Shown in pieces: positions 1 to 46,549 of a stretch of DNA of 46,549 nt. The notes beneath the pieces are model-generated. The model was given only the letters and a program-made list of their open reading frames with translations. It was not told the origin of the DNA and did not search any database. The DNA comes from Gemmatimonadota bacterium (lineage in GTDB: Bacteria > Gemmatimonadota > Gemmatimonadetes > Longimicrobiales > RSA9). The DNA lies in contig JBDLIA010000017.1 of the NCBI GenBank assembly GCA_039715185.1, positions 1 to 46,549 of the forward strand, written 5' to 3'. A program made the translations under genes and the position numbers. Each line of letters begins with the position of its first letter. The stretch's first letter is position 1.

Positions 1-260
1 AGGCCGTCGGCGATCCTGGTCACCACGCCGTCGGGTGTCACCCGCCAGACCGCCTCGCCGAAGCTGGAGATGTAGAGGAAGCCCAGGCGGTCGGAGGCCA
101 TCCCACCCAGGCGGCCCCATGAGCGAATGGTGTCCTGGAGCTGGAGGGTGTGCACCGACGCGACCGTCGGGACTGGCGCCGCCTGCTGCGCGATGGTCGC
201 CGTTGGAGTCAACGCACATGCAAATGCTGCCAGGAGCCCCGCAGACCCGGGAGTTCTCAT
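1..260 (-). CDS. SMP-30/NHL-type beta-propeller protein, secreted (partial, 5' end only)
   Basis: The minus strand is open from an ATG at 260 to the window edge, so only the first 86 codons are visible. AGAAGG lies about 7 nt upstream of the ATG. The N-terminus is a signal peptide (Arg at 2, hydrophobic GLLAAFACAL, then a probable cut near AQQA). The following segment, with GRLGGMASD, LYISSF and VWRVTPDG, has the blade pattern of SMP-30/gluconolactonase or NHL propellers. It resembles the start of the lipoprotein at 32691-33734 (GGM..D..G, then WR..PDG..T), so the two are probably paralogs. The reaction cannot be named. It is divergent from the dioxygenase gene at 428. Confidence 0.8.
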   Translation of the reverse strand, partial: MRTPGSAGLLAAFACALTPTATIAQQAAPVPTVASVHTLQLQDTIRSWGRLGGMASDRLGFLYISSFGEAVWRVTPDGVVTRIADG

Positions 261-427
261 CGATCATCCCTTCTGGTGTCAGGCTTCGTGCCCCGATCCT
301 ACCCATCGCCTGCCTCCACGGACAACCTGGCCGATGTCAAAGTTGGGCAAGCATTCGCGCCCCGAGCTGGCCCGCGCGCAGATTGCTCGGGCTTGGAGGC
401 GGCGAACCAAGGCGATGAGCTGACGCC

Positions 428-1318
428 ATGACAAACGACTCCGAATGGGGCATCGCGTCGCCCAACCAGCTACCAGCCGAGACGCGGCTCGGTACCGTGC
501 GCCTCCAGGTGTCCGACCTGGGCCGATCCGTCGAGTACTACGAAGCCGTCATCGGCATGAAGGCCCTGGCCGACGAAGGCAACTCCGTCTTGCTCGGCGC
601 GCACGGCCACGGCACGCCGCTCGTGGAGTTGCGGGAGAGGCCCGGGGCGCGGCCCGTTCCTCCGCGCGGGAGGCTGGGGCTCTATCACTTCGCGATCCTG
701 CTCCCGGACCGGGCTGCGTTGGGGCGGGTTGTGGGCCACCTGGAGAACATCGGCGTTGCGCCCGGCTCGGCCGATCATCTGGTCAGCGAGGCGCTCTATC
801 TGAGCGACCCCGACGGCCTTGGGATCGAGGTCTATGCCGATCGGCCTAGAGAGAGCTGGCGTCGCCGGGGGCGTGAGCTGGCCATGACGACGGTAGCCCT
901 CGACCGCGACGGGCTCATTGGCGCGAGCGCCGGCGCTCCGTGGAGCGGACTTCCCGCAGGCGCCGTCATCGGCCACGTCCACCTTCACGTGGGGGACCTG
1001 GTCGAGGCGGCGGCGTTCTACCACGAAGCCATCGGCTTCGACAAGACGACCTGGTCGTATCCGGGCGCATTGTTCCTGTCCGCCGGCGGCTACCATCACC
1101 ACCTGGGCTTGAACACCTGGGCGCCTCCGGTGCCGCAGACCGAGGACGACGCGCGGCTGCTGGAGTGGACCGTCGAGTTGCCGACGTCCGAGGACGTGAG
1201 CGCCGCCGCGCGGGCCATCGAGGAGGCGGGTTACGCGGTAGAAGAGGATGAGACGGAGGCGATCGCGACCGACCTCTGGGGAACGCGGGTGAGGTTCGTC
1301 CCGATTGGCCCGGTGTGA
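428..1318 (+). CDS. VOC-family extradiol dioxygenase, CatE-like (two glyoxalase modules)
   Basis: This 296-aa protein has two vicinal-oxygen-chelate modules (about residues 20-140 and 178-292). It carries phrases typical of the Bacillus CatE catechol-2,3-dioxygenase group: LYHFAILLPDR, DHLVSEALYLSDPDG, VIGHVHLHVGD and YHHHLGLNTW. The His residues near 182-186 and 222-224 are the likely Fe(II) ligands. The acidic third ligand expected near the C-terminus is not obvious: the first module ends with IEVYADRP but the second reads DLWGTRVRF. Ring cleavage of a catechol is inferred from the family; the natural substrate is unknown. The protein is cytoplasmic. It overlaps the next gene by 4 nt (GTGA), which suggests translational coupling. 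Confidence 0.85.
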   Translation: MTNDSEWGIASPNQLPAETRLGTVRLQVSDLGRSVEYYEAVIGMKALADEGNSVLLGAHGHGTPLVELRERPGARPVPPRGRLGLYHFAILLPDRAALGRVVGHLENIGVAPGSADHLVSEALYLSDPDGLGIEVYADRPRESWRRRGRELAMTTVALDRDGLIGASAGAPWSGLPAGAVIGHVHLHVGDLVEAAAFYHEAIGFDKTTWSYPGALFLSAGGYHHHLGLNTWAPPVPQTEDDARLLEWTVELPTSEDVSAAARAIEEAGYAVEEDETEAIATDLWGTRVRFVPIGPV

Positions 1319-2295
1319 GCAAAACCTCTCGCAGGCTGTCGACCCTGCTCTTGCTGGCTGTCTCGGTGGCCGCGTGCGACGGCGCTATCGAGCCCGAGGG
1401 CGTGCCGGCCGCCCCCCGCGGCGTGAGCGCTGAGATCCTGCCGTCGCTTGCGGGCAACCGGGTGACGATCGCCTGGGAGGCCGTTCCGGGGGCGACATCC
1501 TACCGGGTCGATGTCGGCTCGGCACCCGGCCTCTCGGACCTCGGCTCCCTGGGGGACGTCGCGGAACCGACCGCCGAGATGGATCTCGTCGTTGGCGAGG
1601 CGTTCATCCAGGTGGGCGCGGACAACGAGTTCGGCTCCGGCCCGGCGTCCGCGCCCGTCGTCGTTCACTCGCTCGACCTCAGGGATGTCGTCCAGGCCCT
1701 GTACCTGGGCAGCGGCCCGCTGTGCGAGATGGCCGACGGCGCTTGCGTGACCTTCAGCGGCGGTCGCTTCAAGGGCTTCCCGCTTGGGACCCACGTCACG
1801 GTTCGGATCTCTACCACCCTGGGCGACGAAGCGATCGCCGCCGTCGTCGAGTCGCTGGAACAGGTGGAGGACGCGACTCTCGGCCAGGTGACGGTCGAGT
1901 GGAGCGTCACCGAGGATCCAGACCCGATCCCCGGCCTCGACGAGGTGACCGGCACCCGACACCCGGATCCGCAGTCCGTCGGCTGTCCGTTCGAGCGCGG
2001 CTGCACGATCCACCAGTTCCGCACGTTCCCTGTCCTGGCGTCGAGCCGCGCGGTACAGAAAATCTCCAGCATCCAGGCCTTCCCGCACGACATCGTCGGG
2101 CACGGCATCCTGGGCATGAACCACATCGAGGGGCCGATCGCGTCGCTGATGGGTGGGCCGCCGCCGGTCTTCGCCGGGGCTCTGTTCCCGCGCCTCAGCC
2201 CCTACGATGCGGCGGCCGCACGGGCGGTGTACGCCTCCGGAGTCGAGCCCGGTGCGGGCAGGGCGACGTTCCAGTCCCTGGGGCTGGTGAAATGA
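1315..2295 (+). CDS. Lipoprotein with Fn3-like region and a metzincin-like C-terminal domain
   Basis: The GTG at 1315 overlaps the upstream stop. The 326-aa product starts with a lipoprotein signal (LLLLAVSVAAC), so it is probably membrane-anchored outside the cytoplasm. Residues about 30-115 read like a fibronectin type III module. The C-terminal third resembles the end of a matrixin-type metalloprotease: HDIVGHGILGMNH at 258-270, a Met-turn-like SLMGG near 279, then LSPYDAAAARAVYA. The histidine spacing differs from HExxHxxGxxH: there is one extra residue before the second His and another before the third, and the catalytic Glu is Asp. It may be an inactive or divergent peptidase. Function is not assigned beyond this. 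Confidence 0.7.
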   Translation: MSKTSRRLSTLLLLAVSVAACDGAIEPEGVPAAPRGVSAEILPSLAGNRVTIAWEAVPGATSYRVDVGSAPGLSDLGSLGDVAEPTAEMDLVVGEAFIQVGADNEFGSGPASAPVVVHSLDLRDVVQALYLGSGPLCEMADGACVTFSGGRFKGFPLGTHVTVRISTTLGDEAIAAVVESLEQVEDATLGQVTVEWSVTEDPDPIPGLDEVTGTRHPDPQSVGCPFERGCTIHQFRTFPVLASSRAVQKISSIQAFPHDIVGHGILGMNHIEGPIASLMGGPPPVFAGALFPRLSPYDAAAARAVYASGVEPGAGRATFQSLGLVK

Positions 2296-2410
2296 GAGGT
2301 CACCAGCCGGGCCCAGTCGCCGCCGGACTTGCGTCGCCTTCGGCGCGGCCGACATCCTTGGCGCGCCCACCCCGAAAAGCTGCGTTCTTGTGCATGGAGA
2401 GGCACCCTCT

Positions 2411-2881
2411 GTGAACTGGGAAGCGATTGGTGCGATCGGCGAGAGCCTCGGCGCGGTGGCCGTCGTAATCTCACTTGCCTACCTGGCCGTGCAGATTCGC
2501 ACGCAGAACGACGAGTCCCGACGCGCGGCGATGCACGAAATCTCGGTCGGCTTCCGAGAGAGCATCTGCACGTTCACGGACGCCCGAATGGCAGACCTTT
2601 TCACGAGAACAAACCGCGGCGACGACTCGCTCACGGATGCCGAGACACTCCAGCTGATCGTTGGGATTCAGCGGGTCTTCCGTGTTTGGGAAGAGGCCCA
2701 TGGACACTACGTCCACGGCAGGCTGGCCCCGGACATATGGGAGGCCATGCTCCGGCAGTACGCGTCGTACCTGGCCGCTCCCGGATTCCAGATGGTCTGG
2801 CGCTTGCGCAAGAATTTCTACAACGAGGCCTTCCGCACCTTCGTCGACGAGCTGCCCCGCACCGAGTACACGATCCGCTGA
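2411..2881 (+). CDS. Single-pass membrane protein of unknown function (NWEAIGA type)
   Basis: The start is GTG 2411, because GGAGAGG at 2396-2402 lies 8 nt upstream; an in-frame GTG at 2390 lacks a comparable site. The protein has 156 residues. The N-terminus (NWEAIGAIGE followed by GAVAVVISLAYLAVQI) is one transmembrane helix, and the rest is a soluble, mostly helical domain rich in aromatic and charged residues. It is a clear paralog of the product of 23200-23697. No catalytic motif is visible and I do not recognise a characterised family. It follows the metzincin-like gene after a 115-nt gap. Confidence 0.75.
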   Translation: MNWEAIGAIGESLGAVAVVISLAYLAVQIRTQNDESRRAAMHEISVGFRESICTFTDARMADLFTRTNRGDDSLTDAETLQLIVGIQRVFRVWEEAHGHYVHGRLAPDIWEAMLRQYASYLAAPGFQMVWRLRKNFYNEAFRTFVDELPRTEYTIR

Positions 2882-2884
2882 CCG

Positions 2885-3151
2885 GTGCCGACTTCCCCAC
2901 CTGATGCGACCGGCTCGCCCCGCCCACACACCTTCCGGGAAGGCCTCGGCTGCGGCTTGCTGGTCATGGGCCTGCCGGGCCTGGCGATCGGCTTGATCGG
3001 CCTGCTAGGCCTGAGCGACCGGGTCGAGCTGGAGTTCTTCGGGATCGAGCTGAACAGCACGCCGGGCCGGTTCGTCTGGGTGGTGGGAATGGTGATCGCG
3101 ATCGTGGTCGGAGTCGTCCTCCTGCTGCAAGGAAAGGGCCCCGCCGGCTAA
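2885..3151 (+). CDS. Small two-TM membrane protein, unknown function
   Basis: This 88-aa frame starts at GTG 2885, 3 nt after the previous stop, and has no clear Shine-Dalgarno, so expression probably relies on coupling. It has two hydrophobic segments (GCGLLVMGLPGLAIGLIGLLGL and FVWVVGMVIAIVVGVVLLL) flanking a short loop with FFGIELNSTPGR, and third codon positions are strongly G/C. These properties support a real inner-membrane protein. I do not recognise a family. Its stop codon lies in the loop of a hairpin (3136-3165). Confidence 0.6.
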   Translation: MPTSPPDATGSPRPHTFREGLGCGLLVMGLPGLAIGLIGLLGLSDRVELEFFGIELNSTPGRFVWVVGMVIAIVVGVVLLLQGKGPAG

Positions 3152-3165
3152 CGCCGACGGGACCC
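3136..3165 (+). terminator. Hairpin overlapping the stop codon of the small membrane protein
   Basis: Bases 3136-3148 pair with 3153-3165 apart from two A-C mismatches. The 4-nt loop TAAC contains the TAA stop codon. There is no U-tract, so intrinsic termination is uncertain; it may instead protect the 3' end of the mRNA. Confidence 0.35.
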
Positions 3166-3186
3166 CTCCACGTAGGTCGCTGCGGT

Positions 3187-3205
3187 GCGCGGCCCGGCGC
3201 CGCGC
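3187..3205. terminator. GC hairpin between convergent genes
   Basis: GCGCGGC (3187-3193) and GCCGCGC (3199-3205) form a 7-bp stem with a 5-nt loop, between the plus-strand gene ending at 3151 and the minus-strand gene ending at 3222. It lacks a U-tract on either strand, so a bidirectional terminator role is only suggested by position. Confidence 0.3.
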
Positions 3206-3221
3206 CCCGTAGCCCCTTGCC

Positions 3222-5819
3222 CTAGCCTTCCGCTTCCAGGCCCGCGTCCAGTGCCTTCTCGATACGCGCGAGGGACTCGGCCAGGTGAGCCCGCGTGTAC
3301 GCGCCGCCCGCCGCAGCGTTGCGGATACTGCCGCGCAGCTGCGTCAACTGCGCCCTCGCGACCGAGCGCGCGTCTGCCGGCGTGCCCTGGGCCGGCTCCA
3401 CGATGAGGTTCGTCATGGCGTCCAGATAGGCGCGCTGCAGATCGCGCCGCGACGCGGAGATCGTCCGCGCCGACAGGTCGCTCCAGATTGCGTCCGTGAG
3501 CGCGCCGAACAGCTCGGGAATCGTGACCACGTTGGTGTAGCCGAACTTGGTCTCGCTGTCCCGGATCCGCGCCAGCCGGGCCGCGCCCAGGAGCTGGTTC
3601 AGCACGTTGGACTGGAGGTTCAGCGTGAGGGAGTGATAGGGGAAGTCGTAGCGACCGTTGATCGTGTTCGCCTGTCCCCAGCCGGACCGCCGTTCCGGTC
3701 CGATGCTCTGCAGCATCTCCTCACTCAGAGTCAGCGCGTCAACGGCGAACACCCTGTCGACCAGCAGCGCGAGCGCCTTCTCCTGCTCCGTCTTGGGGAC
3801 GTTGACGAACGGCTGGCGGCCGTCGCCGAACCGGTCGCGGTTCATGTACTGCCCGCCGATGTACTTGACCGCCGGGGCCACCGCGCGCGCGTACTCGTTC
3901 ATGAGCTGCCCCAACGCGCCCCGCATTTCGGCGTAGGGCGTGTTGTCCTCCAGGACGTACTCCGGCAGCCGCTCCCACATCCCGCGGATCAGCTCGCTGC
4001 GCTCCGCGCCCCAGGCCAACGGGTCGGCGCCCAGGTCGTACACGTTGATCGTCGGATCCAGCGCGCCCGGCCCGCCGGCCTCGGTACCGAACATGTGCTC
4101 CAGCTTGGAGACGTCGCGCGCCGCCGCGTCCGCCTCTTCCTGGTCGTTCGCGTATCCGTACGTGATCACCCAGCGGTCGTAGGAGCCCGGAGCGGAAGTG
4201 TACCAGTGCCCGTTGGCGCCGTTCGCGCTGAGGTTGATCGTCGGGTACTCCATCACCGAGCTGAACACGCCGTTGCGGCTCGTGAAGTCGGTGTCGTGAA
4301 GCAGCTCGTTGGGCGTGCTCGCCGACGAGCGGAAGTTGTGCTGGAGTCCCAGCGTGTGCCCCACCTCGTGCATCACCACCCAGATGGTGAACGCCTCCAG
4401 GATCTCGTCGGGCAGCGGGGCGCCCGGGTCCGCCTCGCCCTTCGCCGCGAGGAGAAGCCCGGCCAGCGAGCCCTGCGCCTCCAGCGCCGTGCCGAAGCCG
4501 GGCAGCTCCACGCCCGGCGCCTCGCCCTCCGGGGCCTCGAACGCGCCAACTCCCAGCGCCTGGTCGAAGGCCTCGGCCGCGGTCATGGGGTTCACCAGGT
4601 TGCGCCACGTGTTGCGGAAGCCCCTGAACATGTTGGCCTCGAACAGGATGTCCGCGTCGAGCGTCTCGCCGGTGCGGGGATCGACCTTCGACGGTCCGAT
4701 CGCGCCGTATCCGGGCCGGTCGGACGTATTCCAGCGCAAAGTGGAGTACTGCATGTCGTCCGGGTCGGCGCCCTCCGGCAGGTCGCGCGCTTCCAGGGCG
4801 CCCTCCCAGCCGGCGGCCTCGAACGCCCGATTCCAGCGCTCCACGCCCTCCTTGAACCAGCCTCGGTACTCGTCGGGCACGTTGTGGTCGATGTAGTAGA
4901 CGATGGGCTGGACCGGCCTCCAGCGATCGCCCACCTGCTCGCCGCGCTCGAGCCGCCAGCGGTTCACGTAGCGCCGGAAGAACGTGCTGTCTTCCAGGCT
5001 GAAGTCCTTGTGCACCGTGGTGAAGTTGCCGAGCCGCTCGTCGGCGAGCCTGCGCTCCATGGGCAACTCGGGCAGGCGCGCGAGCGTGTAGTGGACCGAC
5101 AGCGAAATGTAGCGGCCGTCGGGAACAGACGGCAGCCCGACCGGCTGACCGGGCTTGAACGTCAGGCGCGTGCGGATGCCGACGTTGTTCTCGAAGCCCT
5201 TGGTCTCCTCCAGGAAGCTGCGGCCCTTGTCGAAGGAGACGCTACCGGGCTGACCCGTGCGCGTCCGCGCGACGAAGCGCAGCCTGCGGCTCACCCCCGA
5301 AAGATCGGACACGAACCATTCGGTCACGTCGATGACCGCCGCCGAGTCGGGCCGCGTGGCCTCCACCTTCGCGCTCTGCACGACCGAGGATCCCAGCGTG
5401 ATGTCCACCGCGTCCTGTGCCCGCGCGTCGTCCGGGGCGCCGAAACGGTGCGGCCGCTGCATGAGGTAGAGCTTTTCCCCGTGCCGTTCCAGCGCCATCA
5501 GGTCCATCTCGAAAAACGACAGCGTGGTCCCGCCGAACAGGCCGCCGGCGCCGATGCCCTGGGCGACGCGCATGTCCATCAGGAAATCCTGATCGAGCTG
5601 CTCGGGCATGACCGCCAGGTACAGCTTGCCGTCCTTGCGGTACATGTCGAAGTAGCCCTCGATGTGCTCCGCACCGTCCACGAGCTTCTCGAACGGGTCC
5701 TTCTCTTCCTCGCCGTCGCCATCCTTTTGGGCGACCGCGACGGCGGGCGCCGCCAGCATGACGGCCAACGCCAGGGTCGCCTGGCGCATCCACCAATTGA
5801 TGCCTGTCCTACGGGTCAT
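3222..5819 (-). CDS. Secreted zinc-dependent metalloprotease, DUF5117/DUF4953 type
   Basis: The start is the ATG at 5819, preceded by GGAGGAAG about 6 nt away; the frame stays open further upstream but without support. The 865-aa product begins with a signal peptide (TLALAVMLAAPAVAVAQ). The N-terminal third (for example GYFDMYRKDGKLYLAV) matches the DUF5117 region that precedes gluzincin-like domains of Bacteroidota and Gemmatimonadota. The zinc site HEVGHTLGLQHNF is at about 484-496, with SVMEYP downstream as the Met-turn region. Extracytoplasmic peptide or protein hydrolysis is expected. At 865 residues it is full length for the family. It is divergent from the homocysteine methyltransferase-like gene across a 184-bp region that contains a 14-bp palindrome. 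Confidence 0.92.
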   Translation of the reverse strand: MTRRTGINWWMRQATLALAVMLAAPAVAVAQKDGDGEEEKDPFEKLVDGAEHIEGYFDMYRKDGKLYLAVMPEQLDQDFLMDMRVAQGIGAGGLFGGTTLSFFEMDLMALERHGEKLYLMQRPHRFGAPDDARAQDAVDITLGSSVVQSAKVEATRPDSAAVIDVTEWFVSDLSGVSRRLRFVARTRTGQPGSVSFDKGRSFLEETKGFENNVGIRTRLTFKPGQPVGLPSVPDGRYISLSVHYTLARLPELPMERRLADERLGNFTTVHKDFSLEDSTFFRRYVNRWRLERGEQVGDRWRPVQPIVYYIDHNVPDEYRGWFKEGVERWNRAFEAAGWEGALEARDLPEGADPDDMQYSTLRWNTSDRPGYGAIGPSKVDPRTGETLDADILFEANMFRGFRNTWRNLVNPMTAAEAFDQALGVGAFEAPEGEAPGVELPGFGTALEAQGSLAGLLLAAKGEADPGAPLPDEILEAFTIWVVMHEVGHTLGLQHNFRSSASTPNELLHDTDFTSRNGVFSSVMEYPTINLSANGANGHWYTSAPGSYDRWVITYGYANDQEEADAAARDVSKLEHMFGTEAGGPGALDPTINVYDLGADPLAWGAERSELIRGMWERLPEYVLEDNTPYAEMRGALGQLMNEYARAVAPAVKYIGGQYMNRDRFGDGRQPFVNVPKTEQEKALALLVDRVFAVDALTLSEEMLQSIGPERRSGWGQANTINGRYDFPYHSLTLNLQSNVLNQLLGAARLARIRDSETKFGYTNVVTIPELFGALTDAIWSDLSARTISASRRDLQRAYLDAMTNLIVEPAQGTPADARSVARAQLTQLRGSIRNAAAGGAYTRAHLAESLARIEKALDAGLEAEG

Positions 5820-5831
5820 TTCTTCCTCCGG

Positions 5832-5845
5832 TCTCAGCGCTGAGA
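5832..5845. promoter_or_regulatory. 14-bp perfect palindrome in the divergent 5819/6004 region
   Basis: TCTCAGCGCTGAGA is perfectly self-complementary and lies 13-26 bp upstream of the metalloprotease start codon, just before its ribosome-binding site. It could be an operator or a 5'-UTR hairpin. No adjacent regulator gene was identified. Confidence 0.35.
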
Positions 5846-6003
5846 TCGTCACAGTCTTGGACGAGGTGCCGGGCGGGACAAGTCGGCAGGCGTCCGCCTC
5901 TCTGGATGCACTAATACCGATGACGGCGCGGGGGTTTGGGTTGCAGTCATGGTCGGCGGTGCGACACGTTGGTCCGCGGATCGCCACACCCTGGGAGGAG
6001 ACG

Positions 6004-6963
6004 ATGGCAAGATATCGAAGCGCACTCCCGCAACTCGGGAGTGATCTGTTTCTGACCGACGGCGGCATCGAGACGACCCTGATCTTCCACGAAGGTCTGG
6101 AGCTGCCGGATTTTGCGACGTTCCCTCTCCTCGGGACGGCCGAAGGCCGCGACGCCCTGCGCAAGTACTTCCGGGCGTACGGAGACATCGCCAGGCGATT
6201 CGGCGTCGGCGTGGTCCTGGAAAGCGCCACCTGGAGGGCCAACCCGGACTGGGCGGCGCGGCTGGGCTACGACGCGGCGGCGCTGGCCGAGGCCAACCGC
6301 GGAGCGATCGGCCTGCTGGAGGAGATCCGGGACGAATACGAGTCGGAAGAGACGCCGGTGGTCATCAGCGGCTGCGTCGGCCCCCGCGGAGACGGCTACT
6401 CGCCGGGAAGCACCATGTCGGAAGAGGAGGCGCACGCGTACCACCGTGAGCAGATAGACACGTTCGCCGATACCGCGGCCGATCTGGTCACCGCCCTTAC
6501 CATGAACTACGTGGAGGAGGCGATCGGGGTCGTGCGCGCCGCCCGGGAAGCGGTCATGCCTGTGGTCATCGCATTTACCGTCGAGACCGACGGCCGCCTG
6601 CCGACGGGCCAATCCTTGAAGGGAGCGATCGAGCAGGTGGACTCAGAGACCTCCGGGTACGCTTCCTACTTCATGATCAACTGCGCGCATCCATCCCACT
6701 TCGAGCATGTCGTGGCGGAGGGCGGCGCCTGGGTGGGCCGCCTGGGGGGGCTGCGAGCGAACGCATCGCGTTTGAGCCACGCGGAACTGGACGAAGCGGA
6801 GGAGCTCGACTCGGGCGATCCCGTCGAGCTGGGCGAGAACTACGCGCGCCTCAAGGGGCTGCTGCCGGCGCTGACCGTGATGGGAGGGTGCTGCGGGACA
6901 GACCACCGTCACGTCGGAAGTATCGCCGAGCGCTGCGTTCCGCTGTTTCGGGTGTCTCCGTGA
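6004..6963 (+). CDS. Homocysteine S-methyltransferase family protein
   Basis: ATG 6004 has GGGAGGAGA directly upstream at good spacing. The 319-aa protein has the Hcy-binding barrel fold: TDGGIETTLIFHEG at the N-terminus, then MINCAHP with Cys227 and MGGCCGTD with Cys296/Cys297. These three Cys are the expected zinc ligands that activate the thiol. By family, it transfers a methyl group from S-methylmethionine, betaine or another donor to homocysteine or a related thiol; the donor is not determinable. It is cytoplasmic. The next gene overlaps its stop codon (GTGA). I saw no recognisable SAM or cobalamin riboswitch in the upstream 184 bp. Confidence 0.88.
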   Translation: MARYRSALPQLGSDLFLTDGGIETTLIFHEGLELPDFATFPLLGTAEGRDALRKYFRAYGDIARRFGVGVVLESATWRANPDWAARLGYDAAALAEANRGAIGLLEEIRDEYESEETPVVISGCVGPRGDGYSPGSTMSEEEAHAYHREQIDTFADTAADLVTALTMNYVEEAIGVVRAAREAVMPVVIAFTVETDGRLPTGQSLKGAIEQVDSETSGYASYFMINCAHPSHFEHVVAEGGAWVGRLGGLRANASRLSHAELDEAEELDSGDPVELGENYARLKGLLPALTVMGGCCGTDHRHVGSIAERCVPLFRVSP

Positions 6964-7928
6964 CCGGCGCGGCCATGCCCGGCGCCGCCGCCACGCGCTC
7001 CGACCGACTGTGGACCGTGGCCCAGGTGGTCGCGTTCGCCGCCACCTTGGTGCTGCTGCTCGGCATGCTGCGGACGCCCGACACGGCGCTCGGCGTTCTC
7101 TGGAACGTCCTGATTCCCCTGGTGCCCGCGTCCCTGCTGATCTCGCCCCAGTTGTGGCGCAACGTGTGTCCGCTCGCGACCGCCAACATGGCGACCAACG
7201 GCCTGGTCGGAAACCGAATCCCGTCCGAGAAGGCCATGCGAGTCGCCGCCAGCGGCGGCATGGTTCTGCTGCTCGTTCTGGTACCGGCGCGCAGGTTCGT
7301 ATTCAACACGAACGGCCCCGCGCTGGCGCTCACCGTCGTGGCGGTGGTCGTCGCCGCTCTCGTGCTCGGCGCCGTGTTCGACGCCAAGGCCGGGTTCTGC
7401 AACGCGGTCTGCCCGGTGCTTCCGGTCGAACGGCTGTACGGTCAACGCCCGCTGCTGCAGCTCGGCAACCCGCGCTGTCCCCGCTGCACGCTGTGCTCGG
7501 TGAAGGGCTGCATCGATCTGTCGCCCCAGAAGGCGGTGCAGGCCGCGCTGGGTCGGAAGGGGCGATCACACGGCTGGCTCATCACCCCCTTCGGGGCGTT
7601 CGCAGCCGGCTTTCCGGGCTTTGTGCTGGGGTACTTCCGCGCCGTGGACGGACCGCTGTCCAGCGCCGGGGCCGTGTACCTGGAGGTCTTCGCCTGGATG
7701 GCCGCGAGCTACATCCTGACGGTGCTGATCGTGCGCCTCTTCGGTGTGGGCTCGGACAGAATGATGCCCGCGCTCGCGGCCGCGGCGGCCGCGCTCTACT
7801 ACTGGTTCGCGGCGCCCTCGCTGGCTGACTTCGCGGGACTGCCGCAGGGCGTCGCGGTGGCGCTCCAGGTAGCGTTCCTGACCCTGGTCGCCGTGTGGTA
7901 CGGACGCGGGTTGAGAGCCCGCGCGTAG
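6960..7928 (+). CDS. Polytopic membrane protein with a 4Fe-4S-type cysteine cluster
   Basis: GTG 6960 overlaps the preceding TGA. The 322-aa product has about seven hydrophobic segments. Between them are cysteines arranged as NVCP (Cys70), FCNAVCPV (Cys147, Cys151) and CxxCxxCxxxxC (173, 176, 179, 184). This recalls the NapH/NosR/RdxA group of membrane ferredoxin-like proteins, which pass electrons across or along the membrane. Only one full four-Cys cluster is evident. Coupling to a homocysteine methyltransferase-like gene is unusual and might mean reductive activation or a shared metal or sulfur context; that is inference. A 75-nt repeat element follows its 3' end. Confidence 0.8.
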   Translation: MTGAAMPGAAATRSDRLWTVAQVVAFAATLVLLLGMLRTPDTALGVLWNVLIPLVPASLLISPQLWRNVCPLATANMATNGLVGNRIPSEKAMRVAASGGMVLLLVLVPARRFVFNTNGPALALTVVAVVVAALVLGAVFDAKAGFCNAVCPVLPVERLYGQRPLLQLGNPRCPRCTLCSVKGCIDLSPQKAVQAALGRKGRSHGWLITPFGAFAAGFPGFVLGYFRAVDGPLSSAGAVYLEVFAWMAASYILTVLIVRLFGVGSDRMMPALAAAAAALYYWFAAPSLADFAGLPQGVAVALQVAFLTLVAVWYGRGLRARA

Positions 7929-8000
7929 ACCGGGAGGCGCTGGGGCGATCTGGGTCGGCAGGCGGCGGCGCCTGATCCTATTCGACTAGACCCCCCTTTT

Positions 8001-8075
8001 TCGCGATTCGCAACTCGTTCGAAATTCGAACGAGTTCGCATCTGCCTATTTGGGAGGTGCGAGCGCCTTGAAGCT
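8001..8075 (+). repeat. 75-nt palindromic repeat element, copy A
   Basis: It begins TCGCGATTCGC and continues with the 25-bp core: arm AACTCGTTCGAA (8012-8023), centre A, arm TTCGAACGAGTT (8025-8036), which pairs perfectly. A 31-nt spacer and TTGAAGCT (8068-8075) complete it. The 5-nt T run just before it is shared with copy B. It lies between convergent genes and overlaps the last bases of the minus-strand gene. Confidence 0.8.
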
Positions 8076-9063
8076 ACACACCCGCAACCTCATTGGAGCG
8101 GTGAGCCAGCGCGCGAAACCCCTCCAACGCCCCACCGACCGCTCCGACGGCCACGATCGTCCACGCGAACACCGACAGGGAAAAAGCGAGCGCCTGGCCT
8201 CCCGACACCCCGTAGGGTGCGAGCAGGGCGAACAAGGTCGCATCGCGCACGCCCAGACCCGCGACGGCTATGGGCAGCATGGCGGCCAGCATGGCGGCGG
8301 AGCGAACCCAGGCGATGGTCAGCAGGGAAACGTCCAGGCCGAGCGCCCACGCCAGCGCTTGATAGGCGAATACCCCGAACGCGTGGGCCACCAGCGACGC
8401 GACCGCGACGCCGAGCAGAACGCGACCGGGCACCCGCCGCGAGCGCGCCGCCACGCTCGCCAGGGCGAGCCTTTCGGGCAGGCGCGGTGCGAGCCACTCC
8501 GCCGCCTTGGACGCTCGCCTGCTCAGCAGCACGACGTGGGCGAGCAGCAGGATGACGAGCGCCGCGGCCATCACGGCGAGCGCGGCGCGGCCGTCGATCG
8601 GGTCCGCCAGCAGCCAGGCGGCCACCCCCACCGCGCACAGCGCCGCGGCGGCCGCCAACCTGTCCAGGACGAGCACGACCGCCCCGGCAGAATACTCTTC
8701 GCGCGGGCGCGCGATGCGGTAGTAGCGGACGGCCGCGGCGGCGACGTTGCCGGCCGGCAGAAACATCCCGTAGAACAGCGCCGCCAGGTTGATCCGGAAC
8801 ATCGCCGCAAGCGATGCCCCGAGCCCGAACGCGTCCGAGAGCAGCTTGAGGCGACCGGCCACCGCGAGCTGCGCGGCCAGGCTGAACGCCAGCGCCGCGG
8901 CGGCCCAACGCAGCTCGATCGCCCTCGTGGCGTCCACGATCGCGGACACGGAGACCGCGCGCAGCAGCAGGAAGAGGATCAGCGCTGCTGCTCCCCAACG
9001 CAGAAGCAGAAGCAAGCGCCCACGCCCGGGCCCACGCCCCGGCAGGAAGGACGTGGTCGTCAC
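8074..9063 (-). CDS. LPG-synthase-type (AglD/MprF-like) integral membrane protein
   Basis: GTG 9063 overlaps the stop of the upstream gene (GTGA). The 329-aa product is almost entirely hydrophobic, with about eight transmembrane helices. It has landmarks of the lysylphosphatidylglycerol synthase TM region family: NLAALFYGMFLPAGNVAAAAVRYYR, an ALDR-like VVLVLDRL, and SAAMLAAMLPIAVAGLGVRDA near the C-terminus. Family members flip or modify lipid-linked substrates, often next to glycosyltransferases. Here the partners are a phosphodiesterase-like enzyme and an M28 peptidase, so the substrate is unclear. It is the last gene of the three-gene operon. Confidence 0.85.
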   Translation of the reverse strand: MTTTSFLPGRGPGRGRLLLLLRWGAAALILFLLLRAVSVSAIVDATRAIELRWAAAALAFSLAAQLAVAGRLKLLSDAFGLGASLAAMFRINLAALFYGMFLPAGNVAAAAVRYYRIARPREEYSAGAVVLVLDRLAAAAALCAVGVAAWLLADPIDGRAALAVMAAALVILLLAHVVLLSRRASKAAEWLAPRLPERLALASVAARSRRVPGRVLLGVAVASLVAHAFGVFAYQALAWALGLDVSLLTIAWVRSAAMLAAMLPIAVAGLGVRDATLFALLAPYGVSGGQALAFSLSVFAWTIVAVGAVGGALEGFRALAHRSNEVAGV

Positions 9064-10259
9064 TCGCCCCGCGCGCGCGCCGCGAACATCGGCTTTCCCT
9101 CCAGGTGGTCCGGGGCAGCGCGCCCCAGCATCGACAGGACCGTGGGCGCAAAGTCGATCAGCCGGCCCACGTCGGTGGTCGGCAGCCACGCGCCGTCAGC
9201 CACCACCACCGTGCCACGTTCGGAGGGGTGATCCGGAAGCTGACCGTGGTTCGCTCGGTGGCGGGGATCCCGGCGGCGCGGACGCTGCTCGGGACTCGTC
9301 AGACCCAGGTAGAGGTTCGCCAGCGGCTGGTAAAAGTCGTGCGGGAAGAACGCCACGCCGTTGTCGGCGATCGCGTAGAGCTCGCCAAAGCTGGCGTCGG
9401 GAAAGCGCACGTCGAAGCGTGCCATCTCCTCCCAAGTGAACAGATTCAAACCGGGGACGCCGCTCAGCTTCGTCGTGACCGCAGCGCGCGCCTCGTCCGT
9501 CTCGAACCACAGGCGCGCCTGTCCGACCTCGATGAAGTAGTGGTAGTCGGTGGATCGCGCCCCCGATTCCCGCAGCGGCTCGGTGAGGTCGATCGTACTA
9601 CGGATCAGCTCCTGCCCATGATCGACCAGGAGCACGAGCGTCACGGCCTCGTGTCGACAGCGACCGAGTAGCTCGCCCGCGAAATCGTCCAGCCGGCGCA
9701 GGTGCTCGGCCATGATGTCCGGCTGATCCAGGTGCCAATGGGAGAGCAGGTCCAGCGCGTAGAACTCCAGGAAATCCAGGTCCAGGCCTTCCTGGGGAAG
9801 CGAGTCGAGGAGTCGCGGCATGTCGCTCCAGTGCCGCGTGAACTGGTAGCGCGAGCGCTCCCCCACCCAGTCGAACAGCGTGCCCGATTCGGGACCGCTC
9901 AGATCACCTGACTGACGCCTAGTGTACTTGAATCGATGCTGCCGGAAGTGGCGGCGGCGGCGCCAGGGGATGGCCGCGAGATCGTAGCTGCTGTCGAGCA
10001 GGTGACGAACACATTGGATCGTCGTACTCACCACGTCAGGCACCGCCCCCAGGAGGCGGGTCGCTGCGTTACGCGACACACCGGAATCGAGGCTCACCTG
10101 CCACACGCCGTGCTCGTGGGGCCACACCCCCGTGATCAGCGTGGGGACCAACTCGGTCGACGGCAGCGTGCGTAGATCGACCGCTGGATACTGTCGGACA
10201 AAGCTCTGCAGGAAGGGAGTGGCCTCCGGCGTCACGCGCCGCAAGTCGAGGCCGGGCAC
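9060..10259 (-). CDS. Alkaline-phosphatase-superfamily protein (type I phosphodiesterase-like)
   Basis: The fold is recognisable from the first metal-site Asp in PGLDLRR, the nucleophile region LPSTELVPTLITGVWPHEHG (Thr35 likely), VDHGQEL, and a C-terminal NHGQ. This matches nucleotide pyrophosphatase/phosphodiesterase-like enzymes, which hydrolyse phosphate esters at a bimetal site. The first standard start is GTG 10259, but that would remove the hydrophobic strand LLVLYV just before the metal-binding Asp. The frame is open upstream, and CTG 10295 overlaps the stop of the M28 gene with GGAGCG 8 nt before it, so the true start may be there. No signal peptide is visible. It is the middle gene of the operon. 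Confidence 0.8.
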   Translation of the reverse strand: MPGLDLRRVTPEATPFLQSFVRQYPAVDLRTLPSTELVPTLITGVWPHEHGVWQVSLDSGVSRNAATRLLGAVPDVVSTTIQCVRHLLDSSYDLAAIPWRRRRHFRQHRFKYTRRQSGDLSGPESGTLFDWVGERSRYQFTRHWSDMPRLLDSLPQEGLDLDFLEFYALDLLSHWHLDQPDIMAEHLRRLDDFAGELLGRCRHEAVTLVLLVDHGQELIRSTIDLTEPLRESGARSTDYHYFIEVGQARLWFETDEARAAVTTKLSGVPGLNLFTWEEMARFDVRFPDASFGELYAIADNGVAFFPHDFYQPLANLYLGLTSPEQRPRRRDPRHRANHGQLPDHPSERGTVVVADGAWLPTTDVGRLIDFAPTVLSMLGRAAPDHLEGKPMFAARARGE

Positions 10260-10291
10260 GTACAGGACGAGGAGACGTGGACCGTTGCGGA

Positions 10292-12037
10292 TCAGCGTCG
10301 ACGCTCCAGAACCGCACGAAGGCTCACCGGCTCTCCGTCTCTGAGTACGACGATATCCACCGCATCGCCCGGCTCACTCTCCCGCAGGGCGTACGTGAAG
10401 GCGTACAGGTCGTCGATGTCTCGCCCCGCGAAGCTCACGATCACGTCGCCCTCCCTCAGCCCGGCCTTCTCCGCGGGACTGCCCTCGCGCACACCGGTAA
10501 GGCGGACTCCGCCCTCGATCGGGGTCATGTCGGGGATCGAACCCAGGTACGGTCCATAGCCGCTGGGCGCAGGCTCGTCGCCGGAGGCAGCGCCGTGCGG
10601 GTTGCCCGCGCCCCGCACCAGGGTAATCGCGGGCGCCGGCGCAGCCTCATCGCCCGCCAAACGGCGGACGACCTCGGCTACCAGCCCTGCCACTCGCTCG
10701 ATGCCCTCGCCGTTGACCGAGTCCCAGTCGTCCGAGGGACGGTGGTAGTCGGCGTGCGTGTTGGTGAAGAAGAAGAGCACTGGGACGCCGGCGCCGTAGA
10801 AGGAGGAGTGGTCGGAGGGCCCAAACCCGTCGGCGACACGGGTGATGGATAGAGGCCTGTCCGTTGCCGAGTTGGCCGCATCCAGTATCGCGTCCCACTC
10901 CTGCGCGGTGCCCAGCCCGTGAACCGCAAGCGCCTCGTCCCGGAGTCTGCCGACCATGTCCATGTTGAGCATCGCCACGGCGCCGTCGATCGGACGCGTG
11001 GGGTGCGACACGAAGTGGGCCGAGCCGAGGAGCCCGCGCTCCTCGCCGCTGAAGGCGACGAACAGCACCGGCCGATCCAGCCCCGGACCCTCGCTCAGCC
11101 GCCGGGCGACTTCGAGCAGGGCGGCGGTGCCGCTCGCGTTGTCATCCGCGCCGTTGTGGATTTCCCGGGAATCGGGCGCCAGCGAGCCCGGGCCGCCGCG
11201 TCCCAGGTGATCGTAGTGGGCGCCGACGATGATCGGCTCGCTCGCCCGATCGGGGTCGTCTCCCGGCAGCAGAGCCACGACGTTCCTCGCCTCCGACATC
11301 GATGGTGCGGCGGCAACCGCGATGGACGCTTCGGCGCGGGCCGCGGCGGCCCGGCGAACGCTCTCGGCCAGCCTACCCGTGGCCGCGGCGGACGGAACGC
11401 CCACCGCCGGACGGATCTCGCTGCCGGGGTCGGGCAGAGGGATGGCGTCCGGGTACAGCAGGATCATGCCCGCGGCTCCCGCTCGCGCCAGGGACGCCGC
11501 CAGAAAGTGGGCGTCGACCTGGACGCTCCCGTCCACGCTGATCACGGCGATCCGCCCGTGGGCCTCTCCGAGCGCGACGTCGTGGGCGGCGTGCGGATCG
11601 GGCGGACTCACCACGCGCAGCGGAGCCGTGACGCTGCCCGATGCGCTGAATCCGAAGGGGGCCCAGCCCGCGCCCGCCGCTCCCGCGTCCGCGCCGGATA
11701 TGACCAGCCGGGCCTCTTCGACCGCGGTGCCGGTGCGCACCGAAAACGACTGGAGCCAGGCGCCGTGGTCGCCGGCCGGAACCAGCCCCAGCGCCCCCAG
11801 CCGATCGGCCAGATAGGCCGCCGCGCACCGCTCCCCCTCGCTCGCCGCGGCGCGACCCTCCAGCGCGTCGTCGGCCAGGTATCGCACGTGAGCCAGGGCG
11901 CCTTTCGCGACGTCGGCGAACCCATCCGGATCGGGACAACTTTGCTGGGGTAGCGCTGCGTGCGGCGTGAGCGCCAGGAGAAGTCCGCCGACGAGCGTCG
12001 CCGCGGCCCCGCGAATGCTGATGTCCGAACCGTTCAT
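10292..12037 (-). CDS. Secreted M28-family metallopeptidase with PA and PDZ domains
   Basis: The start is ATG 12037, giving 581 aa with a signal peptide (TLVGGLLLALTPHAALPQQ). Residues about 130-240 form a protease-associated domain. The di-zinc M28 core follows: HYDH at about 274-277, GADDNASG, SGEERGLLGS, NMDMVGRL and DHSSF. The C-terminus (about 490-578) is a PDZ domain with GSPAEKAGLREGDVI. This is the usual layout of secreted aminopeptidases of the M28 family. No Shine-Dalgarno is visible, and the start codon is only 9 bp from the divergent ATG at 12047. It leads a minus-strand operon with the two downstream genes. A much longer open frame extends upstream but runs antisense to the propeller gene and is rejected. 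Confidence 0.92.
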   Translation of the reverse strand: MNGSDISIRGAAATLVGGLLLALTPHAALPQQSCPDPDGFADVAKGALAHVRYLADDALEGRAAASEGERCAAAYLADRLGALGLVPAGDHGAWLQSFSVRTGTAVEEARLVISGADAGAAGAGWAPFGFSASGSVTAPLRVVSPPDPHAAHDVALGEAHGRIAVISVDGSVQVDAHFLAASLARAGAAGMILLYPDAIPLPDPGSEIRPAVGVPSAAATGRLAESVRRAAAARAEASIAVAAAPSMSEARNVVALLPGDDPDRASEPIIVGAHYDHLGRGGPGSLAPDSREIHNGADDNASGTAALLEVARRLSEGPGLDRPVLFVAFSGEERGLLGSAHFVSHPTRPIDGAVAMLNMDMVGRLRDEALAVHGLGTAQEWDAILDAANSATDRPLSITRVADGFGPSDHSSFYGAGVPVLFFFTNTHADYHRPSDDWDSVNGEGIERVAGLVAEVVRRLAGDEAAPAPAITLVRGAGNPHGAASGDEPAPSGYGPYLGSIPDMTPIEGGVRLTGVREGSPAEKAGLREGDVIVSFAGRDIDDLYAFTYALRESEPGDAVDIVVLRDGEPVSLRAVLERRR

Positions 12038-12046
12038 GATCGATCG

Positions 12047-13165
12047 ATGAAGAAGATTGTCATCTTTGTAGCCGCTTCCGTGCTGCTGACGAGCTGCACC
12101 GGCGTAGACGACCCGGCTACGGCGCAGGAGACGCCTGGCGCGACCGTGCTCGCTCACGGCCCCGGTGCCGCGTTCGTCGTGGGCGCGGGCCAACCGTACC
12201 CCGACCTGCCCGAGGAGAGCCACCTGCGCTCGGCCCGCCAGCTCACCTTCGACGGGGAGAACGCGGAGGCTTACTTCGCCTTCGACGGCGGCAGCCTGGT
12301 CTACCAGCGTACTCCGCCGGAGGGAGGGTGCGACCAGATCTACTCGCTGGACCTGGCTACGGGTGCTCAGGCCCTGGTCAGCACCGGCGGGGGTCGTACG
12401 ACGTGCTCCTACTTCTATCCCGACGGCGAAAGAATACTCTACTCCTCCACGCACCTCGCCGGTGACTTCTGCCCGGCCCCGCCCGACTACAGCAGGGGCT
12501 ACGTGTGGCCCCTCAATGAGGCCTACGACATCTTCGTGACGGACGGCTCGAGTCCGCTGGTGCGCTTGACCGACACCCCCGGCTACGACGCCGAGGCCAC
12601 GTTCTCGCCGACCGGCGACCGCATCGTCTTCACGAGTCTGCGCGATGGCGACCTGGAGCTGTACTCGATGGCTCCAGATGGGTCGGACGTGACGCGGCTG
12701 ACGCATCGAGACGGGTACGACGGCGGCGCGTTCTTCTCCCCCGATGGCAGCAAGATCGTGTGGCGTGCCCACTATCCGGAGAGCGAGGAGGGGCTCGCCG
12801 ACTACTTCGCGCTGCTCGAGGACGGACTGATCCGGCCGTCGCGGCTGGAGCTCTGGGTAGCCGACGCCGACGGTGCGAACGCTCGCCAGCTCACGGCCAA
12901 CGGCGCGGCCAATTTCGGACCCTACTGGCACCCATCGGGCGACTGGATCGTGTTCAGCTCGAACACGCACGACCCCGCCGGCCGCGACTTCGAGCTCTAC
13001 GGCATCCGCCTGGACGGCGGCGAGCTGGAGCGCCTGACGTACTCGGAGGGCTTCGACGGCTTCCCGGTGTTCAGCCCGGACGGGCGGTTTCTGGTGTGGG
13101 GCTCCAACCGCAATCCGGCGCACGCTGGGAACACCAACGTGTTCATCGCGGAGTGGGTGGATTAG
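12047..13165 (+). CDS. TolB/PD40-type WD40-like propeller lipoprotein
   Basis: ATG 12047 is followed by KKIVIFVAASVLLTSC, a lipoprotein signal with lipobox LTSC. The 372-aa protein carries repeated PD40 blades: FSPTGDRIVFTSLRDGD, FFSPDGSKIVW, HPSGDWIVFSSN and FSPDGRFLVWGSN, each ending in an aspartate-rich turn. Such propellers act as periplasmic binding or scaffold domains; no enzyme site is visible. There is no ribosome-binding site and only 9 bp separate it from the divergent M28 start, so a leaderless transcript is possible. A 33-bp stretch at 12654-12686 (reading LELYSMAPDGS) recurs with 28 matches in noncoding DNA at 17046-17078. Confidence 0.88.
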   Translation: MKKIVIFVAASVLLTSCTGVDDPATAQETPGATVLAHGPGAAFVVGAGQPYPDLPEESHLRSARQLTFDGENAEAYFAFDGGSLVYQRTPPEGGCDQIYSLDLATGAQALVSTGGGRTTCSYFYPDGERILYSSTHLAGDFCPAPPDYSRGYVWPLNEAYDIFVTDGSSPLVRLTDTPGYDAEATFSPTGDRIVFTSLRDGDLELYSMAPDGSDVTRLTHRDGYDGGAFFSPDGSKIVWRAHYPESEEGLADYFALLEDGLIRPSRLELWVADADGANARQLTANGAANFGPYWHPSGDWIVFSSNTHDPAGRDFELYGIRLDGGELERLTYSEGFDGFPVFSPDGRFLVWGSNRNPAHAGNTNVFIAEWVD

Positions 13166-13222
13166 AACGAGAGCCGGAACAGGCGGTCCGCTGCCGCCCA
13201 AGGCTATGGCAAGCCGGAAAAG

Positions 13223-13252
13223 GGAGTGGCGTCGGTGCGTTTGATTGCTGGA
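13223..13252 (+). repeat. 30-bp segment shared with 17229-17258 at a gene start
   Basis: These 30 bp match 17229-17258 at 28 positions and include the core GTGGCGTCGGTGCG. The segment covers the ribosome-binding site, two possible GTG starts and the first codons of the lipoprotein gene here, and the equivalent part of a methyltransferase gene there. The genes are otherwise unrelated. Confidence 0.8.
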
Positions 13253-13840
13253 GTCCTTTTCACGCTGATCGCCGCGGGCGCCTGCAAGCCGGATCGGCGG
13301 GACGATGCCGCGGCCCAGGAGGAATCCGCCAACGCCCGCCAGGCGAAGCCGGTTATTGGCGTGGCGGGCATGGCGGACGGCTGGTGCCTCGCCACTCCTG
13401 ACTCCGCGCTCCAGATCGGCGACACGGTGCAAGCGGCGTCGATACCATTAGTCGGAAGCGCGAGAGCGTCCTTCCGTGGCGCGTTCATCGTCGTCGGCCA
13501 AGAATCAGGCAGCTGCCCGGAGTGGGGCGAATTCGGCGATATGGCGCTTCGCCTCGAACGAGCGGACGGAGAGACGGGCGACGACGGTCTGCCGGATTCC
13601 GGTCCGCTGGTCGTCGTATCTGGGGGAGCGCCTCTGGTGGCGCTTGGCCCCACGGGCGTATCGGTGGATTTCGACCAAGACGGGGCACCGGACGTCTTCC
13701 GCGCCTGCACGAGCCGCGAGGGGATACACCTCACCCTTTGGTCCGGCAGGCCGCTGGTGGGAGAACGTCTCTGGCACTCGTACTTCTTTCTTGGCTACGA
13801 CGTCCACCCCACGTGCGAGGAAGCGGATTTCGATATGTGA
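13235..13840 (+). CDS. Lipoprotein of unknown function
   Basis: GTG 13235 is chosen because AGGGAG lies 8 nt upstream; GTG 13226 is an in-frame alternative. The 201-aa product has a lipoprotein signal (LIAGVLFTLIAAGAC). The mature part contains an Asp-rich turn FDQDGAPDVFRAC like the calcium-binding turns of FG-GAP/VCBS repeats, and several Cys that may form disulfides (GWC, GSCPEW, RAC, PTC). No catalytic motif is seen. It lies 60 nt after the propeller gene and may be co-transcribed. Its first codons fall within a 30-bp segment shared with an unrelated gene, and repeat copy B starts 61 nt after its stop. Confidence 0.7.
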   Translation: MRLIAGVLFTLIAAGACKPDRRDDAAAQEESANARQAKPVIGVAGMADGWCLATPDSALQIGDTVQAASIPLVGSARASFRGAFIVVGQESGSCPEWGEFGDMALRLERADGETGDDGLPDSGPLVVVSGGAPLVALGPTGVSVDFDQDGAPDVFRACTSREGIHLTLWSGRPLVGERLWHSYFFLGYDVHPTCEEADFDM

Positions 13841-13901
13841 CGCTCCGGGAGCGAATCACCTCTGCGGGGACTTCGTCTCGATGGACCTGTGTGTCCGTTT
13901 T

Positions 13902-13976
13902 TCGCGATTCGCAACTAGTTCGAAGTTCGAACTAGTTCGCATTTCGCTCAAAGGGGGTTAAACCCTTACTGAAGCT
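13902..13976 (+). repeat. 75-nt palindromic repeat element, copy B
   Basis: TCGCGATTCGC is followed by arm AACTAGTTCGAA (13913-13924), centre G, and arm TTCGAACTAGTT (13926-13937), a perfect pairing. Relative to copy A, both arms changed together at one base pair (C-G to A-T). A 31-nt spacer, which itself contains GGGTT/AACCC, leads to CTGAAGCT. The following TTCCGTC is shared with copy C, and up to about 20 bp upstream also aligns with C. It sits between convergent genes. Confidence 0.82.
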
Positions 13977-13982
13977 TCCGTC

Positions 13983-14100
13983 CCGCCGGACTTGGCGGGC
14001 ATCCGCCATAGTTGCGCCGGACTTGGCGGGTATGCGCCAAAGTTGCGCCGGACTTGGCGGGTATGCGCCAAAGTTGCGCCGGCTGGAGCGCGGCGTACGA
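13983..14100. repeat. 31-bp tandem hairpin repeat, three copies plus a partial fourth
   Basis: Units are at 13983-14013, 14014-14044 and 14045-14075, with a decayed start of a fourth from 14076. Units 2 and 3 are identical and contain TTGGCG and CGCCAA separated by GGTATG. Unit 1 differs but keeps a hairpin (GGCGG, GCAT, CCGCC). The array starts 6 nt after repeat copy B and ends before the SRPBCC gene. No coding potential is supported. Confidence 0.85.
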
Positions 14101-14131
14101 CCGACCGCCGCGCCCCATGGCCGAAAAGCGC

Positions 14132-14521
14132 CTACCTCAGCGTCTGCTTGAAGCTCTCGACGGCGGCGTCGACGGCCTGCTCCAGCGCGGGCGCCACGCC
14201 GTCGGGCTTCACGTCCGAGAACCAGACGAAGCGCGAGCCTTGCCCTCCGTTGGGCAGGATCTGCATGGACGCGTGGTGATGCTCGAACTCGAACGGAGAC
14301 GCCGTGATCGAGTAGGCCAGGCGACGGTGCTCGTCTGCGGCCGATACGATCAGCTCCTCGAGCTGGCCCTGATCGCCGAGCTCGCAGGTACGGGTGTCGC
14401 CGTCGATCGAGACCTCACCCAGGAAGGTGATGAGCTCGTTTACCCGTCCGACCTCGCGCAGCGCGGCCCAGGCATCGTCCGGCGAAGCATCGATATCGAA
14501 CTCACGAAGAATCATGGCCAT
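14132..14521 (-). CDS. SRPBCC-family protein (polyketide cyclase/dehydrase-like)
   Basis: The start ATG 14521 is preferred because AAGGAGG ends 6 nt upstream; ATG 14527 abuts that site and ATG 14515 is 12 nt away. The 129-aa product is the size of a single START-like helix-grip domain. It has the typical N-terminal REFDIDASPDDAWAALREV and the C-terminal helix ALEQAVDAAVESFKQTL, a hydrophobic-ligand binding fold. The ligand or reaction is unknown. It lies downstream of a TetR gene on the same strand with a separate palindromic site (14557-14568) in between, so it is probably a TetR-controlled target. Confidence 0.85.
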   Translation of the reverse strand: MAMILREFDIDASPDDAWAALREVGRVNELITFLGEVSIDGDTRTCELGDQGQLEELIVSAADEHRRLAYSITASPFEFEHHHASMQILPNGGQGSRFVWFSDVKPDGVAPALEQAVDAAVESFKQTLR

Positions 14522-14556
14522 TTCCATCCTCCTTATCGTATGTGGTGATCATATCC

Positions 14557-14568
14557 GAACGATCGTTC
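14557..14568. promoter_or_regulatory. Putative TetR operator upstream of the SRPBCC gene
   Basis: GAACGATCGTTC is a perfect 12-bp palindrome located 36 bp upstream of the SRPBCC start. The same half-site, ATCGTTC/GAACGAT, occurs as an inverted repeat immediately upstream of the tetR-type gene at 15191-15206. Confidence 0.6.
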
Positions 14569-14593
14569 AGAAACAGGACCAAAAAAGTCGCAC

Positions 14594-15175
14594 CTAACCC
14601 AGGATGCGAAGTCCCACCCGCACGAAATCCTCGACCTCGCCTGCCGAAGCCGGAGAGCGAATCAGATAGCTCGCCCCCTGGATCAGCCCGGCCAGGAATC
14701 GGCCGGTTTCGTCCGGGTCCAGGTCGCCTCCCACCGCACCAGCCGCGCGCGCCACGCGGACCGCGCTGGCGAAGTTCGTTGCGAGCCGCTGCTGGTAAGC
14801 CGCCACCTCGGCCGCTACGTCCTCGTCGAAGGGCGCGACCTCTTCGGCCGAGTTGCACAGCAGGCAGCCGAAGCGTCCCTCACCCGATCGAGCGCGCCCG
14901 ACTATCCGGGCGAACACGGCCTGGATGGCCTCCAGCCCCGCAGCGGGCTCCTCGAGCTCACGGATGGCCTCGGTGATCACCGTACGGTGGTAGTGTCGCA
15001 GCGCGGCCAGAAAGAGGCCTCGCTTGGATCCATACACATCGTACAGCCCATACCGATTGACGCCCGTCGCTCGAACCAGGTCTTCCACCGAGGTGGCCGA
15101 CCAACCCTTCTCCCAGAAGACGCCCATCGCGTCCTCGAGGGCCTGCTGCGGATCGAATTCTCGATTGCGTGGCAT
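14594..15175 (-). CDS. TetR/AcrR-family transcriptional regulator
   Basis: ATG 15175 gives 193 aa beginning MPRNREFDPQQAL, the usual short lead into the HTH; upstream in-frame codons overlap the operator. The HTH is clear (ATSVEDLVRATGVNRYGLYDVYGSKRG, about residues 28-54). The C-terminal part has CLLCNSAEEVAPFD, typical of the group with TetR_C regulators such as YxaF/LmrA-like proteins. The ligand is unknown. Its own promoter carries ATCGTTC/GAACGAT, so autorepression is likely, and the same half-site precedes the SRPBCC gene. It is divergent from a desulfurase-like gene, which may also be controlled. Confidence 0.9.
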   Translation of the reverse strand: MPRNREFDPQQALEDAMGVFWEKGWSATSVEDLVRATGVNRYGLYDVYGSKRGLFLAALRHYHRTVITEAIRELEEPAAGLEAIQAVFARIVGRARSGEGRFGCLLCNSAEEVAPFDEDVAAEVAAYQQRLATNFASAVRVARAAGAVGGDLDPDETGRFLAGLIQGASYLIRSPASAGEVEDFVRVGLRILG

Positions 15176-15190
15176 GACCGTTTCCAAATG

Positions 15191-15206
15191 ATCGTTCTGG
15201 AACGAT
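15191..15206. promoter_or_regulatory. Putative TetR autoregulatory operator
   Basis: ATCGTTC (15191-15197) and GAACGAT (15200-15206) form a perfect inverted repeat with a 2-nt spacer. It begins 16 bp upstream of the tetR-type start codon and 110 bp upstream of the divergent PLP-enzyme gene. Confidence 0.6.
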
Positions 15207-15315
15207 ACCACGACTGCGGAGGGACGTCAAGACAGGTATTATTGATTCGAGGGGTGTTGATGAACCGCACCGGCGGCGGAGGCAACGGTGCGGTCTAGTC
15301 GAAGGAGTCGGTCTG

Positions 15316-16965
15316 GTGGACCTCGTCGAGAGAATTCGAGAAGCCGTTGTCGGCAGGGACACGGCCGTGCAGACTCCCTTCGGGCTGCGCCGGCTGACCT
15401 ATGCTGACTATGGCGCATCTGGAAGGTGCCTGTCGTTCATCGAGGAGTTCATCCACGACCAGGTTCTCCCCCTGTACGCCAACACACATACCGAGGCCTC
15501 GGGCACGGGACTTCAGACGACCCGGTTGCGCGAGGACGCCCGGGCAATCATCCGGAAGTGCGTCGGTGCGAACGAGCGGGAACACGCGGTGATTTTTGCC
15601 GGAAACGGTGCCACCGGGACGATCGACCGCCTGATCGCCATCCTCGGTCTCCGGATTCCGAAAGTACTCGACGACCGTTTCGATCTTCTTTCCCGGATCC
15701 CGATCGCGCAGCGGCCAGTCGTCTTCGTAGGCCCCTATGAGCACCACTCGAACGAATTGCCCTGGCGGGAGACGATCGCCGACGTAATCGAGATCAACGA
15801 GAGCGATGATGGCCACATCGACCTGGCCGAGTTGGAGGATAGACTCGTCGAGTTCGCCGGGCGGCCGCTCAAGATCGGTTCGTTCTCGGCGGGGTCCAAC
15901 GTTACGGGCATCATATCGGACACGAAGGCCATCGCCGGGAAACTCCACGAGCACGGGGCGCTTTCCTTCTGGGACTTCGGTGCAGCCGCCCCCTACGTGG
16001 ACATTGACATGGGTTCGGAGGAGGACGGGGACTACAAGGACGCCGTCTTCATCTCACCCCACAAGTTCATCGGGGGCCCAGGCACTCCTGGCGTCCTGGT
16101 GGCGCGGAAGGACTTGCTCGACAATGAGGTCCCGGCCGTGCCGGGTGGCGGAACGGTTCAATACGTATCCCCCGTTGACCATACCTACCTGGCCGACCCC
16201 GAGCATCGCGAAGAAGGCGGTACGCCGGCGATCATCGGCTCGATCAAGGCCGGGCTCGTCTTCAAGCTGAAGAACCAGGTGGGAATCGACCGCATCCGCG
16301 AACTCGAGCACGGTTTCATTCGGAGAGCGATCGCCTCGTGGTCGGAGAACGCCAACATCGATATCCTCGGGAATCACGACGCGGAGCGGCTGTCCATCGC
16401 CAGTTTCGTGATCCGCTACGGCGAGAAGGTTCTCCACCACAACTACGTCGTCGCCCTCCTCAACGATCTGTTCGGGATCCAGGCCCGTGGCGGGTGCTCC
16501 TGTGCCGGGCCATACGGCCATCGGTTGCTCGGCATCGACCTCGAGTCCAGCAGCCGTTTCGAGGAGGTGATCGCGACGGGTTGCGAGGTCATGAAGCCCG
16601 GCTGGGTCCGGCTCAACTTCAACTATTTCATCCGGGAAGAGGTGTTCGAGTACATCGTGGACGCCGTCCACCTCATCGCGGAAGATGGGTGGCGACTTCT
16701 CTCGCGGTATCGGTTCGATCCGGAGACGGCCGTGTGGAGCCATGAGCGCGGCCGTCCCAGGCCGCCGGTAAGCCTTCGCGATGTCGACTTTGAAAGCCCG
16801 GCGAAGCCGCTGGTGACGGCGCCGATCGAACGGCTGTCGGACTACCTGGAGGAGGGTCGCCGGATTCTGGCCGAGACGCCTACCAAGCGTGGGGAAAGCC
16901 AGAATCTCGGGGCCGAGGCCGAGAGTCTGCGCTGGTTCGCGACGCCCGTAGAGATTGGCAGGTGA
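15316..16965 (+). CDS. Cysteine-desulfurase-like aminotransferase class V enzyme
   Basis: GTG 15316 has AAGGAG 8 nt upstream. The 549-aa protein shows a fold-type I PLP domain: NTHTEASGTG, the PLP contact region AGNGATGTIDRL, DFGAAAP, the Schiff-base lysine in SPHKFIGG (Lys250), and RGGCSCAGPYG with Cys396 at the position of the catalytic Cys of SufS/CsdA-type enzymes. By family it removes sulfur or selenium from cysteine-like substrates, forming alanine and an enzyme persulfide. It is about 130-150 residues longer than SufS, with a C-terminal extension from about residue 455. No Suf or Isc partner genes are nearby, so a role outside Fe-S assembly is likely. Confidence 0.85.
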   Translation: MDLVERIREAVVGRDTAVQTPFGLRRLTYADYGASGRCLSFIEEFIHDQVLPLYANTHTEASGTGLQTTRLREDARAIIRKCVGANEREHAVIFAGNGATGTIDRLIAILGLRIPKVLDDRFDLLSRIPIAQRPVVFVGPYEHHSNELPWRETIADVIEINESDDGHIDLAELEDRLVEFAGRPLKIGSFSAGSNVTGIISDTKAIAGKLHEHGALSFWDFGAAAPYVDIDMGSEEDGDYKDAVFISPHKFIGGPGTPGVLVARKDLLDNEVPAVPGGGTVQYVSPVDHTYLADPEHREEGGTPAIIGSIKAGLVFKLKNQVGIDRIRELEHGFIRRAIASWSENANIDILGNHDAERLSIASFVIRYGEKVLHHNYVVALLNDLFGIQARGGCSCAGPYGHRLLGIDLESSSRFEEVIATGCEVMKPGWVRLNFNYFIREEVFEYIVDAVHLIAEDGWRLLSRYRFDPETAVWSHERGRPRPPVSLRDVDFESPAKPLVTAPIERLSDYLEEGRRILAETPTKRGESQNLGAEAESLRWFATPVEIGR

Positions 16966-17045
16966 TGGAGAGTCCACCGTACTCGCGAGTTGCGCCCCCG
17001 CCGGCGACGTCGATTGATCGGCGGGCTCGTCGATTCCGCCGACGT

Positions 17046-17078
17046 TGGAGCTCTACTCGATGGCCACAGACGGCTCGG
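17046..17078 (+). pseudogene. Fragment of a PD40 propeller gene
   Basis: These 33 bp match 12654-12686, inside the propeller gene, at 28 positions and would read LELYSMATDGS. No surrounding open frame continues the fold, so this looks like a degraded remnant left by duplication or recombination. It lies about 50 bp upstream of repeat copy C. Confidence 0.5.
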
Positions 17079-17130
17079 TGTCGAGCACCCTCGGTTGCCC
17101 AGGATCGCGCTGGACTCCTGCGTCCTTCTG

Positions 17131-17205
17131 TCGCGATTCGCAACCCGTTCGAATTTTGAACGAGTTTGTATTCCGCAGGGGGGGCGATGAACTCTTGCTG
17201 AAGCT
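17131..17205 (+). repeat. 75-nt palindromic repeat element, copy C
   Basis: TCGCGATTCGC is followed by arm AACCCGTTCGAA (17142-17153), centre T, and arm TTTGAACGAGTT (17155-17166), which pairs with one mismatch and one G-T wobble. The 31-nt spacer ends in CTGAAGCT and then TTCCGTC, as in copy B. It lies between two plus-strand genes and ends 23 nt before the 30-bp segment shared with 13223-13252. Confidence 0.8.
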
Positions 17206-17228
17206 TCCGTCACGCGAGGACCTGCGGC

Positions 17229-17258
17229 GGAGTGGCGTCGGTGCGCTTGATTGCCGGA
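17229..17258 (+). repeat. 30-bp segment shared with 13223-13252 at a gene start
   Basis: It differs from 13223-13252 at two of 30 positions. Here it supplies the apparent ribosome-binding site and first codons of the methyltransferase gene. Confidence 0.8.
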
Positions 17259-18029
17259 AAAACTGAAGGCGCTTCGCGAAGCCCGGGGAGTGGTCCGAGC
17301 TCGCCGATCGATGTGCCCACCCAAGCCACGGCAGACTTTCTGGCCGCGCATGTGCCGGCGGGTGGTTCGATCCTGGAAGTCGGCAGTGGGGCAGGACACG
17401 TGGCGTTGGAGCTGGCCCGACGCGGCTTTCGGGTAACAGGGATCGAGCCGGATGCCGACGCCGTCAAGCAGGCGCAGGACGGGGGCGCCCCCGTTCGTCA
17501 CGGTTCCTGGCCGGGCGTCGATACACCGGACGTCGATGCCATCGCATTCACGCGATCGCTGCACCACTTGCACGACCTCGACGGGGCGGTCCAACGTGCG
17601 CGTGAGGTCCTCGGCCCCGATGGCCTCATTCTCGTAGAGGACTTCGACTTTGGCGGCGCGAACGAGCGAACGATCCGTTGGCTCGTCGCGGTCCTTCGTT
17701 CGCCACCGGCAGCAGAACTGCTGCGCGTAGTGCCCGACGAGTTCGCCACGACTTTGCTTCGGTCGAGCGACCCCGTTGCGGCTTGGAGCGCGGGGCACGA
17801 CCACGACCTGCATTCGGCAGACGCGATGATCGCGGCCATCGGCCGAGAGTTCGAGGTAGGTCATGTACGGCCGGCCCCTTACTTGTACCGGTACCTCGTG
17901 CCGGTGCTGCCGAACACCGAGGCGGCGACCGCCCTCGTGCGCGATGTTCTGGCGGAGGAGGTGAGCCTTGGGGAGGAGGGTGACCTGACTCTGATAGGCC
18001 GGCGCATCGTGGCTAGTCGGATGCCATGA
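17241..18029 (+). CDS. Class I SAM-dependent methyltransferase
   Basis: The 262-aa frame contains the SAM-binding glycine loop ILEVGSGAGHVALELARRGF, the acidic GIEPDADAV, and a VDAIAFTRSLHHLHDLDGAV motif IV/post-I region, so the fold is clear. The substrate is unknown. The start is uncertain. GTG 17241 has GGCGGAG 8 nt upstream but lies in a 30-bp segment duplicated from another gene's start, and the first 24 residues are low-complexity and unlike a methyltransferase. GTG 17313 (VPTQATADFL) would give a normal N-terminus. The C-terminus overlaps the convergent HD-domain gene by 17 bp. Confidence 0.85.
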   Translation: MRLIAGKTEGASRSPGSGPSSPIDVPTQATADFLAAHVPAGGSILEVGSGAGHVALELARRGFRVTGIEPDADAVKQAQDGGAPVRHGSWPGVDTPDVDAIAFTRSLHHLHDLDGAVQRAREVLGPDGLILVEDFDFGGANERTIRWLVAVLRSPPAAELLRVVPDEFATTLLRSSDPVAAWSAGHDHDLHSADAMIAAIGREFEVGHVRPAPYLYRYLVPVLPNTEAATALVRDVLAEEVSLGEEGDLTLIGRRIVASRMP

Positions 18030-18600
18030 CCTCGTCCAGCACCCGCAGCACGATCGCCCACAGTCCCGGTGCCCCCTTCTCGATGGGCGCCATCCGCTCC
18101 AGCACGCGCTCTCGCGTCACGCCATGCTCGAACCAGGTGCCACCGCCGTTGGCGTAGTTCTGCAGGAGTCCCTGGAAGCGGTCCAGCGCCACCGCGAAGC
18201 GGGCGTCCGGCGTCTGGCCCTCTTCGAACTCGTCCCAGAGGCGCCGAAGCGCGGATCCCTGATCCTCGGGCAGGAGCCCGTACAGGTGGTCGGCGGCCGC
18301 CCGCTCGCGCTCTTCCTTGTCCAGGTTGGCCGTCTTGTCGAAGGCGAACGTGTCGCCGGCGTCGATCTCGACGACGTCGTGGATCGCGAGCATCATCACG
18401 ACGCGGCTCACGTCTACCGCGTCCGGCGCGTGCTCGGCCAACAGCGGCGCCATCACGGCGAGGTGCCAGGAATGCTCGGCGCTGTTCTCTCGCCGAGACC
18501 CATCCATGAGGCTCGTCATCCGCACCACGCCCTTGAGCCTGTCCAACTGGCCGATGAAGGAAAGCTGGCGGTCCAGACGGGCGTCTGCGTTCGAGTCCAT
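18013..18600 (-). CDS. HD-domain phosphohydrolase (YfbR/HDDC2-like)
   Basis: ATG 18600 begins a 195-aa protein of the HD_3 group. The metal site is spread over SAEHSWHLAV (first His), LAIHDVVEIDAGD (the HD pair plus acidic residues) and a later Asp in VALDRFQGLLQN. Known relatives are 5'-deoxynucleotidases and other nucleotide monophosphate phosphohydrolases, so dephosphorylation of a small nucleotide is the best guess. A GAGGGA motif lies 3-8 nt before the start. The 3' end overlaps the convergent methyltransferase gene by 17 bp. Confidence 0.87.
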   Translation of the reverse strand: MDSNADARLDRQLSFIGQLDRLKGVVRMTSLMDGSRRENSAEHSWHLAVMAPLLAEHAPDAVDVSRVVMMLAIHDVVEIDAGDTFAFDKTANLDKEERERAAADHLYGLLPEDQGSALRRLWDEFEEGQTPDARFAVALDRFQGLLQNYANGGGTWFEHGVTRERVLERMAPIEKGAPGLWAIVLRVLDEVMASD

Positions 18601-18770
18601 GGGTCCCTCGGCGAAAGAGTTCGGGCGCCGAAGCTGCCACGAACCGACGATCCTGGCAAAGCGAGGTGAGCGCGGCCCTTGCCGCTGCGCCCGGGCGAGT
18701 CGCAGACTGGGACCGGCCGGGTCATGGAGTCGCCCGGCTCCTACCACCCAATCTTCGCCAAGGAGGCGGC

Positions 18771-19133
18771 ATGAACTGGTACCTCACGGCCCTCAAGCGC
18801 TTCGGAGACTTCAGCGGCAGGTCGCGCCGCAGGGAGTACTGGTGGTTCATCCTGATGGTTTGGGTCCTCGCGATCGTGCTGTTCTTCGTTGACCTGACGC
18901 TGGGGACCGGTTCGGAAACAGGGTATGGGCTATTCAGCGGACTGTTTTCGCTAGCCATGTTCGTCCCCTTGCTGTCCGTCAGTGTCAGGCGCCTGCACGA
19001 CACCGGCCGGTCCGGCCTGTGGCTGCTCATCCTGTTCGTGCCGATCCTGGGGGCCCTGGCGATCCTCGTCTTGGCGCTGCTGGACGGCCAGCCCGGTGAC
19101 AATCGCTTCGGCCCCAATCCGAAAGGCGCATAG
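18771..19133 (+). CDS. DUF805 family membrane protein
   Basis: ATG 18771 has AAGGAGG 4-10 nt upstream, one of the best ribosome-binding sites in the region. The 120-aa product starts MNWYLTALKRFGDFSGRSRRREYWWF and contains VRRLHDTGRSGLWLL and LLDGQPGDNRFGPNP, all signature stretches of DUF805 (YhaH/YhaI type). It has three to four transmembrane helices and acts in the inner membrane; the molecular role is unknown. It is the first gene of a fifteen-gene run on the plus strand, so its upstream region (18601-18770) probably holds the main promoter. Confidence 0.9.
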   Translation: MNWYLTALKRFGDFSGRSRRREYWWFILMVWVLAIVLFFVDLTLGTGSETGYGLFSGLFSLAMFVPLLSVSVRRLHDTGRSGLWLLILFVPILGALAILVLALLDGQPGDNRFGPNPKGA

Positions 19134-19136
19134 ACG

Positions 19137-19628
19137 GTGGAGTTTCACCTCGCCCAGGCGAATATCGCGCAGGGCATCGCCTCTGTGACGGACCCTCTCA
19201 TGAAGGGGTTCGTCGATCAGCTCGATTACATCAACTCGGTCGCGGATCGGTCCCCGGGCTTCGTGTGGCGGCTACAGACGGAGGAGGGAGACGCCACGTC
19301 TCTCCAGCCGTTCGATGACCCGCTCATATTGGTCAACATGTCGGTGTGGGAGTCGATCGACGCGTTCTACGACTACGTGTTCCGTTCTGACCACGCGGGG
19401 CCACTGAAGGACCGGCGTCGTTGGTTCAGCAAACTCGATGGGCCGCATGCGGTCATGTGGTGGATTCGGGCCGGCACCACCCCGGACGTCGCCGACCTGA
19501 AGCGCCGGCTCGACCTCCTCGAAAAGAACGGTCCCGCGCCCGAGGCCTTTACGCTGGCCAAGGCGTTCGATCCAGAAGGGAGGCCGCTCGAGCGTGCGGC
19601 CCGGCGCGACCGGGAGTGCGGTGTCTGA
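19137..19628 (+). CDS. DUF3291 family protein
   Basis: GTG 19137 follows the DUF805 stop by 3 nt. The 163-aa protein has the DUF3291 pattern: FHLAQANIAQGIA near the N-terminus, FVDQLDYINSVADRSPGFVWRL, the LVNMSVWES strand, and FSKLDGPHAVMWWI, which is the dimeric alpha-beta barrel layout of ABM-like proteins. Function is unknown; related folds are small oxygenases or heme-handling proteins. It overlaps the next gene by 8 nt. Confidence 0.85.
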   Translation: MEFHLAQANIAQGIASVTDPLMKGFVDQLDYINSVADRSPGFVWRLQTEEGDATSLQPFDDPLILVNMSVWESIDAFYDYVFRSDHAGPLKDRRRWFSKLDGPHAVMWWIRAGTTPDVADLKRRLDLLEKNGPAPEAFTLAKAFDPEGRPLERAARRDRECGV

Positions 19629-20355
19629 GCTGCTGTACTCGGAGCTGGCCGAGTGGTGGCCCGTACTGTCCGCGCCGGCGGACTACGCCGAGGAGGCCGC
19701 CTTCTACGCGCGCACGCTGCGGGAGGCCTGCACCCGTCCTCCCAGGTTGCTGCTCGAGCTGGGGAGCGGGGGCGGCAACAACGCTTCCCACATGAAGACG
19801 GCGTTCGCCGAGGTCACCCTGGTCGATTTGTCTCCGGCAATGCTTGACGTGAGCCGGCGCCTGAACCCGGAGTGCGAGCACCTGGAAGGGGACATGCGTA
19901 CGGCCAGACTGGGCAGGTTGTTCGACTGCGTCTTCGTGCACGACGCCGTGTGCTACATGACCACTGAGGATGAGTTGCGCCAGGCGATGGCGACCGCCTA
20001 CGTGCACTGCCAGCCGGGCGGCGCGGCGCTCTTCGCGCCCGATCACGTGCGCGAGTCCTTCGCCCCGTCTACCAGCCACGGCGGCCACGACGAGGAGTCG
20101 CGGAGCCTGCGCTACCTGGAGTGGACGTGGGATCCGGACCCCTCCGACACGACCTATCTGGTCGACTACGCCTACCTGTTGCGGGAGGGCGATGGCGAGC
20201 CGCGCGTGGTGCGGGACCGGCACGTGGAGGGCCTATTCTCTCGCGCCGAGTGGCTGAGCCTCCTTCACGACATCGGCTTCGAGGCCGAGCGGGTGGCGTT
20301 TCAGCACACCGGCATGGACGCGCCGGCCGACGTATTCGTAGGGCGCAAGGTCTGA
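19621..20355 (+). CDS. Class I SAM-dependent methyltransferase
   Basis: GTG 19621 (VSELLYSELAEWW) gives 244 aa with GGGAG just upstream and an 8-nt overlap with the preceding gene. SAM-binding motif I is LLELGSGGGNNA, followed by VTLVDLSPAML, LEGDMRTARL and FDCVFVHDAVCYM. The C-terminal half is the cap found in small-molecule methyltransferases. The acceptor is unknown. The next gene follows after 5 nt. Confidence 0.88.
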   Translation: MSELLYSELAEWWPVLSAPADYAEEAAFYARTLREACTRPPRLLLELGSGGGNNASHMKTAFAEVTLVDLSPAMLDVSRRLNPECEHLEGDMRTARLGRLFDCVFVHDAVCYMTTEDELRQAMATAYVHCQPGGAALFAPDHVRESFAPSTSHGGHDEESRSLRYLEWTWDPDPSDTTYLVDYAYLLREGDGEPRVVRDRHVEGLFSRAEWLSLLHDIGFEAERVAFQHTGMDAPADVFVGRKV

Positions 20356-20360
20356 GGGCA

Positions 20361-21188
20361 GTGGTAGCGCACGCCGCCGATGTCGAGGCCATCCTAGCGC
20401 GCCGCCACGACAATGGGGGCGACTTCTGGGCCACGCCCGACGGCCGCGTGTACGTGGGGAATCCGTACAGCACGATCTCCAGTCTGCTCATGCTGCACGA
20501 GTTGGACGTGTCGGTCGACCACGAAGCGGTGCGCGGGGCTCTCGACGCGGTCCTGGCCCGTTGGCGCGAAGACGGCCGCATTCGTCTGGCTCCCAAGGCC
20601 CCCCTCTACCCCTGCTACACGGCGGAAGCCGCGCGGGTGTTGTGCCGATTCGGCCTGGCCGGAGACGAGCGCGTGCGGCGCACCGTGTCCCACCTGCTCG
20701 AGAGCGCGCATGAAACGGGCGGCTGGCGCTGCGATTTCAGCAGGTTCGGACGGGGGCCGGAGACGGAGTGCGCCAATCCGGGCGCCACCCTGTACGTCCT
20801 CGACGTCCTCCGCTTCTATCCCGAGCGCGTTGACGAAGCCGACGTGGTCGATCGCGCGATCGAGTCGCTGCTCGATCACTGGGACGTGCGCAGCCCGCTG
20901 GGGCCCTGCCACTGGGGCATCGGGAGCCTCTTCATGCAGGTCGAGTTCCCGTTCCTGCGCTACAACCTCTTCTATTACGTGTACGTGCTCTCGCACTTCG
21001 AGCGCGCGCGCGCCGACGCCCGCTTCCGGTCGGCGCTCGCGGAGTTGTCGTCCAGGCTGGACGCCGAGGGCCGAATCGTCGTGGAGCGCCCCCACCGGGG
21101 GCTGAAGGGGCTGGCCTTCTGCGAAAAGGGTGCGCCGTCGGCGGTCGCGACTCGGCGCTACCTGGAAATCGGCGAACGGATGGAATCG
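20361..21188 (+). CDS. Prenyltransferase/toroid-like protein of unknown function
   Basis: GTG 20361 has GAGGG a few bases upstream. The protein (275 residues, ending at the TGA 21189-21191 that overlaps the next start) is helical, with repeated tracts such as GGWRCDFSRFG, ATLYVLDVLRFYPE and HWGIGSLFMQVEFPFLRYNLFYYVY. These resemble the alpha/alpha toroid repeats of prenyltransferase and squalene-cyclase-like proteins. The DxDD or QW motifs of true cyclases are absent, so enzymatic activity is doubtful. No signal peptide or transmembrane segment is clear. Confidence 0.75.
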
Positions 21189-21640
21189 TGAACGCAGCGG
21201 AAGCGATGCCGCGCGTCGGCGAGAGCGCCAGCCGCAGCCTGACACTCACGGCGGGCCACGTGGCGGCGTTCGCCGAGCTATCGGGGGACTACAACCCGCT
21301 ACACTTCGACGAGGACTTCGCGTCCCGCACGAAGTTCGGCCGACTGGTCGTACAGGGTGGCCTGACCACTGGCCTGCTGCACGCACTGGTGGCGATGGAC
21401 ATGCCGGGCCCCGGCACGGTGTTCCTGAGCCAGAACTGGAAGTTCACGGCGCCGGTTTTAGTGGGAGACACCATCACGGCGCACGCCGAGGTGCTGAGCG
21501 TGCACGAGAGCAAGCCGGTGTGCCGCCTCGCGGTGAAAGTGCTGCGGCAGGATGGAGAGGTCGCGCTGGAGGGAGAGGCGTGGTGCTACCGGTTCATCCC
21601 CGCGGGCGCCCCCGGCTCGGGTCCGCCTCCCGAATCGTGA
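21188..21640 (+). CDS. MaoC-like (R)-specific enoyl-CoA hydratase
   Basis: GTG 21188 overlaps the previous stop by 4 nt. The 150-aa protein has a single hotdog fold with the hydratase signature FAELSGDYNPLHFDEDFA. Asp34 and His39 are the catalytic pair of (R)-hydratases, and VVQGGLTTGLLHAL is the conserved central helix. By family it hydrates trans-2-enoyl-CoA to (R)-3-hydroxyacyl-CoA, usually in beta-oxidation or polyester metabolism. None of the neighbours belongs to those pathways. It overlaps the kinase gene by 4 nt. Confidence 0.9.
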   Translation: MNAAEAMPRVGESASRSLTLTAGHVAAFAELSGDYNPLHFDEDFASRTKFGRLVVQGGLTTGLLHALVAMDMPGPGTVFLSQNWKFTAPVLVGDTITAHAEVLSVHESKPVCRLAVKVLRQDGEVALEGEAWCYRFIPAGAPGSGPPPES

Positions 21641-22617
21641 GCACGGACGATCTGGCCGAAAGGGTTGGCGCCGCTCTCGTCCGAGCCGGGCATCTGAGCG
21701 GAAAGGCGGCGGCGCTTCCGGCGGTCACGCCCATCCTGAACTGGGGCGGCTTCGTCAATCGATCGTTCGCCGCCACGGACGGACGCGCCCGGCTGCACGT
21801 GAAGCTCGCCGAGTACAGCGAAAACCGGCGTGAGCTGCGTCGCTGGCACGCCGTGTCGGCGCTCCTGAACGAGCGGTACCGTGCGCCGCTCGTGCTGGCT
21901 TGGGTCGACATCGAGGGGACGCCCTACGCCGGCTTGGTCAGCGAGTGGATCGAGGGCGAAACGCCGGCTGCGCTCTCCCCGAGCGTGCGGAAGCAAACCG
22001 CCGCTTCGATCGATGCTCTTCACCGCGATGAGGAACTGGCGGATGCATTGCGCGGCCTGGGCGACGCTCCGCGGACCTGCTTCGATGCGTACAGCGCCAC
22101 CTACGACGAACGCTTTGTTGGGGATCTGGAAGGCGTAGGCGAGTCACCGCCGCCCTTCTTGAGCCGGGAGACAATCGCCTGGATGGAGGAGGAGACCAAG
22201 GCGCTTGCGGTCATGGCTTCCAACAGTGCGGCCTTCCAGGAGCAAGCCGTATCGCCAAGCCACGGTGATCTCTGGCTCAACAATCTGATCGTGCAGCCCG
22301 ACGGTGAGGTGTGCGTTTGCGACTGGGATGATGTGTCGCTCGGCGATCCGGTCATGGACTGGGCGATGCTGTTCGGGCCGTCGCGCACCGATCTCCTGCC
22401 CCGGGCGGAAGACGCAGCTGATCGGCTCGGTCTTGCCGCAGCGGAACGCGAGCGCCTGGCACTCTACGCGCGCGCGTCCCTGTTCGATTGGCTGCTGGAC
22501 CCGCTGGCGGACTGGGTCGAAGCGGATCGCATGCCGGAGCACCGTGAGGAAGTGCGGGCGGCGAATCGACGGGTGCACGAACGGGCGCTGGACCTGTATC
22601 GGGAGCGTTACCCTTGA
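21637..22617 (+). CDS. Aminoglycoside phosphotransferase-family small-molecule kinase
   Basis: GTG 21637 overlaps the MaoC stop; the frame is open far upstream but that part is antisense-like and rejected. The 326-aa protein has the APH fold: a hinge in GLVSEWIEGETPA, the Brenner-type catalytic loop HGDLWLNN (Asp211 region) and metal-binding VCDWDDVSLGDPVMDWA. Such kinases phosphorylate sugars, choline, homoserine or antibiotics, so resistance should not be assumed. It is translationally coupled to the genes on both sides. Confidence 0.88.
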   Translation: MSTDDLAERVGAALVRAGHLSGKAAALPAVTPILNWGGFVNRSFAATDGRARLHVKLAEYSENRRELRRWHAVSALLNERYRAPLVLAWVDIEGTPYAGLVSEWIEGETPAALSPSVRKQTAASIDALHRDEELADALRGLGDAPRTCFDAYSATYDERFVGDLEGVGESPPPFLSRETIAWMEEETKALAVMASNSAAFQEQAVSPSHGDLWLNNLIVQPDGEVCVCDWDDVSLGDPVMDWAMLFGPSRTDLLPRAEDAADRLGLAAAERERLALYARASLFDWLLDPLADWVEADRMPEHREEVRAANRRVHERALDLYRERYP

Positions 22618-23189
22618 GTGACGCAGGTAAGGCCACACCGGTGGCGGGCTCGGGCGACGCGGTCCTGGTCGGCTACTTCGCCAAGAAGCGCACGCCACGC
22701 CCCGACTGGCTCGAGTGTCCCTTCGTGGAGGAGATCTGCAGCGTCTCCGAGTGCATGGCCCCCGGGGCGGAGGACTGGATCCAGACGTGGGCGCACAACG
22801 TGTGGGGCTTCTTCGACTCGCCCGAAGGGGCTTGGAACGCGGTCCCGGAGACCCAGCGGCCCGACTTCGACCTCTTCGCCTACGAGTTGCTTCCGGTTCG
22901 GTTCGTGGGCGGAAAGGCCGAACCGCTCGATGTGCGAGCAGGTGCGACGGCGCCGCTCGACCCCTCCTGCCATCCGCTCGGCTACGACGTGGTGAGCCGC
23001 GGAACCAGCGATTTCTTCGAGTGCTCCCCTCTCTCCTGCAACAACTGGGCGGCGGAAGTCGGCGCGAACGCGTACTGTCTCATCGACGACCTGGACGAAG
23101 CGCTGCGGCTGGCGTCGGTCGCCGAGGAGAGCCGGGTCGAGCCGGGCGACTATCACGTCATGCGCGTGTGGCGCCGGGAAGGCACCTGA
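22614..23189 (+). CDS. Cys-rich conserved-looking hypothetical protein
   Basis: TTG 22614 overlaps the kinase stop (TTGA). The 191-aa product has eight Cys, several clustered as ECPFVEEICSVSEC near residue 35 and ECSPLSCNN near 140, but no zinc-finger spacing I can name. It is acidic, has no signal peptide or membrane segment, and shows strong G/C third-position bias, so it is very likely real. I do not recognise a family. The next start lies 10 nt downstream. Confidence 0.7.
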   Translation: MSDAGKATPVAGSGDAVLVGYFAKKRTPRPDWLECPFVEEICSVSECMAPGAEDWIQTWAHNVWGFFDSPEGAWNAVPETQRPDFDLFAYELLPVRFVGGKAEPLDVRAGATAPLDPSCHPLGYDVVSRGTSDFFECSPLSCNNWAAEVGANAYCLIDDLDEALRLASVAEESRVEPGDYHVMRVWRREGT

Positions 23190-23199
23190 ACCGCCTGAA

Positions 23200-23697
23200 A
23201 TGAACGTGCAGAACTGGGAAGCGATCGGGGCTGTCGGGGAAATAGTAGGAGCCGTCGCCGTCGTCCTCACCCTCCTCTACCTCGCAAAGCAAATCCGGCA
23301 GAGCTCGCGCTCGGTGGAGATCGGGGCGCTGCGGGACACCACATCGTTCTGGCACCGCTGGAGCGAGATGCTCGCCACCTCGCCTGGTCTGGCCGAGGTG
23401 GTAGCAAAAGGGAGCGACTCGTACGAGGCCCTCACCGAGGCCGAGAAGCTGCGCTACGGCGCGTTCGTGCAGTCGTTTTTCGACAGCGTCGAGGCGTTCC
23501 GGGACCTGGTCGTGAAGTTCCGGGTGTCCAGGGATCTGGCCGTGCTGGAGTCGATCCTTGCGCGCCGCCTCGCCGTCCCGGGCGTATATGCGTGGTGGAG
23601 GGAGAACACGGAGGACTACGACGCGGACTTCGTGGCGTGGGTCGAGGAAGTACGAGCTAACAGCGTCAGTGAGGACTTGGAAGCGAACGATGAATGA
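23200..23697 (+). CDS. Single-pass membrane protein of unknown function (NWEAIGA type)
   Basis: The 165-aa product begins MNVQNWEAIGAVGEIVGAVAVVLTLLYLAKQIR, one transmembrane helix, followed by a soluble helical domain with FVQSFFDSVEAF and PGVYAWWRENTEDYD. It is a paralog of the product of 2411-2881: the N-terminal 30 residues and the overall layout agree. Function is unknown. It overlaps the following lipoprotein gene by 8 nt. Confidence 0.8.
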   Translation: MNVQNWEAIGAVGEIVGAVAVVLTLLYLAKQIRQSSRSVEIGALRDTTSFWHRWSEMLATSPGLAEVVAKGSDSYEALTEAEKLRYGAFVQSFFDSVEAFRDLVVKFRVSRDLAVLESILARRLAVPGVYAWWRENTEDYDADFVAWVEEVRANSVSEDLEANDE

Positions 23698-24190
23698 GAC
23701 GCAGCAGGCAGCTGGCATCCTCGCAGCCTGGGTCTTCCTGGGCTCGGGCTGTGCCCCGTCTGTCGACGCACCGCCAGCCGTCGACCGCGCCGCAGACGAA
23801 GCGACGTTGTTGCAAATGCACCAGGCAGTCATCCAGGCTCACCTGGACGGGAGCGTAGACGACTGGATGGCCCTGGAGGAGGACCCGTACGTGTCGGCGA
23901 ACGCTGGCGAGGTGAGCTTTGCGGATGCCGCCGAGCGGCGGGCAAGGCGTGAACCGTACCTGATGTCCGCGTCTTTCACGCAGTATGAAGACCTGCGCCC
24001 ACCCGTCGTGCGGATTTCCGACGACGGATCACTTGGCTGGCTGATAGCCGAAGTTCAGGTGCGGGGAGTCTCGACCGCGACGGACGGCGCGGAGACACCG
24101 ATCGAAATGATCGCGGCATGGATAGAGCTGTACGAAAAGCGGGCCGGCGAGTGGAAGATCGTCGGCAACGTGTCCAATCGACGCCCGTAG
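23690..24190 (+). CDS. NTF2/SnoaL-like lipoprotein
   Basis: ATG 23690 overlaps the previous gene. The 166-aa product starts with a lipoprotein signal (GILAAWVFLGSGC). The mature domain has the cone-shaped NTF2/DUF4440 pattern: an N-terminal helix LLQMHQAVIQAHLDGSVDDWMAL, then LGWLIAEVQVRG and a C-terminal strand EWKIVGNVSNR. These domains bind small hydrophobic molecules or act as isomerase or dehydratase scaffolds; no catalytic residue can be assigned. Extracytoplasmic location is inferred from the lipobox. Confidence 0.78.
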   Translation: MNETQQAAGILAAWVFLGSGCAPSVDAPPAVDRAADEATLLQMHQAVIQAHLDGSVDDWMALEEDPYVSANAGEVSFADAAERRARREPYLMSASFTQYEDLRPPVVRISDDGSLGWLIAEVQVRGVSTATDGAETPIEMIAAWIELYEKRAGEWKIVGNVSNRRP

Positions 24191-24199
24191 GATGATACC

Positions 24200-24442
24200 G
24201 TGACCTTCGTCACGGACGACCTGCGTGAGGCGTATGAGGGGATGACGGAGTTGGAAGGGCTGGCCACCGTCGGCCACGTAGACCTGCTCGGCGGCGTGAT
24301 CGGCGAGCATGGGGATGGAGAGGCAATCTTCGACGCCTACGACGACGCCCTGAATCAGCGCTGGTACGACCAGGAATCGGGCCGATACGAGGCGCCCGAA
24401 CGGAGCGGTGGTGGCGTCCGGCGCGGGCACGGGTTCAGGTAG
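24200..24442 (+). CDS. Small acidic hypothetical protein
   Basis: GTG 24200 starts 9 nt after the previous stop with AGGATG upstream. The 80-aa product is strongly acidic up to residue 65 (TFVTDDLREAYEGMTELEG, IFDAYDDALNQRWYDQ), with a basic glycine-rich tail. Codon third positions fit the local bias, which supports a real gene. No family was recognised. The next ATG lies 1 nt after its stop. Confidence 0.55.
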   Translation: MTFVTDDLREAYEGMTELEGLATVGHVDLLGGVIGEHGDGEAIFDAYDDALNQRWYDQESGRYEAPERSGGGVRRGHGFR

Positions 24443-24443
24443 G

Positions 24444-25526
24444 ATGGCCCGGCGACTTCGACAGGTTCCGGTGATGTTCGCCCTGCTGTCGTGCGCACAG
24501 AGCCCGGGCGTGGCTCAGGATCCCGCCGCGCCGCCCTCCGTGCTGGAAGACTTCTGCCCGTTCGAGTACGGCTGCGATTTCGGCGGCTGGGTGGCGGGCG
24601 ATTCCATGCCCGTGTACGCCGAGCGCGGCGATCGCGACAGCCGGATCGACGTCCTCCCGCCCGGCGCGTGCATCCAGACCCTTGGGGCCGACATGGTCGT
24701 GGACGAGCCCGGCCTGGTCGTGGTGCGACGCGCGTTCGACGGCTTCGAGCCGGGCGACACGCTGCACGTCCTCAGCTACGCCGGCGAAGGCTACTACGCG
24801 GTGTGGCACGACGGCGAGGTGCGCAACATCGACCGCGCCTGGCCTCGGGAGCCGGGGACCAGCGTCGCCGCGCAGACGATGTCCATCCCGCGGTTCAGCT
24901 ACTGGGTCCGTTTCGGGGAGCCCGATGACCTGCGCTGGATCGCGCTTCGCAACATCAGCAACCGCGGCATCCGCTTCGACCTGCAATTCGGCTGGGATGA
25001 GGAGTGCAACGGGGCGGAGACCGTGGGCGCAGCGCGGGTCCGGCACGGAGAGACATTCGAGGCGCCGCTGCCCGATGGGCTGGTCTTCCGCTTGAGGCCC
25101 GCGAGCCACCCGCAGAATCCGCAGGGATGGAGGATCGAGGTCGTCGACCCGGACGCGCCGGACGATGACTACTCACTGGTCGCGACGCCCCCGTACCGCT
25201 TTTCCAATCCGCGCTACGTCGACACCGGCTACGGCCTCACGCCCGAGGCGGCGCTGGCGTGGTCGCCGCGTGAATTCCGGTTCGTCACCAATCGGGCCGA
25301 CTACGAGCGCGCCCAGGGAGCCCTGGGCGTGCTGCTCTGGCAGGGCGAGCACACCGAGGAGGAGGTTCAGCGCGCCCGCGCCACGCACGCCTCGATCTAC
25401 ACCAGGCGCGCGCTCCTGTGGATCGAGGAGGGATCGGTGAGGGAGGCGGCCGATGGCGAGGCCGGCCTGATCGAGTGGATGCAGGTCCGGCTGGAGTTGT
25501 ACCAGCCGCCTCCGAAGGGTCACTAG
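24444..25526 (+). CDS. Lipoprotein with an SH3-like N-terminal part, unknown function
   Basis: ATG 24444 gives 360 aa with a lipoprotein signal (VPVMFALLSC). The first 100 mature residues (MPVYAERGDRDSRIDVLPPG, VVRRAFDGFEPGDTLHVLSYAGEGYYAVW) resemble a pair of bacterial SH3-like strands that bind peptide or glycan. A middle region contains FSYWVRFG and WIALRNISNRG, and the C-terminus is helical. No enzymatic motif is visible. It lies 1 nt after the small acidic gene and 2 nt before the next lipoprotein gene. Confidence 0.72.
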   Translation: MARRLRQVPVMFALLSCAQSPGVAQDPAAPPSVLEDFCPFEYGCDFGGWVAGDSMPVYAERGDRDSRIDVLPPGACIQTLGADMVVDEPGLVVVRRAFDGFEPGDTLHVLSYAGEGYYAVWHDGEVRNIDRAWPREPGTSVAAQTMSIPRFSYWVRFGEPDDLRWIALRNISNRGIRFDLQFGWDEECNGAETVGAARVRHGETFEAPLPDGLVFRLRPASHPQNPQGWRIEVVDPDAPDDDYSLVATPPYRFSNPRYVDTGYGLTPEAALAWSPREFRFVTNRADYERAQGALGVLLWQGEHTEEEVQRARATHASIYTRRALLWIEEGSVREAADGEAGLIEWMQVRLELYQPPPKGH

Positions 25527-25528
25527 CG

Positions 25529-25885
25529 GTGCGCGCGGCGGGGCTACGACGCGCTCTCGGGGCGACGCTGCCCATGGCGGCCCTCGCGTGCTCCGGCTCG
25601 GCGCAGACAGCCGACGCGCCCATCGACAGGATCGCGGAGCTGCTTCCGGGGCTGGAGGTGACACTCACCGACCGAGACTCCGAATCGACCGACGGGCTGT
25701 CGGTCACCGACTTCGGCTGCCAGGCGTCCGATCACGACTGGCCCTACGGCACGGGGTTCGCGGTGCTGGACGAGGCATTCGCGACCCCGCTGTGGATTTT
25801 CAGTGAGCCCCTACGCGCCGACGAGCTCCAGCCCACGGTCGACTATCTGCGCCGGAAGCTGGGCGACTCCCCGGCGGCCCAGTGA
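25529..25885 (+). CDS. Small lipoprotein, unknown function
   Basis: GTG 25529 follows the previous stop by 2 nt. The 118-aa product has a lipoprotein signal ending MAALAC. The mature part contains a single conserved-looking Cys in DFGCQASDHDWPYGTGF and an amphipathic C-terminal helix. No family was recognised. It overlaps the next gene by 4 nt (GTGA). Confidence 0.65.
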   Translation: MRAAGLRRALGATLPMAALACSGSAQTADAPIDRIAELLPGLEVTLTDRDSESTDGLSVTDFGCQASDHDWPYGTGFAVLDEAFATPLWIFSEPLRADELQPTVDYLRRKLGDSPAAQ

Positions 25886-26289
25886 CGACCGACGAGACCA
25901 CGCCGGCGGTTGACGGCTTCGACCAGCTCGCGGCGCTCAACCAGGCTTGGTCGCAGGCGTGGATCGATCGCGATGCGGAGTACGTCGATGGGGCGATGAC
26001 GCACGACTTCACTTACGTCGCGCCCAACGGCCAGGTGCTGGATCGGGGGATGATGATGCGGATCATCCGATCGCCCGGGTACCGACTGGACTCCGGCTCG
26101 AGAACGGAGGTGTCGATCCTGGCGATCGGGGCCCGGGCCGCCGCCGTGATCAGCCGCTGGCGCGGCGAGGGCGCCTACGAGGGAACCTCCTTCCGGGACG
26201 ACCACCGCGTCACAACGATCTTCGTGCGGCTGGACTCGGGGTGGCGGGTGGCACTGGAGCACTGCTGCTCGATAGCCCCGGACGGCTAG
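25882..26289 (+). CDS. NTF2-like/DUF4440 family protein
   Basis: GTG 25882 overlaps the preceding stop. The 135-aa protein has the SnoaL/DUF4440 layout: helix LAALNQAWSQAWIDRDAEYVDGAM, THDFTYVAPNGQVLDRG, and terminal strands HRVTTIFVRLDSGWRVALEH. It lacks a signal peptide, unlike the other NTF2-like proteins in the window. The ligand or reaction is unknown. It is followed after 4 nt by a Dph6-like gene. Confidence 0.82.
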   Translation: MTTDETTPAVDGFDQLAALNQAWSQAWIDRDAEYVDGAMTHDFTYVAPNGQVLDRGMMMRIIRSPGYRLDSGSRTEVSILAIGARAAAVISRWRGEGAYEGTSFRDDHRVTTIFVRLDSGWRVALEHCCSIAPDG

Positions 26290-26293
26290 CCGA

Positions 26294-27019
26294 TTGCGAC
26301 GCACCTGGCTCTGGTGGAGCACCGGCAAGGACAGCGCCTGGGCGCTGCACGTCCTCGAGTCGTCGACGGAGTTCGAGATCACCGCGCTCGTCACCACGGT
26401 GACCCCCAGGTTCGGGCGGGTGGCAATCCACGGCACCCGCATGGCGATCCTGGAGGCTCAGGCGGCCGCGGCGGGGCTCCCCCTGCGCACGATCGAGCTT
26501 CCCTATCCCTGCACCAACCAGCAGTACGAGGCCGCGGTCGTGCCGACGCTGGCTGCTGCCCGCCGCGCTGGGGTCGAGGCGATGGCCTTCGGCGACCTCT
26601 TCCTCGAGGACGTGCGCGAGTATCGCGAGCGGCTGCTCGAGGGGTCAGGCGTCCGGCCGACGTTCCCGATCTGGGCCCGGGACACCGCCGAGCTGGCGCG
26701 GGAGATGATAGACGGGGGCGTGGACGCCCGCATCACGTGCCTCGATCCGCAGCGCGTCCCGCGCGACCTCGCGGGCCGCCGCCTCGACCACGATCTTCTC
26801 GATCGGCTGCCGGCCGACGTCGATCCGTGCGGAGAGGGCGGTGAGTTCCACACCTGCGTGCTGGAGGGCCCGATGCTGAAGCAGGCGATTCCCGCCGTTT
26901 CGGGGGAGGTCGTGGAGCGAGAGGGCTTCGTGTACGCCGACCTCGTCCCCGGGGAGGCGGCGGCGGAGCGACCCGGTCGACTGGATGCTTCCCGGGATGG
27001 AGCCTGGGGACGTGGCTGA
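26294..27019 (+). CDS. Dph6-like ATP-pyrophosphatase-fold amide ligase (DUF71)
   Basis: TTG 26294 starts a 241-aa protein with an N-terminal adenylating loop WWSTGKDSAWAL (residues 8-19) and the DUF71 motifs AFGDLFLEDVREYRERLL and DPCGEGGEFHT. Eukaryotic Dph6 makes diphthamide on EF-2; bacteria lack diphthamide, and bacterial relatives have undefined amidation roles. ATP-dependent amide or thioamide formation is therefore the family-level inference. It overlaps the next gene by 8 nt if that begins at GTG 27012. Confidence 0.88.
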   Translation: MRRTWLWWSTGKDSAWALHVLESSTEFEITALVTTVTPRFGRVAIHGTRMAILEAQAAAAGLPLRTIELPYPCTNQQYEAAVVPTLAAARRAGVEAMAFGDLFLEDVREYRERLLEGSGVRPTFPIWARDTAELAREMIDGGVDARITCLDPQRVPRDLAGRRLDHDLLDRLPADVDPCGEGGEFHTCVLEGPMLKQAIPAVSGEVVEREGFVYADLVPGEAAAERPGRLDASRDGAWGRG

Positions 27020-27725
27020 CTCGAGGGCAGTTGGTGAGCTGATGAAGTCCCGCGGCTCGGAGGTCGTGGCGATCATCGTCGCCATCCTCCTGGCGCTCGC
27101 GGCCGAAGCTGCGTGGGAGTACCGGGGCGAGCGCGTGGACGAACGGGAGATCCTCGCGGGCCTGCGCGTCGAGTTCCTCGAGGCGCGGGACGAGATCCGA
27201 AGGGACATCGAGGTGCGCGAGGAGATCCTGAGGGACTCGCGCCGATTCGCCGAGGCCCGGCTGGACGGCAACCCGCTCCCGGCCGGAGACTCGCTTCGCA
27301 CGATGATCGAGAACCTCCTCGACTGGCGCTTCTACACCCCGACCCATCCCGTCCTCGACGAGATCGTGTCCTCCGGCAGGATGGACCGCATCAGGTCCGA
27401 TGACGTGCGCCGCGCGCTCATGACTTACATCCAGGAGCGCGACCGCATCGCGGTGATCGACGAACAGGAGCGCGACTACGCCCAGGGCTCGCTGACCGAC
27501 TACCTGGCGGGCCGCGTCGACCTGGGCGTGCTGTTCGCGGACGGCGCCGACGCGCCTCGCGTGGCCGGCGAGCTGGATCGCTTCAGGGCCATGCTCTCCG
27601 ACCCGGAATTCGGCTCCATCCTCTACTACCGGATCTTTCACACCGAGAACGCCGTGGGCTTCTCGGACATCGTCGACGCGGCAATAGGCAACGTACTGGC
27701 AACGCTGGAGTTCGACGGAGGCTAG
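27012..27725 (+). CDS. Single-pass membrane protein, DUF6090-like
   Basis: GTG 27012 gives 237 aa with GGAG about 10 nt upstream and an 8-nt overlap with the previous gene; ATG 26985 and 26997 are alternatives. An N-terminal transmembrane helix (VVAIIVAILLALAAEAAW) precedes a long acidic helical region (EREILAGLRVEFLEARDEIRRD), as in DUF6090-like proteins. The rest is soluble and alpha-helical, with no catalytic motif. It ends the fifteen-gene run and is followed by a minus-strand gene remnant. Confidence 0.75.
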   Translation: MADSRAVGELMKSRGSEVVAIIVAILLALAAEAAWEYRGERVDEREILAGLRVEFLEARDEIRRDIEVREEILRDSRRFAEARLDGNPLPAGDSLRTMIENLLDWRFYTPTHPVLDEIVSSGRMDRIRSDDVRRALMTYIQERDRIAVIDEQERDYAQGSLTDYLAGRVDLGVLFADGADAPRVAGELDRFRAMLSDPEFGSILYYRIFHTENAVGFSDIVDAAIGNVLATLEFDGG

Positions 27726-27732
27726 CTCGGAT

Positions 27733-27990
27733 TCAGGCGGCCGGTCCCGCACGCGCGGTCACGATCATGCGCTTGCCGTCCAGGCGCCCGGGGCTTCGGG
27801 CGTCGTATGCGCCGAAGGTGCGCACGTCTGTGAAGCCGGTGAGTTCCAGCAGCCCCGCCATCTCCGGGTACGCCACGAGCGCCATCCGGTGCGACTTGGT
27901 GAGTTCCCGAGTCTGTCCGTTCTCCTCCCAACTGAACGTGTCGGTGTGCGCGAGGGTGCCGTCGTGGAAATCGAACTGGTGGACAGCTCG
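27733..27990 (-). pseudogene. 3' remnant of a SAM-dependent methyltransferase gene
   Basis: The minus strand encodes about 85 residues (HQFDFHDGTLAHTDTF, TKSHRMALVAYPEMAGLLEL, TGFTDVRTFGAYD, DGKRMIVTARA) that match the C-terminal third of class I methyltransferases of about 240-250 aa. Upstream of about 27990 the homology stops: no SAM-binding motif follows in any minus frame before the divergent lipoprotein gene. This is a truncated gene, probably cut by a deletion that joined its 3' end to the upstream region of 28106. It lies in a 380-bp stretch with no intact gene. Confidence 0.65.
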
Positions 27991-28105
27991 CTTTGGTCCA
28001 TGGTGCGAATCCCGTCCGGGCGTGGCGGCGCGGCGCAAGTCTGTCTACGCGAGAGCCGCGCGCGCCGTTTCGGTTCCAACCTTCCGCCGATGGTATCTTG
28101 GGTCC

Positions 28106-28657
28106 ATGCGACGATCCGCACGCCACCTCGCCGTGCTGGCCTCCGCGCTCGCGCCGTGCGCGTTCAGCGCATGCGGGGGCGATGCGCGGCGGCCCGAAGT
28201 ACGGGGCGAAAGCTCGCTGGCTGGTGCGGTGTCTCCCGGGGACTTCGATCGGCCCGCCGGGCACGCACATGTCGACCTCATGGGCGACTGGACGATCGTC
28301 GCGCACCGGTTCGCGGGCCCCACGTCGATGCCCGAGGAGCAGGCTCGCTCCTGGCACGGCTCCACCATCCGCCTGGCCGAGCGGGAAGCGGTCGCTCTCG
28401 AAAACCGCTGCTCCGAGCCGGCGTACTCGACGCACCTGGTGCCCACCGCGACCTACGCGGCGCGCTTCCGGAGGTGGCCGCCGGACTTCAGCTTGCCCGT
28501 GATCGCGGGTCGGGTGGAGGTGATGAACGTGACGTGCGAGGGCAGGGCGTGGGACGCACCCGGCGCTTCCCTGACCCGCGTGGGAGACGAAGGCGCGTTC
28601 ACCGTGTGGGAGGGCGTGTTCTTCGAGCTCGAGCGCGACCACCCCGACGAGGGGTGA
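28106..28657 (+). CDS. Lipoprotein of unknown function
   Basis: ATG 28106 is chosen because the signal peptide starts there (MRRSARHLAVLASAL, lipobox FSAC); the open frame extends upstream without support. The 183-aa mature protein has WTIVAHRF, RLAEREAVALENRCSEPAYS and a C-terminal FTVWEGVFFELERD, a beta-rich pattern without catalytic motifs. TATCTT at 28094-28099 lies 7 nt before the ATG, where a -10 box of a leaderless transcript would be, and no Shine-Dalgarno is present. The next gene begins 21 nt after its stop. Confidence 0.7.
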   Translation: MRRSARHLAVLASALAPCAFSACGGDARRPEVRGESSLAGAVSPGDFDRPAGHAHVDLMGDWTIVAHRFAGPTSMPEEQARSWHGSTIRLAEREAVALENRCSEPAYSTHLVPTATYAARFRRWPPDFSLPVIAGRVEVMNVTCEGRAWDAPGASLTRVGDEGAFTVWEGVFFELERDHPDEG

Positions 28658-28678
28658 CCATCAGAGGATACGTACGCC

Positions 28679-29380
28679 ATGGCCGGTGATCGGACGAAGC
28701 AGTTTACCGATGACGAAGTGCGGCGTGTCATCGGACGAGCCATTCAGTTGGAAGAAGAGGCCCGGCTGTGGTCCGAGGAGGACGTGCTCGCGATCGCCGA
28801 GGAGGCACATATCGATGGCGCGGCCGTGCTCAGGGCTTTGCGTGAGGGGCATACCAAGGCCCTGGCAGCCTCGCGCGATAGCTTCGGTCTCAGATTTCGC
28901 TGGGCCGAACGCAGGGATTCGCGGACGCTTCCGTCGTCGACGGATCTGGAACTCCTCGCCGATCGGCTGCGGGCCGTTCGAGGCGTGGCCGGCACGGCCT
29001 CGCTCAGGCCGGATTTCTTCGAATGGCGAGATGCAGAGGGAATCCAGGCGACGGTCGCCAAGAGCGATGTCGGCGTCGGCGTGACCGTCACGGCCTCACG
29101 CACCTCCCTGGCTCAGTCGAGCGCCTCGCTGTTCGGCGTGTTCGGGGGGCTCTTGGGCACCATAGCGTTGAGATCGCTGGGTTTGGAGGGGGAACAGGTG
29201 ATACTGGGCCTGGTGGGCGGCGTCGGCGTCGGACTCGCCTCCTGGCGTTTGTATTGGGGGAGGGTTTCGGCTGCGATGCGGGCGAAGGTCGCTGGAATCG
29301 CCGACGTGATCGGCGACCACCTGGACCGTTCCGACGGACAGCAGGAGCAAAGCGCGGCAGCGGACGATGCCATCCGCTAG
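28679..29380 (+). CDS. Membrane protein with an N-terminal helical regulatory-type module
   Basis: ATG 28679 starts a 233-aa protein. Residues about 8-55 (FTDDEVRRVIGRAIQLEEE, LSE-like WSEEDVLAIAEEAHIDGAAVLRALRE) form a short helical module seen at the N-terminus of many bacterial membrane proteins. A beta-rich region follows, and two transmembrane helices (SLFGVFGGLLGTIAL, VILGLVGGVGVGLASWRLYW) lie near 145-190. The tail is Gln- and Ala-rich. Function is unknown. It converges on the CGNR gene with a 5-nt gap. Confidence 0.75.
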   Translation: MAGDRTKQFTDDEVRRVIGRAIQLEEEARLWSEEDVLAIAEEAHIDGAAVLRALREGHTKALAASRDSFGLRFRWAERRDSRTLPSSTDLELLADRLRAVRGVAGTASLRPDFFEWRDAEGIQATVAKSDVGVGVTVTASRTSLAQSSASLFGVFGGLLGTIALRSLGLEGEQVILGLVGGVGVGLASWRLYWGRVSAAMRAKVAGIADVIGDHLDRSDGQQEQSAAADDAIR

Positions 29381-29385
29381 CCGAC

Positions 29386-29988
29386 TCAGTCGGCCGTGCC
29401 CGCCCGCTGACGCCGGTAGTGCGCGGCGACCTTGGCGCGGTTGCCGCAGCGCTCCATGCTGCACCAGCGCCGGCTGCGGTTGCGGGTGGTGTCGTAGAAG
29501 TAGAGCACGCAGTCGGTGTGGGCGCAGCGGCCTACCCGGCCAGCGTCGAGATCGGTGAGCAGCTCCAGCGCCGAGCGCGCGACCTCGCTCAGCGCGCCAT
29601 CGGCCCCTCCCTTCAGCGGCACCCGGACCTGCGCCCAACCTCCGGCCATTGGCTCGGCCTGGATCACGACCGGGGTCCGGGCGGCGGCCGCGTTGATCTC
29701 CGCTACGGACTGTTCCGGCGCGTCCTCTCCGGCGAGCGCCGCATCCGCAACCGCGCGAATCGCCCGCCGCAATCGTAGCGCGCGTTCGTAGTCGGCGTTT
29801 CCGGCGCGCGCCCCAGATTCCATGGCGCCCCCCGCTCCCATCAGCCCCGCGTACTGCGCCGCATCGACCCATGCAACCAGCGCCGCGGGTCCGTCCAGCA
29901 GGTCGGCCTCGACGCCCTCGCGGATGAGCCGCGTGTTCAGGAAGTCCAGGCAGAGAAGGTTGCCGTCGAAGACGAAGCTCGGTGCCAT
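29386..29988 (-). CDS. CGNR zinc-finger (ABATE domain) probable transcription regulator
   Basis: ATG 29988 has GGAAGCGGAA upstream. The 200-aa protein has the ABATE domain at its N-terminus (FDGNLLCLDFLNTRL) and the C-terminal CGNR zinc finger: CAHTDCVLYFYD, RRRWCSMERCGNRAKVAAHYRR, with four Cys as zinc ligands. Family members are thought to be ligand-responsive DNA-binding regulators. It is divergent from a VOC-family gene over an AT-rich intergenic region with inverted repeats, so it may control that gene and itself. Confidence 0.9.
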   Translation of the reverse strand: MAPSFVFDGNLLCLDFLNTRLIREGVEADLLDGPAALVAWVDAAQYAGLMGAGGAMESGARAGNADYERALRLRRAIRAVADAALAGEDAPEQSVAEINAAAARTPVVIQAEPMAGGWAQVRVPLKGGADGALSEVARSALELLTDLDAGRVGRCAHTDCVLYFYDTTRNRSRRWCSMERCGNRAKVAAHYRRQRAGTAD

Positions 29989-30009
29989 TTCCGCTTCCGC
30001 GAGAATCGA

Positions 30010-30086
30010 AAGACTAACCGGTCATAAATTGGTTGACAGGTTTGTCACGATGACTTACTGTCTAAGATATCGATAGTAGGTTAGAC
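30010..30086. promoter_or_regulatory. AT-rich divergent control region with promoter and inverted repeats
   Basis: A plus-strand promoter is plausible: TTGACA (30033-30038), a 17-nt spacer, then TACTGT (30056-30061). GTCTAA (30060-30065) and TTAGAC (30081-30086) form an inverted repeat immediately downstream. AACCGGTCATAAATTGGTT around 30016-30034 is a second imperfect repeat. The region lies between the CGNR gene and the VOC gene and is unusually AT-rich for this window. Confidence 0.55.
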
Positions 30087-30112
30087 ACACAATTCAATCC
30101 CGAGATGAGCGC

Positions 30113-30565
30113 ATGAGCGCGATCCGCTTTCAGACCGGTCACGTCGGCATCAACGTGACCGACCTCGACCGGTCGCTGGATTTCTATCGCGCGGTCTTCG
30201 GCTTCGAGACCGTCGGACGCTCCGATGACCCCGGCCGCCGCTACGCCTTCCTGGCGCAGGAGGGCGAGCTCGTGCTGACGTTGTGGGAGCAGGGCGACGG
30301 CCGCTTCGCCAAGGACAGGCCGGGACTCCATCACCTGTCGTTTCAGGTCGATTCGGTGGAGCAAGTCGAGGCCGTGCAGGCGCGCGCCGACGCCGCCGGC
30401 TCGAAGATCCACCACGGCGGCGTCGTGGCGCACCAGGAGGGCGCGGCGTCGGGCGGCCTCTTCTTCGAGGACCCGGACGGCGTGCGCCTCGAGGTGTTCA
30501 CGGGGCAGTTGGCGGACGGGGCCGTGGCGCCGACACCGGGGGCGCCGACGTGCGGGTTCTTCTGA
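30113..30565 (+). CDS. VOC-family (glyoxalase/fosfomycin-resistance-like) protein
   Basis: The 150-aa product has one glyoxalase-type module pair: VGINVTDLDRSLDFYRAVFGF at the start, LHHLSFQVDSVEQV in the middle and FFEDPDGVRLEVFTG near the end. His10, a central His and the Glu of RLEVF are in metal-ligand positions, so a divalent-metal lyase or dioxygenase activity is possible. The substrate is unknown. It is divergent from the CGNR regulator, suggesting inducible expression. The flavin-type gene follows 12 nt downstream. Confidence 0.87.
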   Translation: MSAIRFQTGHVGINVTDLDRSLDFYRAVFGFETVGRSDDPGRRYAFLAQEGELVLTLWEQGDGRFAKDRPGLHHLSFQVDSVEQVEAVQARADAAGSKIHHGGVVAHQEGAASGGLFFEDPDGVRLEVFTGQLADGAVAPTPGAPTCGFF

Positions 30566-30577
30566 GGCGCGGCTGAG

Positions 30578-31510
30578 ATGGGCCCGTTCCACGACGGAGA
30601 GCTTGAGGTCCAGGAGCGCGTCGGGGTGCGCCACCAAGCGGACCGCGTCGGCAACTCCATTCACGACGGCCTTCCCGAGGTCGCGGCGGACTTTCTTCGC
30701 ACCGCGCCGCTGATCGTGACGGGACTGCTGGACCCCCGGGGCCGGCCGTGGGCGGCGCCCATCGCCGGCCTCCCCGGCGCCGTGGATGTGCCGGACGAGC
30801 GCACGCTGGTCCTGCGACCGGACGCGGTCTCGGCCTTGCTGCCCGAGGGCTCCCCGGCGCCCGGAGACGTGATCGGCGTCATCGCGTTGGAGCCGGCCAC
30901 GCGCAGGCGTGTTCGGATCAACGGGAGGGTCGCGTCGGCTGTGGCCGGAGAGGTCGTCGTCGCGGTGGAGCAGGCTTACGCCAACTGCCCGAAGTACATC
31001 CAGAAGCGGGTAGTCGCCGTGCGACCATCGACCGATGGCGGCCATTCCATCACCCGGGGAAGTGCCGGAGGTGCCCGACCGGCTGGAGGCGCAACGCTAT
31101 TCGCCGACCAGCGGAGGCGCATCGAGGCGGCCGACACGTTCTTCATCGCCTCGGCCCACCCCGACCTGGGCGCGGACGCTTCGCACAGGGGAGGGCTACC
31201 GGGCTTCGTCAGCGCCACTGAGGCCGAGATCTCCTGGCCCGACTACCCCGGCAACCGGATGTTCAACACCCTGGGCAACCTCGCGGCCCATCCGCGGGCC
31301 GGACTCCTCTTCCTGGATTTCGAGACGGGCGACACGCTGCGCGTTACGGGCACCACGCGAATCGCCTGGAACGCGCCGGGTGACGCCGACGCCGGTCGGA
31401 TCGGCCGCCGCGTGACGCTATCCGTGGAGAGGGTTATCGAGACGGCCGGAGAGCTGCCGCTGGCCTTCGAGCTGCTCGAGTACTCGCCGCACAATCCCGC
31501 GCTGGGCTAG
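30578..31510 (+). CDS. Pyridoxamine-5'-phosphate-oxidase-like (FMN split-barrel) protein
   Basis: ATG 30578 begins a 310-aa protein with two split-barrel halves. The first is about residues 35-145 (LIVTGLLDPRGRPWAAPIAG, VEQAYANCPKYIQKR). The second is about 170-300 (FFIASAHPDLGADASHRGGLPGF, YPGNRMFNTLGNLAAHPRAGLLFLDF, LRVTGTTRIAW). The second half has the typical FMN-binding loops. Such proteins reduce or oxidise small substrates with flavin. Its N-terminal 30 residues (FHDGELEVQERVGVRHQA) are also typical of this group. Confidence 0.87.
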   Translation: MGPFHDGELEVQERVGVRHQADRVGNSIHDGLPEVAADFLRTAPLIVTGLLDPRGRPWAAPIAGLPGAVDVPDERTLVLRPDAVSALLPEGSPAPGDVIGVIALEPATRRRVRINGRVASAVAGEVVVAVEQAYANCPKYIQKRVVAVRPSTDGGHSITRGSAGGARPAGGATLFADQRRRIEAADTFFIASAHPDLGADASHRGGLPGFVSATEAEISWPDYPGNRMFNTLGNLAAHPRAGLLFLDFETGDTLRVTGTTRIAWNAPGDADAGRIGRRVTLSVERVIETAGELPLAFELLEYSPHNPALG

Positions 31511-31590
31511 CGAGAACGTGCTCCGGCAGCACTGAAACTTTATCCGCCGCAGTACGTGGTGCCCCTCGGGTGGAGTCTGGCTGCTCGCCT

Positions 31591-31644
31591 AACAGAACCT
31601 CTCCTGTTCGACTGTTCGAGCCTCTGTTATGCAACTATATAACA
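31591..31644 (+). promoter_or_regulatory. Repeat-rich promoter and probable operator of the GntR-type gene
   Basis: AACAG (31591-31595) and CTGTT (31604-31608) are an inverted repeat. CTGTTCGA occurs twice in tandem (31604-31611, 31612-31619). TGTTAT (31625-31630) and ATAACA (31639-31644) form a perfect inverted repeat over a TATATA that could be the -10 box, only 6 nt before the ATG, implying a leaderless message and autorepression. Confidence 0.55.
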
Positions 31645-31647
31645 CGG

Positions 31648-32694
31648 ATGACCGCGCTCGATCGGCACTCGCCGGTGCCCCTCTATCACCAACTCGCGGA
31701 GGCTCTCCGCTACCGGATCGCGACCGGCGTCATCCAGCCGCGCGCGACCCTGCCCTCTCTTCGACGCGCGTCGGCCCTTTGGGGGTTGAACCTGCACACC
31801 GTACGCAAGGCGTACGCGGAGCTGGAGCGGCTCCGGTTGGTCGCGACGCACACGCGACGAGGCACCGTCGTGCGGCCGCAATCGGAGACGGAGGCCGATC
31901 GGGCCACTTCCCTCCAGGGGTTTCTCAACCGCACCCTGGCCGAAGCGCGCGAGGAGTGGGGGCTCACCTCGCAGGAGTTGATCAACCTGCTGCGTCAAAC
32001 CAGGCGGGCGAGTCCCGGCGAGCCGGTCTGGGTGGTGGAGTGCAGCGCATCCCAGGCGGCCGACCTCGCCGATCAGCTCGTCGAGCGGTGGGCGGTCGAC
32101 GCCAGACCCTGGAGCCTGGACCAGCCCGGGGAGCCTCCCGAGGGGCTCCTCCTGGTGTCGCTGTTCCACACCAACGACGTCCGCTCCAGGTGGCCATCCC
32201 GCTTCTCCGAGGCTCGCTTCGTCGCCATCCACCCCGACCCGGATCTGGCCGATCAACTGCCCGCGGCGCTCAAGGCGGCGTTTCGCGTGGCGGTGGTGGA
32301 GCGCGACGCGCAGATGGCGACCAACATCGCCGCCGACCTCGGCGCGATCCTGCCGTCGAAGCGGTTCCTGATCGAGACGCACGTGGTCGAGGGCCCTGCG
32401 GAGGCGTTCGACTCCGAGTACGACTTCCTGCTATTTGCTCCCCGGATCTGGGGATCCCTCGATGACGCTATGCGGTCCGACGCGCGCGCGTTCGAAGTCC
32501 GCTACCGGTGGGAATCCAGAGATCTGGGGCGGCTGGCGGACGAGTTGGACTGGGCGTTGGCCGACTCTCCGAGCCCCGAGGCGCGTCGCCCCATCGTGCT
32601 CGGCGGACGAGCAGCTCAGGGAAGCAGTCAGATCGATGGACCCGTGGGCCCGGCCATGGCCAGGCGGGCGACACTCAACCAGGGACAAACATGA
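31648..32694 (+). CDS. GntR-family regulator with a long unassigned C-terminal domain
   Basis: ATG 31648 gives 348 aa. Residues about 5-72 are a GntR winged helix (PLYHQLAEALRYRIATGVIQ, LPSLRRASALWGLNLHTVRKAY, THTRRGTVV). The next 40 residues form a helical linker. Residues 120-300 alternate strands and helices (VWVVECSASQAADLADQLV, LLLVSLFHTNDVRSRW, RFVAIHPDPDLADQL), recalling a periplasmic-binding-like or Rossmann effector fold. It is not one of the FadR, HutC or MocR domains I recognise. The stop overlaps the next ATG by 4 nt, so it is coupled to the SMP-30-type lipoprotein gene. Confidence 0.85.
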   Translation: MTALDRHSPVPLYHQLAEALRYRIATGVIQPRATLPSLRRASALWGLNLHTVRKAYAELERLRLVATHTRRGTVVRPQSETEADRATSLQGFLNRTLAEAREEWGLTSQELINLLRQTRRASPGEPVWVVECSASQAADLADQLVERWAVDARPWSLDQPGEPPEGLLLVSLFHTNDVRSRWPSRFSEARFVAIHPDPDLADQLPAALKAAFRVAVVERDAQMATNIAADLGAILPSKRFLIETHVVEGPAEAFDSEYDFLLFAPRIWGSLDDAMRSDARAFEVRYRWESRDLGRLADELDWALADSPSPEARRPIVLGGRAAQGSSQIDGPVGPAMARRATLNQGQT

Positions 32695-33734
32695 CGGAAG
32701 ATTTCATGACCGCCGGCCCGCTCGGGCCGTTCGCGTGGCGACGCACCCCCGCGTTGCTCGTGGCGCTGGTGGCCGGCGCGGGGACGGCCTGCGCCGAGGC
32801 CGATCAGCAGGCGGCCGAAATGCCGCCCGTGGAGGCCACCGCGTCCAGCCAGGACGAGCGCATCCTGGCCGCGCCCGGCACCATGTCGGACGGATCGCCC
32901 GTTGCGCCCCACACCACGGAGACGGTGGCCACCGGCATCGAGCTGGTGTCAGACGGGCTGATCGGGGGGATGTCAATCGACGCCGACGGCAACGTCTACA
33001 ACACCAACTTTCGCAACACCATCTGGCGCACGGCTCCCGATGGCACCACGACGGTCCTGAACGATGAGTTCACCGCCGCTTCGGGGAACTTCGCGCTGGC
33101 CAACGGTGACCTGATGCAGGGCGAATGGAGGGAGAACCGGATCTACCGGATCGACCCCGACGGTACCCGCTCGGTCTTCGCCGAGGGCGGCCTGGACGGC
33201 CCGGTGGGAATCGTGCAGCGGCCGCAGGGCGACTTCATCGTCGCCAACTCGCGGGGCGCCTTCCTGGCCCGCGTGCCCGCGGAGGGCGGCGAAGCAGAGG
33301 TGGCGCTGCGACACGGAAAGATGACCCAGCCCAACGGCGTCACCATCGACCCGGACGGCAACATCTACGTCGCCGATCTGGACGGTGGCATCGTGTTCAA
33401 GTGGACTCCGGACGGCGATGTCATCGAACTCGCCGAGCTGCCGGGCGGGGGCAACGCGCACAACGTGTACGCGGGCGGCGCGCTGTACGTGAACAAGATC
33501 TGGGACCACGTGATCTACCGAGTGGACCTGGAGACCGGCGCCTACGGCATCGTCACGGGCACCGGCCACCCCGGCTACGAGGACGGCCCGACCGGCACGG
33601 CCACGATCGAGGAGCCCAACGGTATCGCGACGAACGCCGCCAAGGACGTGGTCTACTTCAATACCCACCGCGGCAAGATGTTCGAGGCGCCCGGCAGGGT
33701 GATCGTGCGGCGACTGGTGTTGCCGGCGTCGTAG
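32691..33734 (+). CDS. SMP-30/gluconolactonase-like propeller lipoprotein
   Basis: ATG 32691 overlaps the GntR stop (ATGA). The 347-aa product has a lipoprotein signal (ALLVALVAGAGTAC). It then has propeller blades with alternating DG turns: MSIDADGNVYNTNFRN, YRIDPDGTRSVF, VTIDPDGNIYVADLDGG, VFKWTPDGDV and GYEDGPTGTATIEEPNGI. That is the six-bladed SMP-30/NHL design, which usually hydrolyses lactones or binds sugars and peptides extracytoplasmically. A paralogous gene starts at 260 on the other strand. Co-transcription with a GntR regulator suggests ligand-controlled expression. Confidence 0.88.
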   Translation: MTEDFMTAGPLGPFAWRRTPALLVALVAGAGTACAEADQQAAEMPPVEATASSQDERILAAPGTMSDGSPVAPHTTETVATGIELVSDGLIGGMSIDADGNVYNTNFRNTIWRTAPDGTTTVLNDEFTAASGNFALANGDLMQGEWRENRIYRIDPDGTRSVFAEGGLDGPVGIVQRPQGDFIVANSRGAFLARVPAEGGEAEVALRHGKMTQPNGVTIDPDGNIYVADLDGGIVFKWTPDGDVIELAELPGGGNAHNVYAGGALYVNKIWDHVIYRVDLETGAYGIVTGTGHPGYEDGPTGTATIEEPNGIATNAAKDVVYFNTHRGKMFEAPGRVIVRRLVLPAS

Positions 33735-33770
33735 GTGTCAACCCCTTGGACGACTCATGAGGCGACCGAT

Positions 33771-35315
33771 ATGCATCTAGGACTCTTGCGGCAAAGTCGC
33801 ACATATGTAGTGGCCTCTGCCGCCTTGCTTACGGTTCTCTGGGGTTTTCGCGCCGGCAGCCAGGCGACCACGGCGGTATACGGGAGTACCAGCCCGCCCG
33901 TCGCGATTGACGGGATGGCCGCCGACGCTACTTCGGCGGCGCACGCTTCCGCCACTCTGGCGGCGGTGTATGCGTCCAGCGGTGTACCGGGCATCGCGGC
34001 AGCGGTGTCGGTGGATGGTGAGGTGGTCTGGGAGGAGTACCTCGGCCTGAGCGACGTGGAGGCCGCGATCCCGGTCACCCCCGAGACCAGATTCCGGATT
34101 GGTAGCGTATCGAAGGCGGTCACCACCGTCGCCTTGTCCAGGCTCTGGCAGGAGGGTCGGATCGACCTCGATGCGGACGTGCGCAGGTACGTGCCCGAGT
34201 TCCCTGGCAAGGACGCGGTCATCACGCCGCGTCTTCTGGCGGGTCATCTGGGCGGAATCCGCAACTACGAGCAGAAGGACTTCGCCGACTCGAGCCATAT
34301 CGACCGCCGCCACTTCGCCGAGACCGCCGATGCACTGGCGATCTTTGCCGATGATCCGCTCGTCGCCACGCCAGGCCACGGCTACCACTATTCCGTCTTC
34401 GGCTACACGCTTCTCTCGGCGGCGATGGAGGGCGCAGCTCGGAAGCGCTTCCTGTCGCTTCTCGATGACCTCGTTATCGAGCCGCTCGACCTCGGACACA
34501 CCGGCGCCGACTCCGCCGGCATCCCGGGCCGGGCCGTGGCCTACGAGCGCAGCTCGGAGGACGGCTTATCGGTCGCCGAGCCGCTGGATTTCAGCTACAA
34601 GTGGGCCGGTGGCGGGCTACACTCGAGCGTCCGCGACCTGGCGCGACTGGGGTCGGCGCTGCTCGAACCCGATTTCCTGTCCCCCGCGGCCCTGGCGCTG
34701 CTTACCACGACCCAGACGACCAGCAGCGGCGAGTCCACGGAGGTAGGCCTCGGCTGGCGCCTGGGCACGGACTCTCGCGACCGGCTTTTCATACACCATG
34801 CGGGGAACATCTCCGGAGGCCGTGCGGTCGTGTTGCTCTATCCCGCGCAGGGCGTGTCCGTAGCTATTACGTCCAACCAGGCCCTCGCGCCGCTGATGAT
34901 CGAGTCCACCGCCCAAGTCCTCGCCGAAGCCTTCTTGCTGGGGCGTGAGGGACGGCGGTTCACCCGCATGCGCCCAGTGGCGAGTTTCGAGTACACGTGG
35001 ATGGCCCGCGGCACGGAGCACGCTGGCAGTCTGCGCTACTGTACCGACCAGGCCGACGACCGGATCGATCTACACCCCGAGCTCGGCCAGTGGGCCGCGA
35101 GACTGGGATCTCCGCTGCCCGAGGGAGGCGCTCCCGTCCTCCCCATGCTCCAAGCTGGAAACACCGCGTTCATCCCCGTGATCACCCCGGCTGGAGCCTT
35201 TGCCATCGACGTCGTCTTGGGCGCTGACGACTCACTTTCCGGCGCGGTCAGCGGACAGTACGTGAGAGTGGCTGGTCCATTCCAGGCCGAGAGATCGGAT
35301 TCGATCTGCCGATAG
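33771..35315 (+). CDS. Serine hydrolase of the class C beta-lactamase/AmpC-like family
   Basis: ATG 33771 has GAGG 8 nt upstream and starts a signal peptide (TYVVASAALLTVLWGF). The 514-aa product carries S112-V-S-K115 (the acylation Ser and Lys), Y207-S-V209 in place of the usual YxN, and H343-A-G345 as the KTG-like box. The Asn of YxN is replaced by Val, so turnover may differ from penicillin-recognising enzymes; an esterase or D-peptidase role is more likely than resistance. A beta-rich C-terminal domain begins near 405. Its 3' end overlaps the convergent membrane-protein gene by 68 bp. Confidence 0.88.
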   Translation: MHLGLLRQSRTYVVASAALLTVLWGFRAGSQATTAVYGSTSPPVAIDGMAADATSAAHASATLAAVYASSGVPGIAAAVSVDGEVVWEEYLGLSDVEAAIPVTPETRFRIGSVSKAVTTVALSRLWQEGRIDLDADVRRYVPEFPGKDAVITPRLLAGHLGGIRNYEQKDFADSSHIDRRHFAETADALAIFADDPLVATPGHGYHYSVFGYTLLSAAMEGAARKRFLSLLDDLVIEPLDLGHTGADSAGIPGRAVAYERSSEDGLSVAEPLDFSYKWAGGGLHSSVRDLARLGSALLEPDFLSPAALALLTTTQTTSSGESTEVGLGWRLGTDSRDRLFIHHAGNISGGRAVVLLYPAQGVSVAITSNQALAPLMIESTAQVLAEAFLLGREGRRFTRMRPVASFEYTWMARGTEHAGSLRYCTDQADDRIDLHPELGQWAARLGSPLPEGGAPVLPMLQAGNTAFIPVITPAGAFAIDVVLGADDSLSGAVSGQYVRVAGPFQAERSDSICR

Positions 35316-36252
35316 TGTACCCGGGCGTCAACAGCCACCCCACGACGAGCCCGAAGAGGAAATTCGACGCGCTTACCTCCACCAGGTGCACCATCCTCAC
35401 GTCTACCGGAAGTATGGGGTTGGGCATCAGCAGGCCCGCGCTCATCAGCACCGAGAAGAGCACGCCGAGGGTCAGCGCGGTCTCCCAGCGGGGCCCCCTC
35501 ATCATGCGAACGATGGGCATGGCGATCGCCGCCCAGATCAGCCCCCGGCCAACCTGGGTCAGCAGGATGGTGCCGATGGACGGCATCTGGACGTTCTCGT
35601 AGAACTCCCGAATCGCGGGGGCGCGCCACGCGACGAAGACACCGAACAGGACGTAGAGGAGGACGTAGCTGAAAGAGATCGCGGGCAACCTCCAGGTCCA
35701 CGACCACGGGGTCAGCCGCAGACGCCTGTTCTCTTCCTCCGCGGGCGCACCGCCGCTGGAGTCGTGCCTGCCGAAGATCCGCACGACTATGGGGGCGAAC
35801 GCCGCGAAAGTGATCAGGTGCAGGATGAACACCGGTCCGATGCTGTCCGCCGGCACTTCGCGCAGGTTGAAGATGACGAGCTCGATCCAGGGCAAGACGA
35901 CGATGATACCGGCCAGCGCCACGAAGGTCGCGGCGGCCAGCGACCTGCCTAGCCAGCGTGAGCGCATCACCGGGTGAGCCAGCGCCGCCGAGTAGAGCAG
36001 CGCGACGGCCACGTTGGCCCCGAGCACGCGTGGATCGCCCAGCTCGCTGGGTAGCCAGTCGCCGAGCGATGGAACGAACAACCCCAGCAGCGCGCCGATA
36101 ACGCCGGTCAGGACCAGATAGACGAGGGCGGAGACGCCTATCCTCAAAGCTACCATCTCTACGCGCAGGCGCCCGCCGGGCGACGTCGCCCCGCGCGCAA
36201 TGTTCCGATCGGCTCGCGCCAATCCCGTTTCAGTCTCTGTTGCCGACATCAT
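35248..36252 (-). CDS. Polytopic membrane protein linked to a PadR regulator
   Basis: ATG 36252 overlaps the PadR stop codon (ATGA), with GAGGAGG just upstream. The 334-aa product has about eight transmembrane helices, a cytoplasmic loop around residues 165-180 (DSSGGAPAEEENRRLR) and no transport signature. I do not recognise a family. PadR-controlled partners are often drug or lipid transporters or membrane-stress proteins, which is the only functional hint. It overlaps the convergent serine hydrolase gene by 68 bp. Confidence 0.78.
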   Translation of the reverse strand: MMSATETETGLARADRNIARGATSPGGRLRVEMVALRIGVSALVYLVLTGVIGALLGLFVPSLGDWLPSELGDPRVLGANVAVALLYSAALAHPVMRSRWLGRSLAAATFVALAGIIVVLPWIELVIFNLREVPADSIGPVFILHLITFAAFAPIVVRIFGRHDSSGGAPAEEENRRLRLTPWSWTWRLPAISFSYVLLYVLFGVFVAWRAPAIREFYENVQMPSIGTILLTQVGRGLIWAAIAMPIVRMMRGPRWETALTLGVLFSVLMSAGLLMPNPILPVDVRMVHLVEVSASNFLFGLVVGWLLTPGYTIGRSNPISRPGMDQPLSRTVR

Positions 36253-36797
36253 TCCTCCTCGAACTCACTGAGCGCCCGCCTGGCCCACCGCGCGTGCGCC
36301 TCGTACGACTCGATGCCACCCTCCAACGCCAGGCGGCCGTGCCGGCCTGCTTTCTGGGTCACCTCCACCAGGATCTGCTTCAGCTCGACGAGGTAGGTCT
36401 CGATCTGATCCAGCAGGCTGGCCAGGAAGACCCGCGTGGCGGGGACGTCGCCGAAGTCTCCGAGGAAGGCGAAGCGCAGCATCAACTCGTCCATGCGGAC
36501 TTCGATGTCGCGCCTCGTCATGTCCTGTCCCAGCCAGGTCCTCAGGGCCTCGAGCCCCGCTTTCGTGGGTCGATAGGTGCGCGATCGCTTGAGCGGCCCG
36601 TCCGAGCGGACGGACCCGATGATGAGCCCCTGCTCTTCGAGCCTCCGAAGCGCCGGGTAGATGGCACCCGGGCTGCTGCTGTAGTTCCCCATCGGTGAGT
36701 CGGCGAAGAACTTCCGCAGCGCGTAGCCGGTCTGCTCCCTCTGGTGCAGGAGACCGAGCAGCGCGTAGCCCAGCGTGGTGGTGGGTGGCTTGTTCAT
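36249..36797 (-). CDS. PadR-family transcriptional regulator
   Basis: ATG 36797 begins a 182-aa protein with a PadR winged helix (LGYALLGLLHQREQTGYALRKFF, SPGAIYPALRRLEEQGLI, YRPTKAGLEALRTWL) and a C-terminal dimerisation helix bundle (VFLASLLDQIETYLVELKQIL), as in the PadR-s1/AphA-like type. It is probably autorepressing: a 12-bp palindrome begins 12 bp upstream of its start. It is translationally coupled to the membrane-protein gene, a common regulator-target arrangement. Confidence 0.92.
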   Translation of the reverse strand: MNKPPTTTLGYALLGLLHQREQTGYALRKFFADSPMGNYSSSPGAIYPALRRLEEQGLIIGSVRSDGPLKRSRTYRPTKAGLEALRTWLGQDMTRRDIEVRMDELMLRFAFLGDFGDVPATRVFLASLLDQIETYLVELKQILVEVTQKAGRHGRLALEGGIESYEAHARWARRALSEFEEE

Positions 36798-36808
36798 GTG
36801 ATACGAAA

Positions 36809-36820
36809 CGTACTAGTACG
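36809..36820. promoter_or_regulatory. Putative PadR operator
   Basis: CGTACTAGTACG is a perfect palindrome upstream of the PadR gene, flanked by further TACGA/TCGTA repeats (TACGAAACG on one side, AATCGTACTA on the other). Its location at the regulator's own promoter fits autoregulation. Confidence 0.55.
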
Positions 36821-36863
36821 AATCGTACTATGCAAGCCTCGAGTTGATTGGACGTGCCACAAG

Positions 36864-36898
36864 GAAGGGGGCGGCCACCAGTCGCGACCGCCCCCTTC
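36864..36898 (-). terminator. Strong GC hairpin downstream of the NTF2-like gene
   Basis: GAAGGGGGCGG (36864-36874) pairs perfectly with CCGCCCCCTTC (36888-36898) across a 13-nt loop, 11 bp beyond the stop of the minus-strand gene at 36910. The U-rich tail is weak (CTTGTGG on the minus strand), but its size and position support transcription termination. Confidence 0.7.
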
Positions 36899-36909
36899 GT
36901 GTAGGATTC

Positions 36910-37383
36910 CTAGCTATCCAGCGTGATGATGTCGACGCGGAGCAGGAGCCAGCCTCGATCGGTCTTCCTCCAGACCTCGGCCAGCGCCGCCTTCGAGGTG
37001 GAACGATCGCCGTCCGGTCCCTCGTAGGTCTCTTCCACGATGCGGCGGGTGAAGGCGAAATCGCCGACCACGCGAACCTCGAGGATCTCGGCCGATCGGT
37101 CGGCGACGCGCCAGCCGTCACCGTACCACTCGCGTACGCCCTCCACCCAGGTGTCCTTGGTGTTCAGCACACCCCCGCCCAGAGTCCAGCGACTGAAGTC
37201 ATCGGCCAGTACGGCGTCATATGCCTCCGGGCCGCCGCCGCCGGGCGCGGTGGCCTCAGACAGGCGGTCGATGGACGCCAGGACCTCTTTCTGGTCGGCG
37301 TTCCAGGCGGCCTGCGCCGACCCGTGGGAGGGCACGGCCGCGAGGATGAACACGGCGGCGGACAGGCGGTGAATCGGTCTCAT
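36910..37383 (-). CDS. Secreted NTF2-like/DUF4440 protein
   Basis: ATG 37383 has AGGAGA about 10 nt upstream. The 157-aa product has a signal peptide (SAAVFILAAVPSHGSAQA) followed by an NTF2-like domain: EVLASIDRLSEATAPGG, AYDAVLADDFSRWTL, FAFTRRIVEETYEG, and a C-terminal WRKTDRGWLLLRVDIITL. It is probably periplasmic, with unknown function. A strong hairpin follows its 3' end, suggesting a monocistronic unit. Upstream, 37384-37557 holds no gene, only the 5' region of this gene and the 3' flank of the S9 peptidase. Confidence 0.85.
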   Translation of the reverse strand: MRPIHRLSAAVFILAAVPSHGSAQAAWNADQKEVLASIDRLSEATAPGGGGPEAYDAVLADDFSRWTLGGGVLNTKDTWVEGVREWYGDGWRVADRSAEILEVRVVGDFAFTRRIVEETYEGPDGDRSTSKAALAEVWRKTDRGWLLLRVDIITLDS

Positions 37384-37557
37384 CTTTGCTTTCTCCTGGG
37401 TTTGTAAACGGCGGTCGGAAACGTGGCTCCCGTCGATCGGAACGAAGGTGTCGTTCGGGTGGACTCCCGTGGTCCGGATCCCGACGGGAATCCGTGTGAG
37501 TTCTGTCAGGAAAAGTGGGGACCCCGCCCGACGGTGTCGCCGAGATCGTGCGCCTGC

Positions 37558-39768
37558 TCAGGGCCCTTCGGGATCCAGCCCCAACACCTTGATCAGAAAG
37601 GCGATCTGGTCGGCCCCGGTCTCTGCCCGTTCCTCAGGCGTCCCGCCGGGCGAGTGACCCGCTTCCCACGCCACCTTGAGCAACTGCGGGTGCCCACACT
37701 CGCGCGTCGCCGCTCCGTCGGGTCCCTGCATGGCGGCGGCGAACTTGTAGGCGTGGACCGGTGAGGTGACTTCGTCGAGCGCTCCGGCCTGGACGATCAT
37801 GGGCGGGTAGCACACCGATGGATCGATACCGTGGTAGGGAGAGATGCGCCTCAGCACCTCGAACTCCTCCGGGTCATCGGCGGTCCCGAACTCGCTCGGC
37901 CAGCCGCCGAACAGGTGATAGCGCAGCATGTCCAGGGTCGGGTACTGGATCAGCGTGGCGGCGAACAGCTCGGGGCGGCGCATGGCGCTGATCGCCGGCA
38001 GCACTCCGCTGGCGCTGCCGCCGTTGCCCACCAGGTAGCGGGGCGACGTGCGGCCGCTCTCCACGAGGAACTCCGCGGCGGCGATGTAGTCGCCGATCAC
38101 CGTCTCCTTGTTGAGGATCCGGCCCGCCTCCCACCAGTCGTTGCCGTACTCGCCGCCTCCGCGGATGCCGGGCAAGGCGTACACGCCGCCCAGGTCCAGC
38201 CAGGGGATGAACTCGGGCTGATACCAGGGAAACGCGGACCAGCCGGAGGCTCCGTAGGCGTACATGAGGACGGGCGTGTTGCTGTCCGGCTCGATGTCGG
38301 CTCGGTGCACCAGGAACATCGGCACCCGGGTGCCGTCGAAGCTCTCGTAGAACACCTGCTCGAACGTGTAACGGTCCGGATCGTAGGTCAGTTCGGGACG
38401 CTCGTACAGCTCGGTGGCGCCGCTCTCGATATCGAGCTGGTAGACGGAGCCGGGATCGTACAGGATGTTCAGCCCGAAGTGGACGGTGGTCCGGTCGGGG
38501 CTGTCCGGCAGGCCGAACAGGAAGCCCTGGCCGGTGAAGTCGATCTCGTGGCGCAGCGAGCCGTCCAGCTCGTGGATACGCAGGGTCGAGCGCGAGTCCA
38601 CCCTGTAGGGGACGAGGTAGGCGTTCTTGGCCAGGCTCACCCAGCCGATCGGGAAGTCGCGCTCGGGGATGATCTCGACCCACTGCGAGGGATCCGGTCT
38701 AGCCGGGTCGATCTTGACCAGGCGTTGGTTGGGCGCGTCCAACGTGGTGCGCACGATCAGCTCGTCGCCGGCGGTTCCTTCGAAGGTGTACATGGCGTCG
38801 TCGGTGTCGATCAGCTCGACCACGTCGCCCCACGGGCGCGTTCCCTTCGTCATCGGGAAGTAGTAGAGACGGTTGCCCGGCATAGCCGGATCGGTGAGCG
38901 AAAGGGTCAGGTAGCGCCCATCCAGCGATATCGCAGGGAAGAAGAACCAGCTCGGCTGATCGGGCCGCTCGTAAACGAGGACATCGCTCGACTGGTCCGT
39001 GCCCAGGCGATGGTAGAACAGCTTCACGTCGGACACTGCGGTGCGCAGGCCGCCGGCGGCCTCGGGGACCTCGAAGCGCGTATAGAAGAACCCGTCCGCG
39101 GTCGCGTCCCAGGCAATACCGCCCCTACCGGTCAGGTAGCCGTTCAGGGCTTCTGGTCCCCACTCGCCCGTCGTGGTGTCGAGCACCCGAAGCTCGGGCC
39201 AGCGAGACTGCGCCTCGGCCACCTGAACGACCATCTTCGATCCGTCCAGGCTCAGGGTCGTGCCCCTGATACGCTGTGTTTCGACAAGCGCTTCGTGGAA
39301 GTCGATCAGCAGCTCACGCTCGCCGCCGCGCTCCACCCAGATCTGCTGCAGGATCTTGCCCGCCGGCCGAATCGTCACGAAGGAGCGTTCGCCGCGATGG
39401 ATGGGCGCGGAGATGCGGTCGTAGGTCTGGTAGTCGAGGATGCGCCGCTCGGTCTCCGCGTGGCCTTCCACGTCGGCGACGAACTCCTTCAGTAGGCCAT
39501 CCTGCTCGCGGAGCCAGGCCTGTGCGTCGTCCGAGTCGAACTCCTCGAGCCAGCGGTAGGGGTCGGCGACATCGGTACCGTGCATGTCGTCGATCCGGTC
39601 GACGGTCTTGGCGTCCGGATACGCCATCGCGAAGCTCGGCGCCTCGCCCGGGCCGTCGGACCCGAAGGCCGTGTCGCAGGAGACGAGCATCACAGCCAGC
39701 GCGGCCACGGCCGTGAGGCCGGAGATCCGCCGGGTCGTCCGAGCCGCGGAGAGATTCGTCGCTCGCAT
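37558..39768 (-). CDS. Prolyl-oligopeptidase-family (S9) lipoprotein peptidase
   Basis: ATG 39768 has GGAG 6 nt upstream and a probable -10 box TATACT (minus strand, 39810-39805). The 736-aa product has a lipoprotein signal (VAALAVMLVSC), an N-terminal propeller domain including PYRWLEEFDSDDAQAWL, and a C-terminal alpha/beta-hydrolase. The triad is Ser585 in GNGGSASG, Asp665 in GALDEVTSP and His705 in AGHSPGG. The nucleophile elbow is GGSASG rather than GGSxGG, and the Arg that follows the catalytic Asp in prolyl oligopeptidases (DDRV) is Val here. Cleavage of short, perhaps Pro-containing, peptides outside the cytoplasm is expected. Confidence 0.92.
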   Translation of the reverse strand: MRATNLSAARTTRRISGLTAVAALAVMLVSCDTAFGSDGPGEAPSFAMAYPDAKTVDRIDDMHGTDVADPYRWLEEFDSDDAQAWLREQDGLLKEFVADVEGHAETERRILDYQTYDRISAPIHRGERSFVTIRPAGKILQQIWVERGGERELLIDFHEALVETQRIRGTTLSLDGSKMVVQVAEAQSRWPELRVLDTTTGEWGPEALNGYLTGRGGIAWDATADGFFYTRFEVPEAAGGLRTAVSDVKLFYHRLGTDQSSDVLVYERPDQPSWFFFPAISLDGRYLTLSLTDPAMPGNRLYYFPMTKGTRPWGDVVELIDTDDAMYTFEGTAGDELIVRTTLDAPNQRLVKIDPARPDPSQWVEIIPERDFPIGWVSLAKNAYLVPYRVDSRSTLRIHELDGSLRHEIDFTGQGFLFGLPDSPDRTTVHFGLNILYDPGSVYQLDIESGATELYERPELTYDPDRYTFEQVFYESFDGTRVPMFLVHRADIEPDSNTPVLMYAYGASGWSAFPWYQPEFIPWLDLGGVYALPGIRGGGEYGNDWWEAGRILNKETVIGDYIAAAEFLVESGRTSPRYLVGNGGSASGVLPAISAMRRPELFAATLIQYPTLDMLRYHLFGGWPSEFGTADDPEEFEVLRRISPYHGIDPSVCYPPMIVQAGALDEVTSPVHAYKFAAAMQGPDGAATRECGHPQLLKVAWEAGHSPGGTPEERAETGADQIAFLIKVLGLDPEGP

Positions 39769-39846
39769 CAGGAACTCCGTTCTTCTTGATGAAATTTTTC
39801 GTTCAGTATAGATGCCGCTGACTTCTGATCGGTTGCATTGGTGGTC

Positions 39847-41499
39847 CTACGAGCGGAGGCTCAGGCTTTCGGCTGCGGCCGCGCGGACCCGGTCGTCGGG
39901 GTCATTCCGGGCCTCCCGCAGCGCGCGGTCCGGCAGATAGCCGCTAGTGCCACGCAGTCCGCGCACGGCGACGAGCCGCGTGTCCGGATCCGCGCTGCGC
40001 ACGACCAGATCGGAGAGCCGTTTGATCGCGGGTACGCACTTGATCTCGCCGATCGCCCAGGTGGCGGCCAGCCTGATCCGGGCGTCGGTGGAGCCGGTCA
40101 GCTCTTCCAGCTCGTAGAAGGCGCGCCGGTCGCGGGTCCGACCCAGGGCCAGGATTACCGCCTCGCGCACGCGTGCGTCTTCGTCGTCGAGGAGGCGCAT
40201 GAGGGGGACGGTGGCCATGCGCGAGCCCACGTCCACCGCGGCGGTCGCGGCGGTGGCCCGCACCTCGGCTGACTCGTCTCCCAGCAGCCTCACCACCGCG
40301 GACAGCGCGCGGACGTCGGCAAGCTCGCCTAGCGTCCGCGCGGAGCCGGCGCGGACCTCCGCCTCCGGTGCGGACACCCCGACCAGGGCATGCGCACGGC
40401 GGGCATCCCTGTCAGAGCCGAGGCCGAACGCGACGACGGCGAGCGCGCCGGCCAGGCCGACGACCCCGGTGCGGACGAGCAGCGCCCTGGAAGCCTGCTC
40501 CAACCCGCGAAAGCGGAGCACGCCGCGCACGCGATCCCGCAGCGCCGACCCCGACGCCATCGTCATCACCGGGCCCGGCCGCAGCCGCCGCGGCAACGCT
40601 TCCCGCGCGGCTTCGAGCAGCACCTCGGCGTATGCGCGACGACGGGTGCCGTGCCGCAGCACGATCTCGTCGCACGCCGTCTCCGCCTCCGCGCGCGCCC
40701 TGCGGGCGGCCCACAGGACGGCCGGGTTGGGCCAGTAGAGCGCGCACGCGATCTCGCCGGCCAGGTACGTGACGTAGTCCCACCTGCGCACGTGGGCGAG
40801 CTCGTGAAGGAGAACGGCGCGCAGCCTGTCCCTGTCCCAGGAGGCCGCCGCCTTCGGCAACCCGACCGTGGGCCTCAGAATGCCCCAGCACGCGGGCGCG
40901 GGAGCAGCCTCGACCGCGACCAGGCTGACCGCTCGCCGGATGCCCAGCTCTTTGGCCACTTCCGAAGCGACCTGGTGGGCCGCATCGTGCCGCCAGGGGG
41001 GCGACCGCCTGCCGGTGATGCGGAGCGCCACGAGCCTGCCGATCAGCCTGGCGAGCAGGATTCCCGCGCCGATTCCCCAAGCCAACAAGAGCAGCGCGAC
41101 CCACGGCAGCGCGGGGCCCTCGGCGCGCTCGCCCGCGACCGACGTTGCTTCTGACTCCGCCTGGAACGGAGCGGGCGCGAGAGGCGAACGGAGGCCACGC
41201 GCGTCCATCAGCACGGGCTCAGCCGCGGTCCTCAGGGGCGCGGCCGGCGCTTCCCACAGCTCGGCGGGGATCACCCCCGCCACGAACTTCCGGTCGGGGA
41301 CCAGCGCCGAGGCCGCCGGCAGGATGAGGAGGCCGGCGAGCAGGCCGCCCCACGCCACGTGACGCAGCGACGCACCTCTGCCCGTGGCCATCCGCGCGAG
41401 CGCCCACGCGACGAGCACCAGCGCGGTGCCGCGCACGAAGATCCACACGCCGAGCTCCAGCACGACGCCGCCGGTCATCCACGCAAGGAGCGCGCTCAC
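39847..41499 (-). CDS. M56 (BlaR1-like) membrane metallopeptidase fused to HEAT repeats
   Basis: GTG 41499 overlaps the BlaI-type stop (GTGA). The 550-aa product has four to five transmembrane helices, a cytoplasmic M56 site HELAHVRRWDY (His232-His236 with its Glu) and a downstream ETACDEIVL. Instead of the extracellular penicillin-binding domain of BlaR1, residues about 385-550 are HEAT-like repeats (VRAGSARTLGELADVRALSAV, VRATAATAAVDVGSRMATVPLM, VREAVILALGRTRDRRA, IRLAATWAIGEI). These probably lie outside after the last helix near 360 and could sense or scaffold partner proteins. It is coupled to the BlaI-type repressor. Confidence 0.9.
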   Translation of the reverse strand: MSALLAWMTGGVVLELGVWIFVRGTALVLVAWALARMATGRGASLRHVAWGGLLAGLLILPAASALVPDRKFVAGVIPAELWEAPAAPLRTAAEPVLMDARGLRSPLAPAPFQAESEATSVAGERAEGPALPWVALLLLAWGIGAGILLARLIGRLVALRITGRRSPPWRHDAAHQVASEVAKELGIRRAVSLVAVEAAPAPACWGILRPTVGLPKAAASWDRDRLRAVLLHELAHVRRWDYVTYLAGEIACALYWPNPAVLWAARRARAEAETACDEIVLRHGTRRRAYAEVLLEAAREALPRRLRPGPVMTMASGSALRDRVRGVLRFRGLEQASRALLVRTGVVGLAGALAVVAFGLGSDRDARRAHALVGVSAPEAEVRAGSARTLGELADVRALSAVVRLLGDESAEVRATAATAAVDVGSRMATVPLMRLLDDEDARVREAVILALGRTRDRRAFYELEELTGSTDARIRLAATWAIGEIKCVPAIKRLSDLVVRSADPDTRLVAVRGLRGTSGYLPDRALREARNDPDDRVRAAAAESLSLRS

Positions 41500-41882
41500 T
41501 CGTCGTCCTCCCGCTCCGCCTCGATCCAATCCGCGATCTCGTCCAGCTCTGTCTCGTCGAGTTGGTTCGACGACAGGTCGAGAAGCGTCAGCACGGCCTT
41601 GGACGACGCTCCGGCGAAGTACGTCGACAGCAGGTGGCGCAGCGCCTTTGCGGCCGCCGCGTCCGCGGGAACGGTTGGCCGGTAGATGTGCCTCGGCCCA
41701 TCGCTCCGGTGGGTGAGGATTCCCCTCTTCTCCAGCTTGCCGAGGGTGACCCGGACCGAATCCTCGGAAGTGCCCGGCGGCATCGCGGACGCGACCTCAG
41801 AGGCGGAGGCTTCGCCCAGGCGGTAGAGCGTCTCCAGGAGGTTGCGCTCGAGGCGGCTGAGTAGGGTCGGGTCGTAGGTCAT
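41496..41882 (-). CDS. BlaI/MecI-family repressor
   Basis: ATG 41882 begins a 128-aa protein with a BlaI winged helix: LSRLERNLLETLYRLGEASASEVASAM, SEDSVRVTLGKLEKRGILTHRSDG, then HIYRPTVPADAAAAKAL and a C-terminal dimerisation helix. It would repress its own operon and be cleaved when the M56 partner is activated. No beta-lactamase lies next to it, so the trigger is probably not an antibiotic. Its promoter region is 41883-42134, shared with the divergent reductase gene; I saw no classical BlaI box there. Confidence 0.92.
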   Translation of the reverse strand: MTYDPTLLSRLERNLLETLYRLGEASASEVASAMPPGTSEDSVRVTLGKLEKRGILTHRSDGPRHIYRPTVPADAAAAKALRHLLSTYFAGASSKAVLTLLDLSSNQLDETELDEIADWIEAEREDDE

Positions 41883-42064
41883 GCGCTGTGCTGAAGCTTT
41901 TATTTCTGAACCTGAGCCTAGTGTGGACCCGGGCGTCGGTCAAGCGGCGGCGTGCCCGGTCACGCGGCGCGGCGTCCGCCGGGTCAAGCTGTGCGGCCTC
42001 ATCCCGTCCATGGCCCGTTATGTTGTCCCGTCGACGGAACGGTAGCCGCTCGAGGGCATTGTAG

Positions 42065-42089
42065 AACTCGTTCGAGTTTCGAACGATCT
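42065..42089. promoter_or_regulatory. Degenerate palindrome related to the 75-nt repeat core
   Basis: AACTCGTTCGAG, a T and TTCGAACGATCT resemble the repeat core but without its flanks: the preceding TCGCGATTCGC is absent and the distance to CTGAAGC is 37 nt, not 31. It lies about 45-70 bp upstream of the reductase start and may be an operator. GAACGATC also matches the TetR half-site at 14557. Confidence 0.4.
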
Positions 42090-42134
42090 CCTCATCGCCG
42101 AATCGTGGCAGTACGAGGGCAGGAGGCTGAAGCA

Positions 42135-43097
42135 GTGACGATCGCGATCATCGGAGCGGGAGGCGTCGGTGGCTACTTCGGCGCGCGCTGGGCGGCCGCT
42201 GGGCACGACGTCACGCTGATCGCGCGCGGCGATCACCTGGAGGCGATCCGCGCGCGCGGGGTCCGGCTGGTCAGCCCGGCGGGCGATGCCGTCGTCCCGG
42301 TGTTGGCCGTGGAGGACACGAGCGGCATCGGGCAGGTCGACGCCGTGCTCGTGGCCACCAAGACCTGGCAGCTCCCCGACGCCGCCGGTCATCTACGCGC
42401 CCTGGTCGGCCAAGACACGGTCGTGTTCGGCGCCCAGAACGGCGTCGAGGCTCCCGACCAGTTGGCCGCTGTCGTCGGTCGCGAGAGAGTCCTCGGCGGC
42501 ACCTGCCGCATCATCGCCTTCATCGCCGAACCGGGGGTCATCAAGCACGTGGGGGTCGAGCCTACCCTGCTCGTGGGCGAACCGGACGGTGGGGACTCGG
42601 GGCGCGTTCGGGCGCTCGAGGCGGCGCTCGACCTGGGCCCGGCGGCGCGGCTCATCGCCTCCGCCGACATCCGCGCGGAGCTGTGGCGGAAGTTCCTGTT
42701 CTTCGCGCCGATGAGCGGCGTGGGGGCCGTGACGCGAGCCACGGTGGGCGCGATCAGGGAGCAGACGGAAACACGCACCATGCTCCGGGCGGCTTTCGAT
42801 GAGGTCTACGCGGTCAGCGTCGCAGCCGGCATCGGCCTCCCGGAGGGCGTGGTCGACACCATCGACGCGTTCGTCGACACGCTGCCTCACGACGGCACCA
42901 GCTCGCTTCAGCGCGACTTCGACGCCGGCCGCAGGACGGAGCTCGACGCGCTGGCCGGCGCGATGACGCGGCTGGGCCGAAAGCACCGCGTGCCCACGCC
43001 GGTGCACGATCTCCTCTACGCGGCGCTGCTTCCCATGGAGCGGAGGGCGCGCGGCGAGGTCGAATCGTCACACCCCCGAATGCGGCTGCGGGGATGA
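42135..43097 (+). CDS. 2-dehydropantoate 2-reductase family protein (PanE/ApbA-like)
   Basis: GTG 42135 has AGGAGG at 42121-42126. The 320-aa protein has an N-terminal NADPH-binding loop IAIIGAGGVGGYFGARWAAAGH, then VATKTWQL, NGVEAPDQL and VLGGTCRI. The C-terminal helical domain has the catalytic-region Lys (ELWRKFLFFAPMSGVGAVTRA) and QRDFDAGRRTELDALAG. That is the ketopantoate reductase layout, but paralogs reduce other 2-oxo acids. No panB or panC is adjacent, so the pantothenate role is not certain. Confidence 0.9.
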   Translation: MTIAIIGAGGVGGYFGARWAAAGHDVTLIARGDHLEAIRARGVRLVSPAGDAVVPVLAVEDTSGIGQVDAVLVATKTWQLPDAAGHLRALVGQDTVVFGAQNGVEAPDQLAAVVGRERVLGGTCRIIAFIAEPGVIKHVGVEPTLLVGEPDGGDSGRVRALEAALDLGPAARLIASADIRAELWRKFLFFAPMSGVGAVTRATVGAIREQTETRTMLRAAFDEVYAVSVAAGIGLPEGVVDTIDAFVDTLPHDGTSSLQRDFDAGRRTELDALAGAMTRLGRKHRVPTPVHDLLYAALLPMERRARGEVESSHPRMRLRG

Positions 43098-43254
43098 GTG
43101 GTTCGTTGCCGATGCGCCCCCGCACGTAATCGTTGCCCCGTAGGCCATGCCGCTGCTACCTATGGGCTCAGCACTCCCTTCCCGTTTCACCGCAGGCGCT
43201 CGCCCCTCCCGTTCCCGCACGCGGCTCTCCCCGCGCACGAGTGAGGAGCCTGTC

Positions 43255-43719
43255 ATGCCCAGAATCGGCTTGCTTTGCGCGCTCGCCCTCGTCGTGGCCT
43301 GTGGGGACGACGGCCCGACGGGGCCCGGCGCGCCGGCCGAGCTCGAGCTCGCGCCGGAGGTCGCCGCCTTCGTCGCGTCCATGAACAGCCACCGCATCGC
43401 AGAGGGATGCGCGGCGCTGGAGTGGGACGTCGACGTGGAAGCGGTGGCGACGGCTCACAGCCAGGACATGGTCGACCGGAGCTTCTTCTCCCACACCAAT
43501 CCCGACGGTGACGGTCCCGGCGATAGACTGGCGCAAGCGGAGATCGACTACAGCGGTTGGGCCGAGAACATCGCGGCCGGGTACACGAGCGGGGAGTCCG
43601 TGCTCGGCGCCTGGCTGAACAGCTCGGGGCACAGGGCCAACATCGAAAACTGCTCCCTCATGCACCACGGCGTGGGCCTGGTCGACACCCACTGGACGCA
43701 CGTATTCCTGAGGCCGTAG
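43255..43719 (+). CDS. CAP-domain (SCP/PR1-like) lipoprotein
   Basis: ATG 43255 has GAGGAG upstream; the open frame starts earlier but without a site. The 154-aa product has a lipoprotein signal ending VVAC, followed by one CAP domain: FVASMNSHRIAEGCAALEWDVD, ATAHSQDMVDRSFFSHTNPDG, YSGWAENIAAGYTSG, and WLNSSGHRANIENCSLMHHGVGL. The His, Glu and His of the CAP cavity are present. Bacterial CAP proteins are secreted with unclear biochemical roles. Confidence 0.9.
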   Translation: MPRIGLLCALALVVACGDDGPTGPGAPAELELAPEVAAFVASMNSHRIAEGCAALEWDVDVEAVATAHSQDMVDRSFFSHTNPDGDGPGDRLAQAEIDYSGWAENIAAGYTSGESVLGAWLNSSGHRANIENCSLMHHGVGLVDTHWTHVFLRP

Positions 43720-43793
43720 GGGTCAACTAAAACCTCCCGGGGGGCATCCGTGATTCGCAGCGGGAAACGGTACCCGAATTCGAGGCGCTTCTC

Positions 43794-44789
43794 TTGTCGA
43801 TCCTGCCCGAACCGCAACCCGCACAAGCTGGCCGCCAGCGCGTGAATCCGCGGGGCCCGGTCCTGTGCGCCGCGCTGGTGTCCGCGCTCGCGCACGCGGC
43901 CTGCGCGCCACCGACCGCCGATAGACCCGCCGTCTCCGGCTGGTTCGCGAGCTGGCGCGCGCACCCCGACTCGGTCGCCTTCGACGGCGTGAGCGACGTG
44001 TTCTACGCCTTCGCGCTGCCCACCCCCGACGGCGGCCTGGACTCCATCCCGCGCCCGGACCGCCTGCGCGCGCTGGTGGCCCGCGGGGGCGACGAGGGAT
44101 TCGGCGTGCACCTGACGGTCGGCGGCTGGAACGACGGCGATGACACCGCGTTCGAGACTCTGGCCGCGGACTCGGCGGCCCGGGAGAGATTCGCGCGCGC
44201 GCTGGCTGACGCGGCCCGCGATTACGGCCTCGCCGGCGTGGAGATCGACTGGGAGCACCCCGACCTGGGGCCGTCTGCCGCGCACTACCTGGCGCTGGTG
44301 CGGACCCTGGACGAGGCGCTGCGGCCGGCCGGCATCGGGCTCGCGGTGGCCGTGGCCGGATCCTGGGCCTGGGGCGGGGGCGGCGTCCGGCCGGAGGTCT
44401 TCGACCACGTTGATCGCGTGCACGTGATGGCGTACGCGGGCGGCTACGGACGGCACCATTCGTCCTTCCGCTACGCGCGCAGCGCTATCGACCTCTACCT
44501 GGACATGGGCGCTCCGGCGGAAAAGCTGTTCCTCGGGGTGCCTTTCTACGGCCTCTCTTCCGCAGGTGAGACGATGCTCTATCGGGAGATCCTGGCCCAG
44601 GAACCCGACGCCGCGACGCGCGACAGCGTCGGGATGTTCTACTACAACGGGCGCGAGACGCTGCTGCGAAAGGCCCGCCTCGTAGACGAAGAAGGCCTCG
44701 GCGGGCTGATCGCCTGGGACCTCACGGCGGACGCCACCGGAGTCGACGCGCTCCTGGGGGTACTCGTGGGCCGAGCGGACGGCTCCTGA
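43794..44789 (+). CDS. GH18-like lipoprotein with altered catalytic motif
   Basis: The 331-aa product follows the glycoside-hydrolase family 18 barrel: GVHLTVGGWNDGD as the second strand motif, AGVEIDWEHPD for the catalytic strand, VMAYAGGYG, LFLGVPFYGLSS and GGLIAWDLTAD. The catalytic Glu154 and Asp152 are kept, but the other two acids of DGxDxDxE are Ala147 and Glu150, so chitinase activity may be weak. A lipoprotein signal precedes it (PVLCAALVSALAHAAC). The start may be TTG 43794 or GTG 43842; the latter begins closer to the signal. Confidence 0.83.
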   Translation: MSILPEPQPAQAGRQRVNPRGPVLCAALVSALAHAACAPPTADRPAVSGWFASWRAHPDSVAFDGVSDVFYAFALPTPDGGLDSIPRPDRLRALVARGGDEGFGVHLTVGGWNDGDDTAFETLAADSAARERFARALADAARDYGLAGVEIDWEHPDLGPSAAHYLALVRTLDEALRPAGIGLAVAVAGSWAWGGGGVRPEVFDHVDRVHVMAYAGGYGRHHSSFRYARSAIDLYLDMGAPAEKLFLGVPFYGLSSAGETMLYREILAQEPDAATRDSVGMFYYNGRETLLRKARLVDEEGLGGLIAWDLTADATGVDALLGVLVGRADGS

Positions 44790-44825
44790 GGCGGGGCCGC
44801 GCCCCGAACGACGTGGCTCGCCCGC

Positions 44826-45740
44826 TTACCTGCCGTCCGGCGTGAACGCCCCGGCCTCGTAGGACTGACCCCCGAGCGGCTCGCCGCGAGCGCCGAGGTT
44901 GCCGATGGCGTTTCGGAAGTTCACCGGCAGAGAGAACTTGCGCGTGTAGTTGCCCGGAGCGCGGTACACCGCGAAGTGCAGGTGGGGCACGCCGCCGGTC
45001 GCGCCGGTGTTGCCGCTGAGGGCGATGGGCTGGCCCTGCGTGACCACGTCCCCGACCTGCACGAGCGCCCCGTTGAGCATCAGGTGCGTGTAGCGCACGG
45101 CGGTGCCGTCCGCGTGCTCGATGAACACGTTGTTCTCGTTCCCCGACGCGTTGTCGCCGTCCACGAAGCTCTCCTGCACGGAAAACACGACGCCGGCGCG
45201 CGCGGCCCTGATCGTATCGCCGATGGCCGTGTTGAAATCGTAGGCGAAGGTCAGGTTGTGGCCGCCGTTGGCGAAGCAGTTGCCCTGCATGACGCCGAAC
45301 AACTCGCCCACGGCGTAGGGCAGCACGTACGGAGACGTGGCCTGGTCGTCGAAGCCTTCGTCGCAGATGATCTCGCCGCGCCCGACGCCGACCGAGAAGT
45401 TCTGCGTGTTGGTGCCCACCGAGTTGGTGGCGATTATCGCGACGGCGAAGGAAGCCTCCGCGTTGTCCCAGCCCGCGGCGCCAGTCAGGGCCCCCGTGGC
45501 CGCGTTGAAGTTGAGCCAGGCCGGAGTCGTGGCCGATAGCTGGTCGGCGCCCGTGGCCGTCACGTTGTATAGGTAGACCCGGTTGTGGTCGACGAAGGTC
45601 ACCGGCGTTGACGTGAACGTGGGAGCCTGCCCGGGGTTGTCCTCGTCATTGCCTGGGGCTGTCGCTTCGCTCCCGCAGGCAACGGCGGTGGCCGCGGCAA
45701 ATGCCCACAAGGCGGTGGCGGGCGCCTTGGCACGCTGCAT
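44826..45740 (-). CDS. M23-family (LytM-like) peptidase lipoprotein with Ig-like domain
   Basis: ATG 45740 is preferred because GAGG lies 9 nt upstream; ATG 45749 abuts that site. The 304-aa product has a lipoprotein signal (ATALWAFAAATAVAC), then an Ig/cadherin-like module of the putative-Ig type (PTFTSTPVTF, LSATTPAWLNFNAATGALTG). The LytM domain keeps zinc residues in GGHNLTFAYDF, and PHLHFAVY carries the catalytic and metal His. It is predicted to cut peptidoglycan cross-bridges or peptides in the periplasm. It is divergent from the ABM gene, 28 bp away. Confidence 0.9.
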   Translation of the reverse strand: MQRAKAPATALWAFAAATAVACGSEATAPGNDEDNPGQAPTFTSTPVTFVDHNRVYLYNVTATGADQLSATTPAWLNFNAATGALTGAAGWDNAEASFAVAIIATNSVGTNTQNFSVGVGRGEIICDEGFDDQATSPYVLPYAVGELFGVMQGNCFANGGHNLTFAYDFNTAIGDTIRAARAGVVFSVQESFVDGDNASGNENNVFIEHADGTAVRYTHLMLNGALVQVGDVVTQGQPIALSGNTGATGGVPHLHFAVYRAPGNYTRKFSLPVNFRNAIGNLGARGEPLGGQSYEAGAFTPDGR

Positions 45741-45768
45741 GGGATCCATCCTCGCGTGGAAGAAACCG

Positions 45769-46164
45769 ATGGCTACTGACGATTCCGGGGCGATCGAGCG
45801 GACGCGTCCGAATGAGCCCGCCGAACCGAAAACTCTCATCGTTACGACAAGTAACGCTGAGCACACCGTGGTCGTGACGGTGGACGCTCCGGAGGCGCTC
45901 CTGGGCGAGATGGCGGAGCACGCGCGCGCCGGGCTCGCCCGCTTCCGCGAGTGCGATGGCTTTCTGGGGGGAGCTCTGCACGTAACGCGGGATGGCGGGC
46001 GCTTGCTGCAGTACCTGCGCTGGCGGGACGAGGCCGCCTACGACGCGTGCATCGACGATCCCCGGTGGGACGAGATGCCGACTACCGCGCCGTTCCTGGC
46101 CGCGGTGCGTGAGGGCCGCGCCACGCTGGACGCGAGCGCGTACGCGGTGGTGGCGGTCTCATGA
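45769..46164 (+). CDS. Antibiotic-biosynthesis-monooxygenase (ABM) domain protein
   Basis: ATG 45769 has GGAAG 8 nt upstream. The 131-aa protein has a short polar lead (about residues 1-20) and then an ABM dimeric alpha-beta barrel: EHTVVVTVDAPEALLGEMAEHARAGLARF, LHVTRDGGRLLQYLRWRDEAAYDACI and a final strand DASAYAVVAVS. ABM proteins are cofactor-poor monooxygenases or heme and quinone handlers; the substrate is unknown. It overlaps the next gene by 4 nt. Confidence 0.85.
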   Translation: MATDDSGAIERTRPNEPAEPKTLIVTTSNAEHTVVVTVDAPEALLGEMAEHARAGLARFRECDGFLGGALHVTRDGGRLLQYLRWRDEAAYDACIDDPRWDEMPTTAPFLAAVREGRATLDASAYAVVAVS

Positions 46165-46549
46165 CGGGCGCGCCTCCGATCGCCGCGGTCCCGTTCATTT
46201 TCAAGCGGAGCAGCGAGGAACTCGGGGCGGCTTCGCTGTCCACGACCACCGAGACCGTGCACGGCGTGGCCAGGCTGCACCGCTCATCGCTGATCCTCCA
46301 GTGGCGCCTGGCGCGCAAGACCGAGCACCTGGGCGCAACGGGCGTGCGCACGGACCGCGAGGTCGAGGACGTCCGCGAGATGGAAATCCCGCTTGCATCG
46401 GTGGCCGGTGGAGAGGTGCGCCGGCGCTGGTGGCAGGCATTCTCCGGCCCACGCCTCGTTCTGCGCGCAGCCGACCTCAAGGCGTTCGAAGGAATGGCCG
46501 GCCCCGACGGCTTGAAGCTCGATCATCCCGGAGAGCTCATCCTGCGGGT
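46161..46549 (+). CDS. Hypothetical protein, partial (3' end outside the window)
   Basis: ATG 46161 overlaps the ABM stop (ATGA). The frame stays open to the window edge, giving 129 residues without a stop. Visible stretches are PFIFKRSSEELGAASL, LILQWRLARKTEHLG, VREMEIPLASVAGGEVRRRWW and LRAADLKAFEGM. The pattern of beta-strands ending in an Arg- and Trp-rich segment suggests a PH-like or DUF-type domain, but I do not recognise the family. It is likely co-transcribed with the ABM gene. Confidence 0.6.
   Translation, partial: MTGAPPIAAVPFIFKRSSEELGAASLSTTTETVHGVARLHRSSLILQWRLARKTEHLGATGVRTDREVEDVREMEIPLASVAGGEVRRRWWQAFSGPRLVLRAADLKAFEGMAGPDGLKLDHPGELILR

Follow-up and report, generated by a model that had tools for sequence, protein, structure and literature searches.

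Within the window analysed here, that is, the whole stretch of 46,549 nucleotides of a Gemmatimonadota contig, three consecutive genes of the reverse strand encode a BlaI-family repressor, an M56 protease ending in a HEAT-repeat domain and an S9 prolyl-oligopeptidase-like protein, with operator-like dyads at the promoter of the first gene and in front of the third. The genes, the protease motif, the HEAT domain, the predicted BlaR1-like fold, the dyads and a gene order shared with a locus of another phylum (L159) are read from the sequence, and they suggest, at a probability of about one half, a BlaR1-type repressor-cleaving receptor that would have been rewired from beta-lactams to a periplasmic ligand and an exported peptidase; for this receptor we infer the ligand, the binding of BlaI to the dyads, its cleavage and the feedback and, by homology, the membrane topology.

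The repressor (41496..41882, minus strand) has 128 aa and passes the Pfam threshold of PF03965 with 68.4 bits (cut-off 22.6), and the M56 protein passes that of PF05569 with 92.8 bits (cut-off 31), so that the BlaI/M56 pair described in the initial annotation is real. Its coordinates were also correct, except that the M56 start is better placed at the GTG at 41499, where the blaI stop is shared as GTGA in a 4-nt overlap. A promoter-like TTGACC-17-TAGGCT (41915..41943, minus strand), recognised by a scripted consensus match and in the sequence, precedes blaI, whose divergent neighbour is a PanE-like reductase (ORF 41952-43097; Pfam). In the alignment, Leu100 of the window BlaI falls on F102 of MecI, the cleavage-site Phe (P1'), which is almost invariant according to the accessible part of PMC9834060; cleavage with Leu at position 100 may still be possible.

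The M56 protease (39847..41499, minus strand; 550 aa) carries the gluzincin motifs HExxH and ExxxD, and the catalytic HELAH claimed earlier was found at residues 232-236 (40792..40806, minus strand), with H232, E233, H236, E273 and D277 invariant in the alignments A1, A3 and A5. In its AlphaFold model, built from 32 aligned sequences with a mean pLDDT of 86, the four membrane segments fit the long helices 2-37, 43-66, 131-165 and 338-357, the last of which is, by the model helix and hydropathy, the predicted TM4 (40429..40488, minus strand). Residues 13-321 of the model superpose on BlaR1 of Staphylococcus aureus (8exs) with Z 20.0 and rmsd 3.7 over 254 residues. The NCBIfam BlaR1 model, however, yields only 59.6 bits vs a cut-off of 400 and aligns to residues 136-301 only; given this score and the Leu of BlaI at the MecI Phe position, the window M56 is no beta-lactam receptor by the criteria tested.

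The sensor position is taken by a HEAT solenoid (residues 363-550; 39850..40413, minus strand), which matches HEAT_2 with 84.4 bits against a Pfam cut-off of 27.7. The model shows a helical solenoid at about 363-550, with a block pLDDT of 82 at residues 361-370 and of 92-98 thereafter, and residues from about 362 to 550 superpose on alphaRep HEAT proteins with Z up to 25.6; the replacement of the penicillin-binding domain by a HEAT array was thus borne out. The same array had been called an output or sensor end, of which the sensor part holds, the output being the cytoplasmic protease. HEAT arrays may have a structural role, and a HEAT array that responds to a protein ligand is a plausible guess. 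In the model the first HEAT helix begins about 5 residues past TM4, a spacing that would couple the two tightly. The available text of PMC9834060 describes BlaR1 as N-out/C-out, with the sensor outside and the autocleavage site between the protease and TM4. The K/R residues in the M56 flanks (0 before TM1, 4 after TM3, 4 before TM4) mostly agree with a BlaR1-like topology, the flank after TM4, with 3 K/R and 2 D/E, being not decisive. Since the model superposes on BlaR1 and most flank charges agree, the repeats are predicted outside the inner membrane, probably facing the periplasm, and not in the cytoplasm, a placement that the initial annotation had considered; the topology is taken from the homologue.

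HEAT-ended M56 proteins are not unique to this locus and recur in Gemmatimonadota and a few other phyla: HEAT_2 matched 28 of the 45 M56 proteins of one set (mostly Gemmatimonadota and relatives) and 5 of the 35 of another (mostly other phyla), counts that are not population frequencies, as both sets were collected by similarity to the window M56. Another M56 protein of the window's genome (L046:3737-6313, C71) bears C-terminal repeats around 'DSDHYxAE' with no Pfam match, a different repeat in the sensor position.

The third gene, absent from the initial annotation, lies 78 bp downstream of the M56 stop on the same strand (37558..39768, minus strand) and encodes 736 aa with both S9 domains over the Pfam cut-offs (PF02897, 232.6 bits; PF00326, 113.6 bits), the nearest solved structures being prolyl endopeptidases. 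Its hydrophobic N-terminus, ending in LVSC, which we take to be lipobox-like, gives the peptidase an exported look. The Ser and His regions of the triad are kept, and the Asp region reads DEVTSP vs DDRVVP; with the position of the catalytic Asp assumed by us, this residue may have been shifted or replaced. As claimed earlier, neither a beta-lactamase nor a penicillin-binding protein gene is adjacent, none being found by Pfam among the seven neighbourhood proteins scanned. In the S9 tree the window protein groups with those of L159 and L296 (three rows, 100/99); the window row is long-branched and its exact sister uncertain (89/48). These three share NGGSASGVL, DE(T/V)T(S/T)P and AGHS, whereas most other rows have GGSNGG-like, DDRVVP and AGHGAGK-like motifs, and may be noted as an S9 subfamily by the first two motifs (window 37558-39768; L159:2737-4914; L296:4652-6793). 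Only the window and L159, among 32 S9 loci examined with flanks of up to 1.5 kb, have an M56 gene in the flanks, and 30 of the 32 have neither BlaI nor M56 there; likewise, the 10-11 kb read around S9 in L295-L298 (10 kb for L296) contain neither gene.

Relatives were sought in 61 and in 395 genomes and in a named genome collection; the loci with a HEAT-bearing M56 fall into two groups. Group A comprises 12 loci with M56-HEAT proteins of similar size, 501-724 aa (L087, L088, L089, L090, L091, L093, L094, L107, L113, L116, L145 and L159, with L113 and L116 incomplete), whose BlaI proteins are 46-55% identical to that of the window where measured. In the M56 tree of 90 cores the window stands with these 12 loci and L130, L162 and L061, at a fork drawn open (SH-aLRT 89), the window row being long-branched and in no starred set. 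The HEAT label requires 6 changes on this tree vs 23.5 in shuffles, the label being our own profile with at least 3 repeats, by which L094 and L159 count as 'none' despite a Pfam HEAT_2 match. Group B has mostly longer HEAT arrays, and among its 13 tree rows there are 8 (L045 of the window's genome, L096, L099, L102, L103, L104, L105 and L154) in which the gene next to M56 encodes another HEAT protein; of the remaining rows, three lack a gene on the same strand within 500 bp, a different protein follows in one, and one is unclear. Several of these HEAT proteins carry before the repeats an N-terminal 'ARGxPPVxCxLA'-like segment, seen by eye and possibly an unnamed domain (L102:7620-9017, L099:4457-5815, L104:3929-5302, L045:4624-5391, L154:8422-9315).

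The third gene varies within group A. It is DUF5916 in L088, L089, L090, L093, L113 and L145 (Pfam) and in the truncated L094 (BLAST), a cytochrome P460 protein in L091, and in L087/L108 a HEAT protein of 282 aa that has a hydrophobic N-terminus and precedes DUF5916; this HEAT protein shares 70% identity with the HEAT part of the M56 encoded just before it. For L087/L108, L091 and L159 we set the gene starts manually, from the sequence. In the L108 locus (7892-8740; the same as L087, G191) an operator dyad lies in the first codons of the HEAT protein, which looks like a copied and secreted sensor ectodomain. Beyond group A, DUF5916 follows M56 in L051, L052 and L053 (Pfam) and in L251, L255, L307 and L308 (BLAST). 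The same domain is also seen straight after BlaI with no M56 in the window's genome (L049:3649-6948, C24), where a TGCTA-type site lies at the blaI start, and in the same order in L256. The DUF5916 target, presumably an outer-membrane barrel, gave an unusable AlphaFold model (pLDDT 39), and no paper on DUF5916 was found in the full-text literature search.

The blaI promoters of group A contain a common 16-bp dyad, e.g. TGTAAAAAATTTTACA, from which a symmetrised matrix was built with eight blaI-upstream sites (L107, L108, L109, L111, L112, L114, L116 and L145), the window being excluded. A second dyad, tied to the gene after M56, was found in all of the 10 examinable group A loci (scores 18.9-30.3), either inside that gene, within some 40 nt of its start, or up to about 55 nt before it; examinable were the 10 of 12 loci with a same-strand gene within 500 bp after M56, leaving aside L107, which has no such gene in that distance, and L116, whose sequence ends inside the M56 frame. 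When the locus's own blaI site was left out of the matrix, the eight second sites rescored in this way still reached 18.9-26.5. In 613,605 bp of other loci only 4 matches of at least 14 occurred, of which two are the L091 sites; this locus belongs to group A, judging from its BlaI (54%) and these putative sites. No site of at least 14 was found in L130, L162 and L061 of the window's tree clade (best scores 12.1, 11.3 and 13.4). In AT-rich loci (L107, L296, L298, L301, L309, L310, L311) matches of at least 14 are common, and the matrix is therefore informative in GC-rich DNA only; a dyad upstream of the S9 gene of L296, with a score of 14.2, was not counted, as its contig is AT-rich (GC 0.47). 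A further arrangement was seen upstream of the blaI gene of the group A locus L093 (6447-6485), where two adjacent dyads, TGTAGAATATTCTACA and TGTACAAATGTCTACA, lie on opposite strands.

The window itself has one such candidate operator between M56 and S9 (39790-39805, unstranded; score 14.1, rank 2 of the window), for which 0.08 occurrences are expected per 46.5-kb window (first-order Markov, 60 runs); when the intergenic stretch was shuffled 5000 times, 61 shuffles reached its score. Another, weak candidate lies in the blaI promoter (41892-41907, unstranded; score 6.7, rank 5), with 3.8 expected per window length and its score reached by 64 of 5000 local shuffles. It stands 7 nt after the -10 element, the same spacing (7-8 nt) being found in L108, L111, L112 and L145; this gap is 0 in L116 and L091, and no good promoter was recognised at the blaI genes of L107, L109, L114 and L159. 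Both window dyads are weaker than those of the relatives (14.1 and 6.7 vs 15.5-31.2), and the best 16-mer of the window, at 2807 with a score of 15.3, falls within the final part of an ORF and could be a chance match. The putative BlaI sites are placed at blaI and before the S9 gene and not at a resistance gene, a point that the initial annotation had left for checking.

Another operator pattern, TGCTA-N6-TAGCA, was rejected for the window, where it has 0 matches with up to 1 mismatch. In the window's genome it occurs, with up to 1 mismatch, at 11 places, and three other blaI genes account for five of these; the control with the reversed pattern gave 125 matches per strand and has a different base make-up, so that no enrichment is drawn from it. 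One of the TGCTA-type dyads of this genome (L198:3272-3287, C23) coincides with the start of a gene whose product matches S41 peptidases weakly (30.7 bits vs 24), possibly a further BlaI target. The group A type TGWAAA-N4-TTTWCA was found with 1 mismatch at two places of the window's genome, with no relative of BlaI, M56, S9 or DUF5916 within the 6-8 kb read, the window's own dyads being too far from this pattern for a genome-wide search. Elsewhere, the third gene is preceded by a TGCTA-N6-TAGCA match (up to 1 mismatch) at a distance of 22-63 nt in L051, L052, L170 and L307 and of about 400 nt in L255; no match was seen in that position in L251 or L308. Judging by the matrix dyads of group A and these TGCTA-type sites, a pair of putative sites, one at blaI and one at the third gene, recurs as a design and is realised with two site types.

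The same trio occurs in Rhodothermaceae isolate Ww644 (L159), of a different phylum. Its BlaI is 55% identical to that of the window, its M56 matches HEAT_2 at 1.1e-12 and the window M56 with 35% identity over 418 aa, and its S9 protein is 44% identical to that of the window over 717 aa. The two dyads, at 629 and 2669, both score 23.6, and the second lies 42 nt after the M56 stop vs 41 nt in the window. In the phylum of L159, a search of 296 genomes gave 17 matches (E <= 1e-25), of which the 16 outside the genome of L159 were all partial, with no S9 relative in the 12 loci read.

In the receptor reading, BlaI dimers at rest would occupy two dyads, one where the blaI-m56-S9 operon begins and one just before S9. 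The M56 protein would cross the inner membrane with four helices; its zinc protease would lie on the cytoplasmic side and its HEAT solenoid on the periplasmic side, the solenoid being nearly directly joined to the last helix. A peptide or protein bound by the solenoid would shift TM4 and open the protease to BlaI; BlaI would then be cut, both dyads freed, and the operon with its exported S9 peptidase made, which may break down the signal, a part played by beta-lactamase in the classical system. This reading is supported by the M56 motif, the BlaR1 fold, the invariant metal-site residues, the HEAT domain right after TM4 and the flank charges, by a dyad that was defined without the window, recurs in 10 of 10 examinable relatives and falls between M56 and S9 in the window, by the promoter spacing of the window's blaI dyad, which is like that of four relatives, and by the L159 trio with both sites, L159 and the window being the only two of the 32 S9 loci with M56 in their flanks. 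It is weakened by the lower scores of the window dyads, the top 16-mer lying elsewhere (2807), the Leu at the BlaI cleavage position, the DEVTSP of the S9 protein in place of DDRVVP, and L130, L162 and L061 having no site of at least 14.

The HEAT domain might instead bind the exported product of its own operon (DUF5916, a secreted HEAT protein or S9) before its assembly or use, so that export is matched to need as a kind of envelope quality control and no outside peptide is involved. This is unlikely, and what keeps it alive is above all the third gene of L087/L108, the copy of its sensor's HEAT domain, besides the exported look of the third genes in the loci examined and the frequency of HEAT proteins as the next gene in group B. 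However, the targets vary within one HEAT clade, from DUF5916 and HEAT proteins to cytochrome P460 and S9, and DUF5916 also follows M56 proteins that have no HEAT repeats by our own profile (L051, L052, L053); for these two reasons a ligand other than just the product of the operon is favoured.

Slightly more doubtful still is that the pair regulates only itself, the adjacency of S9 and its dyad being due to chance and the HEAT array serving for structure or dimerisation without sensing. The weakness of the window dyads, the prevalence of S9 loci lacking BlaI and M56 and the structural part that HEAT arrays may play would fit this, but L159, although from another phylum, has the three genes in the same order together with two strong sites, and the second dyad is present in every examinable relative. 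A sensor of the cell wall or of beta-lactams after all, in which the HEAT domain would recruit a penicillin-binding partner encoded elsewhere and the output would protect the wall, is very improbable. BlaI/M56 pairs are indeed known for beta-lactam sensing, as far as the accessible parts of PMC7593790 and PMC9834060 go; against it stand the missing penicillin-binding domain, the lack of a beta-lactamase or PBP among the seven neighbouring proteins scanned, the low NCBIfam BlaR1 score and targets that are S9, DUF5916 and HEAT proteins.

Compared with known systems, the locus resembles BlaR1/BlaI and MecR1/MecI of S. aureus in its BlaI-family repressor, in an M56 protease with HExxH and ExxxD and, as regards BlaR1, in the predicted four-helix membrane domain (Z 20 over 254 residues). 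It differs from them by the HEAT solenoid in place of the penicillin-binding sensor, by the absence of an adjacent beta-lactamase or PBP gene, by the Leu for Phe at the cleavage-aligned position and by a third gene, S9, in the same orientation with a dyad of its own. The operons of BlaI_0696 and BlaI_1845 in Clostridium thermocellum are, in the available text of PMC8457756, likewise small autoregulated BlaI regulons with inverted-repeat sites, containing BlaR1 and genes not known for resistance, as here, so that small BlaI regulons and paired dyads are already known; their motifs, GTCTAT and GACTAT, differ, their sites lie upstream of the operons, and that text does not mention a HEAT sensor. 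The operators of CopY/BlaI/MecI are also 16-bp dyads of dimeric repressors of the same wider family, but with a central TACA-N2-TGTA, while the putative operators described here read TGWA-N8-TWCA, with half-sites facing the opposite way (PMC7253601, accessible part). The group B loci (e.g. L102, L104, L170 and L045 of the window's genome) share BlaI, an M56 protein with HEAT in the sensor position and an exported-looking downstream gene, and differ by mostly longer HEAT arrays, a downstream gene that is often a HEAT protein and operator-like sites that, where found, are of the TGCTA-N6-TAGCA type. HEAT-ended M56 proteins are already in the databases, a plain profile search finding them; no paper on them was found in full-text searches judged by titles, a coverage outside which most subscription journals lie.

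A broader view, held tentatively and at less than even odds, is that BlaI/M56 is at root not a resistance device and would be a modular one-step transmembrane signalling system of outer-membrane bacteria, with swappable ectodomains (here a HEAT domain reading a periplasmic peptide or protein), a repressor that is cut and an exported target with its own operator, some lineages adding a secreted copy of the ectodomain under the same operator as a decoy or co-receptor. BlaR1/BlaI is known mainly as a resistance switch, and a lineage with HEAT sensors and exported targets would show the use of this design beyond resistance. In such systems the signal may be found by pull-down with the HEAT sensor instead of being guessed from a drug, and the matched operators would offer direct and cheap predictions.
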